The position numbers and the translations under genes were made by a program. The notes under the pieces were generated by a model, which was not told where the DNA came from, did no database searches, and saw only the letters and a program-made list of their open reading frames with translations. A stretch of 64,000 bases of DNA from Marinobacter arenosus (GTDB lineage: Bacteria > Pseudomonadota > Gammaproteobacteria > Pseudomonadales > Oleiphilaceae): assembly GCF_019264345.1 (NCBI RefSeq), contig NZ_JAHVAO010000001.1, positions 2,542,001 through 2,606,000 of the forward strand, written 5' to 3'. Of the stretch, positions 1 through 64,000 are shown one piece after another (the first letter of the stretch is position 1; each line of letters opens with the position of its first letter).

Positions 1-45
1 GTCAGCACAACGACGAGACATTTCTTGATCAAACTTCCGAACCTT

Positions 46-696
46 TCAGGCCAAACCCGACCCCAGGGAAAACCGGATGTGGTTCCTTACCAGCAGGTTT
101 TCCCAGTAGTGCCGCATCCAGTCCCAGGCGGCATTGTTGACCTGGTCAACAAACGGATCCAGGTTCAGTTCATAGTAATCGGGCGTGCCGGCAATCTGCA
201 GAACCGTCACGGTAATTGAATCGTCCAGCTCATTGGCGAATGGCTCACCAATCAGCTGGTGAGCCAACAGGTTAGCACGGGTGGCTTCCAGATCCACCAG
301 TTCGCTGGCCCGGATTGAGCGGTTGTTCTCGTACATTTCTTCCATCAGGCGATGGCACAGGTAGGCGCGGATCAGCAAGCCGTCCAGGCCGTCGTATTTC
401 ACAAGCAGCGCCGAAGGCTGGGTGAAATAGCGCGTGGCGGACTCCACGAAGGGTTCAAACAGGTCGGCCTTGCCCGCTTCCCGGGCGCAGGCTTCCACGC
501 ACTCGATCAGGCGGGGCGCCATCTCAATGTACTCAACGGCAAACTGAAACAGGCAGGTTGCGGGTTGGTAGCCTTCGATCGTTACAGACGCGGGCAGGCG
601 GGCAGCTTTCTCTCGGAGCAGGCGGAGAAAGGTACCTGAACGGGCTTCCTTGCGCCGTGCCTGATCAATGATTTCGAGAACTGCCTGTGGTGTCAT
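46..696 (-). CDS. Conserved hypothetical protein, about 216 aa
   Basis: I do not recognise this family. The predicted protein is soluble and alpha-helical, with acidic and aromatic residues and no signal peptide or membrane segment. The frame stays open upstream to an ATG at 807 and a TTG at 816, but that extension is rich in Trp, Cys and Pro and reads like non-coding sequence. I therefore prefer the ATG at 696 (MTPQAVLEII), although neither site has a convincing ribosome binding site. The TGA stop is at 46-48. It lies downstream of the MATE gene on the same strand, about 200 bases away. Function unknown. Confidence 0.6.
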   Translation of the reverse strand: MTPQAVLEIIDQARRKEARSGTFLRLLREKAARLPASVTIEGYQPATCLFQFAVEYIEMAPRLIECVEACAREAGKADLFEPFVESATRYFTQPSALLVKYDGLDGLLIRAYLCHRLMEEMYENNRSIRASELVDLEATRANLLAHQLIGEPFANELDDSITVTVLQIAGTPDYYELNLDPFVDQVNNAAWDWMRHYWENLLVRNHIRFSLGSGLA

Positions 697-894
697 TGCA
701 GGAGATGCCGAAGTCTGAACGAATTGAGGTCGCAAGGCGCCTCCCCATGTCTGGAACAAGTGCAGGGCAGGAAAGCAGGGCTTGTTGGACCGAACCAGGC
801 CTGCCATTTCTGACAAGTGTAGTCGACATTTTGCGCCTTGCCGGCTCCCGTTTATTAAAATCGGACGCGGAAATGTCAGAGGTTGACGCGGGTC

Positions 895-2325
895 TCACTG
901 TTCTGAAAACCAGCGTCCGTGTCGGCTGTGAGACCAGCACAGCCAACCCATGCTCAGAGCGCGTGCGAGCATGAGGCAAATCAGGGAGAACCAGAGGCCA
1001 TGGTTGCCCCAGCCGGTGGTCAGCCACCAGACCGGGAGGAACACTCCAAGGGCTGAGAACAGCATGGTGTTCTGCATGTCCCGGGTACGGGTCGCGCCAA
1101 TGAAAATGCCGTCCAGCAGGAAACCCCAGACCGAGGCAAAGGGCAGCAGCCAGAGCCAGGGCAGGTATTGCCAGGCCGTGGTCTGTACCGCCTCGATGCC
1201 GGTCAGCAACGCAATCAGAGCCCGGCCCCCGAACACGAACACGATGGTCAGCAGTAACGCGCCCCACAATGACCAGCGCAGGGCACTCCGGAAGATCATC
1301 CGGAAGCGCCGCCGGCTGCCCTTACCTACGGCTTCGCCGACCAGGGCTTCGGCGGCGTTGGCAAATCCGTCCAGGGCGTTGGAGATGACCAGCAGGAAGG
1401 TGATCAGCACCGCGTTCGCGGCAAGAATGGTGTCGCCCTGGCGGGCGCCCTGCGCGGTAAAGAAAGCGAGCACCAGCAGCAAGGCCACGGTGCGGACCAT
1501 AATGTAGCGGTTGACCCGCAGGATCTTCAGGTAATCGGCCAGCTCGCCAAACAGCGCCCGGGTCAGCCGCTGTCCCTCCGGCATCCGGGACAGCACGATA
1601 GCGAACCCGATGGCTGCCGCGCCGTATTCGGCAATGACCGTGGCCATCGCGACACCCCGGCTGTTCCAGCCGAATCCGGTGACAAAGAGCACGTCCAGTA
1701 CGATGTTCAGGCCGTTGGCGACGATGAGCATGATCATCGGACCCCGTGGCAACTGGGTGCCAATCAGCCAGCCCACCAGGGTGTATTGGCACAGGACCGC
1801 CGGTGCACTCCAGATCCGGATGGTCGCGTATTCGGCGGCCAGGGCGGTCACATCGGGGCTGGGATTCATCAAGGTCAGCCCCAGGGAGATCAGTGGCTGG
1901 TGCAGCAGAATGAGCACCAGGCCAATGCCGATGGCCAGCATCACGGAACGCAGCAGCAGGGCAACCTGGCCAAACTGGTCGCGCTTGCCCCAGGCCTGGG
2001 CCGCCAGGCCGGTCGTGCCCATGCGCATGAACCCGAAGGTCCAGTACAGGATGCTGAACAGGTTGGCGCCCACCGCCACCGCCCCCAGGTATTCCGGGCT
2101 GTCCAGGTGTCCGAGTACCGCCGTGTCCACGAGGCCGAGTAGGGGTACCGTCAGGTTGGTGAGCATCAGGGGCCATGCCAGCGCCCAGAGGCGTTGGTCG
2201 ATGGACGGCAGCCGAAACTTTATATTCGTTTTGATTCTAAAAATCCTGTGGTTAGCAGTTTTGGATTTAGCCGAATTTTTAGCCTTTTCCCGATCTGTGT
2301 CTATACTCGACTGTGAGGTATCCAT
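895..2325 (-). CDS. MATE family efflux transporter, DinF-like
   Basis: A polytopic inner-membrane exporter of the multidrug and toxic compound extrusion superfamily, probably a Na+ or H+ antiporter. The roughly 476-aa protein has two pseudo-repeats of hydrophobic helices. The first begins with WALAWPLMLTNLTVPLLGLV followed by DTAVLGHL, the typical DinF/MATE entry helix. About 45 charged residues precede helix 1, longer than usual. The ATG at 2325 has GGAAG about 8 bases upstream; the frame extends to 2409 but lacks support there. It is divergent from coxB, so the 100 bases between them hold both promoters. The substrate cannot be read from sequence. Confidence 0.85.
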   Translation of the reverse strand: MDTSQSSIDTDREKAKNSAKSKTANHRIFRIKTNIKFRLPSIDQRLWALAWPLMLTNLTVPLLGLVDTAVLGHLDSPEYLGAVAVGANLFSILYWTFGFMRMGTTGLAAQAWGKRDQFGQVALLLRSVMLAIGIGLVLILLHQPLISLGLTLMNPSPDVTALAAEYATIRIWSAPAVLCQYTLVGWLIGTQLPRGPMIMLIVANGLNIVLDVLFVTGFGWNSRGVAMATVIAEYGAAAIGFAIVLSRMPEGQRLTRALFGELADYLKILRVNRYIMVRTVALLLVLAFFTAQGARQGDTILAANAVLITFLLVISNALDGFANAAEALVGEAVGKGSRRRFRMIFRSALRWSLWGALLLTIVFVFGGRALIALLTGIEAVQTTAWQYLPWLWLLPFASVWGFLLDGIFIGATRTRDMQNTMLFSALGVFLPVWWLTTGWGNHGLWFSLICLMLARALSMGWLCWSHSRHGRWFSEQ

Positions 2326-2425
2326 AAGCAGGCTTCCACTCTGATTTTTCAGGTGTATGCGAGCGCCAGTAAAATCAGTGGGATAACGCAAATCCGACAA
2401 GAATAACACTCTGTGGAGACACAGT

Positions 2426-3550
2426 ATGCGCGTGCACGCTCAGCGGGCAGGTGCCCTTTTAGGCGGTCTGATGTTCCCCGCCTGGTCCATGGCGGACTGG
2501 ACTCTGAACATGACCCCGGGGGTTACCGGCACCAGTAACGAGATATTCAGCCTTCACATGATCATTCTCTGGATCTGCGTCGCCATTGGCGTCGTGGTGT
2601 TCGGGGTTATGTTCTGGTCCATCTTTGCCCATCGAAAATCCCAGGGCTACAAGCCAGCGAATTTTCATGAGAACACCCTGGTGGAGATACTCTGGACCAT
2701 CATTCCATTTGTCATTCTCGTGGTCATGGCCATTCCCGCCACGGCCACCCTCGTCGATATGTACGACACCACCGAGTCCGATGTGGACATCAAGGTGACG
2801 GGCTACCAGTGGAAATGGCAGTACGAGTACATCAACGAGGATTTCGGTTACTTCTCCAACCTGTCGACGCCCCGGGAACAGATCAACAACCGCCAGGCCA
2901 AGGGTGAGAACTACCTGCTGGAGGTGGACAACCCACTGATCATTCCCGTTGGCAAGAAGGTGCGTTTCCTGCTGACCGCCAACGACGTGATCCATTCCTG
3001 GTGGGTCCCGGACTTCGGCGTGAAAAAGGATGCCATCCCCGGCTTTATCAACGAGACCTGGACCCGGGTCGACAAACCCGGCACGTACCGCGGCCAGTGT
3101 ACTGAACTGTGCGGCAAGGACCACGGCTTCATGCCGGTGGTGGTGAAGGCGGTGCCGGAAGAGGAATACAACACCTGGGTTGCGGAGCAGAAGGCCGCCG
3201 CCGAGAAAGAGCGTGAACTGACCCAGAAAGACTGGAGTATGGCCGAGCTGATGGAGCGGGGCGAGAAGGCCTACCAAACAGCCTGTGCTGCGTGTCACCA
3301 GGCCGACGGCAGCGGCGCGCCCCCGGCGTTCCCGGCCCTCAAGGGCAGTCCGGTTGCCACCGAAGACATGGCTGCCCACATTGATATCGTGGTTAACGGT
3401 GTCTCCGGCACGGCCATGCAGGCCTTCGGTGGCCAGCTCAGTGAAGTGGACCTGGCCGCGGTGATTACCTACGAGCGTAATGCCTGGGGTAACAACACCG
3501 GCGAAATGGTCACTCCGAAAGAAATTTTTGATTACAAGAACCAGCAGTAA
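2426..3550 (+). CDS. coxB: Cytochrome c oxidase subunit II with fused cytochrome c domain
   Basis: Subunit II carries the binuclear CuA centre that accepts electrons for the aa3-type terminal oxidase. The 374-aa protein has an N-terminal signal-like segment, two transmembrane helices (about residues 42-65 and 85-108), and a periplasmic cupredoxin domain. CuA ligands are visible: H190 (HSWW), C225, E227, C229, H233 and M236 in CTELCGKDHGFM. A C-terminal class I cytochrome c domain follows, with heme motif CAACH at 287-291. This makes it a caa3-like fusion that could take electrons directly from soluble carriers. The ATG follows GTGGAGACAC. It is the first gene of the oxidase cluster. Confidence 0.97.
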   Translation: MRVHAQRAGALLGGLMFPAWSMADWTLNMTPGVTGTSNEIFSLHMIILWICVAIGVVVFGVMFWSIFAHRKSQGYKPANFHENTLVEILWTIIPFVILVVMAIPATATLVDMYDTTESDVDIKVTGYQWKWQYEYINEDFGYFSNLSTPREQINNRQAKGENYLLEVDNPLIIPVGKKVRFLLTANDVIHSWWVPDFGVKKDAIPGFINETWTRVDKPGTYRGQCTELCGKDHGFMPVVVKAVPEEEYNTWVAEQKAAAEKERELTQKDWSMAELMERGEKAYQTACAACHQADGSGAPPAFPALKGSPVATEDMAAHIDIVVNGVSGTAMQAFGGQLSEVDLAAVITYERNAWGNNTGEMVTPKEIFDYKNQQ

Positions 3551-3607
3551 TCAACGCCAGATAACAGATATCACCAGCCACAATAAATGGCGGTAACGGG
3601 GGTTTTC

Positions 3608-5191
3608 ATGAGTGCGGTTGCAGATACCCACGCCCAGGATCATCATCACGGCCCGGCAAAAGGTTTCAGCCGCTGGCTGTTGACCACGAACCACAAGGAT
3701 ATCGGTACCATGTACCTGATATTCAGTTTCGCCATGTTCCTGCTGGGCGGAACCATGGCCATGGTCATCCGGGCAGAACTTTTCCAGCCCGGGCTGCAAA
3801 TCGTGCAGCCGGAATTCTTCAACCAGATGACCACCATGCACGGCCTGATCATGGTCTTCGGTGCGGTGATGCCGGCCTTTGTCGGTCTGGCAAACTGGAT
3901 GATTCCGCTGATGGTCGGCGCGCCAGACATGGCACTTCCACGGATGAACAACTGGAGCTTCTGGTTATTGCCGTGCGCCTTCCTGATCCTGGTGTCCACG
4001 CTGTTCATGGAAGGTGGTGCACCAAACTTCGGCTGGACCTTCTACGCGCCCCTGTCGACGACCTATGGCCCGCCCAGTACCACCTTCTTTATCTTTGCTG
4101 TCCATATCATGGGGATTTCCTCCATCATGGGCGCGATCAACGTGATCGCCACCATCCTGAACCTGCGGGCTCCGGGCATGACCCTGATGAAAATGCCGCT
4201 GTTCGTCTGGACCTGGCTGATTACCGCGTTCCTGCTGATCGCCGTTATGCCGGTACTGGCCGGGGTGGTCACCATGATGCTGATGGACATCAACTTCGGA
4301 ACCAGCTTCTTCGACGCCTCCGGCGGTGGTGACCCGGTGCTGTTCCAGCACGTGTTCTGGTTCTTCGGGCATCCCGAGGTCTACATCATGATCCTGCCGG
4401 CCTTCGGGGCGGTCTCCCACATCATTCCGGCGTTCTCCCGCAAGCCCCTGTTCGGCTATGCCTCCATGGTGTATGCCGTGGGTGCGATTGCGCTGCTGTC
4501 CTTCGTGGTATGGGCGCACCACATGTTCACCGTGGGCATTCCCATCGCCGGCCAGTTGTTCTTCATGTACGCCACCATGCTGATCGCAGTGCCGACCGGG
4601 GTGAAAGTGTTTAACTGGGTGGCCACCATGTTCCGCGGTGCGCTGAGCTTTGAAGCACCCATGCTGTTTGCCGTGGCGTTTGTGATCCTCTTCACCATCG
4701 GTGGTTTCTCCGGTCTGATGCTGGCCATTGCGCCGGCGGACTTCCAGTACCACGACACCTACTTCGTGGTGGCCCACTTCCACTACGTGCTGGTGCCCGG
4801 TGCCATCTTCGGCATCTTCGCCTCGGCCTACTTCTGGCTGCCCAAATGGACCGGCCACATGTACGACGAAACCCTCGCCAAGACCCATTTCTGGCTGTCG
4901 TTCATCGGCATGAACCTGGCGTTCTTCCCGATGCACTTCCTTGGGTTGGCAGGCATGCCGCGCCGGATTCCGGACTACGCCCTGCAGTTTGCCGACTTCA
5001 ACATGGTGTCCAGCGTCGGGGCCTTCATGTTCGGTGCCACCCAGCTGCTGTTCCTGTTGATTGTCGTGAAGTGTGTGCGCGGTGGTCAGAAGGCCGCGGC
5101 CAAGCCATGGGATGGTGCGGAAGGCCTGGAATGGACGGTGCCATCGCCGGCCCCGTACCACACCTTCGCCACACCCCCTGAAGTGAAATAA
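3608..5191 (+). CDS. coxA: Cytochrome c oxidase subunit I
   Basis: Catalytic subunit holding heme a, heme a3 and CuB, where oxygen is reduced and protons are pumped. About 527 aa with twelve predicted helices. Diagnostic segments are FWFFGHPEVYIMILPAFG (CuB His and the HPEVY crosslink region), VWAHHMFTVG and YFVVAHFHYVLVPG (heme ligands). The ATG at 3608 (MSAVADTHAQ) is preferred; the frame also allows 3587. It lies 57 bases after coxB and 12 bases before ctaG, so the three are probably co-transcribed. Confidence 0.97.
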   Translation: MSAVADTHAQDHHHGPAKGFSRWLLTTNHKDIGTMYLIFSFAMFLLGGTMAMVIRAELFQPGLQIVQPEFFNQMTTMHGLIMVFGAVMPAFVGLANWMIPLMVGAPDMALPRMNNWSFWLLPCAFLILVSTLFMEGGAPNFGWTFYAPLSTTYGPPSTTFFIFAVHIMGISSIMGAINVIATILNLRAPGMTLMKMPLFVWTWLITAFLLIAVMPVLAGVVTMMLMDINFGTSFFDASGGGDPVLFQHVFWFFGHPEVYIMILPAFGAVSHIIPAFSRKPLFGYASMVYAVGAIALLSFVVWAHHMFTVGIPIAGQLFFMYATMLIAVPTGVKVFNWVATMFRGALSFEAPMLFAVAFVILFTIGGFSGLMLAIAPADFQYHDTYFVVAHFHYVLVPGAIFGIFASAYFWLPKWTGHMYDETLAKTHFWLSFIGMNLAFFPMHFLGLAGMPRRIPDYALQFADFNMVSSVGAFMFGATQLLFLLIVVKCVRGGQKAAAKPWDGAEGLEWTVPSPAPYHTFATPPEVK

Positions 5192-5203
5192 GCGGGGCCG
5201 CGG

Positions 5204-5806
5204 GTGGACGAGCAGACATCGGCAAACCCAAGACCCGCGCGCAGTAACGCGCGGGTCATATCCTGGTGCATGGCTGGGGTAATTGGCATGTTCGCCTTCG
5301 GCTTTGCCCTGGTGCCGCTGTACGACGTGTTCTGTGAAATCACCGGCATCAACGGCAAGACCGGAGGGCGATACGAAGCGTCGGTCACGACCGACGCCGA
5401 TGTCAGCCGCAAGGTACAGGTCCAGTTCCTGGCCCAGAACGGTCCGGGGATGCCCTGGGTTTTCCGGCCCATGACCCGGAGCATTGAGGTGCACCCGGGC
5501 GAGTCGGTCACGGTCAATTTCTTCGCGCAGAACCCGACGGCGGAGGCGATGGTCGGTCAGGCCGTTCCCAGCCTTTCACCCTCGGAGGGCACCCTGTATT
5601 TCCACAAGACCGAGTGTTTCTGTTTCAACCAGCAACCCCTGCAGGCCGGCGAGAGCGCCGAGATGCCGCTGGTGTTCATTGTCGACCGGGACCTGCCCGA
5701 GCACATAACCAAACTGACCCTGTCCTACACCCTGTATGACCAGAGTAAACAGGTGAAGGTGTCAGGGCCGGTTCGACCAATCACAACAACAAACGAAAAC
5801 GGCTAA
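5204..5806 (+). CDS. ctaG: Cytochrome c oxidase assembly protein CtaG/Cox11
   Basis: Periplasm-facing copper chaperone that delivers copper to the CuB site of subunit I. The 200-aa protein has one N-terminal membrane anchor (VISWCMAGVIGMFAFGFALV) and an immunoglobulin-like domain. The family copper motif CFCF is present in KTECFCFNQQ. It starts with GTG at 5204, only 12 bases after the coxA stop, which suggests translational coupling. Placement between coxA and the subunit III gene matches the Pseudomonas arrangement. Confidence 0.95.
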   Translation: MDEQTSANPRPARSNARVISWCMAGVIGMFAFGFALVPLYDVFCEITGINGKTGGRYEASVTTDADVSRKVQVQFLAQNGPGMPWVFRPMTRSIEVHPGESVTVNFFAQNPTAEAMVGQAVPSLSPSEGTLYFHKTECFCFNQQPLQAGESAEMPLVFIVDRDLPEHITKLTLSYTLYDQSKQVKVSGPVRPITTTNENG

Positions 5807-5822
5807 GCCATCGGAGATTGTC

Positions 5823-6710
5823 ATGGCGGATAACCAGACCTATTACGTTCCGGAACAGAGCAAATGGCCGATCATTGCCACCGTCGGCCTGGGCGTGACC
5901 TTGTACGGCGTGGCATCGATCATGGTCAACAGCAATCAGGGCGAGAGTACGACCGGCTCCTGGGTCATGTTCCTGATTGGCGCCCTGATCATGGCGTACA
6001 TGCTGTTTGGCTGGTTTGGCAATGTGATCCAGGAGAGCCGCTCGGGCCTGTACAGCCCGCAGATGGATCGTTCCTTCCGCTGGGGCATGAGCTGGTTCAT
6101 CTTCTCGGAGGTGATGTTTTTTGCCGCCTTCTTCGGCGCCCTGTTCTACGCCCGGGTCTTTGCCGTGCCCTGGCTTGGCGGCGAGGGTGATCGCGGCAGC
6201 TCCAACATGCTGTGGGAAGGTTTCCAGGCCACCTGGCCACTGATCAACAACCCCGACCCGGAAGCCTATCCCGGGCCGCAGGAAGTCATCGGTCCGTGGG
6301 GCCTCCCGCTGATGAATACCATTCTGCTGGTTACCTCCTCGTTCACGGTAACCGTGGCGCACCACGCTCTGAAGGCCGGCGATCGCGCGAAGACCAAACT
6401 CTGGCTGGGAGCCACCATCGCACTGGCCATCGTGTTCCTGTTCGTTCAGGGCTACGAGTACAGCCACGCCTACAACGACCTGAACCTGACACTGGAATCC
6501 GGTATCTACGGCAGCACTTTCTTCATGCTGACCGGCTTTCACGGGGCCCACGTGATGCTGGGGTCGCTGATGCTGATCATCATGCTGGTGCGAATTACCA
6601 AAGGGCATTTCACGGCGGAGCAACATTTCGGCTTCGAGGCCGCCGCCTGGTACTGGCACTTTGTGGATGTGGTCTGGCTCGGGCTGTTCGTGTTTGTCTA
6701 CATTCTTTGA
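5823..6710 (+). CDS. ctaE: Cytochrome c oxidase subunit III
   Basis: Non-catalytic core subunit that stabilises subunit I and proton uptake. 295 aa with about seven hydrophobic helices. The C-terminal segment AAWYWHFVDVVWLGLFVFVY is a hallmark of the family, as are the SSFTVTVAHHAL and TGFHGAHVMLG stretches. The ATG at 5823 follows GGAGATTGTC. It is 16 bases from ctaG and closes the structural-subunit part of the operon. A convergent small membrane gene begins 12 bases after its stop. Confidence 0.96.
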   Translation: MADNQTYYVPEQSKWPIIATVGLGVTLYGVASIMVNSNQGESTTGSWVMFLIGALIMAYMLFGWFGNVIQESRSGLYSPQMDRSFRWGMSWFIFSEVMFFAAFFGALFYARVFAVPWLGGEGDRGSSNMLWEGFQATWPLINNPDPEAYPGPQEVIGPWGLPLMNTILLVTSSFTVTVAHHALKAGDRAKTKLWLGATIALAIVFLFVQGYEYSHAYNDLNLTLESGIYGSTFFMLTGFHGAHVMLGSLMLIIMLVRITKGHFTAEQHFGFEAAAWYWHFVDVVWLGLFVFVYIL

Positions 6711-6722
6711 CGCGTCTCGAAA

Positions 6723-6926
6723 TCAGGGGGTCGGATTCAATGTCAGGCTCCCTTGCCAGAGCGCAATCACAATGACCGCCAGCAGCAGGATGCTGAGGGT
6801 GACCCGAACCGCCAGGGAGTTCACCACCCGATTGGTTTTCCCGCCATCCTTGATGAGAAAGAACAGGCCGCTGAACAGACTGACAATCACGGCCAGCATC
6901 AGGATAACGATTACGGCTTTAAGCAT
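6723..6926 (-). CDS. Small DUF2909-type twin-transmembrane protein
   Basis: A 67-aa protein made almost entirely of two transmembrane helices (LKAVIVILMLAVIVSLFSGL and LAVRVTLSILLLAVIVIALW) joined by a short basic loop (KDGGKTNR). This is the DUF2909 / twin-transmembrane pattern found beside cytochrome oxidase assembly genes in pseudomonads. It is encoded against the direction of the cox cluster. The ATG at 6926 (MLKAVIV) is chosen because the upstream in-frame extension is not hydrophobic. A role in oxidase assembly is inferred from position only. Confidence 0.8.
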   Translation of the reverse strand: MLKAVIVILMLAVIVSLFSGLFFLIKDGGKTNRVVNSLAVRVTLSILLLAVIVIALWQGSLTLNPTP

Positions 6927-7018
6927 GGAATTTCCCGGAGTTATTGGCATTGTTGGTGGTTGGCAGCCAAGTGAACGACACCCAACCCGTGCAACCTCAG
7001 AGGTCACTATAGCAGAGC

Positions 7019-7756
7019 ATGTCTGATCCGCAGGGCCAACGCCGCCATTGGCACTTCGATTGGCGGCTGATGCTTTTTACGGGCCTGTTCCTGCCGCTTC
7101 TGATCGGACTCGGGCTCTGGCAACTGGACCGGGCCGGGCAAAAACAGGCAATGCTGGACCAGTGGCAACAGGACGCGCTGGATCTCGAGTGGCCGGAGCT
7201 GGTCGCCCGGGGGCTGGAATCGGGTCGGCCGCTTGCCCTGACCGGCCAGTTCGGCGAGCGCACCTGGTTGCTGGACAACCGGACCCGTGACGGGGTTCCG
7301 GGGTACGAAGTACTGACGGTGTTCCACCCCATCGCCGGACCGGCCGTTGTGGTGAATCGCGGCTGGGTGCGAGCGCCGAGAACCCGTGACCAGTTGCCGG
7401 AGGTGGCGACGCCCGAGGGGGCGCTGACGCTGGCGGGCCGGGTGAGTGATTACCCGGAACCGCCGGTGCTGACGGACCCGGCGATACCGCAGGAAGGCTG
7501 GCCCCGACGGGTGCAGAGCCTGCCCGGGGCCGCTGCCAGGGCGGAAATCCCCGATTTACCTGACGCCATCGTGAGACTGGCTGACAGTGACCAGCCGGGC
7601 GCCTTTCGCGCTGACTGGACACCGGACCTGATGGGGCCGCAAACTCATTACGGATACGCCACCCAGTGGTTTGCGCTGGCGGTTGCACTTAGTATATTGA
7701 CGGTAGTGGCGAGTTACCGAAAGACAGGAGCCGATAATGACAACGACAATGGCTAA
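7019..7756 (+). CDS. SURF1 family cytochrome oxidase biogenesis protein
   Basis: Membrane protein that assists heme a insertion into subunit I. 245 aa with the family layout: an N-terminal helix (LMLFTGLFLPLLIGLGLWQL, then DRAGQKQ), a periplasmic domain with the signature VVVNRGWVRAP, and a C-terminal helix (YATQWFALAVALSILTVVAS). It starts 93 bases from the end of the DUF2909 gene, read divergently. Its 3' end overlaps the next gene by 20 bases, so translation is probably coupled. Confidence 0.93.
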   Translation: MSDPQGQRRHWHFDWRLMLFTGLFLPLLIGLGLWQLDRAGQKQAMLDQWQQDALDLEWPELVARGLESGRPLALTGQFGERTWLLDNRTRDGVPGYEVLTVFHPIAGPAVVVNRGWVRAPRTRDQLPEVATPEGALTLAGRVSDYPEPPVLTDPAIPQEGWPRRVQSLPGAAARAEIPDLPDAIVRLADSDQPGAFRADWTPDLMGPQTHYGYATQWFALAVALSILTVVASYRKTGADNDNDNG

Positions 7757-8381
7757 CCGGGTATCTGAGCAGAACGACGGCCCGTCCCCGGAGCAGGTCC
7801 GGCGCGGTCGCCGCACCGCTGTTCTGCTGTTTGCCATCGGTTTCGGACCGATGATCTTTGCAACCATCATGTTCTATACCGGCTGGTTGAATCCGGCCGG
7901 TCACACCAACAACGGCACCCTGATTCAGCCCGTGGTACCGGTCGAGACGCTCAACCTCCAGACCGGCGCTGGCAATCCCCTGGCCGAGCGGTTCGGCCCG
8001 GACACGGCGGAACCCCAATGGATGCTGATGGTCGTGGCCGGTGAGTGCGACAGCGCCTGCGAGGAACTGCTGTACCTGGCCCGGCAGGTCAACATTGCCC
8101 TGGGCAAGAATGCCAATCGGGTGTCCCGTGCGGCCGTACTCGGCAACGTTCCCGGCGACCTGTCCTCCCGCTGGCAGAAGGAATACAGCCTGATGGAACG
8201 CCTGAAACCCGCCTCCGGCACATCACCGGACTGGCCGGCCGGCATTGACCCAGAGGCCGAACCCCGAATTTTGCTGGTGGACCCGTTCGGTAACCTGATG
8301 ATGCACTACGGCGCGGACAATACCGGCAAGCAGATGCTGGAGGACCTCAAGCATCTGCTCAAGATTTCCCAGATTGGATGA
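7737..8381 (+). CDS. Conserved membrane-anchored protein of the oxidase assembly cluster
   Basis: A 214-aa protein with a charged N-terminus, one membrane helix (TAVLLFAIGFGPMIFATIMF) and a periplasmic domain. It corresponds by position and layout to the hypothetical gene between SURF1 and ctaA in Pseudomonas. The periplasmic part contains AGECDSACEELLYLARQVNIAL and a DPFGNLMMHYG segment, reminiscent of the thioredoxin-like fold of Sco proteins, with a Cys-x3-Cys pair (CDSAC). A thiol or copper role is my inference. It overlaps SURF1 by 20 bases and ctaA by 4. Confidence 0.85.
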   Translation: MTTTMANRVSEQNDGPSPEQVRRGRRTAVLLFAIGFGPMIFATIMFYTGWLNPAGHTNNGTLIQPVVPVETLNLQTGAGNPLAERFGPDTAEPQWMLMVVAGECDSACEELLYLARQVNIALGKNANRVSRAAVLGNVPGDLSSRWQKEYSLMERLKPASGTSPDWPAGIDPEAEPRILLVDPFGNLMMHYGADNTGKQMLEDLKHLLKISQIG

Positions 8382-9502
8382 ACCATCGCCTGGAGGATCC
8401 GGCCTTGAATCAGCAGGTTTCCGAGTCGTCTCCCCACGCCCGTCGCATGGCGAACTGGGCCCTGTTTGCCGCGTGCCTGGCCGTGGTGGTCATCATGCTG
8501 GGCGCCTGGACCCGGCTGGTCCACGCTGGCCTCGGCTGCCCCGACTGGCCCGGCTGCTATGGCTTTCTGACCGTGCCCCAGAGTGAGTCCAGCATTGCCA
8601 TCGCCAATGCCCGCTTTCCGGATACTCCGGTGGATGTGGAAAAAGGCTGGCCGGAAATGATTCATCGTTATGCCGCCGGTACCCTCGGTCTGGTCGTGTT
8701 CGGGCTGGCGGCCTACGCGGTTCGCGTTCGCAAAATCGGCGTCCCGGTGAAACTGCCCCTGTTCATCGCCGGTTTCATCATCCTCCAGGGCGCGTTCGGG
8801 ATGTGGACCGTCACCCTCAAGCTCTGGCCCCAGGTCGTCGCGATGCACCTGCTGGGCGGCTTCACCACCCTGACGCTACTGACCTTGCTCACGCTCCGGC
8901 TTCGGGGTCGGATTGGCCGTAGGCCGGCCGGCGGTAACGGCTCCGAGGCGGCGGCATTTCGGCCCTGGCTCTACGGGGGCTTGCTGCTGATCGTGATGCA
9001 GATTGCACTCGGCGCCTGGACCGCTGCGAACTACGCGGCGGTGGCCTGCACCGACTTGCCCACCTGTCAGGGGCAATGGTGGCCGGAGGGCATGGATTTC
9101 CAGCACGGTTTTGATGTCACCCAGCACGTGGGCCCCAATTACCTGGGCGGTCAGCTGACCGCCGATGGCCGGGTCGCGATCCACGTCACCCACCGGCTTG
9201 GGGCCATGATCGTATTGGGGTATTTCGTCATTCTGCTGTCGCTGATGTGGCGCCGCCGGCAGTCGTCGGGCCTGACCGGCCCCATCGGACTGGTGGCGGT
9301 GGTACTCACCGCCCAGATCGCCCTGGGGCTGGCCAACGTGCTGCTGCACATTCCCCTGGGGATTGCCGTGGCCCACAACGCCATGGGCGCGGGACTGTTG
9401 CTGTCCGTGGTCTACCTAATCTGGCGGCACCATCGATTACCACAGACGCACAGCGCAACTGCAACACACACAACAACAATGAACCGAGAGGTAACGGCAT
9501 GA
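8378..9502 (+). CDS. ctaA: Heme A synthase (COX15/CtaA)
   Basis: Oxidises the C8 methyl of heme O to the formyl of heme A, needed for a-type oxidases. 374 aa with about eight helices in two four-helix halves. Family features include MLGAWTRLVHAGLGCPDWPG early, the EMIHRYAAGTLG histidine segment, and HVTHRLGAMIVLG plus VAHNAMGAGLLL in the second half. The ATG overlaps the previous stop (ATGA, 4 bases) and its own TGA overlaps the ctaB ATG by 4 bases, so the three genes are translationally linked. Confidence 0.95.
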   Translation: MNHRLEDPALNQQVSESSPHARRMANWALFAACLAVVVIMLGAWTRLVHAGLGCPDWPGCYGFLTVPQSESSIAIANARFPDTPVDVEKGWPEMIHRYAAGTLGLVVFGLAAYAVRVRKIGVPVKLPLFIAGFIILQGAFGMWTVTLKLWPQVVAMHLLGGFTTLTLLTLLTLRLRGRIGRRPAGGNGSEAAAFRPWLYGGLLLIVMQIALGAWTAANYAAVACTDLPTCQGQWWPEGMDFQHGFDVTQHVGPNYLGGQLTADGRVAIHVTHRLGAMIVLGYFVILLSLMWRRRQSSGLTGPIGLVAVVLTAQIALGLANVLLHIPLGIAVAHNAMGAGLLLSVVYLIWRHHRLPQTHSATATHTTTMNREVTA

Positions 9503-10419
9503 GTGAGCGAGTGGAAACATTGCCGGTCCAGACCACTGAAAGCCCATCCAGCACATCCATTTCCTGGCGGGATTTCCTGGAGCTGACCAAGCCCCGGGTG
9601 GTTGCGCTGATGATCCTGACCTCGGTGATTGGCATGTTGCTGGCCGCACCGGGCGTTCCGGGCTGGGAGGTGCTGTTGTACGGCAATCTCGGCATCGCGC
9701 TGCTGGCCGGAGCGGCCGCGGTGGTCAACCATGTGGTCGACCAGAAAATCGATACCGTCATGGCACGGACCCGCAAGCGACCCGTGGCCACTGGCAAGAT
9801 CGCCCCGCTGGATGCCCTGCTGTTTGCCACCATCCTCGCCTGCGTCGGTATGGCCGTGCTGATGTGGCAGGTCAACGAATTGACGGCCTGGCTGACCCTG
9901 GCCTCGCTGGTGGGCTACGCCGGTGTCTATACCCTGTTTCTCAAACGCGCGACGCCGCAGAACATCACCATTGGCGGCTTGGCCGGTGCCATGCCGCCCC
10001 TGCTCGGTTGGACCGCCGTCACCGGACAGGTTGAGGGTCACGCCCTGTTGCTGGTGTTGATTATCTTTGCCTGGACGCCGCCGCATTTCTGGGCGCTGGC
10101 GATCCATCGCAAGGAAGAGTACGCCAAGGCGGGCATTCCCATGCTGCCGGTCACCCATGGCAACAAATACACCGAGCTGCACATCCTTCTGTATACGTTC
10201 ATGTTGCTGGCGGTCAGCCTGTTGCCGTTCGTTACCGGCATGTCCGGCGGCATTTACCTGATTGGCGCCCTGGCCCTCGGCCTGCGTTTCCTGCAATACG
10301 CGGTTCGCTTGCTCAAGGGCGACGACCGTCGGGTGGCGCTGAATACCTTCAAGTACTCCATCACCTATCTGATGGCGCTGTTTGTGGTATTGCTGGTGGA
10401 TCATTTTGTATTCTTCTGA
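9499..10419 (+). CDS. ctaB: Protoheme IX farnesyltransferase (heme O synthase)
   Basis: Transfers a farnesyl group to protoheme, making heme O for ctaA. 306 aa, UbiA-type prenyltransferase with nine helices. Aspartate-rich motifs are visible: NHVVDQKIDTVMARTRKRP, containing the DxxxD-type site and the heme synthase TRKRP signature, and HRKEEYAKAGIPMLPV. The ATG at 9499 follows CGAGAGGTAACGGC and sits in an ATGA overlap with ctaA. The frame remains open upstream to 9247, but that stretch lies inside ctaA. Confidence 0.96.
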   Translation: MSERVETLPVQTTESPSSTSISWRDFLELTKPRVVALMILTSVIGMLLAAPGVPGWEVLLYGNLGIALLAGAAAVVNHVVDQKIDTVMARTRKRPVATGKIAPLDALLFATILACVGMAVLMWQVNELTAWLTLASLVGYAGVYTLFLKRATPQNITIGGLAGAMPPLLGWTAVTGQVEGHALLLVLIIFAWTPPHFWALAIHRKEEYAKAGIPMLPVTHGNKYTELHILLYTFMLLAVSLLPFVTGMSGGIYLIGALALGLRFLQYAVRLLKGDDRRVALNTFKYSITYLMALFVVLLVDHFVFF

Positions 10420-10460
10420 CGTAGACTCAGTGTTTTTATGACCATGGTGCCAGACCCTTG

Positions 10461-11126
10461 ATGAACCGCTCGATTCGCCTGACCCTGTTTTCGTTGTTGC
10501 TGGTAGTGCTTTTGGTATTCGGGCTGGTCATCGGGCGCCAGGTCTATCTGGTCGGTGACCAGGAGCCCGAGCCGGCACCGGAGCTGGCGGAGCTGAATAC
10601 CTATGTCTATGACCAGCCGCGGGAACTGGTTGCGTTCACCCTGACCAATGAGAAAGGCGAGACGGTAACCCGGGAAAGCCTCAGAGGCCGGTGGACCTTC
10701 GCGTTTGTCGGCTACACCAATTGCCCGGACATCTGCCCGGCGGCCATGGCGAACCTTCGCCGTACCGACCAGCTGCTTTCGAACGAACTGCCACAACCGG
10801 ATTACCTGCTGGTCAGCGCCGATCCGGAACATGACACCCCGGACAAACTCAAGGCGTACACGGGGTTCTTCGGCGAACACTTCCATGGCCTGACCGGTGA
10901 TCTGGATACCCTGCGGGCGCTGGCAAAAAGCCTGAATGCGGTGTTTGTCCATCGGGAGGTCGACGGCGAACTGCTGGTGGACCACAGTGGTCACTTCGCG
11001 CTGCTGAATCCGGACGGCAAGCTGGCCGCTGTGATCCAGCCTCCCCATGATCCCGAATCCCTCGCGGAGGCGTTCGAACGGATTTACGAATGGGCCCGGG
11101 ACAATCGGCTGAAGGCCAGTTCCTGA
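10461..11126 (+). CDS. SCO1/SenC family copper chaperone
   Basis: Membrane-anchored thioredoxin-fold protein that metallates the CuA site of CoxB. About 221 aa: an N-terminal helix (LTLFSLLLVVLLVFGLVIG), then the Sco domain with copper motif NCPDICP (C88 and C92) and conserved His175 in DHSGHF. The ATG at 10461 is used; an in-frame TTG lies one codon upstream. It is 41 bases after ctaB and is the last recognisable member of the oxidase cluster. Confidence 0.93.
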   Translation: MNRSIRLTLFSLLLVVLLVFGLVIGRQVYLVGDQEPEPAPELAELNTYVYDQPRELVAFTLTNEKGETVTRESLRGRWTFAFVGYTNCPDICPAAMANLRRTDQLLSNELPQPDYLLVSADPEHDTPDKLKAYTGFFGEHFHGLTGDLDTLRALAKSLNAVFVHREVDGELLVDHSGHFALLNPDGKLAAVIQPPHDPESLAEAFERIYEWARDNRLKASS

Positions 11127-11151
11127 CGCGTCGGCATGAGCGCTACGGCCA

Positions 11152-11183
11152 AGGTCACACTGACAGGCACCCCGTTGTGACCT
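11152..11183. promoter_or_regulatory. Inverted repeat between sco and an MFS gene
   Basis: AGGTCACA and TGTGACCT are perfect 8-bp arms separated by 16 bases, ending 34 bases before the MFS start. There is no T-run, so it is not a typical terminator. It could be an operator for the downstream transporter. This is a sequence observation; the binding protein is unknown. Confidence 0.4.
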
Positions 11184-11217
11184 AGACTCTCCGGCTGGAA
11201 AACCACGAGCCGAGCCC

Positions 11218-12432
11218 ATGCCGTCGAATCCCCAAAGCTGTACCACGCCTCGCCAATTGTTCACCGTGCTTGCGGCCGGAGCGATCGTGCTGCTGGTTGT
11301 CCACGGGCTGGGCCGATTTATCTACACGCCTTTGCTGCCCTATCTGGTGGAGGACGGCCAGTTCAGTGCCGGCGACGGCGCTGCCGTGGCCACCTGGAAC
11401 TACCTCGGCTACCTGATGGGCGCCCTGCTGGCCATCCGGTGGTACCGCATCGACCAGATCCGCACCCTGCTCCCTGTCTCCCTTGCGGTCCATGTGCTCA
11501 CCACCCTGCTGGTCACCCAGACCGACAACCTGACCCTCATCTCGGCCAGTCGCTGGTTCAACGGCGTCGCCAACGGCATGGTGTTCGTGCACGCCCCGGC
11601 CCTGATCCTGGAATGGCTGGTGCTTCGCAACCGCGCCTCCATGAGCGGCCTGGTGTACATCGGGGTCGGGCTCGGCCTGCTGGTTTCCAGTGGCCTGGTG
11701 ACCGGCAGTTCCGAGTTGCTGGCCGGTGCCCAGCGCTGGTGGCCAGCGGCGGTGCTGTCCATTCCGCTGGCCTGGTGGGGAGCTGCCCGGTTAATGCAAC
11801 TGGACCTTCCGGTGCGTCCACAGAACCACCCCGGTCACGCCGCAGACACCACTCCGCTGCTCGACCGGGCCAGCATCCCACTGTTCCTGTCCTACGCCGG
11901 TGCGGGCCTGGGCTATATCCTGCCAATGACCTTCCTGCCCCTGCTGGCCACCCTTGAGCTGCCCGCGAATCACTGGATGCTTGATGGCACCTGGCTGATC
12001 GTGGCCCTGTGCACCATTCCCGCGCCCTGGATCTGGAACAAACTGGGGGCGAAACTCGGCGATCTGCCGGCATTGAAGCTCAATTTCCTGATTCAACTCC
12101 TTGGTGTACTGGCGGCCGTGCTGTGGCCGGGCGCCATTGGCCTGGTACTGTGCGCGGCCCTGGTGGGCAGTACCTTCCTGGGCACCGTGTTGTTGACCCA
12201 GCGCATTGGCCGGGCGCTGCATCCACACCAGGGCCCCCGGTTGTCGGCTGCCATGGTGGCACTCTACGGCTTCACACAGATGGTTGGGCCGTGGTTGACG
12301 AAACAGTGGCTGGATATGGGCGGGACTCTGGGGTCGGCGTTCGGGATTGGGGTGGCAGCGTTGGGGTTTGGGTTGGTGTTTGTGTTTTTTGTGCCTCTGG
12401 CTGGGGATTGGCATGGTCGGTCGTCTTTGTAG
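11218..12432 (+). CDS. YbfB/YjiJ family MFS transporter
   Basis: Twelve-helix permease of 404 aa. The opening GAIVLLVVHGLGRFIYTPLLPYL (GxGRFxYTPLLP) is the hallmark of the YbfB/YjiJ (MFS_4) group, whose substrates are mostly unknown. There is no signal peptide. The ATG at 11218 lies 91 bases after sco, with a perfect inverted repeat in between. The last 60 codons are markedly G- and T-rich, and the gene runs into a hairpin element 24 bases after its stop. Confidence 0.85.
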   Translation: MPSNPQSCTTPRQLFTVLAAGAIVLLVVHGLGRFIYTPLLPYLVEDGQFSAGDGAAVATWNYLGYLMGALLAIRWYRIDQIRTLLPVSLAVHVLTTLLVTQTDNLTLISASRWFNGVANGMVFVHAPALILEWLVLRNRASMSGLVYIGVGLGLLVSSGLVTGSSELLAGAQRWWPAAVLSIPLAWWGAARLMQLDLPVRPQNHPGHAADTTPLLDRASIPLFLSYAGAGLGYILPMTFLPLLATLELPANHWMLDGTWLIVALCTIPAPWIWNKLGAKLGDLPALKLNFLIQLLGVLAAVLWPGAIGLVLCAALVGSTFLGTVLLTQRIGRALHPHQGPRLSAAMVALYGFTQMVGPWLTKQWLDMGGTLGSAFGIGVAALGFGLVFVFFVPLAGDWHGRSSL

Positions 12433-12456
12433 GACTTGTGGTTTGGCGGGATTGAT

Positions 12457-12545
12457 CGGGGTGGTGGGGTATTTTTTTCCTTGGAAATGGAACTCGCTGC
12501 GCTCAGACATCCATTTCTGGCGGAAAAAAATACCCCACCACCCCG
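12457..12545. repeat. Hairpin element, copy 1 (conserved core, forward)
   Basis: Two perfect 24-bp complementary arms (12457-12480 and 12522-12545) enclose a 41-base centre. The centre has a 7-bp inner stem (GAAATGG/CCATTTC) around the core GAACTCGCTGCGCTCAGACA (12490-12509). The same centre, 40 of 41 bases, recurs at 18508-18548 with different arms that still pair. The intact pairing suggests selection for a folded RNA or single-stranded DNA. No coding function is supported. Confidence 0.85.
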
Positions 12546-12730
12546 CTCTAGCTGACAACACCGATATCGCTAAAGATGAAAGATTAATAAAGAGGTTGGT
12601 TACTGGAGGCAGAGAGTTCGAAGGTAAGAGCCCGGTTATCGGAGTGTTATCTGGCGTGGTTTGAAAGTCTCGTATCGACTTAACCTAGGTTCGATCGTGG
12701 TAATCTGTAACGACAACTGGAGTTCCCTGA
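12546..12730. other. Gene-free AT-richer stretch between two hairpin elements
   Basis: About 185 bases of lower GC than the flanks, lying between oppositely oriented copies of the hairpin core. It contains no reading frame with a ribosome binding site or family signature. A short frame through RLVTGGREFEGKSPVIG has no supporting start. I see no tRNA or promoter strong enough to call. Confidence 0.4.
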
Positions 12731-12823
12731 GGGTATGGGGGTAATTTGAATTTCTGAACGGACAAAGGTGTCTGAGCGCAGCGAGTTCTTTTCCGATCAG
12801 AAATTCAAATTATTCCCGTGCCC
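12731..12823. repeat. Hairpin element, copy 3 (core in reverse)
   Basis: Arms of 27 bases (12731-12757 and 12797-12823) pair throughout when G-U pairs are allowed. They enclose a shorter inner stem and TGTCTGAGCGCAGCGAGTTC at 12769-12788, the exact reverse complement of the core in the copies at 12.5 and 18.5 kb. It ends 37 bases before hrpB. The arms are AT-rich here (AATTTGAATTTCTGA), unlike those of the other copies. Confidence 0.75.
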
Positions 12824-12860
12824 CTCCCCCAAACCCAGCAGTCCTGAACCAAGCTGAAAA

Positions 12861-15347
12861 ATGCTCCCAATAGACGCCATACTCCCAGAGCTAAAACAAA
12901 CCCTGGAACACGCCACCACGGCGCTGCTGCAGGCACCGCCCGGTGCCGGTAAGACGACCCGCGTGCCACTGGCCTTGCTGGATGCGCCCTGGCGGGCCGA
13001 GCGCAAGATCCTGATGCTGGAGCCGAGGCGGCTGGCGGCCCGGTCGGCGGCGCGGTTCATGGCAAAGCAGCTGGGGGAGAAGCCGGGACAGACTGTGGGT
13101 TACCGGACACGCCTTGATACCCGAGTGTCCGAGGCCACGCGCATTGAGGTGGTGACCGAGGGCATTCTGACCCGTCTGATCCAGGCCGATCCCATGCTTG
13201 AGGACTACGCCGCGGTGCTGTTCGATGAATTCCACGAGCGGTCCCTGCAGGCGGATGTCGGGCTGGCACTGGTGCGGGAATCCCAGCAGGCGTTGCGGGA
13301 GGATCTCAGGGTGCTGGTGATGTCGGCGACCCTCGATACCGCGCCCATTGCTCGGGTCTTGGGCGACGTGCCTGTGATCCGCAGCGAAGGCCGGGCGTTT
13401 CCCGTGGAGGTCATGTATCGACCGGATTCGGCTCGGGGCCGGCCGTCCCGGATCGTGGATCGGGTCGTTGCCGTGGTCCACGAGGCGCTTCGGGACCAGT
13501 CCGGCTCGGTGCTGGTGTTTTTGCCCGGGGCGGGAGAAATCCGCAGGACCGAACAGCGTTTGCAGGGTCAACTGGCGGGCCATATTCGGGTGGCGCCGCT
13601 GTACGGCAACCTGAAATCGGACGAACAGGACCGGGCGATCACGCCGGCGCCGGAAGGCGAGCGCAAGGTGGTGCTGGCCACGGCGATTGCCGAAACCAGT
13701 CTGACCATCGAGGGCGTCCGGGTGGTGATCGACAGCGGCCAGCAGCGACGGGCGGTGTTTGATCCCAATAGCGGGATGACACGACTGAAGACGGGGCGGG
13801 TCTCCAAGGCTTCGGCGGAGCAGCGCAAAGGCCGGGCCGGGCGGGTCGAGCCCGGGGTCTGTTACCGGCTTTGGAGCGAGTCCGAGCAATTCGGGCTGGC
13901 AGACTTTACACCGCCGGAAATCCGCGAGGCGGATCTGGCACCCCTGGTGCTCGAACTGGCGCAGTGGGGGGCCCGAACGCCGGACCAGTTGGCCTGGATC
14001 GACCCGCCACCGGAGGCCCATTGGCACCAGGCCGTTGCACTGCTGCAATGGCTGGACATGCTGGATGTGGATGGCGCCATCACCGAACACGGCAAGGCGG
14101 CGCGGGAGCTGGGTGTGCATCCGCGTCTGGCCCACCTGGTTCTGCGAGGCCGAGCACTGGGGTTGCCGGGGCTTGCGGCGGACCTGGCCGCCCTGCTCGG
14201 TGACCGGGATCTGATGGGGCCGGGGGCCGGTGCCGACCTGCACGAGCGCGTTCGGGTGCTCCACGGCGAAAGGGGCCATCGAAATCTGGATCCGTCGCGT
14301 CTGACCGCCATCCGCCAGGCCGCCAAACGACTCCGGAACGGAGCAGTCAGTGAAGGCCCGGTGCCGACCGAGTTCGAGGTCGGCCGGCTGTTGGCCCAGG
14401 CCTACCCGGATCGCATCGGACGGCGCCGGTCAGGGCAGGCACCCCGGTATCAGCTCAGCAACGGCAAGGGGGCGACCTTGCGAGAGGACGACGCCCTGGC
14501 CCGGCACGACTGGCTGGTGGCTGCCGACCTGGATGGCGAATCCCGTGAAGCGACGATCTATCTGGCATCGCCGGTCGAGGTTCGGGATCTGGAGCAGGAT
14601 CTGGCCACCCACATCGAGGAACGCGAGGAAGCGACCTGGGACGACCGGCGGGGCACTGTGATTGCCAGGCGGGTCCGGAAGCTTGGGGAGTTGGTGTTGG
14701 CTGAGACGGCGCTGCCCCATCCCGACCCGGCGCTGATTCAGCAAGGCTTGCTGGACGCGGTCCGGACCAAGGGCCTCGACAGCCTGCCCTGGACCGAGGC
14801 AGCACGTCAGTGGCAGGCCCGGGTGAATCTGCTGGCCCGGGTGTTTCCCGGAGACTGGCCGGACGTCAGTGACGATGCGCTGCTGGCCAGCCTCGACACC
14901 TGGCTGGCGCCGTTTCTGGTGGGCATGCAGCGCTGGGCGGATCTGCGGCGCCTGGAGCTGGTGCCGACGCTGCAAAGCCTGTTGAACTACCCGGAACAGC
15001 AACGCCTGGACGAGCTGGCGCCGACGTCGTTGACGATACCGACCGGTCAGAAGGTTTCACTGGATTACACCGCCGACAATGGGCCGGTCCTGGCCGCGAA
15101 GCTGCAGGCCATGTTCGGTTGGACCGAAACCCCCAGAGTGGCCGGAGGCCGGTTACCCGTGGTGATTCACCTGCTTTCCCCGGCGCAGCGGCCGCTGGCG
15201 GTCACGGCGGATCTGGCCAGTTTCTGGGGCAATGCCTACCCGGAAGTCCGCAAGGATATGCGCGGGCGCTATCCCAAGCACCCCTGGCCCGAGGACCCCT
15301 TCACCGCCGAAGCGCAGCAGGGCACAAAGAAACGCCCAGCTCGCTGA
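12861..15347 (+). CDS. hrpB: ATP-dependent helicase HrpB
   Basis: DEAH-type RNA helicase of 828 aa. Motifs in order: Walker A PPGAGKTT near residue 29, DEFHERS (motif II) near 122, SATLD (motif III), ATAIAETSLTIEG, and QRKGRAGR (motif VI). Then come the helicase-associated domain and the HrpB-specific C-terminal domain ending in YPEVRKDMRGRYPKHPWPEDP. Cellular role is poorly known; the family is non-essential in Escherichia coli. The ATG at 12861 follows a hairpin element. Its last 47 bases overlap the end of the convergent eIF2B-like gene. Confidence 0.95.
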   Translation: MLPIDAILPELKQTLEHATTALLQAPPGAGKTTRVPLALLDAPWRAERKILMLEPRRLAARSAARFMAKQLGEKPGQTVGYRTRLDTRVSEATRIEVVTEGILTRLIQADPMLEDYAAVLFDEFHERSLQADVGLALVRESQQALREDLRVLVMSATLDTAPIARVLGDVPVIRSEGRAFPVEVMYRPDSARGRPSRIVDRVVAVVHEALRDQSGSVLVFLPGAGEIRRTEQRLQGQLAGHIRVAPLYGNLKSDEQDRAITPAPEGERKVVLATAIAETSLTIEGVRVVIDSGQQRRAVFDPNSGMTRLKTGRVSKASAEQRKGRAGRVEPGVCYRLWSESEQFGLADFTPPEIREADLAPLVLELAQWGARTPDQLAWIDPPPEAHWHQAVALLQWLDMLDVDGAITEHGKAARELGVHPRLAHLVLRGRALGLPGLAADLAALLGDRDLMGPGAGADLHERVRVLHGERGHRNLDPSRLTAIRQAAKRLRNGAVSEGPVPTEFEVGRLLAQAYPDRIGRRRSGQAPRYQLSNGKGATLREDDALARHDWLVAADLDGESREATIYLASPVEVRDLEQDLATHIEEREEATWDDRRGTVIARRVRKLGELVLAETALPHPDPALIQQGLLDAVRTKGLDSLPWTEAARQWQARVNLLARVFPGDWPDVSDDALLASLDTWLAPFLVGMQRWADLRRLELVPTLQSLLNYPEQQRLDELAPTSLTIPTGQKVSLDYTADNGPVLAAKLQAMFGWTETPRVAGGRLPVVIHLLSPAQRPLAVTADLASFWGNAYPEVRKDMRGRYPKHPWPEDPFTAEAQQGTKKRPAR

Positions 15348-16146
15348 TCCGGCCGGTGATGAGCTGCTCGGGTACCGGCTCGAAATAGACGTTTCGGGGG
15401 GTTATCCATGGGCCTTCCGGGGCCTGCAGTTCATCGGCCGGGAGTTCCTCCAGGTGGACCGACTCCAGGGTGTCCGGACTGTCGCGGAAGGTATCGGCCA
15501 ACACCCAGAACGGGGTGTTGTGAACGTGAGCCGCCAGCGCCAGTAGATGGGTGCCACTCTTGTTGACAAAATGGCCGTCGGCCAGCCAGCTGTCGCAACC
15601 GGTCATCACCAGGTCGGCCTCCGCCACGAACAGTGCCATCTGGGCATCGGTAATGAGGGTGACGGGCACCTCAAGCTCATTCAGTGTCGCGGCCAGACGG
15701 TGGCCTTCGTGTCCGGGACTGCTCTGGGTGCAGATCACCGAAAACGGGACCTGCGCCTCCACCAGTTCCCGGAACAGCCGGATCAGCAGGGAGCTGGCGC
15801 TGTGGGTCATGATCACCGCGCCCTCGTCGATCTGGGCCAACGCGTTTTTGACGATCCGGTCCGCCGTTGCCTCGAGGTCCCGCCGTACCGACTCGACCTG
15901 CTTCCAGGGTTCGTCGTCACTGTTCAGGCGAGTCTCAATCCGTTCGATGGCGTTTCCGATCACCACCATGCTGGGGCGAGCCCGCCGGAGCTCGGTCAGC
16001 AACCCGCTCAGTGCCTTGGGGTCCGGATGGGCGGCACACAGATAGTCCGCGAGATCCTGCAGGGTTTGCAGCGCCAGTTGGGTGGCGCCGGATTGGCAAT
16101 CGTTCTTGAGCCGCGACAGCACTGGGTTGGTTGAATAATCGGGCAT
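15301..16146 (-). CDS. eIF-2B alpha/beta/delta-like family protein
   Basis: A 281-aa protein with the eIF2B/MtnA/ribose-1,5-bisphosphate isomerase fold. Recognisable elements are MTHSASSLL, the CTQSSPGHEG turn, and MTGCDSWLADGHFVNKSGT, which resembles the family D-x-x-x-x-DG-x-x-x-NKxGT active-site region. Bacterial members probably isomerise phosphorylated sugars rather than act in translation; the substrate here is unknown. It is convergent with hrpB and overlaps its last 47 bases. The ATG is at 16146. Confidence 0.8.
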   Translation of the reverse strand: MPDYSTNPVLSRLKNDCQSGATQLALQTLQDLADYLCAAHPDPKALSGLLTELRRARPSMVVIGNAIERIETRLNSDDEPWKQVESVRRDLEATADRIVKNALAQIDEGAVIMTHSASSLLIRLFRELVEAQVPFSVICTQSSPGHEGHRLAATLNELEVPVTLITDAQMALFVAEADLVMTGCDSWLADGHFVNKSGTHLLALAAHVHNTPFWVLADTFRDSPDTLESVHLEELPADELQAPEGPWITPRNVYFEPVPEQLITGRISELGVSLCPAALRR

Positions 16147-16291
16147 GGCAGTTCCATAGGTTCGTGCCGTTACCCATCAGACTAGCAGATGGCCGTCTGG
16201 TCAGAGCGCTGCAGATCGCCAAAAAATAACTTGCCAGCCGGCCAACTCCGAATAGAATTGCGCACAATTTTTAACCTGTCTGGGCGTGGTC

Positions 16292-17110
16292 ATGAATCTG
16301 GTTTCCTTCAACGTTTTTCGCACCCTTGGCTTGCCCGATATCACCGTCCTCAAGCCGGATGATTTTCTGCGCCACCGGGAACGGCTGCGGGACGCCGACT
16401 GGGTATTGTTCCCGGAATACTGGCAGCTGAACGCGCTGGTGCACGGCCTCAAGTGCCGGGTCTTCCCCAGCGTGGCCAGTTACCGGATCGGTCATGACAA
16501 GGTGGAGATGACCCGCGCGTTCCAGACCGTGGCCCCGGCCCACACTCCCTGGACCGTCATCGAGGCCAATGGCCCCCATGAGCGGGACCAGATCTGGAGC
16601 GCCATGCCCCACCCGTTTGTCGCCAAACTGCCCAAGGCCAGCATGGGGGAAGGGGTCTGGCTGATCGAGACGCGGGCGGACTGGAACCGCTATTGTGAGG
16701 TGACGGACGTGCTTTATGTCCAGGAGTACCTGCCCATCGACCGGGATGCCCGAGTCGTGGTGATTGGTGACCGGGTGCTGACAGCCTACTGGCGGACGCA
16801 GGCGGATCAGGGGTTCTACAACAACCTGGCGCGGGGCGGGGGGGTCGACAATAGCCCGGTGCCGCCGGTGGTGACCGATCTGGCCCTGAAGCTGGCCCGG
16901 GAGCTGGAGGTGGACCACGCCGGCTTCGACATCGCGCTGGTGGACGGCTACCCCTACGTTCTGGAGTTCAACCGCCTGTTTGGCAACCAGGGCCTTGGTC
17001 AGGGCAGCGAACTTCAGGACGCCATCCTGGAGTACCTGCGCCGGCAGAATGAGCCGGCCGGGCCAAACGATCCCACGGGCCCGGAAATCGCCTGGCCCGC
17101 GGCGGTCTGA
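16292..17110 (+). CDS. ATP-grasp domain protein, RimK-like
   Basis: About 272 aa. The central and C-terminal parts resemble the ATP-grasp fold: FVAKLPKASMGEGVWLI (phosphate-binding loop), VQEYLPIDRDARVVVIGDRV, and HAGFDIALVDGYPYVLEFNRLFGNQ, with the metal-binding E and N at the end. Such enzymes join a carboxylate to an amine or thiol; partners here are unknown. An in-frame GTG lies at 16286, but I use the ATG at 16292. It is divergent from the eIF2B-like gene and is followed by the ornithine decarboxylase leader. Confidence 0.8.
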   Translation: MNLVSFNVFRTLGLPDITVLKPDDFLRHRERLRDADWVLFPEYWQLNALVHGLKCRVFPSVASYRIGHDKVEMTRAFQTVAPAHTPWTVIEANGPHERDQIWSAMPHPFVAKLPKASMGEGVWLIETRADWNRYCEVTDVLYVQEYLPIDRDARVVVIGDRVLTAYWRTQADQGFYNNLARGGGVDNSPVPPVVTDLALKLARELEVDHAGFDIALVDGYPYVLEFNRLFGNQGLGQGSELQDAILEYLRRQNEPAGPNDPTGPEIAWPAAV

Positions 17111-17159
17111 ACACCGGCCAACGGCCGCGTAGCGACGACTCGGAGCGGTTTTACGGCAT

Positions 17160-17192
17160 CCCGGCGTATGAGTAAATCTGCTCATATCCGGG
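17160..17192 (+). promoter_or_regulatory. Leader hairpin 1 upstream of ornithine decarboxylase
   Basis: CCCGG plus TATGAG pair with CTCATA plus CCGGG, separated by a small bulge and an 8-base loop. The ATG of a 14-codon reading frame lies inside the 5' arm. Together with the intrinsic terminator 35 bases downstream, this looks like a two-state leader. Folding is read by eye. Confidence 0.45.
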
Positions 17193-17212
17193 TCCTGAAA
17201 AAAGCCCGATGA
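17168..17212 (+). CDS. Possible 14-residue leader peptide
   Basis: The frame reads MSKSAHIRVLKKAR and then TGA. It is basic and ends in Ala-Arg-stop, as does the SpeFL ornithine-sensing arrest peptide of enterobacteria; it also shares an HIR triplet with it. It lies 84 bases before the ornithine decarboxylase start and directly before a terminator. There is no good ribosome binding site (the nearest GGAG is over 20 bases upstream), and a frame this short can occur by chance. Confidence 0.3.
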   Translation: MSKSAHIRVLKKAR

Positions 17213-17226
17213 TCGCGCCAATTCCC

Positions 17227-17261
17227 GGGGGGCTGCAGCCAGGCTGTAGCGCCCCTTTTTT
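17227..17261 (+). terminator. Intrinsic terminator in front of ornithine decarboxylase
   Basis: GGGG, a mismatch and GCTGCAGCC pair with GGCTGTAGC, a mismatch and CCCC, followed by six T. It lies between the ATP-grasp stop (17110) and the decarboxylase start (17296). It may end the upstream transcript or act as an attenuator for the downstream gene. Confidence 0.75.
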
Positions 17262-17295
17262 ATGTCTGTTTGCCCCGTGGAGGGACACACGATCC

Positions 17296-18471
17296 ATGAC
17301 CGAGTCAGCCAACGCCAATCTCGCCGATTACTACGACGCCGAGACCTTTAGCCGGATCAAAGCCTTTGCCGATACCCGGGAAACCCCGTTCGTGGTGATC
17401 GATACCGCGACCATCGATCGTCAGTACAACGAACTGGTGGAAGGATTCCCGTACGCCCAGGTGTATTACGCGGTGAAGGCCAATCCGGCCCCGCAGATTC
17501 TGACCATGTTGCGGGACAAGGGCGCGAATTTCGATATCGCCTCGGTGTACGAGCTCGACAAGGTGCTGGCTCTGGGCGTGACCGGTGACCGGGTCAGCTA
17601 CGGCAACACCATCAAGAAGGCCAAGGACATCCGCACCTTCTACGAGAAGGGTGTGCGCCTGTTCGCCACCGACTCCGAAGCGGACCTGCGCAACATTGCC
17701 AAGGCCGCGCCGGGCTCAAAGGTGTACGTCAGGATCCTCACCGAAGGCACGCTGACGGCTGACTGGCCGCTGTCGCGCAAGTTTGGCTGTCAGACTGACA
17801 TGGCCATGGATCTGCTGATCCTGGCCCGGGACCTGGGCCTGGTGCCCTACGGTGTGTCGTTCCACGTGGGTTCCCAGCAGCGTGAGATCGGCGCCTGGGA
17901 TGCCGCGCTGAACAAGGTGAAGGTCATCTTCGAACGCCTGAAGGAAGAAGACGGCATTGAGCTGAAGATGATCAACATGGGCGGCGGTTTTCCGGCCAAC
18001 TACATCACCCGTACCAACGAGCTGAAGGTGTACGCCGAGGAAATTTCGCGCTTCCTGCACGAGGATTTTGGCGCCGATCTGCCGGAGATCATCATTGAAC
18101 CGGGCCGCTCGTTGATTTCCAATGCCGGTGTGCTGGTGAGTGAGGTGGTTCTGATTTCCCGCAAGTCCCGGACCGCGCTGCACCGTTGGGTGTTCACGGA
18201 TGTGGGCAAGTTTTCCGGGCTGATCGAGACCCTGGACGAGGCCATCAAGTTTCCGATCTGGACGGATAAGGTGGGCGAAGGCGAGGACTGCGTGATTGCG
18301 GGGCCGACCTGCGACAGTGCGGACATCATGTACGAGCATCACAAGTACCCGCTGCCGCTGAATCTGGCGATCGGGGACCGGATGTACTGGCTGTCGACGG
18401 GGGCCTATACCACCACCTACAGTGCGGTGGAGTTTAACGGGTTTCCTCCGTTGAAGGACTACTACATCTAA
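17296..18471 (+). CDS. Ornithine (or lysine/ornithine) decarboxylase, PLP fold type III
   Basis: Converts ornithine to putrescine, the first step of polyamine synthesis. 391 aa, the short bacterial fold-III form as in Pseudomonas SpeC. The PLP lysine is K61 in YYAVKANP; the Gly-rich phosphate loop is MGGGFP; EPGRSLISNAG and GPTCDSAD supply further PLP and active-site residues (catalytic Cys). The ATG at 17296 follows GGAGGGACACACGATCC. Specificity between ornithine and lysine cannot be settled by eye. The leader has two hairpins, the second a terminator. Confidence 0.93.
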   Translation: MTESANANLADYYDAETFSRIKAFADTRETPFVVIDTATIDRQYNELVEGFPYAQVYYAVKANPAPQILTMLRDKGANFDIASVYELDKVLALGVTGDRVSYGNTIKKAKDIRTFYEKGVRLFATDSEADLRNIAKAAPGSKVYVRILTEGTLTADWPLSRKFGCQTDMAMDLLILARDLGLVPYGVSFHVGSQQREIGAWDAALNKVKVIFERLKEEDGIELKMINMGGGFPANYITRTNELKVYAEEISRFLHEDFGADLPEIIIEPGRSLISNAGVLVSEVVLISRKSRTALHRWVFTDVGKFSGLIETLDEAIKFPIWTDKVGEGEDCVIAGPTCDSADIMYEHHKYPLPLNLAIGDRMYWLSTGAYTTTYSAVEFNGFPPLKDYYI

Positions 18472-18483
18472 AATCGGAGGTGG

Positions 18484-18572
18484 CCGCGGGGCGGGTATAC
18501 ATTTCCCTTGGAAATGGAACTCGCTGCGCTCAGACAGCCATTTCTGGCGGGAAATGTATACCCGCCCCACGG
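18484..18572. repeat. Hairpin element, copy 2 (conserved core, forward)
   Basis: Arms 18484-18507 and 18549-18572 pair at 23 of 24 positions. The 41-base centre (18508-18548) differs by one base from that of copy 1, with the core GAACTCGCTGCGCTCAGACA at 18517-18536. It sits between the decarboxylase stop and the convergent MFS gene, so it may also serve as a two-way transcription stop, though no strong T-run follows. Confidence 0.85.
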
Positions 18573-18607
18573 CTCTTTGACGTGGGTGCGGACACGTTTG
18601 GAAAGGG

Positions 18608-19810
18608 TCAGCTTTCGGGTTGGCCCTTTTTTCGTTGCAGGTCGAGGGTGAAGGCCAGGGGTAGCACCATCAGGGCGTAGGCGATCATCACCATCAGGGC
18701 GTGCCGGGCGTCGCCGGTCCAGTCGGCCAGGACGCCGCCGAGCATGGGCACGGTGAAGGCAACGGTGTAGCCCACCAGGAAGGTGCCGGCGGACAGGCGG
18801 CCGGTTTCAGCGGAGGAAACGACCAGGGGCGGGATGGCCACGAGCAGGATCAGGAGCATGCCGGCGACCAGGCTCATGAGGGTGGCGCTTACGATCGACC
18901 ACCAGCCGCTGGATAGGACGGCAACGATGGCGCCGAGGATGGCGAGGCTGGCCAGAGTGGCGATGACGCCGGGGCGGCCGACCCAGTAGCGGGCCATTTT
19001 GAGCATGGTCAGGGAGGCGAAGACCTGGGCAAGGTTGTACCAGAACAGGGCGTCCGGGAGTCGTTCGAACTGGCCCTGGTACTGCAGCAGGTTGCCCATG
19101 TAGGCGTTCAGGCCGAAGAACAGGGAACCGGACAGACCGAGCAACAGGCCGATGCGCAGGGTCAGGGGGTTTTTCCAGTCCGGTAACCAGGCCACGTTAC
19201 GCACCGGCCGGCTGCGGTCCCGTTTGGGCAGGAACAGCGCCGCGGCTACCAGCAAGGCGGGCAGTGACCAGACCAGCAGTGTCGCGCGCCAGCTGTTGTC
19301 CAGCAATGGCATGAGTACCGGCAGGGTGATCCCGGCGCCAATGAACTCGCCCATCAGCATGCCGTTCATGTAAATCGCGGTACCGAGCGCGAGGTGATGG
19401 GGCTCCAGCCAGCGTGGCAGCAAGGCCGGCAGCGCCGGTTGCATCATGGACACGCCCAGTCCCATCACGGCGCTGGCCACCATGAGCGTCAGGGTATCGG
19501 GGACCAGGCCGCGGCCGGCGGAGCCGATCACCATGATGACGAGGGCCAGGGCCAGGGTATTGCGTGGCCCGAGACGGGCAATCGACAGGGAGCCGGGTAT
19601 GGAGCCCACGGCCAGCATCAGGATCGGCAGTGTGGTCAGGGCCCCGGTCAGGGCCTGGGAAAGGGCCAGTTCGTCACTGATGAAAGGCGCCAGCGGCGGG
19701 GCCACCAGGATCGGAATCCGGAGATAGACTCCAGCGAACCAAAGCAAGACCGCCACCGGCAGCAGTCTGGCTGGCGGTGGCGGTGCGGGTGCGGCTCCGG
19801 TTTCAGCCAC
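18608..19810 (-). CDS. CynX/NimT-type MFS transporter
   Basis: A 400-aa, twelve-helix permease. The proline-rich cytoplasmic N-terminus (APAPPPPARLL) leads into VAVLLWFAGVYLRIPILVAPPL, typical of the CynX/NimT group (cyanate or nitroimidazole-related transport). The substrate is not known. Its start lies 9 bases after the ectC stop on the same strand, so the two are very likely co-transcribed. That makes a link to ectoine or a related compound plausible but unproven. Confidence 0.85.
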   Translation of the reverse strand: MAETGAAPAPPPPARLLPVAVLLWFAGVYLRIPILVAPPLAPFISDELALSQALTGALTTLPILMLAVGSIPGSLSIARLGPRNTLALALVIMVIGSAGRGLVPDTLTLMVASAVMGLGVSMMQPALPALLPRWLEPHHLALGTAIYMNGMLMGEFIGAGITLPVLMPLLDNSWRATLLVWSLPALLVAAALFLPKRDRSRPVRNVAWLPDWKNPLTLRIGLLLGLSGSLFFGLNAYMGNLLQYQGQFERLPDALFWYNLAQVFASLTMLKMARYWVGRPGVIATLASLAILGAIVAVLSSGWWSIVSATLMSLVAGMLLILLVAIPPLVVSSAETGRLSAGTFLVGYTVAFTVPMLGGVLADWTGDARHALMVMIAYALMVLPLAFTLDLQRKKGQPES

Positions 19811-19819
19811 AGGCGAGAA

Positions 19820-20215
19820 TCAGTCTTCGCCGGTATCCGGGAGGTAAGCACCGTCTTCATCGTGGACTTCGCGGCCGGTAACCGGCGGATTGAATGCGCA
19901 GATCAGGCGCATGTCTTCGGTGCCACCATACAGGGTGTGCTGATCGTGTTTGTCGAGTGCGTACAGGGTGCCGTCGGTGATCTCGTGGGTTTCACCGGTG
20001 GCCTTGTCCAGAATCTTGCCGTTGCCGGCGACGCAGTAGACGGCTTCCAGGTGATGCTTGTACCAGAGGTTCAGTTCGGCGCCTGCCGGGATGATGGTCT
20101 CGTGGAAGGAGAACCCCATGCCGTCCTTCTTCAGCAGCATCCGGCGACTGGTCCAGCCCGGACCCGTCACTTCCCGCTCGGTACCGATGATGTCTTGCAC
20201 TCGTACGATTTTCAT
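19820..20215 (-). CDS. ectC: L-ectoine synthase
   Basis: Cyclises N-gamma-acetyl-diaminobutyrate to the osmolyte ectoine. 131 aa, a cupin of the usual length. Key residues fall at the canonical numbers: E57 (HHLEAVY), Y85 (LYALDKH) and H93 ([14 protein letters not shown]); [17 protein letters not shown] closes the domain. The ATG at 20215 (MKIVRVQDI) follows GAGGAATGCC. Neither ectA nor ectB is in the window; the upstream neighbour is a GTPase gene and the downstream one an MFS permease. It is thus a solitary ectC. Confidence 0.95.
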
Positions 20216-20265
20216 TGGCATTCCTCATTATGTGATGGAATAGCCGTACAGTATAAACATCCCTT

Positions 20266-21696
20266 TCAGGTCCGGTTCAACCGCCATTCGTCGTAAGCGA
20301 CCATGCCCTGTTCGATGGCAGCGGTGAACTTCTGGCGCTGCGCGTCATCAAGGGGCCGGCCCTTTCGGCGTTTGTCGAAGGCCTGCTGGATATCCTGCCG
20401 GCACTTTCTGTCGAGGCTTTCGAGCCAGTGGTGATCGGCCGGTTCGAGGTCCAGAAGATCCCGTCCGGCGTGGTTGCGTTGGCTGATATGCCACCAGTGA
20501 TCCACGGCCCTCCCTAGTACAACATAGCCGAACTGGCTGTCCTGTACAGGGCCGAAGGTGGCGGTCTTCAGTCCGTCCTGCAGGACTCCGATGTTCAATG
20601 CCGGCAGTGCCAGCCGGTCCCCATAGAGGTAGCTTCCGGCGGCACCGATCAGACCGCCGACCAGGGCGCCGGCGCCCAGGGAGTGGCCCAGGGTCAGCGC
20701 ATCGATTCCGGCGCCACTGACCGCACCGGCACCAAAACCGGCCGTGGCCAGGTAACGTTTGCCCACGGCCCAGTGCTTGCGGCTGTCCTCGGAAAACAGG
20801 TCATGGTCGCTGTGCCACTGCAGCTCGGCCTCCTGGCGCTGAATGCGCTGGTGTTGATACAGGTGCTCGATGTCGATGCGCAGGGTCTGTTCCCGCTTCC
20901 GCTGGTGTCGGTACCAGCGCTGGCGCAGCTGTCCGGCGAGGTCCGCGTCGCTGGTTGCGGCAGCCTGGTCGAGGGTCAGGGTACGTTTCTCCCGGTAGCC
21001 CATCATGTCCTCCAGGGCCCTGGCAATCAGCGCCGCCGATTGCTGCCGACGTTTCCGGCGTTGCTGGGAGAGAAACTCGGTGGCCTGCGCCAGGGGCTCT
21101 TCCCAGGCGGGTTCAAGCTGGCCAAACGCCCGCAAAAGGCTCAGATGTTGCTCGAACGGGGCACGAACGGCGTCGAACTTCCTGACAACCTGGAAGAACT
21201 GGCCGAGTGCTGCCTGCCAGGTATCACTGTGGTCGTCGCTGCCAATGCTGTTGATCAGGGCGAGACTGGGTCGGCCGGTCCAGCGCAGGATGGTCATCTC
21301 CGCTTCGTGTTCGGCGCTGTAGGGAACCGAACCGTCCACCACGTAGATGATGCCCGCGCCCTGAATCAGCGGGGTAAGCAGTTCGCACTCATCGGTGAAC
21401 CGGCCATCGCCCTGATGCTGGGTGACGAAGGCCTGGACAGTTTCGGCATGATCGGAGGCGGAGACACTGTGGGCGTGCAGCCACTCCAGCACCCGGCGCG
21501 GGCGCTGGAAGCCCGGGGTGTCCACCAGGGTGTACAGGGTGCGACCGTCGACGCTCAACGGGTAGGCCTGGCGCTGGCGGGTGGTGCCCGGTTCCAGGGC
21601 AATGGCTATGGCATCGTTCTGGGACAGCGTGGCAACGACACTGGATTTGCCTTTGTTGGGATGACCGACGACGGCAAATACCGGGGCGGCGTTCAT
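20266..21696 (-). CDS. GTPase with C-terminal DUF3482
   Basis: About 476 aa. The N-terminal GTPase domain has G1 GHPNKGKSS (residues 10-18), G3 DTPG, and an unusual G4 position where NKxD would be expected (ALINSIGSDD). The C-terminal half is charged helix, then a Gly-rich hydrophobic stretch (AGFGAGAVSGAGIDALTLGH and GALVGGLIGAAGSYLYGD) that could contact or enter membrane. The ATG at 21696 follows AGGAGGG and overlaps the stop of the DUF2868 gene. The two form a conserved pair of unknown function. Confidence 0.85.
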   Translation of the reverse strand: MNAAPVFAVVGHPNKGKSSVVATLSQNDAIAIALEPGTTRQRQAYPLSVDGRTLYTLVDTPGFQRPRRVLEWLHAHSVSASDHAETVQAFVTQHQGDGRFTDECELLTPLIQGAGIIYVVDGSVPYSAEHEAEMTILRWTGRPSLALINSIGSDDHSDTWQAALGQFFQVVRKFDAVRAPFEQHLSLLRAFGQLEPAWEEPLAQATEFLSQQRRKRRQQSAALIARALEDMMGYREKRTLTLDQAAATSDADLAGQLRQRWYRHQRKREQTLRIDIEHLYQHQRIQRQEAELQWHSDHDLFSEDSRKHWAVGKRYLATAGFGAGAVSGAGIDALTLGHSLGAGALVGGLIGAAGSYLYGDRLALPALNIGVLQDGLKTATFGPVQDSQFGYVVLGRAVDHWWHISQRNHAGRDLLDLEPADHHWLESLDRKCRQDIQQAFDKRRKGRPLDDAQRQKFTAAIEQGMVAYDEWRLNRT

Positions 21697-23105
21697 GACA
21701 CGCCCTCCTGCTCGGCGTAGGGGTCCCGCCACTCCAGCCGAGGCGCGCAGACGCCGACAAAGTCCTCGCCCACACGCTCGGCGAAGCGCAGCCACTGGCG
21801 AAGCAGGTGAGCTTCCGGCTCTTTGCGGGCGTCCAGCGCCAGGGGGACCAGGGCGACCTGAGTCCCGGCCGGCCAGCGTTCGCGGGCGGCGGCAAGAAAA
21901 TCCTGCAGCTCTCCGGTCGGGGGCTCCCAGCTTCGGGTGACGACCATGACCGCCTGGGACGGACCTTTCCGGAGCCATTCGTCGATCTGGCCCAACGCCG
22001 CCTGATCGTCGGCCAGGCTTGCTGCCCCCCCGGCACTCAGCGTGCGTGTGGTTGCGCTGGTCAGGGTGCGCGGCAATTCCGGTTCGCCGGCGCCGGCCCA
22101 GCGCAACAGGATGTCGCTCTCCGGCAATGCCTGTACGGTTGCCCGAGTAGCGGTGTCTGGCATATCGCCGGCATCGTTGTGCTGGCTGCCAGTATCCAGG
22201 GCGGGCGTTTCCATCCGGTACATCAGGGCATGCATGGCGGGGTGGCTGGCCAGCAGTTGCCTCGCGCGTCGCCGCAGAAGTCCCACCGAGACCAGGGTGA
22301 GAAGGCACCTTGGCAGCAGGACCCAGGTAATCCAGAGCATGGTGACGAAGGGCCACCACTGGCCCCAGCGTCCGGGCTCAATGGCGCCGGTCCCGGCCTC
22401 CGCCCGGAAAAACCGGGTGGCTTCCACCAGGGCCAGATCAGGCACCGAGGCAGGCCACAGCCAGCTCCAGGGGGTTGCCACGGCGACCACAAGCTGGTGG
22501 TAGCCCGGAGCGCTGGTCTCGAGGGTGGTACTCCATCCGAACGCCAGATCCTGAACCACCACCATGGCCAGCAGAGTCAGCAAGCCGGACAGTGCAAAAC
22601 CGAGGCCTCCAAGGTGCGCGGCCCGGGCCATCAGAACCGGGTTCAGACGGTTGGCCACCCCGGTTGGGCTCCGCGGAACTATCCGGCGCGTCAGCCACCG
22701 CCAGGGCTGCCAGCCCACCACGGCCTGGGCGGTGGTAAACACCGCCAGCAACAGCTGAAGCACCACAAAGGCCAGGAAGACCGTGATGTTGATGCGCTGG
22801 CCGCTGTCATAGAACAGCAGGCCGAGCATGGTCAACGCCCCCAGCAGCACGCCCGCGGCGGCAAAGCCGGCGTTGAACCGGCTCCAGAGCCGGTCAGTTT
22901 TATCGGCAATGGACGGGCGATCGCCGGGACCGCTCAGCCGCGCCATGTGCTCGAGCCAACCTCGGGCATCCGGGGTTTCGCCCCGCTGCTCGCAGCCCAG
23001 GGCAAACTTGCGATCGCGGCGATGGAGGAAGGCCGGCGGCTGGTCCTGGTCCCGCTGGCTGCGGGCGTCAAACTCCAGCAACAGATGGAGGGGGCTGTCG
23101 GTCAT
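21693..23105 (-). CDS. DUF2868 membrane protein, partner of the GTPase
   Basis: About 470 aa. A cytoplasmic N-terminus is followed by four or more membrane helices (for example FAAAGVLLGALTMLGLLFY and ITVFLAFVVLQLLLAVFTTA), a periplasmic or loop region rich in Trp, and a soluble C-terminal part (VMVVTRSWEPPTGELQDFL). The start is set at the ATG at 23105 (MTDSPLHLLL). Its last four bases overlap the start of the DUF3482 GTPase gene (ATGA), so the two are translationally coupled. No function is known. Confidence 0.8.
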   Translation of the reverse strand: MTDSPLHLLLEFDARSQRDQDQPPAFLHRRDRKFALGCEQRGETPDARGWLEHMARLSGPGDRPSIADKTDRLWSRFNAGFAAAGVLLGALTMLGLLFYDSGQRINITVFLAFVVLQLLLAVFTTAQAVVGWQPWRWLTRRIVPRSPTGVANRLNPVLMARAAHLGGLGFALSGLLTLLAMVVVQDLAFGWSTTLETSAPGYHQLVVAVATPWSWLWPASVPDLALVEATRFFRAEAGTGAIEPGRWGQWWPFVTMLWITWVLLPRCLLTLVSVGLLRRRARQLLASHPAMHALMYRMETPALDTGSQHNDAGDMPDTATRATVQALPESDILLRWAGAGEPELPRTLTSATTRTLSAGGAASLADDQAALGQIDEWLRKGPSQAVMVVTRSWEPPTGELQDFLAAARERWPAGTQVALVPLALDARKEPEAHLLRQWLRFAERVGEDFVGVCAPRLEWRDPYAEQEGVS

Positions 23106-23192
23106 GCAGTGTCCCGGTGGTGAATTCTGTGTGTCGTCCGTTGATGCTAGGATATAGGGATTCCGGCCATCGATACCAGATAACGAGCTTCC

Positions 23193-23555
23193 ATGCCCCA
23201 CCACCTGATGAATCTCCGTCATGTCCCCGATGACGAGGCGGACGAGATCCGTGCGCTGTTCGAGACCCATGATGTGCGTTACTACGAGACCCCGCCCAGC
23301 CGCTGGGGCATCAGCATGGGTGGCTTCTGGGTCCACGATGACGATGAGGCCGCCCGGGCACGGGCATTGCTCGATGAGTACCAGCGGCAGCGCCTCGACA
23401 CACAGCGCCAGGCCTTTCGTGAACGCCTGGCCGCGGGCGAGGGCCGCGGTGTCTGGGCAATGATCCGGCGGCGGCCAGTACGTACGCTCGCGGCGGTGGT
23501 CGCCGTCGTCGTCATTGCCGGCGTCAGCCTCCTGCCCTTTCTTCGGATCGGTTAA
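23193..23555 (+). CDS. DUF6164 family small membrane protein
   Basis: 120 aa. The N-terminal soluble domain (NLRHVPDDEADEIRALFETH, then DVRYYETPP) resembles a DUF2007/DUF6164-like signal-transducing fold. A C-terminal helix (RTLAAVVAVVVIAGVSLLPF) anchors it in the membrane. It is divergent from the DUF2868 gene, 87 bases away. Its final 32 bases overlap the end of the convergent hydrolase gene. Function unknown. Confidence 0.75.
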   Translation: MPHHLMNLRHVPDDEADEIRALFETHDVRYYETPPSRWGISMGGFWVHDDDEAARARALLDEYQRQRLDTQRQAFRERLAAGEGRGVWAMIRRRPVRTLAAVVAVVVIAGVSLLPFLRIG

Positions 23556-24459
23556 CACCTCCGCCGTTCGATTTACCCTGCCTCACCAGAAACTGAATGG
23601 CCTCGGCCACCGCGTCACCGGCGGTCAGAAAGCTGGTGATGTGACCTCTGAAATGCATCTTGTAGAGCTCGTTGTCGACCTCATGGGCGGCGAGCGCCGC
23701 CTGGAACTGCTCTGCCTGACTGAAGGGTACCAGCCCGTCCATACCTCCGTGGAACAGGAAAACCGGCGGCGTCTCGTCAGTGACGTGGGTAATGGGGGAG
23801 GCGTCGCGGTACACCTGCGGAATCTCCTGCTCGGGGCCCCCGAGAAACTGACGCAGCAGGGGGCCGGAGTCGAAGGCCGTCAGGTCGGCGGGCAGGCCGC
23901 CGGCCACGACCGCGTTGAGTCGGGTATCCGGACCACCGAAAGGCTGGTTCAGATTGCTGTCGGAACTGGCTACCACCGCGAGCAGGGTCACCAGGTGGGC
24001 GCCCGAGGAGAATCCGAAACCACTGACTGAGGAGGCATCCAGCTGGTACCGGTCCGCGTTGCGGTTCAGCCAGGCCCTGGCCAGTTGCAGGTCGTGGAGT
24101 TGGGCCGGGAAGGTGTAGTCCGGAGCAAACCGGTAGTCGATGTTCATTACTGCGAACCCATGGCTGGCCAGTTCCTCGGCGATCCAGGTCATGTCGTCGC
24201 GGGAGCGGCGCTCCCAGCCGCCACCGTGCACCAGAAGCACCACCGGCGGCGACGACCGGTCCGGCAGGTACAGGTCCGCGAACAGCGCCTGTGGCCAATC
24301 GGCTGGCGAAAACCGCAGGTTTCGTTCCACCGAAAACGGGGTCGTCACGACGCTGATCTGGCCGTCGGGGGCGTTTTGATGGCTGGCGCATCCGGCCAGT
24401 ACCAACACCGAGCCGAGCAACAACGCCGCGAGCTGTTGTAAGTTCCTGAATTGATCCAT
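23524..24459 (-). CDS. Alpha/beta hydrolase lipoprotein, esterase/lipase-like
   Basis: About 311 aa. A lipoprotein signal ends in VLVLAGC, predicting outer- or inner-membrane anchoring. The hydrolase domain has the oxyanion HGGGWE motif of the hormone-sensitive-lipase-like group, nucleophile elbow GFSSGAH, and an acid/His region FHGGMDGLVP and HFRGHI. The ATG at 24459 gives a clean lipoprotein signal; the frame extends to 24552 without support. It is divergent from the 3HB oligomer hydrolase gene, so a related ester substrate is possible but unproven. Confidence 0.8.
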   Translation of the reverse strand: MDQFRNLQQLAALLLGSVLVLAGCASHQNAPDGQISVVTTPFSVERNLRFSPADWPQALFADLYLPDRSSPPVVLLVHGGGWERRSRDDMTWIAEELASHGFAVMNIDYRFAPDYTFPAQLHDLQLARAWLNRNADRYQLDASSVSGFGFSSGAHLVTLLAVVASSDSNLNQPFGGPDTRLNAVVAGGLPADLTAFDSGPLLRQFLGGPEQEIPQVYRDASPITHVTDETPPVFLFHGGMDGLVPFSQAEQFQAALAAHEVDNELYKMHFRGHITSFLTAGDAVAEAIQFLVRQGKSNGGGVNRSEERAGG

Positions 24460-24562
24460 CACTGCCTGCCCTCGTCGCGCGCCATGGAATTGCCCTGGCA
24501 GTGTGTACGATCCGGGACGGCGGGCGGATGCGGTGGGCGCGCCGGGTGCCATTCGAAGGAGG

Positions 24563-24660
24563 TGTCCGGTATTCAGTACAGTGTCCGGGCCACAGGACGC
24601 ACCGGTCAGGCAGCCCGGAGACGCCGGTTTTCAGGATTTGCCGCCCTTCCAACTGTCCGG
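24563..24660. promoter_or_regulatory. Three TGTCCGG half-sites upstream of the oligomer hydrolase promoter
   Basis: TGTCCGG occurs at 24563-24569, 24582-24588 and 24654-24660. This is close to the TGTCCCG arm of the palindrome at 28493-28508. They lie 75 to 170 bases before a -24/-12 promoter, a usual distance for sigma-54 activator sites. Assignment is inference. Confidence 0.3.
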
Positions 24661-24731
24661 AAACCCGGATTAGGTTCGCCAATTCCCGTCGAGGTTTTCA
24701 TTTAACTCAATAAAAACAGCGTCCTGGGCAA

Positions 24732-24749
24732 TTGGCACAGGATCCGCAT
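24732..24749 (+). promoter_or_regulatory. Candidate sigma-54 promoter of the 3HB oligomer hydrolase
   Basis: TTGGCACAGGATCCGCAT carries the exact GG-N10-GC spacing, with GG at 24734-24735 and GC at 24746-24747. It matches TGGCAC fully at -24 and weakly at -12 (CCGCA for TTGCA). The coding start is about 70 bases downstream. The rest of 24460-24817 shows only the half-sites upstream. Confidence 0.6.
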
Positions 24750-24817
24750 GGCCACTTTCGCAGGGCTCGGCCCGGGGTCGGAGCCTGTTCGTCAACAACA
24801 ACAAACAAGGAACGACC

Positions 24818-26923
24818 ATGAAACGAATCATACTGGGCACCGTCCTCGGTGTCTCTGTGCTCGTCCCCAGTGCCTGGGCGAACGACAATCCCGCCTTCAA
24901 CGCCGTGCCCGGATTTATCGAGGGCGACATCGCCCTGACCACCTACGATGGCATAACCGACGACCTGCTGACGGCAGGGCTCGGTGCGTCCGGCCTTGCC
25001 GGTTCCGCGCCGGCGTTCAGCGAGCCGCTTGCACCAACGTCTGCGGAACTTCGGCGACTGGCCATCTACAACAATTACCGGGCGCTGGTCGACACGGTCC
25101 CGGGCGGGGGCTACGGCGTCTTTTTCGGTCCCAGCGTGGGCGCATCCGGTGAGGGCCTGATCGCCGGCGCGGAGTACCTTGCCTACATGTCGGTACCGGG
25201 CAGTGACGTTCCGGTCACCGTGATGGCCCAGGTGCCTGACAGTTTCGATCCCCGCAATGCCTGCATGGTGACCGCGCCCTCCTCCGGCTCCCGGGGCATT
25301 TACGGTGCCATTGGCACGGCCGGCGAGTGGGGCCTGAAAAAAGGCTGTGCCGTGGTCTACACCGACAAGGGTACCGGCACCGGCTCCCATAACCTGGAAA
25401 CCGATTCCGCCCAACGTCTCGACGGTACCCTGACCGATGCCGATGAGCCCGTGCAGTTCCGGGCGGATCTGTCCGACACCGCCCGCGGGGACTTCAGCGC
25501 GCTCTGGCCGGACCGACTTGCCTTCAAACATGCCCATTCCAGGGCCAACCCGGAAGCCGACTGGGGCCAGCACGTGCTGCAGTCCATCGAGTTCGGGTTC
25601 TACGTGCTCAATGAGAAATACGGCCGACAGCTGCCCAATGGTGAGACCCTGATTACCCTCAAGCCCGGGAACACGGTGGTGATCGCGTCCAGCGTCTCCA
25701 ACGGGGGTGGGTCCTCGGTCCGGGCTGCGGAACAGGATCGTCAGGGCCTGATCGACGGGGTGGCGGTGTCCGAACCGAACGTCAACCCGCACGTGGACAC
25801 CGGCTTCAGCATCCGCCAGGGCGACGGGCCGGTCATCACCGACCACAGTCGAAGCCTGCTGGACTACACCACCGCGCTGGCCATCTACCAGGGCTGTGCC
25901 AACCTCGCGCCGGCAATCCGGGATACCGCGCCGTTGAATGCCGTGTTCAACTCACCGGTCGTCGGCGAAAACATCTGCAACTCCCTCGCGAACAAGGGGC
26001 TGGTCACCGGGGCGACGCTGGACGAACGGGCGACCGATGCGCTGCGGATTCTCAATGAGGATTTCGCGATCCAACCCGAGCAGAACCTGCTGGCGCCGGT
26101 GCACTTCGGCCTCGCCGTGGCGCAGAGTATTTCCATGACCTACGCCAATGCCTACGGCCGGGCCGGTGTCGAGGATCGGGTCTGTGGTCTCAGTCTGGCC
26201 GCAACCGACGGGCTGGGCGCGGTGACGCCTCTGGCGCCGGCGACCGAAGCGGCCCTGTTCTCCACCAGCAACGGCATTCCGCCGACCGCGGGTGTGAACC
26301 TGGTCTACGACGGCGCCCTTGGCCAACCGACCCACCTGGCGGCCAGTGCCTCGCCAAGTTCCAGCCAACTGGATTACGGCCTGGATGCGTTGTTGTGCCT
26401 GAGAAGCCTGGCCCAAGGCAGCGATGCGGTGACCGGCGGCGCGCTTGAGGGCGACGCCGCAGACCTGGCGGCCGACATTGCCACGGGCATTTCCGAGGTT
26501 CGGGCCTCGGGCGACCTGCAAGGCAAGCCGACCGTGTTTGTCACCGGTCGCGCGGATGCGATCCTGCCCATTAACCACACGTCTCGACCTTACGTCGGCT
26601 TGAACCAGCGGGTCGAGGGGGAGCGGAGCAACCTGCGTTACTATGAAATCCTCAACGCCCATCACCTGGATGTGCTGAACGGGTTTCCCGGACTCGCGGA
26701 CCGTTATGTGCCCCTGCACCACTACTACTTCCAGGCGTTGGATCTGGTGTGGGCAAAGCTGACCGACCGGCAACGGTTGCCGCCGAGCCAAGTGGTCCGG
26801 ACGGTGCCACGGGGTGCCATCACCACGCCATTGACCGAGGCCAACCTGCCCGCGATCAGTGACGATCCCGCAGCGTCTGACCGCATCCGGTTCGAGGACA
26901 ATCAACTGCGCATTCCGGAGTAA
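24818..26923 (+). CDS. D-(-)-3-hydroxybutyrate oligomer hydrolase
   Basis: Hydrolyses water-soluble 3-hydroxybutyrate oligomers, products of poly(3-hydroxybutyrate) depolymerase, to monomer. 701 aa including a signal peptide ([18 protein letters not shown]), so it is periplasmic or secreted. The length and the motif [11 protein letters not shown], with Ser near residue 294 as likely nucleophile, match the 3HBOH family. [20 protein letters not shown] near the C-terminus supplies candidate His. The ATG at 24818 follows AAGGAACGACC. It has a sigma-54 type promoter and lies beside the 3HB uptake and degradation genes. Confidence 0.9.
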
Positions 26924-26937
26924 ACCTCCGGCCCACC

Positions 26938-26970
26938 GCCGCCCCGTTCCGTTTCGGGGCGGCTCCGTTT
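26938..26970 (+). terminator. Hairpin after the oligomer hydrolase gene
   Basis: GCCGCCCCG and CGGGGCGGC form a perfect 9-bp stem with an 8-base loop, followed by TCCGTTT. The T-run is weak, so termination may be partial. It separates the hydrolase gene from the activator gene. Confidence 0.55.
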
Positions 26971-27040
26971 GCCCCCGCCTCAGGGGGCCCATATACTTCC
27001 GTGACTGCATCCGGGGCTGCCGGGTGCGTGGGGCTTTACC

Positions 27041-28489
27041 ATGAACGACATCCAGGCCGGTGGTGGTGCAGGGTACATGACACAGCTGTTTACCGAGAAC
27101 AACAAGAGCGGGCTGACCCGTGACCTGATCGAAGCCCTGTTCCCGATGTTCGAGGCGGCGAGCGCGGGTGCCATCGCGGTGGACAAGGACAGCCGGATCA
27201 CCTGGATCAACAGCAGCTATTCCCACCTGCTGGGACTGGGCGACCCGTCCCGCGTGGTGGGCAAGCCGGTGCGCCAGGTGATTCCCCAGACCCGAATGCC
27301 GGAAGTGGTGGAGAGTGGCAAGCCGCTGCTTCTGGACATCATGGAGCACAACCAGCAGCAGCTGGTGGTCACCCGCCTGCCGTTTTACGACGAGGAAGGC
27401 CGGATCGTGGGCGCTGTGGCGTTCGTGCTGTACGACGATCTGCAGCCTTTGACCCCTCTGGTGGCCAAATACCGACGTCTGCATCAGGATCTGGCCGCCG
27501 CCCGCAAGGCGCTGGCCAAGAAGGCCCGCGGCACCCGTTACAGTCTCGGGGATTTTGTCGGCGCCAGTCCCGCCGCGCTGGAGGTCAAACGTCGAGCCCG
27601 TCTGGCGGCCGGTCGCGAGATGCCGGTGTTGCTGTTGGGTGAAACCGGCACGGGCAAGGAGGTGTTGGCCCAGGCCATTCACTCGGTGTCGACGCGGGCG
27701 GAGAAACCGTTCGTCGGCGTCAACGTGGCGGCCATTCCCGACAACCTGTTGGAAGCGGAATTCTTCGGTGTGGCACCGGGTGCCTACACCGGCGCCGACC
27801 GGCGTACCCGGGAGGGCAAGTTCCAGCTTGCCAACGGCGGGACGCTGTTCCTGGACGAGGTGGGTGACATGCCCCTACCTCTGCAGGCCAAGTTATTGCG
27901 GGCCCTGCAGGAAGGCGAAATCGAGCCTTTGGGTTCGAACAAGGTCGAGCAGGTGGACGTCCGGGTGATTGCTGCCACCAGTCGCAACTTGGAAGCCATG
28001 ATCGCTGACGGCAGTTTCCGTTCGGATCTCTACTATCGGCTCAATGTGCTGGAAATCCCCATTCCACCATTGCGGGACCGGCTTGCGGATCTCGGGGTGC
28101 TGTGTGAGGCCCTGCTGGGCGAGATCTGTGAAGGGTTGGAATTGCGCGGTGAAATCACCGATGCCGGGGTGTCTGCGCTGGGCAGCTACGACTGGCCGGG
28201 CAACATCCGGGAGCTGCGCAATGTTCTGGAACGGGCCCTGACGATGGGCGAGGAAGGCGGTCTGCTGGATGCCGATGCGGTCTTCAAGGTGCTGCCCCGC
28301 ACTGGCAAACGCCCGGTCTCGTCCCTGACTCCCCAACCCGTGCGACCGCTGGCCCGGACCCTTGCGGAGGCGGAAGCCCAGGCGATCGAAGAGGCGCTGG
28401 TGGCCAGCCGCGGAAACCGAACTCGTGCAGCCAAATTGCTGGGCATTTCGCGGTCCGTTCTGTACGAAAAGCTGGCAAAATTGTCCTGA
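27041..28489 (+). CDS. Sigma-54 dependent transcriptional activator with PAS domain
   Basis: 482 aa. An N-terminal PAS sensor (about 35-140, AIAVDKDSRITWINSSYSHL) is followed by a short linker and an AAA+ domain. Walker A is GETGTGKE (200-207), the sigma-54 contact loop is GAYTGA (247-252, Tyr in place of the usual Phe), and LFLDEVGDMP is Walker B. A Fis-type helix-turn-helix ends the protein (RGNRTRAAKLLGISRSVLYE). No phosphoacceptor domain is present, so it probably senses a ligand. Its position between two genes with -24/-12 promoters makes it the likely regulator of 3HB use. Confidence 0.93.
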   Translation: MNDIQAGGGAGYMTQLFTENNKSGLTRDLIEALFPMFEAASAGAIAVDKDSRITWINSSYSHLLGLGDPSRVVGKPVRQVIPQTRMPEVVESGKPLLLDIMEHNQQQLVVTRLPFYDEEGRIVGAVAFVLYDDLQPLTPLVAKYRRLHQDLAAARKALAKKARGTRYSLGDFVGASPAALEVKRRARLAAGREMPVLLLGETGTGKEVLAQAIHSVSTRAEKPFVGVNVAAIPDNLLEAEFFGVAPGAYTGADRRTREGKFQLANGGTLFLDEVGDMPLPLQAKLLRALQEGEIEPLGSNKVEQVDVRVIAATSRNLEAMIADGSFRSDLYYRLNVLEIPIPPLRDRLADLGVLCEALLGEICEGLELRGEITDAGVSALGSYDWPGNIRELRNVLERALTMGEEGGLLDADAVFKVLPRTGKRPVSSLTPQPVRPLARTLAEAEAQAIEEALVASRGNRTRAAKLLGISRSVLYEKLAKLS

Positions 28490-28492
28490 AAT

Positions 28493-28508
28493 CGGGACAG
28501 TTGTCCCG
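28493..28508. promoter_or_regulatory. Perfect 16-bp palindrome, candidate activator site
   Basis: CGGGACAGTTGTCCCG has two 7-bp arms around GT. It starts 4 bases after the activator stop codon and lies about 120 bases before the dctP -24 element. Distance and symmetry fit an enhancer site for the adjacent sigma-54 activator. Confidence 0.55.
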
Positions 28509-28555
28509 TTATCCGTACAAACCCCTACGACTGATGTCTAAATGCGTCCGGAATG

Positions 28556-28570
28556 CCGGACAATTTTCCC
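28556..28570. promoter_or_regulatory. Second, degenerate activator-site-like sequence
   Basis: CCGGACAATTTTCCC resembles the perfect palindrome 60 bases upstream (GGACA, then TCCC in the same spacing). It would make a two-site array upstream of the dctP promoter. The rest of the 330-base gap shows only the -24/-12 element. Confidence 0.35.
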
Positions 28571-28627
28571 TCGCACGGCTTTGACTCTGAAACTCTATCC
28601 TGCTGAAAAAACTGATAAAAATGTGGT

Positions 28628-28643
28628 TGGCACGGTGTCTGCA
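28628..28643 (+). promoter_or_regulatory. Candidate sigma-54 promoter of the TRAP operon
   Basis: TGGCACGGTGTCTGCA matches the consensus TGGCACR-N4-TTGCW at all but one specified position, with GG (28629-28630) and GC (28641-28642) exactly ten bases apart. The dctP start is about 175 bases downstream, implying a long leader or processing. Confidence 0.75.
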
Positions 28644-28819
28644 AATGCCGGCGTGCAGGACGTCAGAACAACGCAGAGAACAAGACTGACGCTCATTGTT
28701 GGACCCCCCAGTTACCCTTGTCGGTCTGTTTTCTGCGATGTCTGACTATACTCAGACAAGGCCTGTCCGAAGTTGCGACCGCCAGGCCAGATACAACAAC
28801 AATGCTAGGAGACTTGCCA

Positions 28820-29872
28820 ATGAAACTCTTGAAGGCCATCACCGGTATCGCCGGTGCGATTGCCCTGACGACGGGTTCCGCTTTTGCAGAGGATCTGCGC
28901 TGGAAAATGCCCGTTGCGTTCGCCACCAATCTGCCTGGCCTCGGTTCTCCCGCAGCCTGGGTTGCTGAAAACCTCACCACCGCCTCTGACGGCAGTATCC
29001 AGGTCCGGGTCTATGAACCGGGCAAGCTGGTTCCGCCGTTCGACATCCTCCAGTCCGTCTCAGACGGCAAGGTCTCTGCCGGCTACACCTGGATCGGTTA
29101 CGACCAGGGCAAAGTGCCCGCGATTCCCCTGTTTGCCGCTGTCCCCTTCGGTATGAAGCCGCCCGCGTACATTGGCTGGTATTACTTCGGTGGCGGTCAT
29201 GAAATGCTGCAGGAAACCTATGCCAACAAGGGCTTCAATGTTCACGCACAGCTGTGCGGCATCATTGGGCCAGAAACAGCGGGTTGGTATTCCGAGCCCA
29301 TCGAAACACTGGAAGACTACAAGGGCCTGAAGATCCGCTTCGCCGGTCTCGGTGGTAAGGTTCTCGAAAAACTGGGCGCCTCTGTCACCATGATGCCCGG
29401 CGGCGAGCTCTACCAGGCACTGGAAAAGGGCACCATCGATGCCACCGAGTTTTCCATGCCCGCCATCGACCAGATCCTCGGATTTAACCAGGTGGTCAAG
29501 TACAACCTGTTCCCGGGCTGGCACCAGCAGTTCACTGCCCAGTACATGCTGATCAACAAGGACGAGTGGGCACGAGCCACCGAGGCCCAGAAGGCGCTGG
29601 TTGAGGCTTCCTGCACCGCGGCAACTACCCGTGGTCTGGCTGAGGGTGAGTACAAGAACGGCAAGGTTCTGGCCGAATTCCAGGAAAAGGGCGTTCAGGC
29701 TGACCAGATCCCCCGCGATGTTCTGCTCAAGTTGCGCGAAGTCACCGAGGAAGTGCTTGAGGAAGAAGCCTCTAAGGATGCCGACTTCAAGCGTGTTTAC
29801 GAGAGTCAGCAGGAGTTCATGGAATCCTACAAGGTGTGGGACACCCGTGCCTATGTTCCGGCGGACCTCTAA
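28820..29872 (+). CDS. TRAP transporter substrate-binding protein (DctP family)
   Basis: Periplasmic receptor of a TRAP transporter, about 350 aa. The signal peptide ITGIAGAIALTTGSAFA ends before EDLRWKMP. Family features are KGLKIRFAGLGGKVLEKLGA (the conserved Arg that binds a substrate carboxylate) and ALEKGTIDATEFSMPAID. The ATG at 28820 follows AGGAGACTTGCCA. The substrate is probably 3-hydroxybutyrate or a similar short hydroxy acid, inferred from the downstream genes. A hairpin after the gene may raise its level over the membrane subunits. Confidence 0.93.
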   Translation: MKLLKAITGIAGAIALTTGSAFAEDLRWKMPVAFATNLPGLGSPAAWVAENLTTASDGSIQVRVYEPGKLVPPFDILQSVSDGKVSAGYTWIGYDQGKVPAIPLFAAVPFGMKPPAYIGWYYFGGGHEMLQETYANKGFNVHAQLCGIIGPETAGWYSEPIETLEDYKGLKIRFAGLGGKVLEKLGASVTMMPGGELYQALEKGTIDATEFSMPAIDQILGFNQVVKYNLFPGWHQQFTAQYMLINKDEWARATEAQKALVEASCTAATTRGLAEGEYKNGKVLAEFQEKGVQADQIPRDVLLKLREVTEEVLEEEASKDADFKRVYESQQEFMESYKVWDTRAYVPADL

Positions 29873-29927
29873 GGTTCGGGGCTGACATTGGGCACCGGAG
29901 CACTTCCGGTTCCCCCTGATCCAGTCT

Positions 29928-29955
29928 GGATGGCCCTGCGGGGCCATCCTTGTTT
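29928..29955 (+). terminator. Intercistronic hairpin between dctP and dctQ genes
   Basis: GGATGGCCC and GGGCCATCC form a perfect 9-bp stem with loop TGCG, followed by TTGTTT. The T-run is interrupted, so partial termination or 3'-end protection is likely, giving more binding protein than permease. Confidence 0.65.
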
Positions 29956-29987
29956 CACGGCAGGCTTTCTGAACGAGGAACTGTTGT

Positions 29988-30626
29988 ATGGCAGTGTCTG
30001 ATAAAGGCTCACCGCCCGATGTGCACCCATCGGCGTCGGACGCCGGTCAATTTATTCATCATCACACAGAGTTTCCGACTACCTGGCTAAGCCAGGTTTT
30101 GGACGCTGTGATTTCTGCGATAGGCAAGAGTGCTTCCTGGCTCTGGATTGTGGTTACCGGCGTGATCATCTACGCGGTGGTGGGCCGCTATGCCTTTGGC
30201 CAGGGTTCGGTAACCCTTGAAGAAGTCCAGTGGCACCTGGCCGGTGCCGGTTGGTTGTTGGGATTGGGTTATACCCTGGTGACCGATGACCATGTCAGGG
30301 TCGACGTCATCCATGAACGCCTTTCGCTCAAAGGCCAGGCCTGGATTGAACTCTTGGGTTTGGTGTTGCTGCTGTTGCCTTTCCTGGTGCTGGCGGTCTA
30401 CGAAATGATTCCCTATGCCGTGAGCTCCTGGGAACAGGGCGAGACCAGCCAGGCACCGGCGGGCCTTCCTTACCGGTGGATTCTGAAGGGCGTTCTGGCG
30501 CTGTCTTTCGTGCTCCTGATTATTGCTGCCCTGTCCCGTCTGCTGAAAGTCACTGCCCTGCTTTTCGGCTTTCCGAAGCCAATCCGGATCGAATCCGGTG
30601 AGAACAAGAAAGAGGATGCGTCCTGA
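29988..30626 (+). CDS. TRAP transporter small permease (DctQ family)
   Basis: 212 aa with four membrane helices, the small integral subunit of the TRAP system. It contains the typical VTLEEVQWHLAGAGWLLGLG segment (E-E-x-x-x-H/W of DctQ) followed by DDHVRVDVIHERL. An unusually long, His-rich hydrophilic N-terminus of about 45 residues precedes helix 1. The ATG is at 29988. Its TGA shares one base with the ATG of the next gene (TGATG), so translation is coupled. Confidence 0.9.
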   Translation: MAVSDKGSPPDVHPSASDAGQFIHHHTEFPTTWLSQVLDAVISAIGKSASWLWIVVTGVIIYAVVGRYAFGQGSVTLEEVQWHLAGAGWLLGLGYTLVTDDHVRVDVIHERLSLKGQAWIELLGLVLLLLPFLVLAVYEMIPYAVSSWEQGETSQAPAGLPYRWILKGVLALSFVLLIIAALSRLLKVTALLFGFPKPIRIESGENKKEDAS

Positions 30627-31990
30627 TGGAGCTTGAAACCCTTTTCGTAATCGGCATGTTCCTCACCTTCGGGGCGCTGCTGATGACCGGCTATCCGGTT
30701 GCGTGGGTATTGGGTGGCACCGCGGTTATCTGGACCGTCGTGGGCGTCATCGCCGTCGAGAATTTTGGGGCCAACCTGTGGTTTGACTACTCCTCCTCCA
30801 TGGGGCTGGTCCCCGAACGAATCTGGAAGGTGGTCAGTAGCGAGACCCTTGTGGCCCTGCCCATGTTTATCTTCATGGGCATTATGCTTGACCAGTCCGG
30901 CGTTGCCGAGCGCCTGATGAATAGCATGGTCAAACTCTTTGGCGCCGTTCGCGGCGGCTATGCGGTTACCGTAATTGTCATCGGCGTACTGCTGGCCGCG
31001 ACCACGGGTATCATTGGTGCTTCTGTGGTCCTCCTCGGCATGTTGTCCCTGCCGGTGATGATGGAGAACAAGTACGACAAGGGCTTTGCGGTGGGCACGG
31101 CCTGTGCCACCGGGACCCTGGGTATCCTGATTCCCCCGTCCATCATGCTGGTCCTGATGGCGGATCGGCTGGCTGTTCCGGAAGCGTCGGTCGGCGATCT
31201 GTTCATGGGCGCCTTCTTCCCCGGCCTCATGCTGGGTGCCATGTACGTGGCCTACGCCATTATCCGGCCAATGCTGCAACCCCACATTGCGCCGGTACCG
31301 GCGGGCACCGAAAAAGTGAGCTGGGCCATCGTCTGGGAAGTGGCGAAAGCCGTTGTTCCGACGGCCGCGCTCATCCTGGGTGTTCTCGGTTCCATCTTTG
31401 CCGGCATCGCAACCCCGACGGAAGCTTCCGGTGTTGGCGCTTTGGGTGCTCTGCTGTTGGCCCTGATGGCTGGCCGGTTGAACTTGAAAGTGCTCAATTC
31501 CTCCATGCAACAGACCACCCGAACGGCTGCGTTCATCTTTGCCATCTTCCTGGGTGCGACCGCGTTCTCCGTGGTCCTGCGGGGTCTGGGCGGCGACCAG
31601 GTGATCGAAGACGCGCTGTTGGGTCTGCCGTTTGGTCCTTATGGCGTCGTTCTGACCATTCTGCTCGGCGTATTCCTGCTCGGCTTCTTCCTGGACTGGG
31701 TGGAAATTACCCTGATCATCCTGCCCCTGGTCGCGCCGGTGGTGCAAAGCCTCGGTTTCGACCTGGTCTGGTTCACCATCCTGTTCGCCATGTGCCTGCA
31801 GACCTCTTTCCTGACGCCGCCGGTTGGATTTGCACTGTTTTACATCAAGGGTGTGGCCCCGCCGGAGATCAAGGTCACCGATATTTATCGTGGCGTTATT
31901 CCGTTCATCATTATCCAGCTGGCAGCACTGGCCATTGTGTTCGTGGTACCGGAAATCGCGACCTGGCTGCCCAGCGTGGCTTACGATTAA
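30626..31990 (+). CDS. TRAP transporter large permease (DctM family)
   Basis: 454 aa, about twelve helices, the Na+-coupled transport subunit. Recognisable family stretches are [40 protein letters not shown] and [20 protein letters not shown]. The ATG at 30626 overlaps the stop of the small permease gene. It ends 13 bases before the dehydrogenase start, with AAGGAG in the gap, so the five genes from dctP to acetoacetyl-CoA synthetase read as one operon. Confidence 0.94.
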
Positions 31991-32003
31991 GGAGACAATA
32001 ACC

Positions 32004-32783
32004 ATGCGTCTGGAAAACCGGATTGCTCTGATTACCGGTGCCGGCCGTGGCATCGGCCGGGCCATTGCCGAGGCGTACGGCCGCGAAGGGGCCAAGGTCG
32101 CTGTGGCTGACCTGACACTCGAGGCGGCACAGGACACCGTAGCTGCCATCGAGCAGGCCGGCGGCACGGCCATCGCACTCGAAATGGATGTGACCGATGA
32201 AGATGCAGTTGACGTAAACGTCAACTCTGTGGTTAAACAGTGGGGTGGCCTGGATATCGCCATCGCGAACGCTGGCATCCAGCATATTGATCCGGTGCAC
32301 AAGCTTGCTTACTCCGATTGGAGCAAAGTCATGAATGTGCATCTTGATGGCGCCTTCCTGGTGACCCGTGCGGCTCTCAAGCATATGTACGAGAGCGGAG
32401 GGGGCACCATGCTCTACATGGGCTCGGTGCATTCCCTGGAGGCATCGCCCCTGAAAGCCCCTTACGTCGCGGCCAAACACGGCATGCTTGGTCTTTGCCG
32501 GGCGGTGGCGAAGGAAGGTGCGGAATACGGGGTGCGAAGCAACATCATCTGCCCCGGATTTGTGCGCACGCCCCTGGTGGACAAGCAGATTCCGGAACAG
32601 GCCAAGGAACTGGGCATTTCCGAAGAGGAAGTGATCAGTAAAGTGATGCTCAAGAACACTGTGGACGGGGAGTTCACCACTCTGGAAGACGTAGCAGAGT
32701 TGGCCGTTCATCTGGCGGCATTCCCCTCTGCGGCTTTGACTGGCCAGTCCATCGTGGTCAGTCACGGCTGGCATATGCAGTAA
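32004..32783 (+). CDS. 3-hydroxybutyrate dehydrogenase (SDR family)
   Basis: Oxidises (R)-3-hydroxybutyrate to acetoacetate with NAD+. 259 aa. The nucleotide-binding motif is [13 protein letters not shown] is at AIANAGIQH; the catalytic Ser is in GSVHS and the pair is Y-x-x-x-K in [28 protein letters not shown] and [14 protein letters not shown] match bacterial BDH enzymes. The ATG at 32004 follows AAGGAGACAATAACC. Its place between the TRAP permease and the acetoacetate-activating enzyme supports the assignment. Confidence 0.92.
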
Positions 32784-32799
32784 CATTCAGGAGATATGG

Positions 32800-34791
32800 A
32801 TGAGCAATGACGAACAATCGCCGGTAGTCTGGTCTCCCTCGGAAGACACGCTCAAGCACTCCCGCATGGGCCGCTTCAAGGAATGGCTGGAAGAGCAGGG
32901 TTACGGCCCGTTTGCCGACTACCATGCCCTGCACCAGTGGTCCATTGACGAGCTCGACACCTTCTGGGCAAAGGTCTGGGACTACTGCGGGTTGGTCTGC
33001 GACACCCCTGCCGACCGGGTGCTGGGCAAGCGGGACATGCCGGGGGCGGAGTGGTTCCCGGGCATGAAACTGAACTTTGCGGCCAATCTGCTGCGTCTGG
33101 CCGACGGCGACCACGCCAACCGCGAGGCGGTCGTGGCCTACTGCGAGACCCGCCCGGTCCTGCGCCGGACCTACGCCGAACTGAAAGCCGACGTGGGCGC
33201 GCTCGAGGCCTTCCTGCGCAGTCAGGGCATCAAGAGTGGCGACCGGGTGGCCGGTGTGGTCACCAACGGCTACGAGGCCATGGTCGGCATGCTTGCCGCC
33301 ACCAGCCTCGGGGCGATCTGGAGCTCCGCCTCGCCCGATTTCGGCGTGGGTGCCATCCTGGACCGCTTCGGCCAGATCGAGCCGTCTGCGCTTATTGCGG
33401 TGAACGGCTACGGCTATGGCGGCAAGGTCTTTGCCCGCCAGGACGACTTCGCCGAGCTCATCGCCGGCCTGCCCACCCTGAAGTGCGTGGTCAGTGTCCA
33501 GCAACTGCCGGACCAGGCGCCGATCCAAGGCGACCTCGTTACTCCCTGGGAAGACGCCATTGCGTCCGGTGCCGGCCAGCCGCCCTCGTTCACCCCGCTG
33601 GATCCGGACCACCCGGTCTACATCCTGTATTCGTCGGGCACCACCGGCAAACCCAAGTGCATTGTCCATGGCAACGCCGGCCTGCTGGTGAACCATGCCA
33701 AAGAACTGATGCTCCATGGCGACGTCGGGCCGGAAGACCGCTTCCTTTATTTCACCACCTGTGGCTGGATGATGTGGAACTGGCAGGCCTCCGCGCTGAT
33801 GACCGGGGCTGCGGTGATCACCGTCGACGGCTCGCCGGGGTATCCGAGTCTGAGTTTCCTCTGGGACACCGTTGCACGTGAGAAGGTCACCCATTTCGGC
33901 ACCAGTGCCCGGTTCCTGGCCGGCTGCCGCAAGGCCGAGCTGAAACCGGCGCGGGAGCTGGATCTGAGCGCCCTGCGGGTGCTGTTCTCCACTGGCTCGC
34001 CGCTGTTGCCGGAGGATTACGATTGGGTCTACAGCGATGGCGCGCCCGGTGTGCTGCTGGGTTCCATTGCCGGGGGCACCGATATCTGCGGCTGCTTTGT
34101 GGGCTCGACCCCGCTGCTGCCTGTCCGCCGCGGTGAAATCCAGTGTCGGTTCCTGGGCGTCGATGCCGTGGCCTACGATGAAGACGCCAGACCGGTGAGC
34201 GGTGGTCGCGGGGAACTCGTCTGCCGCCAGCCACTGCCTTCCATGCCGGTCAGCTTCTGGGACGATGCCGACGGTGCCCGCTATCACGCGGCCTATTTTG
34301 ACACCTTCCCCGGAGTCTGGGCCCACGGGGACTTCATCGAGTTCACCGAACACGGTGGCGCCATCATCTACGGCCGCTCCGATGCCACCCTGAATCCGGG
34401 CGGTGTCCGCATCGGCACCGCGGAAATCTACCGCCAGGTGGAGACCGTGGCCGAGGTGAAAGACAGCCTCGTGGTTGGGCGCCAGATCGACGGCGATGTG
34501 GAAGTAGTCCTGCTGGTGGTGCCGGCGGAGGGCCAGGCCATCACCGACGACCTGCTCAAGCAGCTGAAGAGCCGCATCCGTGAAGGTGCCAGCCCGCGCC
34601 ACGTGCCCCGGCACATCGTCGAGGTGGCCGATATCCCCTACACCCGCAGTGGCAAGAAAGTGGAGCTGGCGGTCGCCCGCCTGATCAACGGCTCGGCCAA
34701 GGCGGACAACCGGGATGCCCTGGCGAATCCGGAGGCGCTGGATCATATTCGTGAGCAGTTGAACAAGGCGAGCCTGCTACCAAACGGTTGA
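32800..34791 (+). CDS. Acetoacetyl-CoA synthetase
   Basis: Activates acetoacetate to acetoacetyl-CoA with ATP, feeding thiolase. 663 aa, of the acyl-adenylate family. The AMP-binding P-loop is [28 protein letters not shown] is typical of AACS enzymes; the hinge and C-terminal region includes [20 protein letters not shown] and the catalytic Lys in [13 protein letters not shown]. The ATG at 32800 follows GGAGATATGG, 16 bases after the dehydrogenase stop. It is the last gene of the operon; two large hairpins follow. Confidence 0.95.
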
Positions 34792-34794
34792 TCA

Positions 34795-34849
34795 CTGGGG
34801 TTCGCTACAGTGATCGAACGAACGGTGTTCAAGCCGTATGGAACCCCAG
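34795..34849 (+). repeat. Hairpin directly after the acetoacetyl-CoA synthetase gene
   Basis: CTGGGGTTC and GAACCCCAG are perfect 9-bp arms around 37 bases. It begins 3 bases after the stop codon. No T-run follows, so it is more likely an end-protecting or structural element than an intrinsic terminator. Confidence 0.5.
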
Positions 34850-34862
34850 GCTCTGAGTTCTG

Positions 34863-34972
34863 GCGCATGGGGAAAGGCTCTGTTCAGACCTGTGCGTAGC
34901 CATGGATGGCGAAGCTCAAGCGACACAGGGATGTGCTCGAGCGGGTTCTGGACAGAGCCTTTTCACATGCGT
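34863..34972 (+). repeat. Large nested hairpin in the gap before icd
   Basis: A 25-base arm (34863-34887) pairs with 34948-34972 over nearly its full length, with three G-U pairs and one mismatch. Inside are CCTGTG/CACAGG and the near-palindrome GCCATGGATGGC. The structure has the look of a dispersed intergenic repeat, but only one copy is in the window. No reading frame in 34792-35213 is convincing. Confidence 0.55.
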
Positions 34973-35063
34973 TGCTCTGCGCCCTGAATGTACGAAAGTT
35001 TCGTAAATTCGAGGTTTTTCATCGTCCTGTAACGGGAATTAGCGAACTTTTAGTCCGTTCTTA

Positions 35064-35108
35064 TACTAAGATCTTAACCAGAAAAGATGAAAAAATGGTA
35101 TCTTAGTA
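35064..35108. promoter_or_regulatory. Inverted repeat in the icd upstream region
   Basis: TACTAAGAT and ATCTTAGTA are perfect 9-bp arms separated by 27 AT-rich bases, about 105 bases before the icd start. It may be an operator or a leader hairpin. The region is the most AT-rich part of the 422-base gap and probably holds the icd promoter. Confidence 0.4.
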
Positions 35109-35213
35109 GGTCTATCAAAAGTTCCTAATCAGTCATTGCCCGGGTCGGACGTTCACAAGACGCTCGATCTTGCCGTGACCGTCCTGAACCCACCCATTAG
35201 CCTGAGGACGAAA

Positions 35214-37457
<2,244 letters not shown>

Positions 37458-37503
37458 GGCTCAGGAAACCGGGGCCGGCCCTGGGCCGGACCGCCTGACC
37501 CAG

Positions 37504-37540
37504 AACCCGGACGACCCGCAGAGGTGGTCCGGGTTTTTTT
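37504..37540 (+). terminator. Intrinsic terminator of icd
   Basis: AACCCGGAC and GTCCGGGTT form a 9-bp stem with a 14-base loop, followed by a run of seven T. It lies in the gap before the convergent antiporter gene. Confidence 0.9.
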
Positions 37541-37545
37541 GTGCC

Positions 37546-38742
37546 TCAGCGATCGTCGTCGGGCTCCTCGTACGACCCGTTACCGGTCTCCCCCGCCTGT
37601 CGCAACTGCCTCATGGTGATGGGTGGTCCGAGCAGTTCGAACAGCACGGTGGAGCCGATCACCAGTGGCAGCAGAAAGGTCATCTCCGGCATCCGGTCGG
37701 TCGCGACCAGCGCCAGCCCCACCGCAACCCCCGCCTGGGGCAACAGGCAGGCGCCGTTGTGCACGCGGACACTGTGCGCGGAGCCAGCCAGCACCCCGCC
37801 AACGTAACCCCCGGCGACCCTGCCGCCGATCCGAACGACGATGTAGACCGCACCAATGACCCCGAGGGTTGGCAGCACCTCCCAGTCAAGGCTGAATCCG
37901 GCGAGGAAGAAGAACATCGCCAGGAACGGCTCGACAATGCCTTCAATCGAGCGGAACGGGCGGATGTGATGGTGTGCCCGGTTGGCAACCATCACCCCCA
38001 GCGCCATGCAGGTCAGCAGATACGACACGCCGATGGCCCCGGCTATGCCCGCGGCCAGGAACACGAAACCAGCGGACTCCAGCAACATGGGTTCGCCCGG
38101 CTTGAGGCGCCCCGTCATCCATGCCATGGGCAGTCCGAGCAGGGCGCCCAGGGCGATGGCGCCAAGCACCTCATAAAACCCGTGGCCGACCGTTTCCATC
38201 AGCGCCGCGCCATTGCCCGAAACCAGTTCGGCGAAGACCAGCAGTACACTGAACAGTATTGCCCCCCAGGCATCGTCAATGGCCACGACCTGGGACACTA
38301 CCCGGGTCAGCGGCCCCCGGGCGCCGGTTTCCCGGATAACATCCAGGGTGGCCGCCGGGTCGGTGGCCGTGGAAATGGCGGCCAGCAGCAGCGATGCCAC
38401 CAGGTTGTCGGTGACCAGCCAGATCCCCACAAAAATCAGCAGCGCCGTGATCAGGGTCACCGCCAGGCTGATGATGATGGCCTCACGCCCCTGGCGCAGA
38501 TCGCGGAAGGCCATTCGTTCCCCCAGCAGAAAGCCCACCATGGCGAGCGTCAGTTCGGTCACCAGGGAGAAGTTGTGACTCACGGATCGGGGAATCAGAT
38601 CCAGCAGTTCCGGTCCCGCCAGGGCGCCGACCAGCAACAGCAGCGTGACTCTGGGCACATGGAGCCTCTGGCCGATGGTGTGGGCGGCCAGGGCCAACAG
38701 CATAATGCCGCCGATTAACAGCAGATCCAGTGCGTGGGACAC
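37546..38742 (-). CDS. Cation:proton antiporter (CPA family)
   Basis: 398 aa, about twelve helices, a sodium/hydrogen exchanger-type membrane protein. Two features of ion-binding helices are visible: STATDPAATLDVIRETGARG and VVAIDDAWGAILFSVLLV, with the D-D pair typical of electrogenic exchangers. The C-terminal tail is short, acidic and lacks TrkA-type nucleotide-binding domains. In a marine organism a Na+ or K+ export role is reasonable but not shown. It starts 4 bases after the ybaK stop, so the two are co-transcribed. Confidence 0.85.
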   Translation of the reverse strand: MSHALDLLLIGGIMLLALAAHTIGQRLHVPRVTLLLLVGALAGPELLDLIPRSVSHNFSLVTELTLAMVGFLLGERMAFRDLRQGREAIIISLAVTLITALLIFVGIWLVTDNLVASLLLAAISTATDPAATLDVIRETGARGPLTRVVSQVVAIDDAWGAILFSVLLVFAELVSGNGAALMETVGHGFYEVLGAIALGALLGLPMAWMTGRLKPGEPMLLESAGFVFLAAGIAGAIGVSYLLTCMALGVMVANRAHHHIRPFRSIEGIVEPFLAMFFFLAGFSLDWEVLPTLGVIGAVYIVVRIGGRVAGGYVGGVLAGSAHSVRVHNGACLLPQAGVAVGLALVATDRMPEMTFLLPLVIGSTVLFELLGPPITMRQLRQAGETGNGSYEEPDDDR

Positions 38743-38746
38743 CCCG

Positions 38747-39217
38747 TCACTCCTGTTGCAGTGGCAAGAATCGGCCGTTCACCAGCCGGGCCAGGTCTTC
38801 GGGCGCCAGCTCGATCTCCAGCCCTCGCCGACCGGCACTCACCAGCACGGTTTCGAACTGCTGGGCCGAGGCGTCGATGAAGGTTTTCAGGCGCCGTTTC
38901 TGACCCAGCGGACTGACTCCGCCGAGCACATAGCCGGTGCTGCGCATGACCGCGTTGGGATCCGCCATCACCGCCTTCTTGCCCTGCGCCGCCCGGGCCA
39001 TCCGCTTCATGCTCAGCTTCGCACTGACCGGAACCACGCCGACGGCCAGTTCCTTGCCGTCAATCGCAACCACCAGGGTCTTGAACACGCGGTTGGGATC
39101 GGTCCCGATCTTTTCCGCCGCCTCGGTGCCATAGCTCTCGCTGGCCGGATCGTGATCGTACTCATGGATGGTGTGATGAATCCCCGCTTTCCGCGCGGCG
39201 TTGATCCCCGGGGTCAT
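38747..39217 (-). CDS. ybaK: Cys-tRNA(Pro)/Cys-tRNA(Cys) deacylase YbaK
   Basis: Trans-editing enzyme that clears cysteine mischarged on tRNA(Pro). 156 aa, the single-domain YbaK/EbsC length. Characteristic residues are the invariant Lys in VFKTLVV, AVGVVPVSAKLSMKRMA, and the GYVLGGVSPLGQKRRL loop (GGVSPxG). The ATG is at 39217. It is the first gene of a two-gene unit with the antiporter, divergent from the diguanylate cyclase gene. Confidence 0.92.
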   Translation of the reverse strand: MTPGINAARKAGIHHTIHEYDHDPASESYGTEAAEKIGTDPNRVFKTLVVAIDGKELAVGVVPVSAKLSMKRMARAAQGKKAVMADPNAVMRSTGYVLGGVSPLGQKRRLKTFIDASAQQFETVLVSAGRRGLEIELAPEDLARLVNGRFLPLQQE

Positions 39218-39303
39218 GGTGTCTCCTGCCTGGTTGCCCGACCTGAAAAATGTAACACAGTCATCGCGGAGGATAGCGCCCCAGTTGGGGCCTGGCTCGA
39301 CTT

Positions 39304-40599
39304 ATGTCGGAAGAATGGCTATTTTCTCGGCATGACACTAAGGAAAACACGTTGGTTAAGGCCAGGGCCGCCATGCAGACCCGTGGTAAGGGAATGAGGC
39401 CGTCCAGGGAGCGCGAGCTCCCTGAGCAGTGGCTGCCTTTGCGCCGGGCTCTGTCGGTGGCGTTGATCTATCTGTTGGCCGGATTTGCCTGGATTGCGTT
39501 TTCCGACGTCCTGGTTGAGTCCTGGTTCCGGGACCCCGAAACCCTCTCCCGGGTTCAAAGCTGGAAGGGCTTTTTCTTTATCCTGGTCACCGGCCTGGTG
39601 CTGTTTGCCGCGCTGCTGCGACAGCTTCACAAGGACCGGGCCCTGCTCAGACTTCAGTTTGCCCAGCGTCAGGCACTTCGAGCCCGTGAGCGTCAGCTTA
39701 CCGTGCTCATGGATAATCTGCCGGGCATGGCGTATCGCTGTCGCTACGACCGCCATTGGACCATGCTGTTTGTCTCCGACGGCTGCATTGACCTCACCGG
39801 CTACGAGCCGGCCGACCTGGTGAACAACCGTCAACTCAGTTATGCCGATCTCCTGGACGACGCCACCAACGAGCGGTTGCAGGCGGAGGTGAAAGCGGCG
39901 CTGGATCGCGGAGAGCCCTTTTCGGTGGAATATTCCCTGACCCGCCGAGGTGGCGCTGAAGCCTGGGTGTGGGAGCGGGGCCGTGGGGTTATCGACGACG
40001 ATGGTGAAACCGTGCTCGAGGGCATTGTCCTGGACATCTCCGACCGCAAGGCGCTGGAGAACGAACTGGCGGAGCTGGCGACCCGTGATTCCCTCACCGG
40101 GCTGTCCAACCGGCGGGAGTTGTCGAGGCTCATGGAGGAAGAGCTGGAGCGGGCCAGGCGCTATCAGCGCTCCCTGGCGATTCTCTGGATCGACTTTGAC
40201 CACTTCAAGGAAGTGAACGACACCTATGGTCATGCGGCCGGCGATGCCGTCCTGAAGTCGGTGAGTCAGCTGCTCCTGGACAGTGTGCGAACGGTCGATT
40301 CCGTCGGCCGGTTCGGCGGCGAGGAATTCGTGATCGTGTTGCCGGAAATGGAGGTGGCCGAAGCCCGCGACACCGCCGAGCGCCTGCGGCGTCAGGTCAG
40401 TTCTGTGCAGTACCCCCTCGGCGACGGGACTGCCGTGCCACTGACCATCAGTGTCGGGGTGGCGGTTTACCCGAGCCATGGCACGACGGCCGCCGAGTTG
40501 TGCGCGGCCGCCGACAGGGCCATGTATTGTGCCAAGGAACAGGGCCGGAACTGTGTTTCGATGGCAGAGCGGTCCGACCCTGTTCATAATGGTGCCTGA
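39304..40599 (+). CDS. Membrane-bound PAS-GGDEF diguanylate cyclase
   Basis: Makes cyclic di-GMP. 431 aa from the ATG at 39304; a shorter start at 39373 (MQTRGKGMR) is equally possible. Two membrane helices flank a short periplasmic loop, followed by a PAS domain (PGMAYRCRYDRHWTMLFVSD) and a GGDEF domain with the active signature GGEEF. An RxxD inhibitory site (RTVD) sits five residues before GGEEF, so product inhibition is expected. It lies between divergent ybaK and a hydrolase gene on the same strand. Confidence 0.93.
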   Translation: MSEEWLFSRHDTKENTLVKARAAMQTRGKGMRPSRERELPEQWLPLRRALSVALIYLLAGFAWIAFSDVLVESWFRDPETLSRVQSWKGFFFILVTGLVLFAALLRQLHKDRALLRLQFAQRQALRARERQLTVLMDNLPGMAYRCRYDRHWTMLFVSDGCIDLTGYEPADLVNNRQLSYADLLDDATNERLQAEVKAALDRGEPFSVEYSLTRRGGAEAWVWERGRGVIDDDGETVLEGIVLDISDRKALENELAELATRDSLTGLSNRRELSRLMEEELERARRYQRSLAILWIDFDHFKEVNDTYGHAAGDAVLKSVSQLLLDSVRTVDSVGRFGGEEFVIVLPEMEVAEARDTAERLRRQVSSVQYPLGDGTAVPLTISVGVAVYPSHGTTAAELCAAADRAMYCAKEQGRNCVSMAERSDPVHNGA

Positions 40600-40640
40600 G
40601 CCATTGATAACAAAAGAACAGCGAATAAGGTTGTACCCGA

Positions 40641-41927
40641 ATGAATCGAATTGCCCGCCGTGCCCTGCGTACCTGTGATGTTCCCAAGGACCTGTCCGCC
40701 GTGACCTACCGCGATGCGGCGGGTGAGAACCCTGACGCCGTCGGCGTCGGTTCGGAGGCGATTGACGCCATCTGGGGCAGTGTCGAGGCCCTGTACCGGA
40801 CGGGCGTTCATCCGGGCCTGCAATTGTCCCTGCGCCACCGGGGTGAGCAGGTGCTCCATCGGGCCATCGGGCACGCCACGGGGAATGGTCCCCGGGACAG
40901 CGCCAGTGTCCTGAAGACACCCATGACCACCGAGACGCCGGTCTGTTATTTCTCGGCGTCAAAAGCCGTCACGGCGTTGCTGATCCATATGCTCGCAGAG
41001 CAGGGACTGGTCACTCTGACGGACCCGGTGGCCTACTACTGCCCGGAATTCTCCCAGGGCGGCAAGCGCACGATCACCCTGCACCAGGTGCTCTCCCACC
41101 GGGGCGGGATTCCTGCGATACCACGGGAAACACCCATTGATGTGCTCTGGGACAGGGACGAAGTCTGGCGCCTGTTGTGTGAGGCCAAGCCGGTGGAAGT
41201 GGACGGTGCCAAAGTGGCCTACCATGCCATCACGGGCGGGTTCGTGTTGCAGAGGGTGCTGGAAAAGGTGACCGGAGAGAGCATTGAGCGCTACCTGGAC
41301 ACCCACATTCGCCAGCCCATGGGCATGAAGTGGTTCACCTACGGGATTGCCCCGGACCACTTGCATGAGCTGGCGAGCAATTACGCCACCGGCCCCACGC
41401 CCCGGTTCCCGGTGTCGTGGATTGTCAGCCGCGCTCTGGGCAGTGATATCCGCACCATTGAGAAGGTCACCAACGATCCCCGGTTCCAGGAAGCGGTGAT
41501 TCCGGCCGGTAATCTGTGTGGTACCGCGGAGGAAATGGGCCGCTTCTTCCAGATGATGCTTAATGGCGGGGTCTGGAACGGCAAGCGCATCTGCAGTGAC
41601 ATGACGGTTCGGCGCGCTATCCAGCAGTTCGGTTCGCTGCAGATCGATCGCACCATGATGATCCCCATGCGCTTCAGCGCCGGCATGATGCTTGGTGGGA
41701 ATCCGGTCGGACTCTGGGGGCCGCAGAGTCGCTACGCCTTTGGCCACGTTGGCCTGATCAACAAGCTGTGCTGGGCAGACCCGGCGCGGGACATTTCAGT
41801 CAGCCTGCTCAACACCGGCTTTCCCATCGTGGGGCACCACCTGCCGGCACTGATGAAATTTGTTTATACGGTCTGCAACCGCTTTCCCCTGATTCCCGAG
41901 AACCAGCGGCCACTGGTTGCGGCCTGA
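40641..41927 (+). CDS. Beta-lactamase-fold serine hydrolase (class C / family VIII esterase-like)
   Basis: 428 aa without a signal peptide, so cytoplasmic. The S-x-x-K motif is present (FSASKAVT) with nucleophile Ser. The usual Y-x-N second motif reads YHA (VAYHAITGG), as in many esterases of this fold rather than true beta-lactamases. HVGLINKLCWAD is the KTG-region counterpart, with HVG in place of KTG. An esterase or peptidase role is most likely. The ATG at 40641 is 41 bases after the diguanylate cyclase stop. Confidence 0.8.
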   Translation: MNRIARRALRTCDVPKDLSAVTYRDAAGENPDAVGVGSEAIDAIWGSVEALYRTGVHPGLQLSLRHRGEQVLHRAIGHATGNGPRDSASVLKTPMTTETPVCYFSASKAVTALLIHMLAEQGLVTLTDPVAYYCPEFSQGGKRTITLHQVLSHRGGIPAIPRETPIDVLWDRDEVWRLLCEAKPVEVDGAKVAYHAITGGFVLQRVLEKVTGESIERYLDTHIRQPMGMKWFTYGIAPDHLHELASNYATGPTPRFPVSWIVSRALGSDIRTIEKVTNDPRFQEAVIPAGNLCGTAEEMGRFFQMMLNGGVWNGKRICSDMTVRRAIQQFGSLQIDRTMMIPMRFSAGMMLGGNPVGLWGPQSRYAFGHVGLINKLCWADPARDISVSLLNTGFPIVGHHLPALMKFVYTVCNRFPLIPENQRPLVAA

Positions 41928-41929
41928 GA

Positions 41930-42274
41930 TTACAGGGTTCGTAACTGCTCCTCGAGAATGCCCAGCACCGACGACAGAATGTCCCGGAAATCCGTCAGTG
42001 TCTGGGTCCGCTGGATCACATCTTCCCGGTTTTCATCCAGCCGCTCGAGCTTGGGGACCACCCGGCGAATGCCTTCGGTGATCACCTCGTAGGGATAGTG
42101 GTGGTCCTGGATGCTGAGCTTGTTCATCTCGGCCACTTCCTGACTGAAAATGCTGATGATGTCGTACAGCATGTCCTTGTGGTGAATACTGCTGGCCTCC
42201 CAGTAGGCGTCGTCCAGCAGTTCCAGCAGGGAGAGGTATTCTCGTAGGGTATCGGCGACGGAGGTCTGGGTCAT
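41930..42274 (-). CDS. Hypothetical helical protein, 114 aa
   Basis: A soluble, acidic, strongly helical protein (TLREYLSLLELLDDAYWEAS; DVIQRTQTLTDFRDILSSVL) with no family I recognise. The start at the ATG at 42274 (MTQTSVAD) is preferred because the upstream extension is rich in Ser and Pro and crosses a palindrome. Its stop lies 2 bases from that of the convergent hydrolase. It is divergent from a small gene at 42488, with a 34-base dyad between. Confidence 0.65.
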   Translation of the reverse strand: MTQTSVADTLREYLSLLELLDDAYWEASSIHHKDMLYDIISIFSQEVAEMNKLSIQDHHYPYEVITEGIRRVVPKLERLDENREDVIQRTQTLTDFRDILSSVLGILEEQLRTL

Positions 42275-42380
42275 GTCTGCTCTCGGGGCAAGGTACGAAT
42301 CGTATTGAAAAATCGGGATATTAGAGGGAACTATAGCAGGGCTTTTTACGTCTTGAGAGGAGATCCGCATTCCGGGTCCG

Positions 42381-42414
42381 GCAATAAAAATGAAACTAAA
42401 TTCATTTTTATTGC
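42381..42414. promoter_or_regulatory. 34-base AT-rich dyad in a divergent promoter region
   Basis: Perfect 14-bp arms GCAATAAAAATGAA and TTCATTTTTATTGC surround ACTAAA. It lies in the 213-base gap between two divergent small genes. The AT-rich arms stand out against the GC-rich background. An operator or a hairpin in the leader of the 42488 gene are both possible. Confidence 0.6.
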
Positions 42415-42487
42415 ACTTTGCCCGACAGATGGGCAGACTTCCGGAATGGGAAAAGGATCTATCACGACTCACTGGACGAGAAGCCGA

Positions 42488-42739
42488 ATGGATAAGCCCA
42501 CTCATACCTGCGCCGAGCAATCCAAACGAACGGTCAAGCTGGATCATCACGACAGCGTTCGTGACCACGTCCATCAACAGATCAGCTCCGAAGTCGAGCG
42601 TCTGGAACGTCGCATCGAGACCCTGCGGCTCACCAAAGCCCCCCACGCCGCCATCATGATTTCCACGTATGAGCGGATGATTGACCGTAAGAAGGGCTTC
42701 CTCCAGTCCTGGAACCTGAAGGAAGGCCGGTTCTACTGA
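42488..42739 (+). CDS. Small hypothetical protein, 83 aa
   Basis: A hydrophilic, charged, helical protein (VHQQISSEVERLERRIETLR then KAPHAAIMISTYERMIDRKK) with a possible short coiled coil. The ATG at 42488 (MDKPTHTC) has a weak purine-rich stretch upstream. Its last 7 bases overlap the end of the convergent lipoprotein gene. No family recognised. Confidence 0.55.
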   Translation: MDKPTHTCAEQSKRTVKLDHHDSVRDHVHQQISSEVERLERRIETLRLTKAPHAAIMISTYERMIDRKKGFLQSWNLKEGRFY

Positions 42740-43803
42740 CGGTTTGGCATGGCCACGGTTGGCCAGGTTGCCTTGGCCTCAGCCGGTGGCTGGTAACTGC
42801 AATAATCGGGGTTGTTTTCGGTGTTGGACGGGTTCTCTTCCGTCGGTGCCGGTACGGTCGCCGGCTCACCATCCGAACTGAAAATCCTCAGAACCTGCAT
42901 GGCATAATCCAGTTCCACCCGTAAGCAATCCGGCGTGGCATCGGGCGACTGCGAGCTGTCGTGGCGGCTGAGGTCAATCACCTGACGGTCTGGGCTCTTG
43001 ATAAACAGCGTATCCGTTTTCTCCGCGATAAAATCCTGCCGCAGTTCGAGGCTCCCGAATGAGCGGCTCAGATAATCCGCCGTTGCGTATTCGGGCTGGT
43101 TGTAGCCCAAAGCGGAGAAGCTGTCGCCACTGAACCGAGTGCCGGTGAGCGCGCTGACCAGCTCCGGCTGGGCGTCCCGGTCCTCCGGCTCCACGCTCCG
43201 GCTGACGTACTGGATTGAACGATAGACCTTGCCGTCGGTATCGCCCGACGCACTGGGCACAAAGCGCCAATCAAGCGTCGGGTATATCCACACGCTGTCA
43301 TTCAGCGCAGCCACCTGCAAAACCGCTTCCTGATCGGTGAACCGGATATCGGCCTGGTTTTCGCGAGTATTGTAGGTACCCGCCGCGTTGTCCGTGACCC
43401 GTTGCACCATGTATCGCCGGCCATCCTGAAAGTTGGCCACCTGACCCGAGGCAATCACCTGGTTCATCAGGTCCACCGGGTTCCGCACGCGGGTGTAGCT
43501 CTGACCATCGTCGGCCGGTGTGGCGCGAATGAACACGTCAATGTGGGCACGGATTTCCGCGGCGGAGGCTGCACTGTCGGAGTCCTCGCTATCACTGGGC
43601 TGAAGCCCGCGGTAGACATCGTCGAACCGGGTGTGATCGATGGTGTCCGGTGCCTGGTCCGTGTTCTCCAGATCGAACGTCGAGAAGGTCAGGTCGACAT
43701 CCGTTGCCGGATTGAAGGCGGTCGGACCGGACTCTTCCGGACCGCAGCCGGCCAGGACCAGGGCGGCGAAGGCGATTGCGTTGAAGGTGCAGAAATGTCT
43801 CAT
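42733..43803 (-). CDS. Hypothetical lipoprotein, 356 aa
   Basis: A signal sequence ending in ALVLAGC predicts a lipid-anchored protein. The mature part is acidic, rich in Asp, Ser and Thr, and lacks a family I know. A Pro/Glu/Asn-rich tail (PAPTEENPSNTENNPDY) may be disordered. The strong acidity would suit a halophilic environment. The ATG at 43803 is 77 bases from the divergent histidine kinase frame. Confidence 0.75.
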   Translation of the reverse strand: MRHFCTFNAIAFAALVLAGCGPEESGPTAFNPATDVDLTFSTFDLENTDQAPDTIDHTRFDDVYRGLQPSDSEDSDSAASAAEIRAHIDVFIRATPADDGQSYTRVRNPVDLMNQVIASGQVANFQDGRRYMVQRVTDNAAGTYNTRENQADIRFTDQEAVLQVAALNDSVWIYPTLDWRFVPSASGDTDGKVYRSIQYVSRSVEPEDRDAQPELVSALTGTRFSGDSFSALGYNQPEYATADYLSRSFGSLELRQDFIAEKTDTLFIKSPDRQVIDLSRHDSSQSPDATPDCLRVELDYAMQVLRIFSSDGEPATVPAPTEENPSNTENNPDYCSYQPPAEAKATWPTVAMPNRQ

Positions 43804-43931
43804 TTAGAACGGCTCTGGGGTGCGCGGCGGTTGGTAAACGGCTAAAGTGATTACCCGCGGGGCCTAAAGCCCCGGTTCGAATGCTGACAATAAACGATAA
43901 TATAGGCATCTACCCTCGCGGAGATCACATT

Positions 43932-46900
43932 TTGCGGCAACGGAATCATCCGGCTCCCCTCGCAGTGGCGCACTCCCTGCTGGCCCTGCTGCTTGTTCTG
44001 ACGGCCTTGCTGCCGGCGGCGGCCGGAGCCCAGGAAGCCTGTCGGGAGGGCGACCTGGTCCTGAGCACTGGCACCGCCAGCGTACGGGATCTGGGCAGCT
44101 GCATCTGGTACCTGGAAGATCCTGAGCAGCAGTTGACGTTCGGTGAGGTCAGGGATCGCGGGCTCGGCGCCTTTACCCGTCATGAAGGCGGCGTACTCAA
44201 TTTCGGTTACACGGAGTCGGCCTACTGGACCCGCTTTGACATCCGTACCCGTGGAACCGACGGCGTCACCGAGTGGATTCTGGAACTGGCGTTACCGCTG
44301 GTGGATGAGGTCAGGATGTACCTGGTTCGCGACGGCGAGCTGGTCCATCAGAATCGTGCCGGTTACCTGGATAACTGGGCCGAGCGTGACCTTGCCGTTC
44401 CCAATCCGACGTTCCGCCTGTCACTGGCACCGGATGCCGTGAGCACGGTGTACCTGCGCATCACCAACACCAATACCTTCCGCTTGCCCATCAGCCTGTG
44501 GCACCCGGACCACTACATCGAAAAGGTCTCGGTCGACGAGGTGGTTCGCGGCCTGTTGCTCGGGGCGGTGCTGGCGATCCTGGCTTACAACCTGTTCGTG
44601 GCTGTCTCGGTCCGTGAGCGCAGCAACATCTACTACGTCCTCTACCTGGTGTCCGCGGCGATCTTCATCGTCACCGAACAGGTGCATGGCATTCAGTTGC
44701 TGGACAGCCGGCCAGCGCTGTTCAACAAGGAATACCTGCATTTCCAGATCATCATGACCTGGTTCTGGGGGTTGCTGATGGCCCGTCACCTGCTCGAAAC
44801 CCGGGAGCGTTCCGCCGATCTCGACCAGGTGCTCCGGCTCTGTCTGTACTCCGTGGTGATGACCCTGGTGCTGTCCCTGTTCCTGCCCTATCACGTTGCC
44901 ATGGAGTGGATCGTGATCGGCTCGGTGGTCCTCAGCCTGGTTCTGATCGTGGTCAGTTACCTGTCCTGGCGCTACTACAACCCGGCCGCCCGGGCGTACT
45001 TCTTTGCCTGGACCCTGGCGCTGGTCGGGTTCGGGGTGTATGCCCTGACCGTCATGGGCATCCTGCCACTCAACACCCTGACCAACTATTCGCCGCAGAT
45101 CGGGCTCACGGCCCAGATCATCCTGTTCTCGTTCGCGCTGGCGGATCGGATCAAACAGGTCCAGGGTGAGGCGCTGAGCTGGAGTCAGCGCGCGCTCTCC
45201 AACCTGCAGCGTTACCAGTCGCTGTTCGATAACGCCATTGAGGGCGTGTTCCAGATGTCTCCGGCCCGCCGCTTTATCACCGCCAACCCGGCCATGGCCG
45301 AACTGCTGGGCTACAACAGCAGCCGGGAGTTGCTCAAGCGCAACCCCGATGTCCTGGAAACCTGCATTGCCGATGACCGGCTGCGGCGGCTCGTGGTCCA
45401 GCAGTTGGAGGCCCGGGGTACGGTCAAGGGCATCGAGGCCCGATACCTGACCCGCGATGGCGAAGAACGCTGGGCCAACATTTCCCTGCACACGGTGTAC
45501 GACGCCGACGGTGAGCCGGCCCATCTGGAGGGCACCTGCATTGACGCGACCGAGAGTCACCAGCGCCAGCGCATCGAGCGTGAACGGGAACAAGAGCGGC
45601 TGGAAAAAGAACTGGCCCGTAACTCGGCCGAAGCCAAGAGCCAGTTCCTGGCAAACATGAGCCACGAGATCCGGACTCCGCTTGCGGCCATCATCGGTTA
45701 TGGCGAGACCCTGCTGGACCCGGACCTGAGCGATCAGGAAAAGCACAGCAGCGCCGAAACGGTGGTCCGGAGCGGACGCCATCTGCTCGATCTGGTCAAC
45801 GACATACTCGACCACTCCAAGATCGACGCCAACAAGCTCGATGTGGATGTGGTGTCGGTCAACCTGCCGGAGCTGCTCGACGAAATCCGGGCCTTCTTCG
45901 CGCCCCGGGCCCGTGAGAAAGGCCTGGATTTCAGCATCATCTGTGAGTATCCCCTGCCCGAACAGGTGCTTACGGATCCGACCCGGTTCCGGCAGATCAT
46001 CATTAATCTTTGCGGAAATGCGCTGAAATTCACCGAAAAAGGGTCGATCTCCCTGTTGATGCGCTGCGACCGTGAGCAGGAAAAACTGATTGCCCGGGTT
46101 GTGGATACCGGCATCGGCATGAAACCGGAGCAACTGGGCCGGCTGTTTGATCCCTTTGCCCAGGGCAGTGCCGCCATTTCCCGTCAGTACGGGGGCACCG
46201 GTCTGGGGCTCAGCATTTCCCGTCGGTTGGCCGAAATGCTGGGAGGCAGCATCCAGGTCAACAGCACCTATGGCGAAGGCAGCGAGTTTGAGCTCTCGAT
46301 TCGCACCGGCTCTCTGGCGAACGTCCATTTCCTGCGTGACGCCTCGGAACTGAGTCAGCGGCGGCGCGGCATCCCGATGGTGATGGCGCCGCGCCTGAGT
46401 GGTCGCATCCTGTGCGCCGAGGACAACGAGACCAACCGGCGACTGGTCTCGCTGCTGGTGTCCCGGACCGGTGCCGAACTGGTGCACGTCGGTAATGGCG
46501 CCGAAGCGTTGGACATGGCCCTGCGGGATAGCTTTGACCTGATCCTGATGGATATCCAGATGCCGGTGATGAACGGCCGGGATGCAACCGCGGCGCTGCG
46601 GGAGGCTGGGGTCAACACGCCGGTGATCGCGCTGACCGCCAACGTTATGTCCGAGGACATTGCCGATTACCGGCTGGCGGGCTGCAATGAGCATCTGGCC
46701 AAGCCCATCGACAAACAGCGCTTCTACGAGACCCTTGCCCGTTACCTCAGGGTCGAAGCAGAACAGGGTGAGAGACTGGACCGGTCGTTCACGGGGCGGG
46801 TGCTGGTGGCCGAGGACAACGACGACAACCGCCGCCTGGTGGAGCGGATGCTTGGCCGGCAGGGGCTCGAGGTAGTGTCCGTCGCCAGCGGCGAGGACGC

Positions 46901-47462
46901 GGTACGGCGGGCCCTGTCGGAGTCGATCCAGTTGGTCCTGATGGACAGTCACATGCCCGGGATGGACGGTGTCGACGCCACCCGGTTGTTGCGTCAGACT
47001 GGGTTTCGGCGGCCCATCATCGCGTTCACCGCCGGCGACCAGAAAGAGACCGATGCCCTGCTGGACGCGGGCTGTGACGGTGTGCTCGACAAACCCATCG
47101 ACAATACACACCTGCAGGCACTGCTGGAGCGCTTCCTGCAGCGTCGGTCCGACAAAGGCGAGGACAGCCAGGACGATGAAATCGAGGGTCTGGTGCCGCA
47201 GTTTCTGGGTGGGCTGACGGACCGACGGAACCGTATGGAGGCGGCGTGGACGGATGGTGACGCCGAATCCCTGAAATCGGAAGCGCACCAGATCAAGGGC
47301 ACCGCAGGGGCCATGGGCTATCCGGCAATGACCCAGCAGGCCGGGACGGTCGAGGCCTTGCTAAAGGCCGATAGCCCGGACTGGGAACGGGTTCGCGGCG
47401 AACTTGATACGCTCAATGACATGATAGACCGCGCGCTCTCCGCTGCGGCGATCTCGACATGA
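43932..47462 (+). CDS. Hybrid sensor histidine kinase: 7TMR-DISM, PAS, HisKA, HATPase, two receivers, HPt
   Basis: A complete phosphorelay in one chain. After a signal peptide come a periplasmic 7TMR-DISMED2 sensor, seven membrane helices, a PAS domain, HisKA (H578 in SHEIRTPL), a HATPase (NLCGNALKF, DTGIGM, GGTGLGLSIS), receiver 1 (D874 in LMDIQMP), receiver 2 (D1005 in LMDSHMPGMDG) and HPt (H1119 in HQIKGTAGAMG). Numbers assume the TTG start at 43932, with GGAG upstream and a clean signal peptide; an ATG at 43881 is in frame but lacks a binding site. The periplasmic sensor type usually binds carbohydrates or similar ligands. Confidence 0.92.
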   Translation: MRQRNHPAPLAVAHSLLALLLVLTALLPAAAGAQEACREGDLVLSTGTASVRDLGSCIWYLEDPEQQLTFGEVRDRGLGAFTRHEGGVLNFGYTESAYWTRFDIRTRGTDGVTEWILELALPLVDEVRMYLVRDGELVHQNRAGYLDNWAERDLAVPNPTFRLSLAPDAVSTVYLRITNTNTFRLPISLWHPDHYIEKVSVDEVVRGLLLGAVLAILAYNLFVAVSVRERSNIYYVLYLVSAAIFIVTEQVHGIQLLDSRPALFNKEYLHFQIIMTWFWGLLMARHLLETRERSADLDQVLRLCLYSVVMTLVLSLFLPYHVAMEWIVIGSVVLSLVLIVVSYLSWRYYNPAARAYFFAWTLALVGFGVYALTVMGILPLNTLTNYSPQIGLTAQIILFSFALADRIKQVQGEALSWSQRALSNLQRYQSLFDNAIEGVFQMSPARRFITANPAMAELLGYNSSRELLKRNPDVLETCIADDRLRRLVVQQLEARGTVKGIEARYLTRDGEERWANISLHTVYDADGEPAHLEGTCIDATESHQRQRIEREREQERLEKELARNSAEAKSQFLANMSHEIRTPLAAIIGYGETLLDPDLSDQEKHSSAETVVRSGRHLLDLVNDILDHSKIDANKLDVDVVSVNLPELLDEIRAFFAPRAREKGLDFSIICEYPLPEQVLTDPTRFRQIIINLCGNALKFTEKGSISLLMRCDREQEKLIARVVDTGIGMKPEQLGRLFDPFAQGSAAISRQYGGTGLGLSISRRLAEMLGGSIQVNSTYGEGSEFELSIRTGSLANVHFLRDASELSQRRRGIPMVMAPRLSGRILCAEDNETNRRLVSLLVSRTGAELVHVGNGAEALDMALRDSFDLILMDIQMPVMNGRDATAALREAGVNTPVIALTANVMSEDIADYRLAGCNEHLAKPIDKQRFYETLARYLRVEAEQGERLDRSFTGRVLVAEDNDDNRRLVERMLGRQGLEVVSVASGEDAVRRALSESIQLVLMDSHMPGMDGVDATRLLRQTGFRRPIIAFTAGDQKETDALLDAGCDGVLDKPIDNTHLQALLERFLQRRSDKGEDSQDDEIEGLVPQFLGGLTDRRNRMEAAWTDGDAESLKSEAHQIKGTAGAMGYPAMTQQAGTVEALLKADSPDWERVRGELDTLNDMIDRALSAAAIST

Positions 47463-47496
47463 CCGACACCAGAAGAATAACGACAGGAACAGGCCA

Positions 47497-48051
47497 ATGA
47501 CTGATAGCCAACCTCGCAGTGAGCAATACACCCTCAGCATGATGTACGGGACCTACGCCGATATCCTGTTCGTGCTGTTCCCGTTTCTGGTTATTGGCAT
47601 GCAGAGGCTCTGGGAAGGTCGGTTGTATGAGACCCTGATGCGCCCGGACCTGAGCATTGCCGCCGCCATTCTGGCCGGCCTGGCGATTGGCAAGTTTGTG
47701 CTGGGGCTGGTGACCAACCGGGACCTGGGCCGCTACAAGGAGCGGATCGTCTTTTTCATTGCCCTCACCCTGTTCCTGGTGCTGGGGCCATCCATTATCC
47801 TCATGCTCAGTATCATGGGCAGCGCTGAGGTGCCCGGTTTCGTTGCCTTCGTTCAGCCAATCCTGCTGATCATCGCGATCTCCCTGTATTCGACGGCGGT
47901 AAGCATCAGCAACATTCTGATCCGGTCTGGTGCCGACGAGCCTGCGGGCGACGGTGGCTCAGGCGACACGGCCGAAGACGCGGGACAGGGGGCCGGCCCG
48001 CGCCCCGCGCCGCTGGATCTGCCCAGGCGAACCGGTAATGATTCCCTGTGA
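47497..48051 (+). CDS. Hypothetical membrane protein, 184 aa
   Basis: Four predicted helices (ILFVLFPFLVIGM; IAAAILAGLAIGKFVLGLV; IVFFIALTLFLVLGPSIILM; VQPILLIIAISLYSTAVSIS) and a cytoplasmic Gly/Ala/Pro-rich tail. I do not recognise the family. It lies 34 bases after the histidine kinase gene and 48 bases before the response regulator gene, so it is likely part of the same signalling unit, possibly as a sensor accessory. Confidence 0.75.
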   Translation: MTDSQPRSEQYTLSMMYGTYADILFVLFPFLVIGMQRLWEGRLYETLMRPDLSIAAAILAGLAIGKFVLGLVTNRDLGRYKERIVFFIALTLFLVLGPSIILMLSIMGSAEVPGFVAFVQPILLIIAISLYSTAVSISNILIRSGADEPAGDGGSGDTAEDAGQGAGPRPAPLDLPRRTGNDSL

Positions 48052-48099
48052 GAGTATTGAGACAATGACCGGATACACGAGTAAGACAGGAGACGATCG

Positions 48100-48513
48100 A
48101 TGACTGACCTCAGGGTTCTGGTAGTGGAAGACGAACCGGTCATGAGGGAAAGGCTGGTCGAGATGCTATACCGGGCCGGTGCGACTCAGGTATCCGAATG
48201 CGTCGATGCGGCTGCCGCAAGGGCCGCGTTTGCCGACCAGGAGTTCCAGATCATTCTTCTGGACCTGGGGTTGCCGGATGGCGATGGGCACGAGCTGATG
48301 CAGGAGTTCAAAAAGCTCCGGGCCGAACAGCACATTGTCCTGGTGACGGCGGACGACTCCATCGACAGCATTCAGCGGGCGATCAGTGCCGGTGCTAACG
48401 GCTATGTCGTCAAACCCTATTCCCAGGAAAAGATTCACGACGTGGTGAATAATTACGCCATGGTCCATGGCGGAGATATGGCCACCATGCGGGGCCTGAA
48501 CCGGCACCACTGA
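48100..48513 (+). CDS. Single-domain response regulator
   Basis: 137 aa, a CheY-like receiver with no output domain. Acidic pocket VVEDE, phosphoacceptor D55 in LLDLGLPDGDG, Thr switch in LVTADD, and Lys in VVKPYS are all present. A short C-terminal tail follows. It is a natural acceptor for the HPt domain of the upstream kinase. The ATG at 48100 follows AGGAGACGATCG. Confidence 0.9.
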   Translation: MTDLRVLVVEDEPVMRERLVEMLYRAGATQVSECVDAAAARAAFADQEFQIILLDLGLPDGDGHELMQEFKKLRAEQHIVLVTADDSIDSIQRAISAGANGYVVKPYSQEKIHDVVNNYAMVHGGDMATMRGLNRHH

Positions 48514-48558
48514 CCGGTTCGGCCCTGTCCGGCATGGCCGGCGGCAAGGAGGGGCGTG

Positions 48559-48831
48559 TCAGGCAACCTGACGCGCAATCCAAGAGTTGTATCGGGTCGC
48601 CAGCGCACGGACATACCGCGCCTCGGCACCGTCAAGGTTGCCCAACACGTCTTTGAAGATCCAGCCTCGTTCATAGAGCCCGAGCACCCGCTGCTCGTCA
48701 TCCAGATTGACGCGCTGATTCAGTTTTTTGCAGATTGCATCCAGCAGCGGCAGCTTGTCCGGGCGCTTGAGCGGGCCCTGGCGACCGGGCATGGGCTGGT
48801 TCGCTGCGCGTGTTGTTGGATGTCTCTTCAT
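48559..48831 (-). CDS. Small hypothetical protein, 90 aa
   Basis: Basic, Pro-rich N-terminus (KRHPTTRAANQPMPGRQGPL) and a helical C-terminal half (DLLDAICKK-like, VNLDDEQRVLGLYERGWIFK). I recognise no family. The ATG at 48831 follows AAGGAGAACATC, an excellent ribosome binding site. An intrinsic terminator reading in its direction sits 37 bases upstream of the start. Confidence 0.7.
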   Translation of the reverse strand: MKRHPTTRAANQPMPGRQGPLKRPDKLPLLDAICKKLNQRVNLDDEQRVLGLYERGWIFKDVLGNLDGAEARYVRALATRYNSWIARQVA

Positions 48832-48867
48832 GATGTTCTCCTTATCGTTTTGCGGCTGCAAAAACAA

Positions 48868-48896
48868 AAACCCCGGAGCCTGGGCAACCGGGGTTT
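48868..48896 (-). terminator. Minus-strand intrinsic terminator upstream of the 90-aa gene
   Basis: On the minus strand AAACCCCGG and CCGGGGTTT form a 9-bp stem with an 11-base loop, and the T-run continues as TTTTTGTTTTTG. It must end a minus-strand RNA begun upstream of 48.9 kb or act as an attenuator for the 90-aa gene. Confidence 0.75.
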
Positions 48897-49159
48897 CTCG
48901 GAGAAGCTGACCCGGTCGCTGCAATGGCTCCCGGGACTGACCGAAAGCCGTTAGATGTCTTTTACCATGGCGCGCGCGGACTGCGTGGAGCGGCAATCCG
49001 GGGCGGCGTTGAATCGGTACTGTGGAATCATTCCAGTCATAACGGCACTTTCTTGGTTCGGTTCAGCATCAGTGTATCGGTTGTCTGGCGGTTTGCAAGC
49101 GCCGGAACGCTTCGGCAAACCCGTACAGACGGTCTTGGCCGGAGCGCGCATAATTCGCA

Positions 49160-49260
49160 GCGTCACGTGTTTTTACGTTGTGCAATCCAAGGCTTCTGCC
49201 GCGCCAGAAGCCGAATGGATCTCTCCTTTTCTACGCAGCCCATTGGGCTGCGTTTTTTTT
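49160..49260 (+). ncRNA. Candidate small RNA
   Basis: A CATAAT -10-like box (49149-49154, poor -35) precedes about 100 non-coding bases with sRNA architecture. There is an 8-bp hairpin (GGCTTCTG/CAGAAGCC, 49191-49212), then a pyrimidine-rich single-stranded stretch (GGATCTCTCCTTTTCTA). A terminator follows, CGCAGCCC/GGGCTGCG with eight T (49233-49260). No upstream plus-strand gene needs this terminator. It lies in a 546-base gap that otherwise holds only the minus-strand terminator. Confidence 0.45.
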
Positions 49261-49377
49261 GGGTAGTGGAAAGCTCGTAGCCACTACTTCGTACAGATCT
49301 CTGTCGGCACATTGGCGATAATTTGCACGCTAACTTATCGTTGATGTCACCAGACACAGAGGTTGAAACCTAAGCAA

Positions 49378-49617
49378 ATGGCCGACAGAGCCGGATCTAT
49401 CCGCAAGAAGTTCCATACCCACATCATGATTGAAGTCGCCCTCATTGCCGCCCTGGCACTCTACATGCTGGTTGCACGCAGCCAGCCGGTCGGCGAGGAT
49501 CTCATTTTTACCGTTGCCGGTGTGGGATTGATGGCACTGGTTAGCTACTGGACACTGAACACGTTGCGAGATGGCCTGGAAGTGATTGCTATGCGATCTC
49601 GCCGCTCCGGGGCCTGA
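49378..49617 (+). CDS. Small membrane protein, two helices
   Basis: 79 aa with a basic N-terminus (RKKFHTH) and two membrane helices (IMIEVALIAALALYMLVARS and DLIFTVAGVGLMALVSYWTL). Family unknown. The ATG at 49378 is preferred; a TTG at 49363 is also in frame. Its last 29 bases overlap the convergent exonuclease gene. Confidence 0.6.
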   Translation: MADRAGSIRKKFHTHIMIEVALIAALALYMLVARSQPVGEDLIFTVAGVGLMALVSYWTLNTLRDGLEVIAMRSRRSGA

Positions 49618-50098
49618 TTTTCTCCCAGGTCTTGTGAAGAATCAGGGCGTCATTGGCCGCCCTGTGCACCGGTAGCCCCAGTTCCGTGATCACCTGCTGG
49701 CGCACACCCGACCACTCCCGCACCTGCGGTGTGTCCAGTAGCATGGAAATCGATTCCAGTTGGAACTCCGGGCGTACCCGGGCGGCGCGAAACAGGCGAT
49801 GGAGCCAGAAACTGTCGAAAGTCCAGGCATCGCAGAAGACCTGGCCGGGGAGTAGTTCATTGAGATGCAGCGCCACTTCCCGAACGGATGCGCCTTCCGC
49901 CTCCAGCGTCGTGCGGGAAATCCCGTGTATGCGTTCGGCGCTTTCCGACCAGTCCTGCCAGAGCACGTGGGGTGCAATCAGCCAACTGTGCAGCGCACCA
50001 TCCGGCATGCAGATGCCTACCTCAATGGGGTAGCTCGCAATCAGGTCGAGGCTTGAGGCCTCAAAATCAATGAATGCCGGGCGGATGTCAGTGGTCAT
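49589..50098 (-). CDS. DEDDh-family 3'-5' exonuclease-like protein
   Basis: 169 aa with the DnaQ-like nuclease fold. Motif I is FIDFEASSLD (D and E), motif II lies around CDAWTFDSFWL, and motif III HRAANDALI supplies the His and final Asp (H-x4-D). There is no polymerase-associated region, so it is a free-standing exonuclease acting on DNA or RNA. The ATG at 50098 starts MTTDIRPAF; the in-frame upstream region is not supported. Confidence 0.8.
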   Translation of the reverse strand: MTTDIRPAFIDFEASSLDLIASYPIEVGICMPDGALHSWLIAPHVLWQDWSESAERIHGISRTTLEAEGASVREVALHLNELLPGQVFCDAWTFDSFWLHRLFRAARVRPEFQLESISMLLDTPQVREWSGVRQQVITELGLPVHRAANDALILHKTWEKIRPRSGEIA

Positions 50099-50182
50099 TG
50101 GCTCAGTGTAGTCGTTACGTTGTTTTTCGCTGAGTTTACTCGCCCCGTTGTCCAGACGCGAACCCAACCTGTGCGTGCACTG

Positions 50183-50206
50183 TTACAATATGTCCATTCA
50201 TTGTAA
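50183..50206 (+). promoter_or_regulatory. Extended -10 promoter with overlapping inverted repeat, upstream of queC
   Basis: TGTTACAAT (50181-50189) is an extended -10 element. TTACAAT and ATTGTAA are 7-bp arms separated by 10 bases and overlap it, as a repressor site would. The queC start is about 95 bases downstream. Confidence 0.5.
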
Positions 50207-50209
50207 AAG

Positions 50210-50260
50210 CCCGATGACAGGCGACTGTCTCGGGGGCGGGAGTAAACCAGTCCGGCCCGC
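50210..50260 (+). promoter_or_regulatory. Structured leader of queC
   Basis: Hairpin 1 (50210-50234) is CCCGA, a bulged T and GACAG paired to CTGTC and TCGGG, closed by a GCGA (GNRA) tetraloop. Hairpin 2 has GCGGG/CCCGC arms (50236-50240, 50256-50260). It does not match the preQ1-I consensus I know. A regulatory role is inference. Confidence 0.35.
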
Positions 50261-50283
50261 TCGATACCATATGGGGATTCCGA

Positions 50284-50949
50284 ATGACTGAAACCGTGGT
50301 TGTGATTTATTCCGGAGGCATGGACTCCTTCACCCTGCTGCACCTCGCCCGCGAGCGTGGCTATCAGGTCCATGCGCTGTCCTTCAACTATGGCCAGCGT
50401 CACGTCCGGGAGCTGGAGAGTGCCGCCTCGGTTTGCCAGTCTCTGGGCATTTCCCACAAGGTGATTGATATCCGGGCCATGAGCGAGGTGATGTCCGGCT
50501 CGGCATTGACGTCAGGGATCGAGGTGCCTGAAGGCCACTATGAAGAGGACAGCATGAAGGCCACGGTGGTGCCCAACCGCAACATGATCCTGCTCTCCCT
50601 TGCGACCGGGTATGCGGTCACGGTGGGCGCCGGGGCGGTATGGTATGGCGCCCATGGCGGTGACCACGCGATCTACCCGGATTGTCGCCCGGAGTTCGTG
50701 CAGAAGATGGACGCCGTCTGCCGGGTTGCCAATTACGAACCGGTGGGGATTGAAGCGCCGTTCATGGCTATGGACAAGGGCCAGATTCTCGCCGAAGGTC
50801 TCAGGCTGGGGTTGGATTACGGCCAGACCTGGACGTGCTACAACGGCCGGGCACAGGCCTGTGGCCGCTGTGGATCCTGTGTGGAGCGCCTGGAAGCCTT
50901 TGCCGCGAACGGTGTTTCGGACCCACTCGACTACGAGGTGCGTGCCTGA
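50284..50949 (+). CDS. queC: 7-cyano-7-deazaguanine synthase
   Basis: Converts 7-carboxy-7-deazaguanine to preQ0 with ATP and ammonia, in queuosine synthesis. 221 aa. The PP-loop is SGGMDS (10-15); the C-terminal zinc site is in [15 protein letters not shown]. The segment [16 protein letters not shown] is typical. The ATG is at 50284. Its TGA shares one base with the queE ATG (TGATG), so the two enzymes of consecutive steps are coupled. Confidence 0.95.
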
Positions 50950-51605
50950 TGTACCGGGTCAAGGAAGCCTTCTACACCCTCCAGGGCGAGGGTGCCCAGG
51001 CCGGTCGCGCGGCGGTATTTTGCCGGTTCAGCAAATGCAATCTGTGGACAGGCCGGGAAAAGGACCGGGCAACGGCGGTCTGTGATTTCTGTGACACCGA
51101 TTTCGTGGGGACCGATGGCCAGAACGGTGGTCGGTTCGAATCGCCAGAGGCGCTGGCCGAGCACGTCCGCAGCCTCTGGCCGGATGCCCCCGGCCGACCT
51201 TACGTGGTCTGCACGGGCGGCGAGCCGCTGCTGCAACTGGACGAACCCCTGATTGACGCCTTTCATCGGGCCGGTTTCGAGGTCGGTGTGGAAACCAACG
51301 GCACGCTGCCGGTACCGTCGGGTATCGACTGGCTGTGTGTCAGTCCCAAGGCCAATGCGACCGTTGTGGTGGAGGCCTGTGACGAGCTCAAGCTGGTCTA
51401 TCCGCAGCCACTGGCGATGCCGGAGCGTTTCGGGCACATTCGCGCCAGCCATTACTTCCTCTCGCCCATGGCGTCACCGGCGGCGCCCGAACAGGGCGAG
51501 GATCCCGTCAAGCAGAGCAACACCCGCAAGGCCACGGATTATTGCCTGGCCCATCCCCAATGGCGTCTGACCCTGCAGATGCACAAGATCATCGGAATTG
51601 ACTGA
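50949..51605 (+). CDS. queE: 7-carboxy-7-deazaguanine synthase
   Basis: Radical SAM enzyme that contracts carboxytetrahydropterin to 7-carboxy-7-deazaguanine, the step before queC. 218 aa. The cluster motif is the QueE-type C-x14-C-x2-C (C30, C45, C48) rather than the common C-x3-C-x2-C. CTGGEPLLQLD is the SAM/GGE motif. The ATG at 50949 overlaps queC. Its stop directly abuts the stop of the convergent AraC-type gene. Confidence 0.94.
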   Translation: MYRVKEAFYTLQGEGAQAGRAAVFCRFSKCNLWTGREKDRATAVCDFCDTDFVGTDGQNGGRFESPEALAEHVRSLWPDAPGRPYVVCTGGEPLLQLDEPLIDAFHRAGFEVGVETNGTLPVPSGIDWLCVSPKANATVVVEACDELKLVYPQPLAMPERFGHIRASHYFLSPMASPAAPEQGEDPVKQSNTRKATDYCLAHPQWRLTLQMHKIIGID

Positions 51606-52676
51606 TCACACCGACGCCGTCAGTACGGATTTTGCCGTGGCCCCGTCGGGACGCCGGGCCTGGTGCCGATACTGGCTCGGACTGGTCCCGGTCCAGCGCT
51701 TGAAGGCACGGGTAAAGTTGGCGGCGTCGGCGTAGCCGAGGGCGTCGGCAATCTGGCTCAGGTTCATGCCGGTGTTGGTCAGCAGTTCGCCTGCCCGTTC
51801 CAGTCGAACCTGGTCCACCAGGGCTTGGAAACTGGCGTTTTCCTCCTGCAGGCGGCGTTTCAGCGTGCGTTCCGAGACAAACAGGGTGGCCGCCACGCGC
51901 GCCAGTTTGGGCGGGAAGGGATGGCTGGTTTCGATTACCCGCCGGACCCGACAGGCAAACCCTGCATCCTCCGTCAGTTGCCGCAGGGCTTCTTCGCACT
52001 GGCTCCGGGAGGACGCGGCGAGCTGGTCGTCGCTGAACCGGATCGGCAGGTCGAGCTTGGACACCGGAATGACCAGCGCATCCTCCGTCGCGCCGTATTC
52101 TACCGGCACGGGCATCAGTTGCCGGAAACGGTAGAAGTAGGCGGGCTCGGGACCCCGCCGCAGAACCCGGGAGCCTTCCACAATGGCGCCGGTCAGTTGT
52201 GCGCCCATGAAGACGCAACCGAACAGCATGGCATCCATGATGAAACCCTGCAGCGGCCCCAGGTCCATGTCGCAGGTCACCGCGTACCAGGCATTGCTTC
52301 CCCCGCGCCGCTTGGTGACGCGCAGGTGCGGGGCCCGCAGGGTCAGGTAGCGGGTCATCAGTTCCAGGGCCTCTTCCAGGGTGCGGCTGCTCATCACGGC
52401 AGTACCCAGGGCGCCATGCAGAGGCATTTTCAGTTCCCGCGCGAGCATGATGCCCAGGCCCGGTTCGCCGCTTTCGATGATGGCCCGGGTGACGAATTCG
52501 CTGGCCTGGGACTGGCTCACACGGAGATCGGTGGCATTGAGTCGCAAAGGGTCAAGGCCAACCCGGAGCAGAAGGTCCCGTTCATCGACACCAATGGTAT
52601 GCAGCAGTTCGGCCAGGAGATGCAGGTAAATGGCCGGCATGCCCAGGTCCTGTGCAGTTGATACGGAGGCGCGCAT
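51606..52676 (-). CDS. AraC family transcriptional regulator with arabinose-binding-like domain
   Basis: 356 aa. The N-terminal ligand domain is of the type often fused to AraC-type regulators of lipid and aromatic metabolism in pseudomonads (PGLGIMLARELKMPLHGALG). The C-terminal helix-turn-helix pair includes MNLSQIADALGYADAANFTR and AFKRWTGTSPSQYR. The ATG at 52676 follows GAGGAAATCCC; the frame runs further upstream without support. A 30-bp palindrome lies 100 bases upstream of its start. Its likely target is the adjacent hydrolase or itself. Confidence 0.88.
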   Translation of the reverse strand: MRASVSTAQDLGMPAIYLHLLAELLHTIGVDERDLLLRVGLDPLRLNATDLRVSQSQASEFVTRAIIESGEPGLGIMLARELKMPLHGALGTAVMSSRTLEEALELMTRYLTLRAPHLRVTKRRGGSNAWYAVTCDMDLGPLQGFIMDAMLFGCVFMGAQLTGAIVEGSRVLRRGPEPAYFYRFRQLMPVPVEYGATEDALVIPVSKLDLPIRFSDDQLAASSRSQCEEALRQLTEDAGFACRVRRVIETSHPFPPKLARVAATLFVSERTLKRRLQEENASFQALVDQVRLERAGELLTNTGMNLSQIADALGYADAANFTRAFKRWTGTSPSQYRHQARRPDGATAKSVLTASV

Positions 52677-52776
52677 GGGATTTCCTCGTCTGTTCTTGTT
52701 ATGTAAGGGATTCTTGTTGGTATCGATTATGACCTTTCGAGCACGCTGCCCCCATGACTCCACTGACGGGGGAGTG

Positions 52777-52806
52777 GGCCGGATGGGCCAATTGGCCCAT
52801 CCGGCC
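52777..52806. promoter_or_regulatory. Perfect 30-bp palindrome upstream of the AraC-type gene
   Basis: The 15-bp arm GGCCGGATGGGCCAA is followed immediately by its reverse complement with no spacer. It lies between the start of the AraC-type gene and the stop of the hydrolase gene. With no T-run it is not a standard terminator; an operator is more likely. The left flank adds a further hairpin (CACTCC/GGAGTG). Confidence 0.55.
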
Positions 52807-52830
52807 ACCATGGGATCACACCGGTTCAGG

Positions 52831-53736
52831 TTAGCCGGGCACCCGCAATGATCGACTGTTCCGCTGGACAAAGTCCTGCAGCACCGCCGCCGAGCGCCCC
52901 GGGTTTTCCAGCATGGGGAGATGCCCCACGCCCCGAAACATGTGCACTTCGGCGTGCGGTGTTGCGGTCGCAAACCAGTCCACGCAGCGGGTGGGAGTAA
53001 TCACGTCCCGATCGCCCCACTGCACCTGCAGCGGCGGCGTTGTCTGGCCCAGATAGCGCACAGGCGCAAGGGCGTCGGCCAGCATGTCGCCGAAAATATG
53101 CCGCAGGGCGTCGGTGCGTTGCAGCAGGTCGGGTCCCAGCAGGCCCGCCATGGCCATGCCGGATACCGTCGGCCGGCCATTCCCGACGCTGTTGAACATG
53201 CGGTACACGCCTTTCCAGTCCTGGGGAATCAGCAGGCTGTCCCGGTCGGATTCGAAGGGGGCGTCCGGGTCAACGTCGGGATGCTCCGGAATGCCAGCGC
53301 TGTTGAGCAGGGTGACCGAGCGCGGGGCCGGGTCCATTTTGTGGGCCAGCACGGCGGCAATGGCACCCCCCATGGAACTTCCGGCCAGGTGGATGTTGCG
53401 GGTCGGGAAGCTGTCCAGCCAGTCCCGAAGCCGCAGTGCCTGGGTCTCGTAGCTGTAGCTGGCGTCGGTCCGGTACTCGCTCTCGCCCAGGCCCGGCAGG
53501 TCGGGCACCAGCAGGTGCCAGTGGCGGGGCAGGCGTTGCAGCCAGAACCCCCAGTTCTCCTTCATCGCCGCGAAGCCATGGATCAGCACCACGGTGGGCC
53601 GGTCCGGACCGGGCTTGCCCCGTTCCAGGTACACCATCCGATGGTTGTCCAGCCGGGTTTCACGACGCCGGGCCTGAAGCAACAGTCGTTGTCCGGTCCT
53701 GGCGGCAGGCCAAAGGTTGGGAGTAGGAATTCTCAT
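52831..53736 (-). CDS. Alpha/beta fold hydrolase
   Basis: 301 aa. Oxyanion HGFAAMKENW, nucleophile elbow GSSMGG, acid in WGDRDVITP and His in GVGHLPMLENP give a full catalytic triad. The pattern resembles lipases and haloalkane or epoxide hydrolase relatives, with LNSAGIPEHPD after the nucleophile. No signal peptide is evident. The ATG at 53736 (MRIPTPN) is preferred over an upstream in-frame codon. It is in line with the AraC-type gene, 155 bases away. Confidence 0.85.
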   Translation of the reverse strand: MRIPTPNLWPAARTGQRLLLQARRRETRLDNHRMVYLERGKPGPDRPTVVLIHGFAAMKENWGFWLQRLPRHWHLLVPDLPGLGESEYRTDASYSYETQALRLRDWLDSFPTRNIHLAGSSMGGAIAAVLAHKMDPAPRSVTLLNSAGIPEHPDVDPDAPFESDRDSLLIPQDWKGVYRMFNSVGNGRPTVSGMAMAGLLGPDLLQRTDALRHIFGDMLADALAPVRYLGQTTPPLQVQWGDRDVITPTRCVDWFATATPHAEVHMFRGVGHLPMLENPGRSAAVLQDFVQRNSRSLRVPG

Positions 53737-53872
53737 GGGGGTACGGACCACTCTGATTGAACGTTGTCCGGTCAGTTTACCGACCGCGGGCAGCAGCGCG
53801 TTGGCCAGTCAGCCGGGACCGGGCGGCGGGGCGGCAATAACCGCCCGGGAATGGATCGTGCCTGTTGGCCGG

Positions 53873-55636
53873 TCAGTACCGGAGGTCGGTGATCACCGGA
53901 TTATGGTCCGAGGATCGCCAGGGCAGAGGGTGTGCGGTGTCCACTGGGCCACCGTATCCCAGCGCCCGGGGCTCGTCAGCATTGAGCAGCCAGGTGGCGG
54001 CGGTCAGGACCCGGGGCCGGAGTGAGTCGGACGCCAGGGCATAGTCCAGCGAGCCCTTTTCGCCCTTGTAGCGATAGGTGTAGTGGCGGCAGGCGTCGGG
54101 CGTGCAGGGGTGGTGATCGTGCACCAGGCTGGTGAATCCGCCCGCGCGGAACACCGCCAGTGGCGTTTCCTGGGCATAGGCATTGAGGTCGCCGGTTATC
54201 AGGGTGCCCGCCAGGTCCGGCGATTCGGACAGCGTGAGGAGCCAGTCAAGGATGGCCCGGGCGGCGTTGGACCGGCGGCTGGCGTAGCAGCCCTCACCAT
54301 TGTTCTGGTCTCGGTCAGCCCCGGAGGCGTTGCGACAGGACTTGGATTTGAGGTGAACGGCCACAACTCGAAATGCCTTCCCACCCTCCCGGGCCCTGAA
54401 CGTCTGGCTCACGGGCGGGCGGCCCCGATGCTGGAATAGGCCGCGGGTTAGACGCGCCGGTGCGCCGATGGCGGTAACCCGGTCCTGGCGGAAGAGCAGC
54501 GTGGTCCGGATCTCATCCGCGCCGTCGGCCCCCGGGGTTTCAACGAGGCGCCAGTTCGGGCCCAGCGCGTGGGCAAGGTCCGACACTGCGCTGTCCGGAC
54601 CGTAGCCATCGTTTTCCACTTCCGTAAGGGCCAGGATGTCCGGATCCGGCGCCTTCAGGGCGGCCAGCAGGCGCTGGTGCTGGTCCTGATACCCGGCCTG
54701 GTGCTTGGCGCCCCGTGGCGTCGGGAATCCCTGTCCCCGACCGTCACCGTTGAAGTAGTTGGCCAGGTTCATGGTCACGATGCGGATGTGGGGCTCGGCC
54801 GGCCTCGGCGGTGGAGACCGCCTCGGGTTGGCCTGTTCGAATCTTGGTGGCGATTCGGGCTGGAGCCGCCAGTCGCCGAAGCGAAAGTCCAGGGTGCCGA
54901 TCAGCCCGTTTATCCGGTCCCCGGCGCGTACCGTTCGTTCTGGCGTAAGGCCACCGGGCGGCCAAGGAGTGGGACGAGGGTTGGTTTGCCGGCGCCCGTC
55001 GTCCAGCAACAGCCGCTGGTCACGGTTCCGCCTGGCGACCTCCACGGCGGAGGAGCCCGGCGGGAGGTACTCGGTCGCCTTGACCTGGTCGGTGGGAGCC
55101 AGTGTGAGTTCGCCGTAACGGCCGAGATTGTAGCTATCGATTACCGTCAGCTGCTGGTCGAAGCGAACCCGCATGTTTTCCAGGGATTCCGCGGGTGCTG
55201 ACCATGGCAGGCTCACTGTAACCGCTTCCGGAACGGGTTCCTGTCCACAGACACTCAGGGTCTTGATGCTCACAAGCTCCGTCAGCCCGTGATATTCCTT
55301 GACCCGGCCGGTTACTCGTACGCGCATGCCCGGCTCGCCCGCAGTCCGGCGGGTATATACGAACAGTGCTTCGGAGGTGCGTGGGTCGTTATCGGTCTGG
55401 TGATCGGCCTGTTGCAGGTAAAAGCCACCGAAGCCGCCCGGCACCCGGGCGTCCCGGGTGATGACGCCTTCGACGGTCACGGTCTGCCCGGCCATCGGGG
55501 AGTCGTTGCCCTGGCCCTGAATGGCGGCGATCGGAGTGGCCGGCTGGCCACAGGAGGAGGCCGCCGCACCTGCCATGGGCAGGAGCAGCAGGGCCAGCAG
55601 TGAACAGAGGAAAAGGCGTTGGGTACGTACCGTCAC
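53873..55636 (-). CDS. Secreted endonuclease/exonuclease/phosphatase family nuclease (ExeM/NucH-like)
   Basis: 587 aa. A signal peptide (LFLCSLLALLLLPMAGAAA) is followed by an OB-fold-like region and the EEP nuclease domain. That domain shows VTMNLANYFNGDG, LALTEVENDGYG (catalytic Glu), VAVHLKSKSC, TLITGDLNAY (Asp, Asn) and the closing RSSDHNPVI (Asp-His). Extracellular DNA degradation is the usual role. It begins with GTG at 55636 without a visible binding site. The WYL gene lies 9 bases upstream on the same strand. Confidence 0.88.
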   Translation of the reverse strand: MTVRTQRLFLCSLLALLLLPMAGAAASSCGQPATPIAAIQGQGNDSPMAGQTVTVEGVITRDARVPGGFGGFYLQQADHQTDNDPRTSEALFVYTRRTAGEPGMRVRVTGRVKEYHGLTELVSIKTLSVCGQEPVPEAVTVSLPWSAPAESLENMRVRFDQQLTVIDSYNLGRYGELTLAPTDQVKATEYLPPGSSAVEVARRNRDQRLLLDDGRRQTNPRPTPWPPGGLTPERTVRAGDRINGLIGTLDFRFGDWRLQPESPPRFEQANPRRSPPPRPAEPHIRIVTMNLANYFNGDGRGQGFPTPRGAKHQAGYQDQHQRLLAALKAPDPDILALTEVENDGYGPDSAVSDLAHALGPNWRLVETPGADGADEIRTTLLFRQDRVTAIGAPARLTRGLFQHRGRPPVSQTFRAREGGKAFRVVAVHLKSKSCRNASGADRDQNNGEGCYASRRSNAARAILDWLLTLSESPDLAGTLITGDLNAYAQETPLAVFRAGGFTSLVHDHHPCTPDACRHYTYRYKGEKGSLDYALASDSLRPRVLTAATWLLNADEPRALGYGGPVDTAHPLPWRSSDHNPVITDLRY

Positions 55637-55645
55637 TCGGGCAGT

Positions 55646-56548
55646 CTAGCAGAGCCCGGCGACCGCTTTCAGGGCGCGTTCCCGTTTGCTGCCAAAGCCG
55701 AGCTGGTCCGGGTTGGACAATTCCAGCTGCTGGACAAGGGGATCCGGATGCTGATTATCCAGGGTGATTCCCAGACGCGACAGCATGTAGGGCGCCAGGG
55801 CCGCCCGGGTTTCTATCTCGAGGCGACCATGCTCCATGCCGTAATCCTGGGCAATGATCCGTTGCTGGGCCTCGGTGAGGCGTGGATCGGGGGTCACCAC
55901 CATGGTCACCTCGCGATTCCAGTCACTGTCCTGCTGCCGACCGTGCTTGGCCCGCTGGCGCAGTGCCTCCGGTGGCCGGTGGAAGCGACTCAGGGCAAAA
56001 TCCCGGAATTCCCGGTTGGACTCGCACCAGGCACGCAGGTGCCAGCTGTTGCCGGTGCAGACCAGAGTGTGGGGCTCCAGAATGCTTTCCACCGCTTCCG
56101 GTCGGCTCAGGGAGACGTAGCTGGCACGAAGCTGGCGTCCGTGCCGGGTGGCCAGCACCACGGCGCGCATGGTTTCCGGCGATATGACCCGGTTGGGACC
56201 CTGCACCACGGTGCTCTCAGGCAGGTTGATGTTGAGCGATTCGAAGGTGCTGCTCAGATTCTGCTGACGCGCCAGCAGATCGAGGTATTCGCTGACCTGC
56301 CCGCGGGTGACTACCGGACGGAAGCTTTTCGCCGGCACATAACCCTTCAGGTGCCGGTCATAAACCAGGTTGCCCGGGGCCAATTCCCGCAGGTAAGTGT
56401 TGATGTCCTTGGATGCCTGCTGGCGGCCGATGCCGAAGCTGTAACAGATGTGGTTGGTGGTCAGGCGACCTTCCCACAGCGCAATGGTCTCGATCAGTCG
56501 GTACCGAAGCAGCAGATCCCAGCGGATGGGCCAGTCCGTTTTTTTCAT
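55646..56548 (-). CDS. WYL-domain transcriptional regulator with winged helix N-terminus
   Basis: 300 aa. An N-terminal winged helix (WEGRLTTNHICYSFGIGRQQ, then ASKDINTYL), a WYL-like domain (LEPHTLVCTGNSWHLRAWC, with RAW in place of WYL) and a C-terminal extension ending LSNPDQLGFGSK. This layout resembles BrxR/CapW repressors that control defence systems, but no defence genes are near. The ATG at 56548 is clear. It lies just upstream of the nuclease gene and may share its transcript. Confidence 0.85.
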   Translation of the reverse strand: MKKTDWPIRWDLLLRYRLIETIALWEGRLTTNHICYSFGIGRQQASKDINTYLRELAPGNLVYDRHLKGYVPAKSFRPVVTRGQVSEYLDLLARQQNLSSTFESLNINLPESTVVQGPNRVISPETMRAVVLATRHGRQLRASYVSLSRPEAVESILEPHTLVCTGNSWHLRAWCESNREFRDFALSRFHRPPEALRQRAKHGRQQDSDWNREVTMVVTPDPRLTEAQQRIIAQDYGMEHGRLEIETRAALAPYMLSRLGITLDNQHPDPLVQQLELSNPDQLGFGSKRERALKAVAGLC

Positions 56549-56818
56549 AACCAGTCGCTCACGGGTCCAATGGATAACTGGGGCTCATGTTACCTGCTCT
56601 GGCAACCCGGGTCTGTTACGACCCATTAATGTAAAACCCTGTCAAACCGCGCGGTGACGGCCTTACAGAGGTCTTCACCGGCGTCTGACAGATTTCGGGA
56701 AGTGCTTAGTAGCTACCGGGTCTGCCTGCTGTTTTAATACGCGACCGGCGAATTCCGGATCTTGATGCTATCTTCCCCTCTGTTACGAACGTATCCCGTT
56801 ACCCCGGAGTCCGCTGTA

Positions 56819-58105
56819 ATGACCCGCATGGTTGCTTCTTTGTCGGCCCTGATCCTGAGCATTGTGCTGCTGGTCAGCGGCAACGCTTTCCTGATGACGC
56901 TACTGGGTATCCGTCTGAGTATCGAGGCGGTGTCGCCGGACGTCATCGGCTGGATTCTGGTGTGCTATTCCATCGGCTTTGTCCTGGGCACCCTGTACGT
57001 TCACAAGGTCATTGGCCGGGTGGGCCACATCCGCGCCTTCGCGGTGTTTGCCGCCGTGTCCGCCGTGGCGGCGCTGCTGTACCCCATGGCCGTTTCCGAA
57101 CTCTTCTGGGCCGTGCTCCGGGTGCTATCGGGCTTCAGCATTGCGGGCGTTCTGGTCGTGATCGAAAGCTGGTTCTCCAGCCGGGCCACCAACGCCAATC
57201 GCGGCGCGCTGTTCGCGGTTTACCAGATTGTGTTTTACCTGTCCGCGGCGGGCGGTCAGTTGATCGTCAACGTGGGCGACCCGTCCAACTTCATGCCCTT
57301 CTCGTTGGCCGCCATTCTGCTGACCCTGGCGCTCCTGCCCCTGTCACTGACCCGGATGGAAGCACCAGTGATTGAACAGGTGCATCGAATCTCGATTTTC
57401 ACCCTGGGCCGGGAATCCTTCTCGGGCGTGGCCGGCGCGCTGATCTGTGGCGTGATGATCGGCGGATTCTATGCCCTGGGCCCGGTGTACGCCACGCTTG
57501 TGGGGCTCGACGTGGCCAGGACCTCCACGTTTATGGCCAGTGCCATCGTGGCTGCGATGATAATGGCGTGGCCACTGGGGCGCCTGTGTGATCACTTTGA
57601 CCGGCGCCGGGTGATGTTCTGGATCGCCATGATGGCTGCTGGCTCGGCCAGCGCGGTGGCGTATCTCGGCGCCGCCAATCCCTGGCTGCTGACCCTGTTT
57701 GTCGGCCTGTTTACCGGGCTGTCCGCGACTCTCTATCCCGTCGCTGTGGCCATTACCAACGACCGCATGGAAAGCAGCCGGATTGTTGCCGCCAGCGCGA
57801 CCCTGTTGCTCAGTTACGGTGTTGGCAGTGTTATCGGCCCCATAGCCATGGCCGAGCTGATCAACCTGCTCGGCCCGTCCGGCCTGTTCTACGGTAACGC
57901 CGGGTTCCTCCTGGTGCTGGCCGTGATCACCAGTTACCGCATCAGCCACACCGAGGATGTTCCGGTCCGGGATCAGGAGCACTATGTGCCTGCCATGCCC
58001 GAGACCTCGCCGGTATTGACCGAGCTGGACCCGCGCAACGTCGAGTTCCACGAGTCTCCGGAGGTCGAGGAGATGATCCTCGAGGAACAGCGCCAAGCCA
58101 GCTGA
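56819..58105 (+). CDS. MFS transporter, YcaD-like
   Basis: 428 aa, twelve helices. GWILVCYSIGFVLGTLYVHK is the loop-2 region and RVLSGFSIAGVLVVIESWFS is characteristic of the YcaD group. A 45-residue acidic tail follows the last helix (DPRNVEFHESPEVEEMI). The ATG at 56819 follows CCCCGGAGTCC; an in-frame start at 56762 is less likely. Substrate unknown. The stop codon lies in the loop of a terminator hairpin. The 270 bases before it hold no other gene that I can see. Confidence 0.85.
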   Translation: MTRMVASLSALILSIVLLVSGNAFLMTLLGIRLSIEAVSPDVIGWILVCYSIGFVLGTLYVHKVIGRVGHIRAFAVFAAVSAVAALLYPMAVSELFWAVLRVLSGFSIAGVLVVIESWFSSRATNANRGALFAVYQIVFYLSAAGGQLIVNVGDPSNFMPFSLAAILLTLALLPLSLTRMEAPVIEQVHRISIFTLGRESFSGVAGALICGVMIGGFYALGPVYATLVGLDVARTSTFMASAIVAAMIMAWPLGRLCDHFDRRRVMFWIAMMAAGSASAVAYLGAANPWLLTLFVGLFTGLSATLYPVAVAITNDRMESSRIVAASATLLLSYGVGSVIGPIAMAELINLLGPSGLFYGNAGFLLVLAVITSYRISHTEDVPVRDQEHYVPAMPETSPVLTELDPRNVEFHESPEVEEMILEEQRQAS

Positions 58106-58118
58106 GCTGGCTTTCGGT
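58095..58118 (+). terminator. Intrinsic terminator overlapping the MFS stop codon
   Basis: AAGCCAGC and GCTGGCTT pair with the TGA stop as the loop, followed by TCGGTTTT. Terminating ribosomes could affect its folding. Confidence 0.7.
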
Positions 58119-58165
58119 TTTCCCCAAGGCTGTTTTCCTCCTCACATCTGTATTTATCGTAATGG

Positions 58166-58177
58166 TTAGCATACTAT
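58166..58177. promoter_or_regulatory. SlyA-type operator upstream of marR
   Basis: TTAGCATACTAT matches 9 of 12 positions of the SlyA palindrome TTAGCAAGCTAA as I recall it. It lies about 90 bases before the marR start in an AT-rich patch. Autoregulation by the MarR/SlyA-like protein is likely. Confidence 0.5.
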
Positions 58178-58268
58178 TGTTACCTATCCGATAATGTAAG
58201 CATGAGGTTGGCCTGCCGGTTCCCTTGAGGGGTGGCGCCAACCCGCCTTTTTGAACGGAGTGTGAGGC

Positions 58269-58694
58269 ATGAGAGATCAGTTCCCCTTTGCCGTGGCGCG
58301 GGTTACCCGCCGCTGGAGAAAAATGCTGGACGAGCGCCTGAAGGACCTGGGCGTAACCCAGGCCCGGTGGAGCACCATGGTGTATCTCGACAAGGGTGGC
58401 GAAGGACTGACCCAGCGGGAGCTGGCCAGCCTGATGGCGATTGAGAATCCGACTCTGGTGCGGCTGTTGGACAGCCTGGAGCAGCAGGGGTTGATTGAAC
58501 GCCGGCCCTGTCCCAATGACCGTCGTGCCCGCCGGCTGCATCTGACCGCTGCCGGCCGAGCCTTCATGGACGATCTGTCGGAGCGGGCGGAGAAACTGAG
58601 GGAGCAGATGCTGGAGGGAATCAGCGATGAGGACATCGAATGCACCGTCAAGGTGTTCAACAAGATCCTGGAAAACGCCGAAAAGCAGAAGTAA
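58269..58694 (+). CDS. MarR/SlyA family transcriptional regulator
   Basis: 141 aa, winged helix dimer. GLTQRELASLMAIENPTLVR, then LLDSLEQQGLIERRPCPND, is the recognition helix and wing of the SlyA-like group. The ATG is at 58269. It is followed after 3 bases by an MFS efflux gene starting with TTG, so it most likely represses its own operon and is released by a toxic ligand. Confidence 0.93.
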   Translation: MRDQFPFAVARVTRRWRKMLDERLKDLGVTQARWSTMVYLDKGGEGLTQRELASLMAIENPTLVRLLDSLEQQGLIERRPCPNDRRARRLHLTAAGRAFMDDLSERAEKLREQMLEGISDEDIECTVKVFNKILENAEKQK

Positions 58695-58697
58695 GCC

Positions 58698-60089
58698 TTG
58701 AGCGACAACACGGTCGACGGGCTGAGGGCCCGGTACGGGGAACGCTGGCGGTGGCTGGCGGTGGCAACGGTCATGCTGGGCACCATGGCCACGGTGCTCA
58801 GTGCCACGGTGGTGAACGTTGCCCTGCACGACATCATGCTGGAATTCGGGATCCGGCAGGGGCAGGTGCACTGGCTCGCAACCGGGTTCATTGCCGCCAT
58901 GACCACCACCATGCTGGCGTCGTCCTGGTTGCTGGATCACTTCGGGGTACGCAAGACCTTGGCCGGTGCCATGTTCCTGTTCACCGTGATTTCCATCGCC
59001 GGTGGCTTCGCAGTTTCCCCCGATCAGCTGATTGCGGCACGGGTCGCCCAGGGTGCCATGGCGGGCCTGATGCAGCCGATGGGGATGTATTTGGTATTCC
59101 GGATCTTCCCCCGTGAGCGACGCGGTCAGGCCATGGGTATCTATGGCATGGGGGTCATTCTCGCCCCGGCCCTGGGGCCGGTGCTGGGTGGTTTTCTCGT
59201 CGATCAGCTGAGCTGGCGCTATGTCATGTTCGCACCGGCACCGGTTACCCTGATTGGCGTCTTCATGGCCTGGCGTTTCCTGCCCCTGCCGCCATCCCGG
59301 CCCGCACCCTACCGTTTCGATCTGCCTGGCCTGGTGTTGCTGGGTGCAACCCTGGCCCTGGCTCTGGACACGCTGAACCGGCTGCAGGAGCTGTCGGGGC
59401 AGGAATCCCGCGTGGTCATCGGTGGACTGTTGGCGTTGCTGGCCTTGGGTCTGTTTGTGCTGCGGGAGCGCCGCACCCCGCACCCGCTGGTGAACGTGGC
59501 GTTGCTGCGCAAGCCGGTGTTCCTGTATGCCAACCTCGGCGCCATGGCGCTGGGCCTGGCGTTGTTTGGTTCGACCTACCTGATCCCCCTGTTCGTCCAG
59601 ACCGCGCTTGGATTTACCGCCACCGAAGCGGGCCTGCTGATGTTGCCCGCTGGCGTTGTCCTCGGACTCACTTTCCCCCTGGCCGGGCGGCTGGCGGACA
59701 AACAGAGTGCCCGCAAACTGGTGATCTTCGGTATCGCCCTGTTTGCCTGTTCCGCCGCGCTGTTCGCCCTCTCGGATCTGTCGCTGGCGTTTGGCTGGCT
59801 GGCACTGTGGACGATAGTCGGTCGCATCGGTATCGGGTTCATGTTGCCGGCGCTGTCGACCGGAGCCCTGAACCCGCTTGCGCCGGAAGAGCTTGGAGCC
59901 GGCTCCAGCACCATCAATTTTACTCGCCAACTGGGTGGTGCTTTTGGCGTCAACATGGTCGCCCTGACCATTGAATTCGGTGAGCACAGCGGTGGTATGC
60001 CCACCATCACGGCGTTTCATTCGGCCTGGTGGTTGGTCGCAGTGTTTGTCGCCGTGGCGGCTATCCCGGTCTGGAAAATGCGGGCGTAG
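58698..60089 (+). CDS. DHA2-family MFS drug efflux transporter (EmrB-like)
   Basis: 463 aa, about fourteen helices. TVLSATVVNVALHDIMLEFG and WLATGFIAAMTTTMLASSWL are typical of the EmrB/QacA group; MGIYGMGVILAPALGPVLGG is motif C of antiporters. It starts with TTG at 58698, three bases after the marR stop, so translation is coupled. No EmrA-type partner is adjacent. Confidence 0.9.
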   Translation: MSDNTVDGLRARYGERWRWLAVATVMLGTMATVLSATVVNVALHDIMLEFGIRQGQVHWLATGFIAAMTTTMLASSWLLDHFGVRKTLAGAMFLFTVISIAGGFAVSPDQLIAARVAQGAMAGLMQPMGMYLVFRIFPRERRGQAMGIYGMGVILAPALGPVLGGFLVDQLSWRYVMFAPAPVTLIGVFMAWRFLPLPPSRPAPYRFDLPGLVLLGATLALALDTLNRLQELSGQESRVVIGGLLALLALGLFVLRERRTPHPLVNVALLRKPVFLYANLGAMALGLALFGSTYLIPLFVQTALGFTATEAGLLMLPAGVVLGLTFPLAGRLADKQSARKLVIFGIALFACSAALFALSDLSLAFGWLALWTIVGRIGIGFMLPALSTGALNPLAPEELGAGSSTINFTRQLGGAFGVNMVALTIEFGEHSGGMPTITAFHSAWWLVAVFVAVAAIPVWKMRA

Positions 60090-60120
60090 TTGTCAGCGCG
60101 ACGGCGATTGACTAAGATAC

Positions 60121-60256
60121 GGGTCCCTTCAGGGGAGTAGCCTCCGGGCCTGGCACACGGTGCCGCTCGGACGGTAGTCAACATACTTGGAGCTCAATCT
60201 CCATGGCTATCGTGTTTCACCAGGGTACCGGTGGAACTGGCAAGACCTGAGGCAGG
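60121..60256 (+). ncRNA. yybP-ykoY manganese riboswitch
   Basis: The conserved 5' loop motif TCAGGGGAGTAGC (60130-60142) is intact, followed by a variable arm, GGTAGTCAACATACTTGGAGC, and the closing segment near GACCTGAGGC. A hairpin right after it (CCACCTCCG with CGGAAGGTGG, 60257-60280) is a likely expression platform controlling translation of the downstream GDT1-type gene. Placement before a Mn2+ transporter gene agrees with the known ligand. Confidence 0.9.
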
Positions 60257-60317
60257 CCACCTCCGTAGGGCGGAAGGTGGGCTGTCTCATGTCTGGTAAT
60301 CCGCCCTGGAGTTGTCT

Positions 60318-60887
60318 ATGGAAGCTTTTCTTGCCTCAACTGCGGCCGTCGCCATCGCTGAAATCGGTGACAAGACCCAGTTACTGTCCCTGTTCCTTGT
60401 TGTCCGCTACAGTAAGCGTCTGCCGATCATCCTTGGCATTTTTGTCGCCACGGTCCTTAATCATGCCCTGTCGGCCTGGCTCGGCGCCTGGATTGCCCGG
60501 TTTATTCCGGAGACCTGGCTGCCCTGGATTCTGGCCGTAAGCTTTGTCGCTATTGCCGCCTGGCTGTTGATACCGGACAAGGACGACAGCGAGGACTCGA
60601 GGTTTCTGGGCATGGGAGCCTTCCTGGCCACCTCCATCATGTTTTTCCTGGCGGAGATCGGGGACAAGACCCAGATTGCCACGGTGGTGCTCGCGGCTCG
60701 TTACACCGAAACGCTCTGGGTAATCCTGGGGACAACGGTGGGGATGTTGATTGCCAACATACCGGTTATCATGGCAGGGCGCTGGCTGATGGAGAGGCTT
60801 CCTCTGGCCACGGCGAGAATCAGTGCGAGCATCCTGTTTTTGGTGCTGGCGGTTGTAACCGTGACAACCACGTTTATGAACTCCTGA
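60318..60887 (+). CDS. GDT1/TMEM165 (UPF0016) family manganese exporter
   Basis: 189 aa, six helices in two inverted repeats. The signature EIGDKTQ occurs twice (15-21 and 113-119), with the acidic residues expected to bind Mn2+ or Ca2+. The ATG at 60318 follows CTGGAGTTGTCT. Control by the yybP-ykoY riboswitch upstream supports a manganese detoxification role at the inner membrane. Confidence 0.93.
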   Translation: MEAFLASTAAVAIAEIGDKTQLLSLFLVVRYSKRLPIILGIFVATVLNHALSAWLGAWIARFIPETWLPWILAVSFVAIAAWLLIPDKDDSEDSRFLGMGAFLATSIMFFLAEIGDKTQIATVVLAARYTETLWVILGTTVGMLIANIPVIMAGRWLMERLPLATARISASILFLVLAVVTVTTTFMNS

Positions 60888-60941
60888 GGCGAGCGGCTGT
60901 CACTGTACGCGGATAGAAAAGACTTTTTGGAACGAATCTCT

Positions 60942-62009
60942 ATGTCATTGAGACTTTTGTACTTTGTGCTACTGGCCAGTGTCATGGCCATGGCGCCTCT
61001 CCAGGCCGCGGAAACCGCGACGCCTGATCAGGACGCCAAGGCCCAGGCCGGTGGAGAAGAGGTGGAGGAGGCGCCGGACCGCTCGCCTCGAGTGCCCACG
61101 TTTCCGCTGAAAGGCGATCTGGCCGGTGAGCTGGACGTGTTCACCACCCGCTACGAGGACACCTTCGCGGCCATCGGAAACCGCATCGCCATGGGCTATC
61201 TGGAATTGGTCAAGGCCAACCCTGGCGTTGATCCGTGGTTGCCCGGTGAAGGTACCACCATCACCCTGCCCCGCCAGTACGTGATGCCAGATGCCCGGCG
61301 CGAGGGCATCGTGATCAATCTGGCCGAGTACCGCCTGTACTACTTTACCGAGGGTGGCGTGCAGGTGTATCCGGTGGGTGTTGGCTCCGAGGAAAACCCG
61401 TCGCCCCTGACCGACGCCAAGGTCACCATGCCACTGGAGTCTCCGGCGTGGTACCCACCCGCCAGCATCCGGGCCGAGTATGAGCGCAGCGGTGAGTTCC
61501 TGCCACGAATGATCCCGCCCGGCCCGTCCAATCCCCTGGGAACGCACGCGCTGCTGCTGAGTGAGAAGGGTTATCTGATACACGGCACCAACAAGAAGTT
61601 TGGCGTCGGCATGGCGGTCAGCCACGGCTGTTTCCGCATGTACAACGAGGACATCTCCCGCTTTGTCTACCAGGTGGAAAAAGGCACCTCCGTGCAGGTG
61701 GTGCGGGATCCGGTCAAGATCGGCCTATCGGGTGGCGAAGTCTGGCTGGAAGTGCACCGCCCGGATGAAGAATACCCTCAGGAAGACCGGGATACCCTCT
61801 GGCGGCAGGTGTTCACGGAAGTTGAGGCCTTCGAGAAGCAGCACCCGGGCGTCGAGATTCAGCGTCGGGCCATCGAAATCGCGGTGGACCAGGCCGATGG
61901 CATCCCGGTCATGATCGGCGAGCGCGTCACGCGCATGGCGGCGGACGAGACCGTCGAGGAAAAAACGCCGGAAACGGCCGGTGAACCGGAGCAAAAACTC
62001 TACTTCTGA
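60942..62009 (+). CDS. L,D-transpeptidase (YkuD family)
   Basis: 355 aa. A signal peptide (YFVLLASVMAMAPLQAAE) is followed by a low-complexity acidic linker and a LysM-like region (GYLELVKANPGVDPWLPGEG). The YkuD catalytic domain has HGTNKKFGVGMAVSHGCFRM, with nucleophile C230. It probably cross-links peptidoglycan or attaches outer-membrane lipoprotein to it. A further acidic C-terminal extension ends in YF. The ATG at 60942 is chosen over one five codons upstream. Confidence 0.92.
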   Translation: MSLRLLYFVLLASVMAMAPLQAAETATPDQDAKAQAGGEEVEEAPDRSPRVPTFPLKGDLAGELDVFTTRYEDTFAAIGNRIAMGYLELVKANPGVDPWLPGEGTTITLPRQYVMPDARREGIVINLAEYRLYYFTEGGVQVYPVGVGSEENPSPLTDAKVTMPLESPAWYPPASIRAEYERSGEFLPRMIPPGPSNPLGTHALLLSEKGYLIHGTNKKFGVGMAVSHGCFRMYNEDISRFVYQVEKGTSVQVVRDPVKIGLSGGEVWLEVHRPDEEYPQEDRDTLWRQVFTEVEAFEKQHPGVEIQRRAIEIAVDQADGIPVMIGERVTRMAADETVEEKTPETAGEPEQKLYF

Positions 62010-62059
62010 CCAGGTCAGAGCCCGGCTCATCCGATAATAATCACAACCAAGGAGAGTCC

Positions 62060-62812
62060 ATGAGTCGCACGATTCTGATCACCGGTGCCAGTTCCGGCCT
62101 GGGTGAAGGCATGGCCCGTGAGTTTGCGGCCCGGGGCGACCAGCTCGCTTTGTGCGCGCGGCGCACGGAACGACTGGAAACACTGCGGGATGAGCTCCAG
62201 CAGAAACATCCGGCGGCCCGGATCAGTATCCGGGCCCTGGATGTCGACAACCACGACCAGGTGTTCGAGGTGTTCCGTGCCTTCCAGCAGGAGTTCGGCA
62301 CATTGGACCGGGTTATCGTCAACGCTGGTATTGGCAAGGGCGCGCCGCTCGGCACCGGGCACTTCGATGCCAACCGGCAGACCGCCGAAACCAACTTCGT
62401 CTCCGCCCTGGCCCAGATGGAAGCGGCCATGGAAATCTTCCGCAAGCAGAACCACGGCCACCTCGTGACCGTCTCATCGGTGTCGGCGGTGCGGGGCATG
62501 CCATCCAGTATCACCACGTACGCGGCGACCAAGGTCGGCCTTGCGGCACTTTCGGAGGGCCTTCGTGTCGAACTGACAAAGGCGAAATCTCCGATTCGCG
62601 TGACTACACTGTATCCAGGGTATATCCGCACGGCGATCAACGAGAGCGTCAAGAACGCGCCGTTCCGTGTGGACGCCGAGACCGGCTGCAAGGCGATGGT
62701 GAAAGCCATCGAGTCCGGGAAAAACGAGTGTTTCGTGCCGCGCTGGCCCTGGACGCCTATTGGTTTCCTTCTGAGGCGCTTACCGGTGCCGGTCCTGGCC
62801 AAAATGTTCTGA
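62060..62812 (+). CDS. Short-chain dehydrogenase/reductase (SDR)
   Basis: 250 aa. Nucleotide-binding TGASSGLGEG, NAG in VIVNAGIGKG, catalytic Ser in VSSVSAVRG and Y-x-x-x-K in TYAATKVG. The C-terminal PWTPIGFLLRRLPVPVLAKMF is typical of small membrane-associated SDR proteins. Substrate unknown. The ATG at 62060 follows AAGGAGAGTCC. It ends 25 bases before the NfeD gene. Confidence 0.88.
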   Translation: MSRTILITGASSGLGEGMAREFAARGDQLALCARRTERLETLRDELQQKHPAARISIRALDVDNHDQVFEVFRAFQQEFGTLDRVIVNAGIGKGAPLGTGHFDANRQTAETNFVSALAQMEAAMEIFRKQNHGHLVTVSSVSAVRGMPSSITTYAATKVGLAALSEGLRVELTKAKSPIRVTTLYPGYIRTAINESVKNAPFRVDAETGCKAMVKAIESGKNECFVPRWPWTPIGFLLRRLPVPVLAKMF

Positions 62813-62837
62813 ATGCCATCGGAACCGGGGAGGCGTT

Positions 62838-64000
62838 ATGCCGGCAGACCAACCCGCGAGCTTATCCCGCGCCGCCCGTATCCGGGGCTGGAGCGCTGTT
62901 TTTCTGATCGGGGTTTTCCTGGCGCTGGGGTCGCTGGCGTATAAGGTGCTCGCCCAGCAGGAAGCGGCGGACACCGCACTGGTGCTGACCATTGAGGGCG
63001 CCATCGGCCCGGCCACCATGGATTATGTGACCCGGGGTATCCGGCGGGCTGAGTCAGAGGGCGCCGGGCTGGTGGTGCTGGAGATGGACACCCCCGGCGG
63101 CCTGATGGACTCGATGCGGGACATCATCAAGGTGATCCTTGCCTCCGATGTGCCGGTCGCCACCTACGTGTCACCCCAGGGCGCCCGGGCTGCCAGCGCC
63201 GGAACCTACATCCTCTACGCCAGCCACATCGCCGCCATGGCCCCGGCCACCAATCTTGGATCCGCCACACCGGTCCAGATGGGGGGGCTGCCGGGATCCG
63301 ACCCCGAACCGGTTCCGGACAGTGACGGCCAGAATGGTGAGCCCGGCGGGGGCGACCAGAATGGCGACGGCAAGCGTCGCGGCAATACCGCTATGGAACG
63401 GAAAGTCCTGGAGGACGCGGTCAGCTACATTCGCGGCCTCGCGGAGCGGCATGGACGGAACGCCGACTGGGCCGAGGAGGCGGTGCGCGAAGCCGTCAAT
63501 CTCAGTGCCAATGAAGCCCTCGAGAAGAATGTCATTGATCTGGTGGCGCCCAGCCTGGGCGACCTGCTTCGCCAGATTGACGGGCGCACCGTGCGTATGG
63601 CGTCGTCGGAGCGAACTCTGAGAACGGCGTCACTGGAGTTGGTCCGTTCCCGCCCGGACTGGCGAACCCGGCTGCTTTCCGTGATCACCGATCCCAACGT
63701 GGCCTATTTCCTGATGATCATCGGGTTCTACGGCATCATCTTCGAACTGGCCAACCCGGGTGCGGTGGTTCCGGGGGTGATCGGCGCCATCAGTCTGATT
63801 CTTGCCCTCTTCGCCTTTCAGGTGCTGTCCGTTAATTACGCCGGGCTGGCACTCATCCTGCTCGGGCTGGCGTTCATTGTCGGGGAGGCGTTCGTGCCCA
63901 GTTTCGGCATCCTCGGTGTGGGCGGGATCGTGGCGTTTGTGACCGGCTCGGTGATTCTGATGGACGGCAGTCATCGCGATATCTCCCTACCCACCGTTGG
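62838..64000 (+). CDS. NfeD-like ClpP-class membrane serine protease (3' end outside window)
   Basis: At least 387 aa; the frame is still open at the window end. An N-terminal signal/anchor is followed by the ClpP-like domain with LEMDTPGGLMDSM, nucleophile S120 in ARAASAGTY and general base K189 in ERKVLED. Three to four membrane helices begin near residue 285. The C-terminal OB domain of NfeD is not yet reached. Between Ser and Lys lies a Gly/Asp/Asn-rich insert of about 30 residues. The usual partner, a stomatin/SPFH gene, would be expected next. Confidence 0.9.
   Translation, partial: MPADQPASLSRAARIRGWSAVFLIGVFLALGSLAYKVLAQQEAADTALVLTIEGAIGPATMDYVTRGIRRAESEGAGLVVLEMDTPGGLMDSMRDIIKVILASDVPVATYVSPQGARAASAGTYILYASHIAAMAPATNLGSATPVQMGGLPGSDPEPVPDSDGQNGEPGGGDQNGDGKRRGNTAMERKVLEDAVSYIRGLAERHGRNADWAEEAVREAVNLSANEALEKNVIDLVAPSLGDLLRQIDGRTVRMASSERTLRTASLELVRSRPDWRTRLLSVITDPNVAYFLMIIGFYGIIFELANPGAVVPGVIGAISLILALFAFQVLSVNYAGLALILLGLAFIVGEAFVPSFGILGVGGIVAFVTGSVILMDGSHRDISLPTV

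Follow-up and report, generated by a model that had tools for sequence, protein, structure and literature searches.

The window, a stretch of 64,000 nucleotides from Marinobacter arenosus (G000:C1:2542001-2606000), carries three hairpins with a conserved 19-base loop, which stand between genes on either side of hrpB. The genes and features concerned are the following.

11218-12432, + strand: MFS-type gene upstream of copy 1
12457..12545, + strand: hairpin copy 1, with 58 nt from the stop of the MFS-type gene to the loop
12491-12509, + strand: conserved 19-base loop of copy 1; its lower strand is TGTCTGAGCGCAGCGAGTT
12496-12502, lower strand: C-GNA-G within the loop of copy 1, as read from the sequence
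12731..12823, - strand: hairpin copy 2, on the 5' side of hrpB, facing copy 1
12769-12787, - strand: conserved 19-base loop of copy 2
12861-15347, + strand: hrpB
17209-18471, + strand: Orn/Arg/DAP decarboxylase-family gene (ODC), left of copy 3
18484..18572, + strand: hairpin copy 3, between the convergent ODC-family and MFS-type genes
18518-18536, + strand: conserved 19-base loop of copy 3
18602..18637, + strand: separate terminator-like hairpin with a T-run, downstream of copy 3 and outside the element
18608-19810, - strand: MFS-type gene right of copy 3

The 20-base core that the earlier note had described as exact in three copies is indeed so: GAACTCGCTGCGCTCAGACA occurs in the window at 12490-12509 (+), 12769-12788 (-) and 18517-18536 (+), no site is added when up to three mismatches are allowed, and the shuffle control gave 0 matches over 100 shuffles. 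The 41-base centre said to be shared at 40 positions holds and is in fact longer, 44 of 45 bases being common to copies 1 and 3. The 24-bp outer arms, claimed to differ and still to pair almost perfectly, are paired at 24/24 positions in copy 1 and 23/24 in copy 3, and the 27-bp arms of the reversed copy, claimed to be held by G-U pairs, consist of 23 Watson-Crick pairs and four G-T pairs on the + strand of the window. Folded as single-stranded DNA, all six strands beat 200 of 200 shuffles (z -5.9 to -11.5). Copies 1 and 2 form one pair of facing elements (-> <-) between the MFS-type gene and hrpB, with a loop-to-loop distance of 278 bp. The terminator-like hairpin at 18602-18637 was listed by one scan and unlisted by another scan that used its own criteria.

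Distribution of the element

In the window genome AACTCGCTNCGCTCAGACA has 15 exact matches, two with one mismatch and two with three, the backward control giving 5 matches at three mismatches; 17 members were adopted as the family count. The exact 19-mer was found in 32 of the 58 genomes searched, all 32 of them Marinobacter (the genome of the window and 31 of 36 others), and in 0 of 21 genomes of other families, with a backward control of 0. Among 299 Pseudomonadota genomes the N-pattern was present in eight (three being Marinobacter), corresponding to 6 of 153 genera, and the control gave 0. Scanning 257 Gb of species genomes gave at least 114 stretches with the exact 19-mer, where ~1.9 are expected by chance. 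The matches listed comprise 19 from Marinobacter, 50 from other Pseudomonadota, 21 from Bacillota, 9 from Bacteroidota/Rhodothermota, 6 from Desulfobacterota and kin, 5 from Nitrospirota, 2 from Melainabacteria, and one each from Thermotogota and Cloacimonadota, that is, eight phyla as sorted by record titles, many of the records being metagenome bins. The loop stands at the tip of a hairpin in Clostridia, Bacteroidota, Nitrospirota and other proteobacteria. In 25 genomes picked as known carriers among the 19-mer matches listed, the copy number ranges from 2 to 138 (backward control 0 in 24 of the 25 and 5 in the richest). Together, the scan matches and the copy numbers describe a family of broad but patchy occurrence, with multiple copies in each of those 25 genomes. 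The count beyond the window that the earlier note had proposed thus brought many more copies in the same genome, in its relatives and in other phyla, and the genome-wide absence of further copies by which the note would have been refuted did not occur. A single Ralstonia copy (251 bases, megablast) had no match among plasmid records.

The loop was also noticed in two other settings. An 8-kb Parabacteroides contig (L068) has six copies whose arms are nearly constant and whose loop comes in several variants, and a nucleotidyltransferase-like reading frame adjoins one of these copies (by eye). In three viral contigs from one sample (L157, L160, L161) the loop lies inside AAGACCCTAGA...GA(T/C)CTT, where a long hairpin is barely present or absent.

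Arms, loop and placement

In most lineages the 19-mer is at the tip of a long hairpin with lineage-specific arms, and the size of the element ranges from ~90 nt in Marinobacter to ~250 nt in Lachnospiraceae, the hairpin of a Lachnospiraceae genome being a rod. When right arms were exchanged in Marinobacter, 132 of 171 copies folded better with their own than with any of 30 foreign ones, the mean energy of the 171 unique copies being -54.1 kcal/mol with own, -34.2 with foreign and -28.1 with shuffled right arms. Outside Marinobacter, 112 of 134 copies exceed each of 15 shuffles of their own arm in arm complementarity, and 96 of the 134 exceed all 15 foreign arms; a rank by whole energy, in which 64 of 133 copies beat all 30 foreign arms, was set aside in favour of this shuffle-based complementarity because it is confounded by base composition. 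Thirteen copies of one Lachnospiraceae genome reach an outer-arm score of 34.1 with their own arms versus 20.7 with those of others, and the inner 90 nt of these copies are 91% identical. RNAalifold, applied to the 44-copy alignment A1, returned 3 invariant pairs only, a poor yield due to the differing arm lengths, hence the use of arm swaps and of an alignment of orthologous ODC sites.

The 3' end of the ODC gene was matched in 38 of 41 genomes (in two over only 64 and 26 bases), and the best 30 of the 38 matched loci were compared. The element occupies the site in 17 of the 30 genomes, its loop lying 49-67 nt from the stop codon and being reversed in 3 of the 17, and it is absent in 13. Own arms give -62.9 kcal/mol versus -44.6 for swapped ones, and the own mean is reached by 7 of 272 swaps. 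Both partners have changed in 11 of the 20 pairs of this alignment, versus 5.1 in shuffles (reached by 0 of 500) and 0 to 6 in slid versions of the pair set, the structure used for this count being derived from the very alignment that it scores. Mean identity is 94.2% for the loop and 60.2 and 61.0% for the arms (ungapped from the loop), compared with 83.9% for the last 300 coding bases of ODC and 59.2% for third codon positions; the arms thus drift about like third positions, yet stay paired, and the loop does not drift in this way. In G023, compared with G009, and in G022, compared with G027, the hairpin is absent while little else nearby has changed and part of the outer stem remains; no target-site duplication was seen by eye, and the absences may be deletions. 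A short, loop-less hairpin, perhaps a remnant or a precursor, was seen by eye at the ODC site of G005, G013 and G031 (L333, L332 and L335, respectively).

Covariation, which the earlier note had read as pointing to selection on structure, is therefore present in the arm swaps and in the ODC-site pairs, and its absence among many copies, which the note had named as an outcome contrary to its reading, did not occur. What does not follow is selection as the only cause, since arm-to-arm correction could yield the same, and part of the covariation may have arisen by such correction rather than by selection. The G-T wobble pairs favour the upper strand in Marinobacter (452 vs 306) and the lower strand in Lachnospiraceae (54 vs 16), and are even elsewhere (152 vs 154); the choice of a strand from their asymmetry was dropped, as the lineages disagree. 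An extra short hairpin was noticed on the 3' side of the lower strand in 47 of 113 non-Marinobacter elements versus 14 of 113 on the other side. It lies 45-230 nt 3' of the lower-strand loop, is often A/T-rich (like GTTACTTTTCTTTG...CAAAGAAAAGTAAC), and was found in beta- and gammaproteobacteria, Nitrospirota, Bacteroidota and Thermotoga (L077, L046, L095, L089, L096 and others).

Among 283 copies with paired arms, all four bases occur at loop position 9 (168 G, 92 T, 16 A, 7 C), there are 24 variants each at position 10 (C/T) and position 16 (G/A), and the remaining positions have 0-7, figures that underestimate the variation because the copies were mostly retrieved by the motif itself. The backward-pattern control is invalid for this set: owing to the near mirror symmetry of the loop, the reversed pattern can match true copies (128 of its 225 matches had paired arms). 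The freest position, 9, is the middle of GNA in GCGNAGC of the lower strand. GNA triloops closed by C-G are unusually stable DNA mini-hairpins. The lower-strand loop, GCGNAGC with flanking tandem G-A/A-G, would form such a compact C-GNA-G mini-hairpin, a proposal built on sequence and literature since folding programs hold no GNA bonus. C-GNA-G is kept in 333 of 354 copies matching AACTCGCTNYGCTCARACA; the G of GNA is lost in 21 of the 354, which counts against the GNA reading. We regard the conservation of the loop as a stronger argument for function than the covariation of the arms.

As placed by simple ORF calling, in which errors are likely, 157 Marinobacter copies comprise 72 in convergent, 80 in tandem and 5 in divergent contexts, with 7 further copies inside long ORFs, and 79 copies of other genera comprise 26, 36 and 17, respectively, with 4 more inside long ORFs. 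Copies thus lie mostly at gene 3' ends, the location after stop codons that the earlier note had wished to see checked. In Marinobacter the median distance from stop to loop is 76 nt, and of 80 single elements preceded by a gene in the same orientation, 67 have their loop 46-91 nt past the stop. Tandem contexts show 46 sense versus 34 antisense copies in Marinobacter (p 0.22; single elements lean to sense, 32 vs 19) and 17 versus 19 in other genera (p 0.87). In nine Marinobacter genomes all 21 of 21 neighbours closer than 700 bp face each other (-> <-), in convergent and tandem contexts alike, as do 13 of 14 Lachnospiraceae pairs closer than 900 bp among the places listed.

A separate observation concerns chromosomal position: in the same nine genomes 64 of 114 elements lie 0-310 kb right of dnaA and 5 left of it, where 8.3 are expected on each side. 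The 114 are drawn from 117 listed elements, the three on single-copy contigs being set aside; where a contig lacks dnaA, its elements were scored as belonging to neither side. The crowded region is G000:C1:2533267-2756931 in the window genome and recurs in the eight other Marinobacter genomes.

Search for a partner protein

A genome-encoded RAYT-type protein, which the earlier note had suggested looking for, was not found in the window genome: there is no profile match to Y1_Tnp and no match to a RAYT protein query, yet the genome has 17 elements. At 29 RAYT loci of other genera the loop is absent within ~1.5 kb at up to four mismatches (0 of 29), and at five mismatches seven matches stand against 9 in the backward control. 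None of the four Y1_Tnp loci of the carriers G149 and G271 has the loop. Among five carriers of other genera, G259 and G322 show neither Y1_Tnp nor RAYT, the RAYT query having been run on 398 genomes that possibly do not include these two, and G334 has a RAYT that was found by the protein query and missed by the Y1_Tnp model, which is therefore not fully sensitive.

Four Marinobacter RAYT loci adjoin an element (L226, L211, L217 and L218). Both flanks are common to L179/L226 and L218, one of them also to L217, and L211 has the dehydrogenase gene by reading frame, so that, judged by their flanks, the four cases look like one orthologous region; at L001 and L011 the element is in that region with no adjoining RAYT. 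The RAYT of L226 (REP_Tyr_transpos, G017:C1:1243977-1244492) has GTAG repeats of its own. RAYT as an established driver was rejected on these grounds (the apparently single orthologous region, the own GTAG repeats of L226 and 0 of 29 loci in other genera), and a trans-acting reader of the loop is probably not a RAYT. In an all-against-all comparison of neighbour proteins together with Pfam, the only families to recur were orthologous neighbours and common enzyme families. The Pfam scan covered 146 of 214 neighbouring ORFs, leaving out 68 longer ones, and found at most three members per family in the first 25 of 100 families listed, so that single members may be missed.

Explanations and known relatives

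Four alternative explanations have to be weighed. The elements could be RNA structures of mRNA 3' ends (bidirectional terminators, processing sites or stability hairpins) with the loop as a docking site for protein or RNA, and a processing or termination signal had been offered by the earlier note. In Marinobacter the elements hug stop codons and avoid divergent gaps, the loop position 46-91 nt after the stop is also expected from an RNA role, single elements in tandem contexts lean to sense, and at 6 of the 17 occupied ODC sites the scan found no other terminator-like hairpin. However, the other 11 do have a separate one (starting 129-167 nt past the stop; 5 of 13 sites without the element have it as well), no T-run follows the 3' arm in the copies printed, and the elements are absent from the lists of two intrinsic-terminator scans. 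Rfam covariance models gave 0 matches over threshold in the window and only two tRNAs at 18 loci of other taxa; at low threshold 12300-13000 matched 12 models of microRNA precursors and one snoRNA, none of which reached the gathering threshold. Absence of the hairpin at 13 ODC sites and its reversal at 3 make a strand-specific role in mRNA unlikely, and with the overall orientation bias not significant, termination or processing is disfavoured. An RNA role at 3' ends is possible, and we consider the RNA explanation as a whole unlikely; covariation, as this element warns, does not by itself prove an RNA.

Nor do we give much weight to a non-autonomous transposon of MITE or REPIN type, moved by a RAYT-type HUH or other transposase and with no host function, which seems to us quite unlikely: the facing close pairs, the patchy distribution (8 of 299 Pseudomonadota genomes), the four Marinobacter RAYT loci and the RAYT of G334 fit it, but the window genome has 17 elements and neither match, G259 and G322 show neither (with the uncertain query coverage and model sensitivity given above), the loop is missing from the 29 RAYT loci of other genera, the four Marinobacter cases look like one region, and the loop is kept at 94% at the old ODC site. 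That the loop is coding (lower strand ...Ser-Glu-Arg-Ser-Glu-Phe...) is scarcely credible. Its free base does fall on the third position of an Arg codon, CGN, and open reading frames of that kind are listed, but the Arg-codon reading is unsupported as there is hardly any variation at the other synonymous positions (1, 1, 0 and 7 of 283 copies at top positions 3, 6, 12 and 15), the non-synonymous positions 10 and 16 do vary, indels change the arms and the hairpin flips. Somewhat unlikely is that the arms are complementary through copying onto each other (hairpin mismatch repair or template switching) and that only the loop is selected. Copies of one genome with 91% identical inner parts carry different yet matching outer arms, and the rate of arm drift is about that of third codon positions, both of which fit arm copying; against it, asymmetric bulges, which full copying would erase, recur within lineages (by eye), and the conservation of the loop is left unexplained.

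Orientation freedom, reversals, conservation confined to the loop and the GNA pattern favour the DNA-element reading, that of a dispersed, non-coding, REP/BIME-like DNA hairpin with the loop as its working part and the arms as a sequence-free holder. We give this reading about an even chance, its mechanistic steps being inferred. Against it stand the neighbour proteins scanned, among which no family is shared, the wobble pairs, which name no consistent strand, and the 46-91 nt spacing after the stop, equally expected from RNA. Several of its components are observed directly: many dispersed copies, the hairpin structure, covarying arms, a loop far more conserved than the arms, location mostly at gene 3' ends, facing pairs, both orientations at one site, and absence with nearly the same flanks. 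Of the first interpretation, the conserved structure and the REP/BIME-like dispersed element stand in substance, carried by the covariation, the 3' location and the inverted close pairs; termination or processing is disfavoured, and a RAYT was not found in the window genome. We propose that the self-complementary arms would lift the loop out of the double helix and that the element would act as DNA: negative supercoiling would extrude it as a cruciform, or it would fold into a hairpin while the DNA is single-stranded. A putative trans-acting protein would recognise the C-GNA-G mini-hairpin of the lower strand, and new copies may arise now and then via single-stranded or cruciform intermediates, to be kept where promoters are unharmed or because the bound factor benefits the host. 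Recognition and mobility are both suppositions; the absences may be deletions.

A stem that is free and a loop that is nearly fixed from Clostridia to Proteobacteria, in up to 138 copies per genome, point to a common reader. A further, tentative idea, to which we give somewhat less than an even chance, is a hairpin 'apex code' across phyla, a 19-base single-stranded DNA motif, the C-GNA-G mini-hairpin and its tandem G-A pairs, on interchangeable, self-renewing arms that would be read by a putative, widely transferred enzyme. If true, this would make the element a mobile or chromosome-organising one, with its specificity in the loop alone and arms rewritten from each other. The 19-base loop is a defined bait for finding the putative reader, and how palindromes stay perfect could be tested directly on copies of one genome whose two arms have changed together.

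As a rule, dispersed palindromes are confined to a lineage and share their stems. To our knowledge, no described family has a cross-phylum loop on free arms, and within dispersed palindromic repeats this feature is new here; literature searches, some of them with 12-base fragments of the loop or parts of the neighbouring hairpin, found no description of the element among the matches listed, the searches covering texts rather than figures. Integron attC sites have a folded lower strand, sequence-variable covarying arms and extrahelical bases. Their arm ends (R boxes) are conserved, whereas in the present element it is the apex. The promoters of the phage N4 virion RNA polymerase (PMC4496689) are supercoil-extruded hairpins with a three-base loop, of which the closing pair, the G and the A are needed; they differ in their short stems (7 bp is named), a phage-encoded polymerase and a transcription start, none of which is known for the element.

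The main text of Di Nocera 2013 (PMC3733652) describes GTAG/CGTC superfamily REPs with their RAYT transposases and the TIRYT/TIRtron repeats; it does not mention Marinobacter, and its repeat sequences stand in figures. Like the REP, BIME and REPIN repeats treated there, the element is a dispersed intergenic palindrome, mostly in convergent or tandem contexts, forms inverted dimers (21 of 21 close pairs), lies 3' of genes and is patchy over phyla. The REP families of that text are defined by tag, stem and overall structure, whereas here the loop is common across phyla and the stem varies per copy; REP stems have 5-13 bp there, and the arms here measure from 24 to over 100 nt. Unlike in REP/RAYT systems, a RAYT seems not to be required, and apart from what looks like one orthologous Marinobacter region no RAYT flanked by the repeat was found at the loci compared. 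The TIRYT/TIRtron terminal repeats, some of them self-complementary, form dispersed families, also in Stenotrophomonas (a genus in which the present element has copies too), according to the same text; the comparison with them is one of descriptions, not of sequences, and the loop is absent beside all 29 RAYT loci of other genera. At ~90 to ~250 nt the element differs from a 20-40 bp palindrome with an unpaired GTAG/CGTC tag: some Marinobacter copies start with (G)TAGCCTG, the majority consensus is AGCCTG, and there is no universal tag. As a minor observation, the loop of the GTAG repeat at L226 itself contains GCGAAGC, a C-GAA-G.
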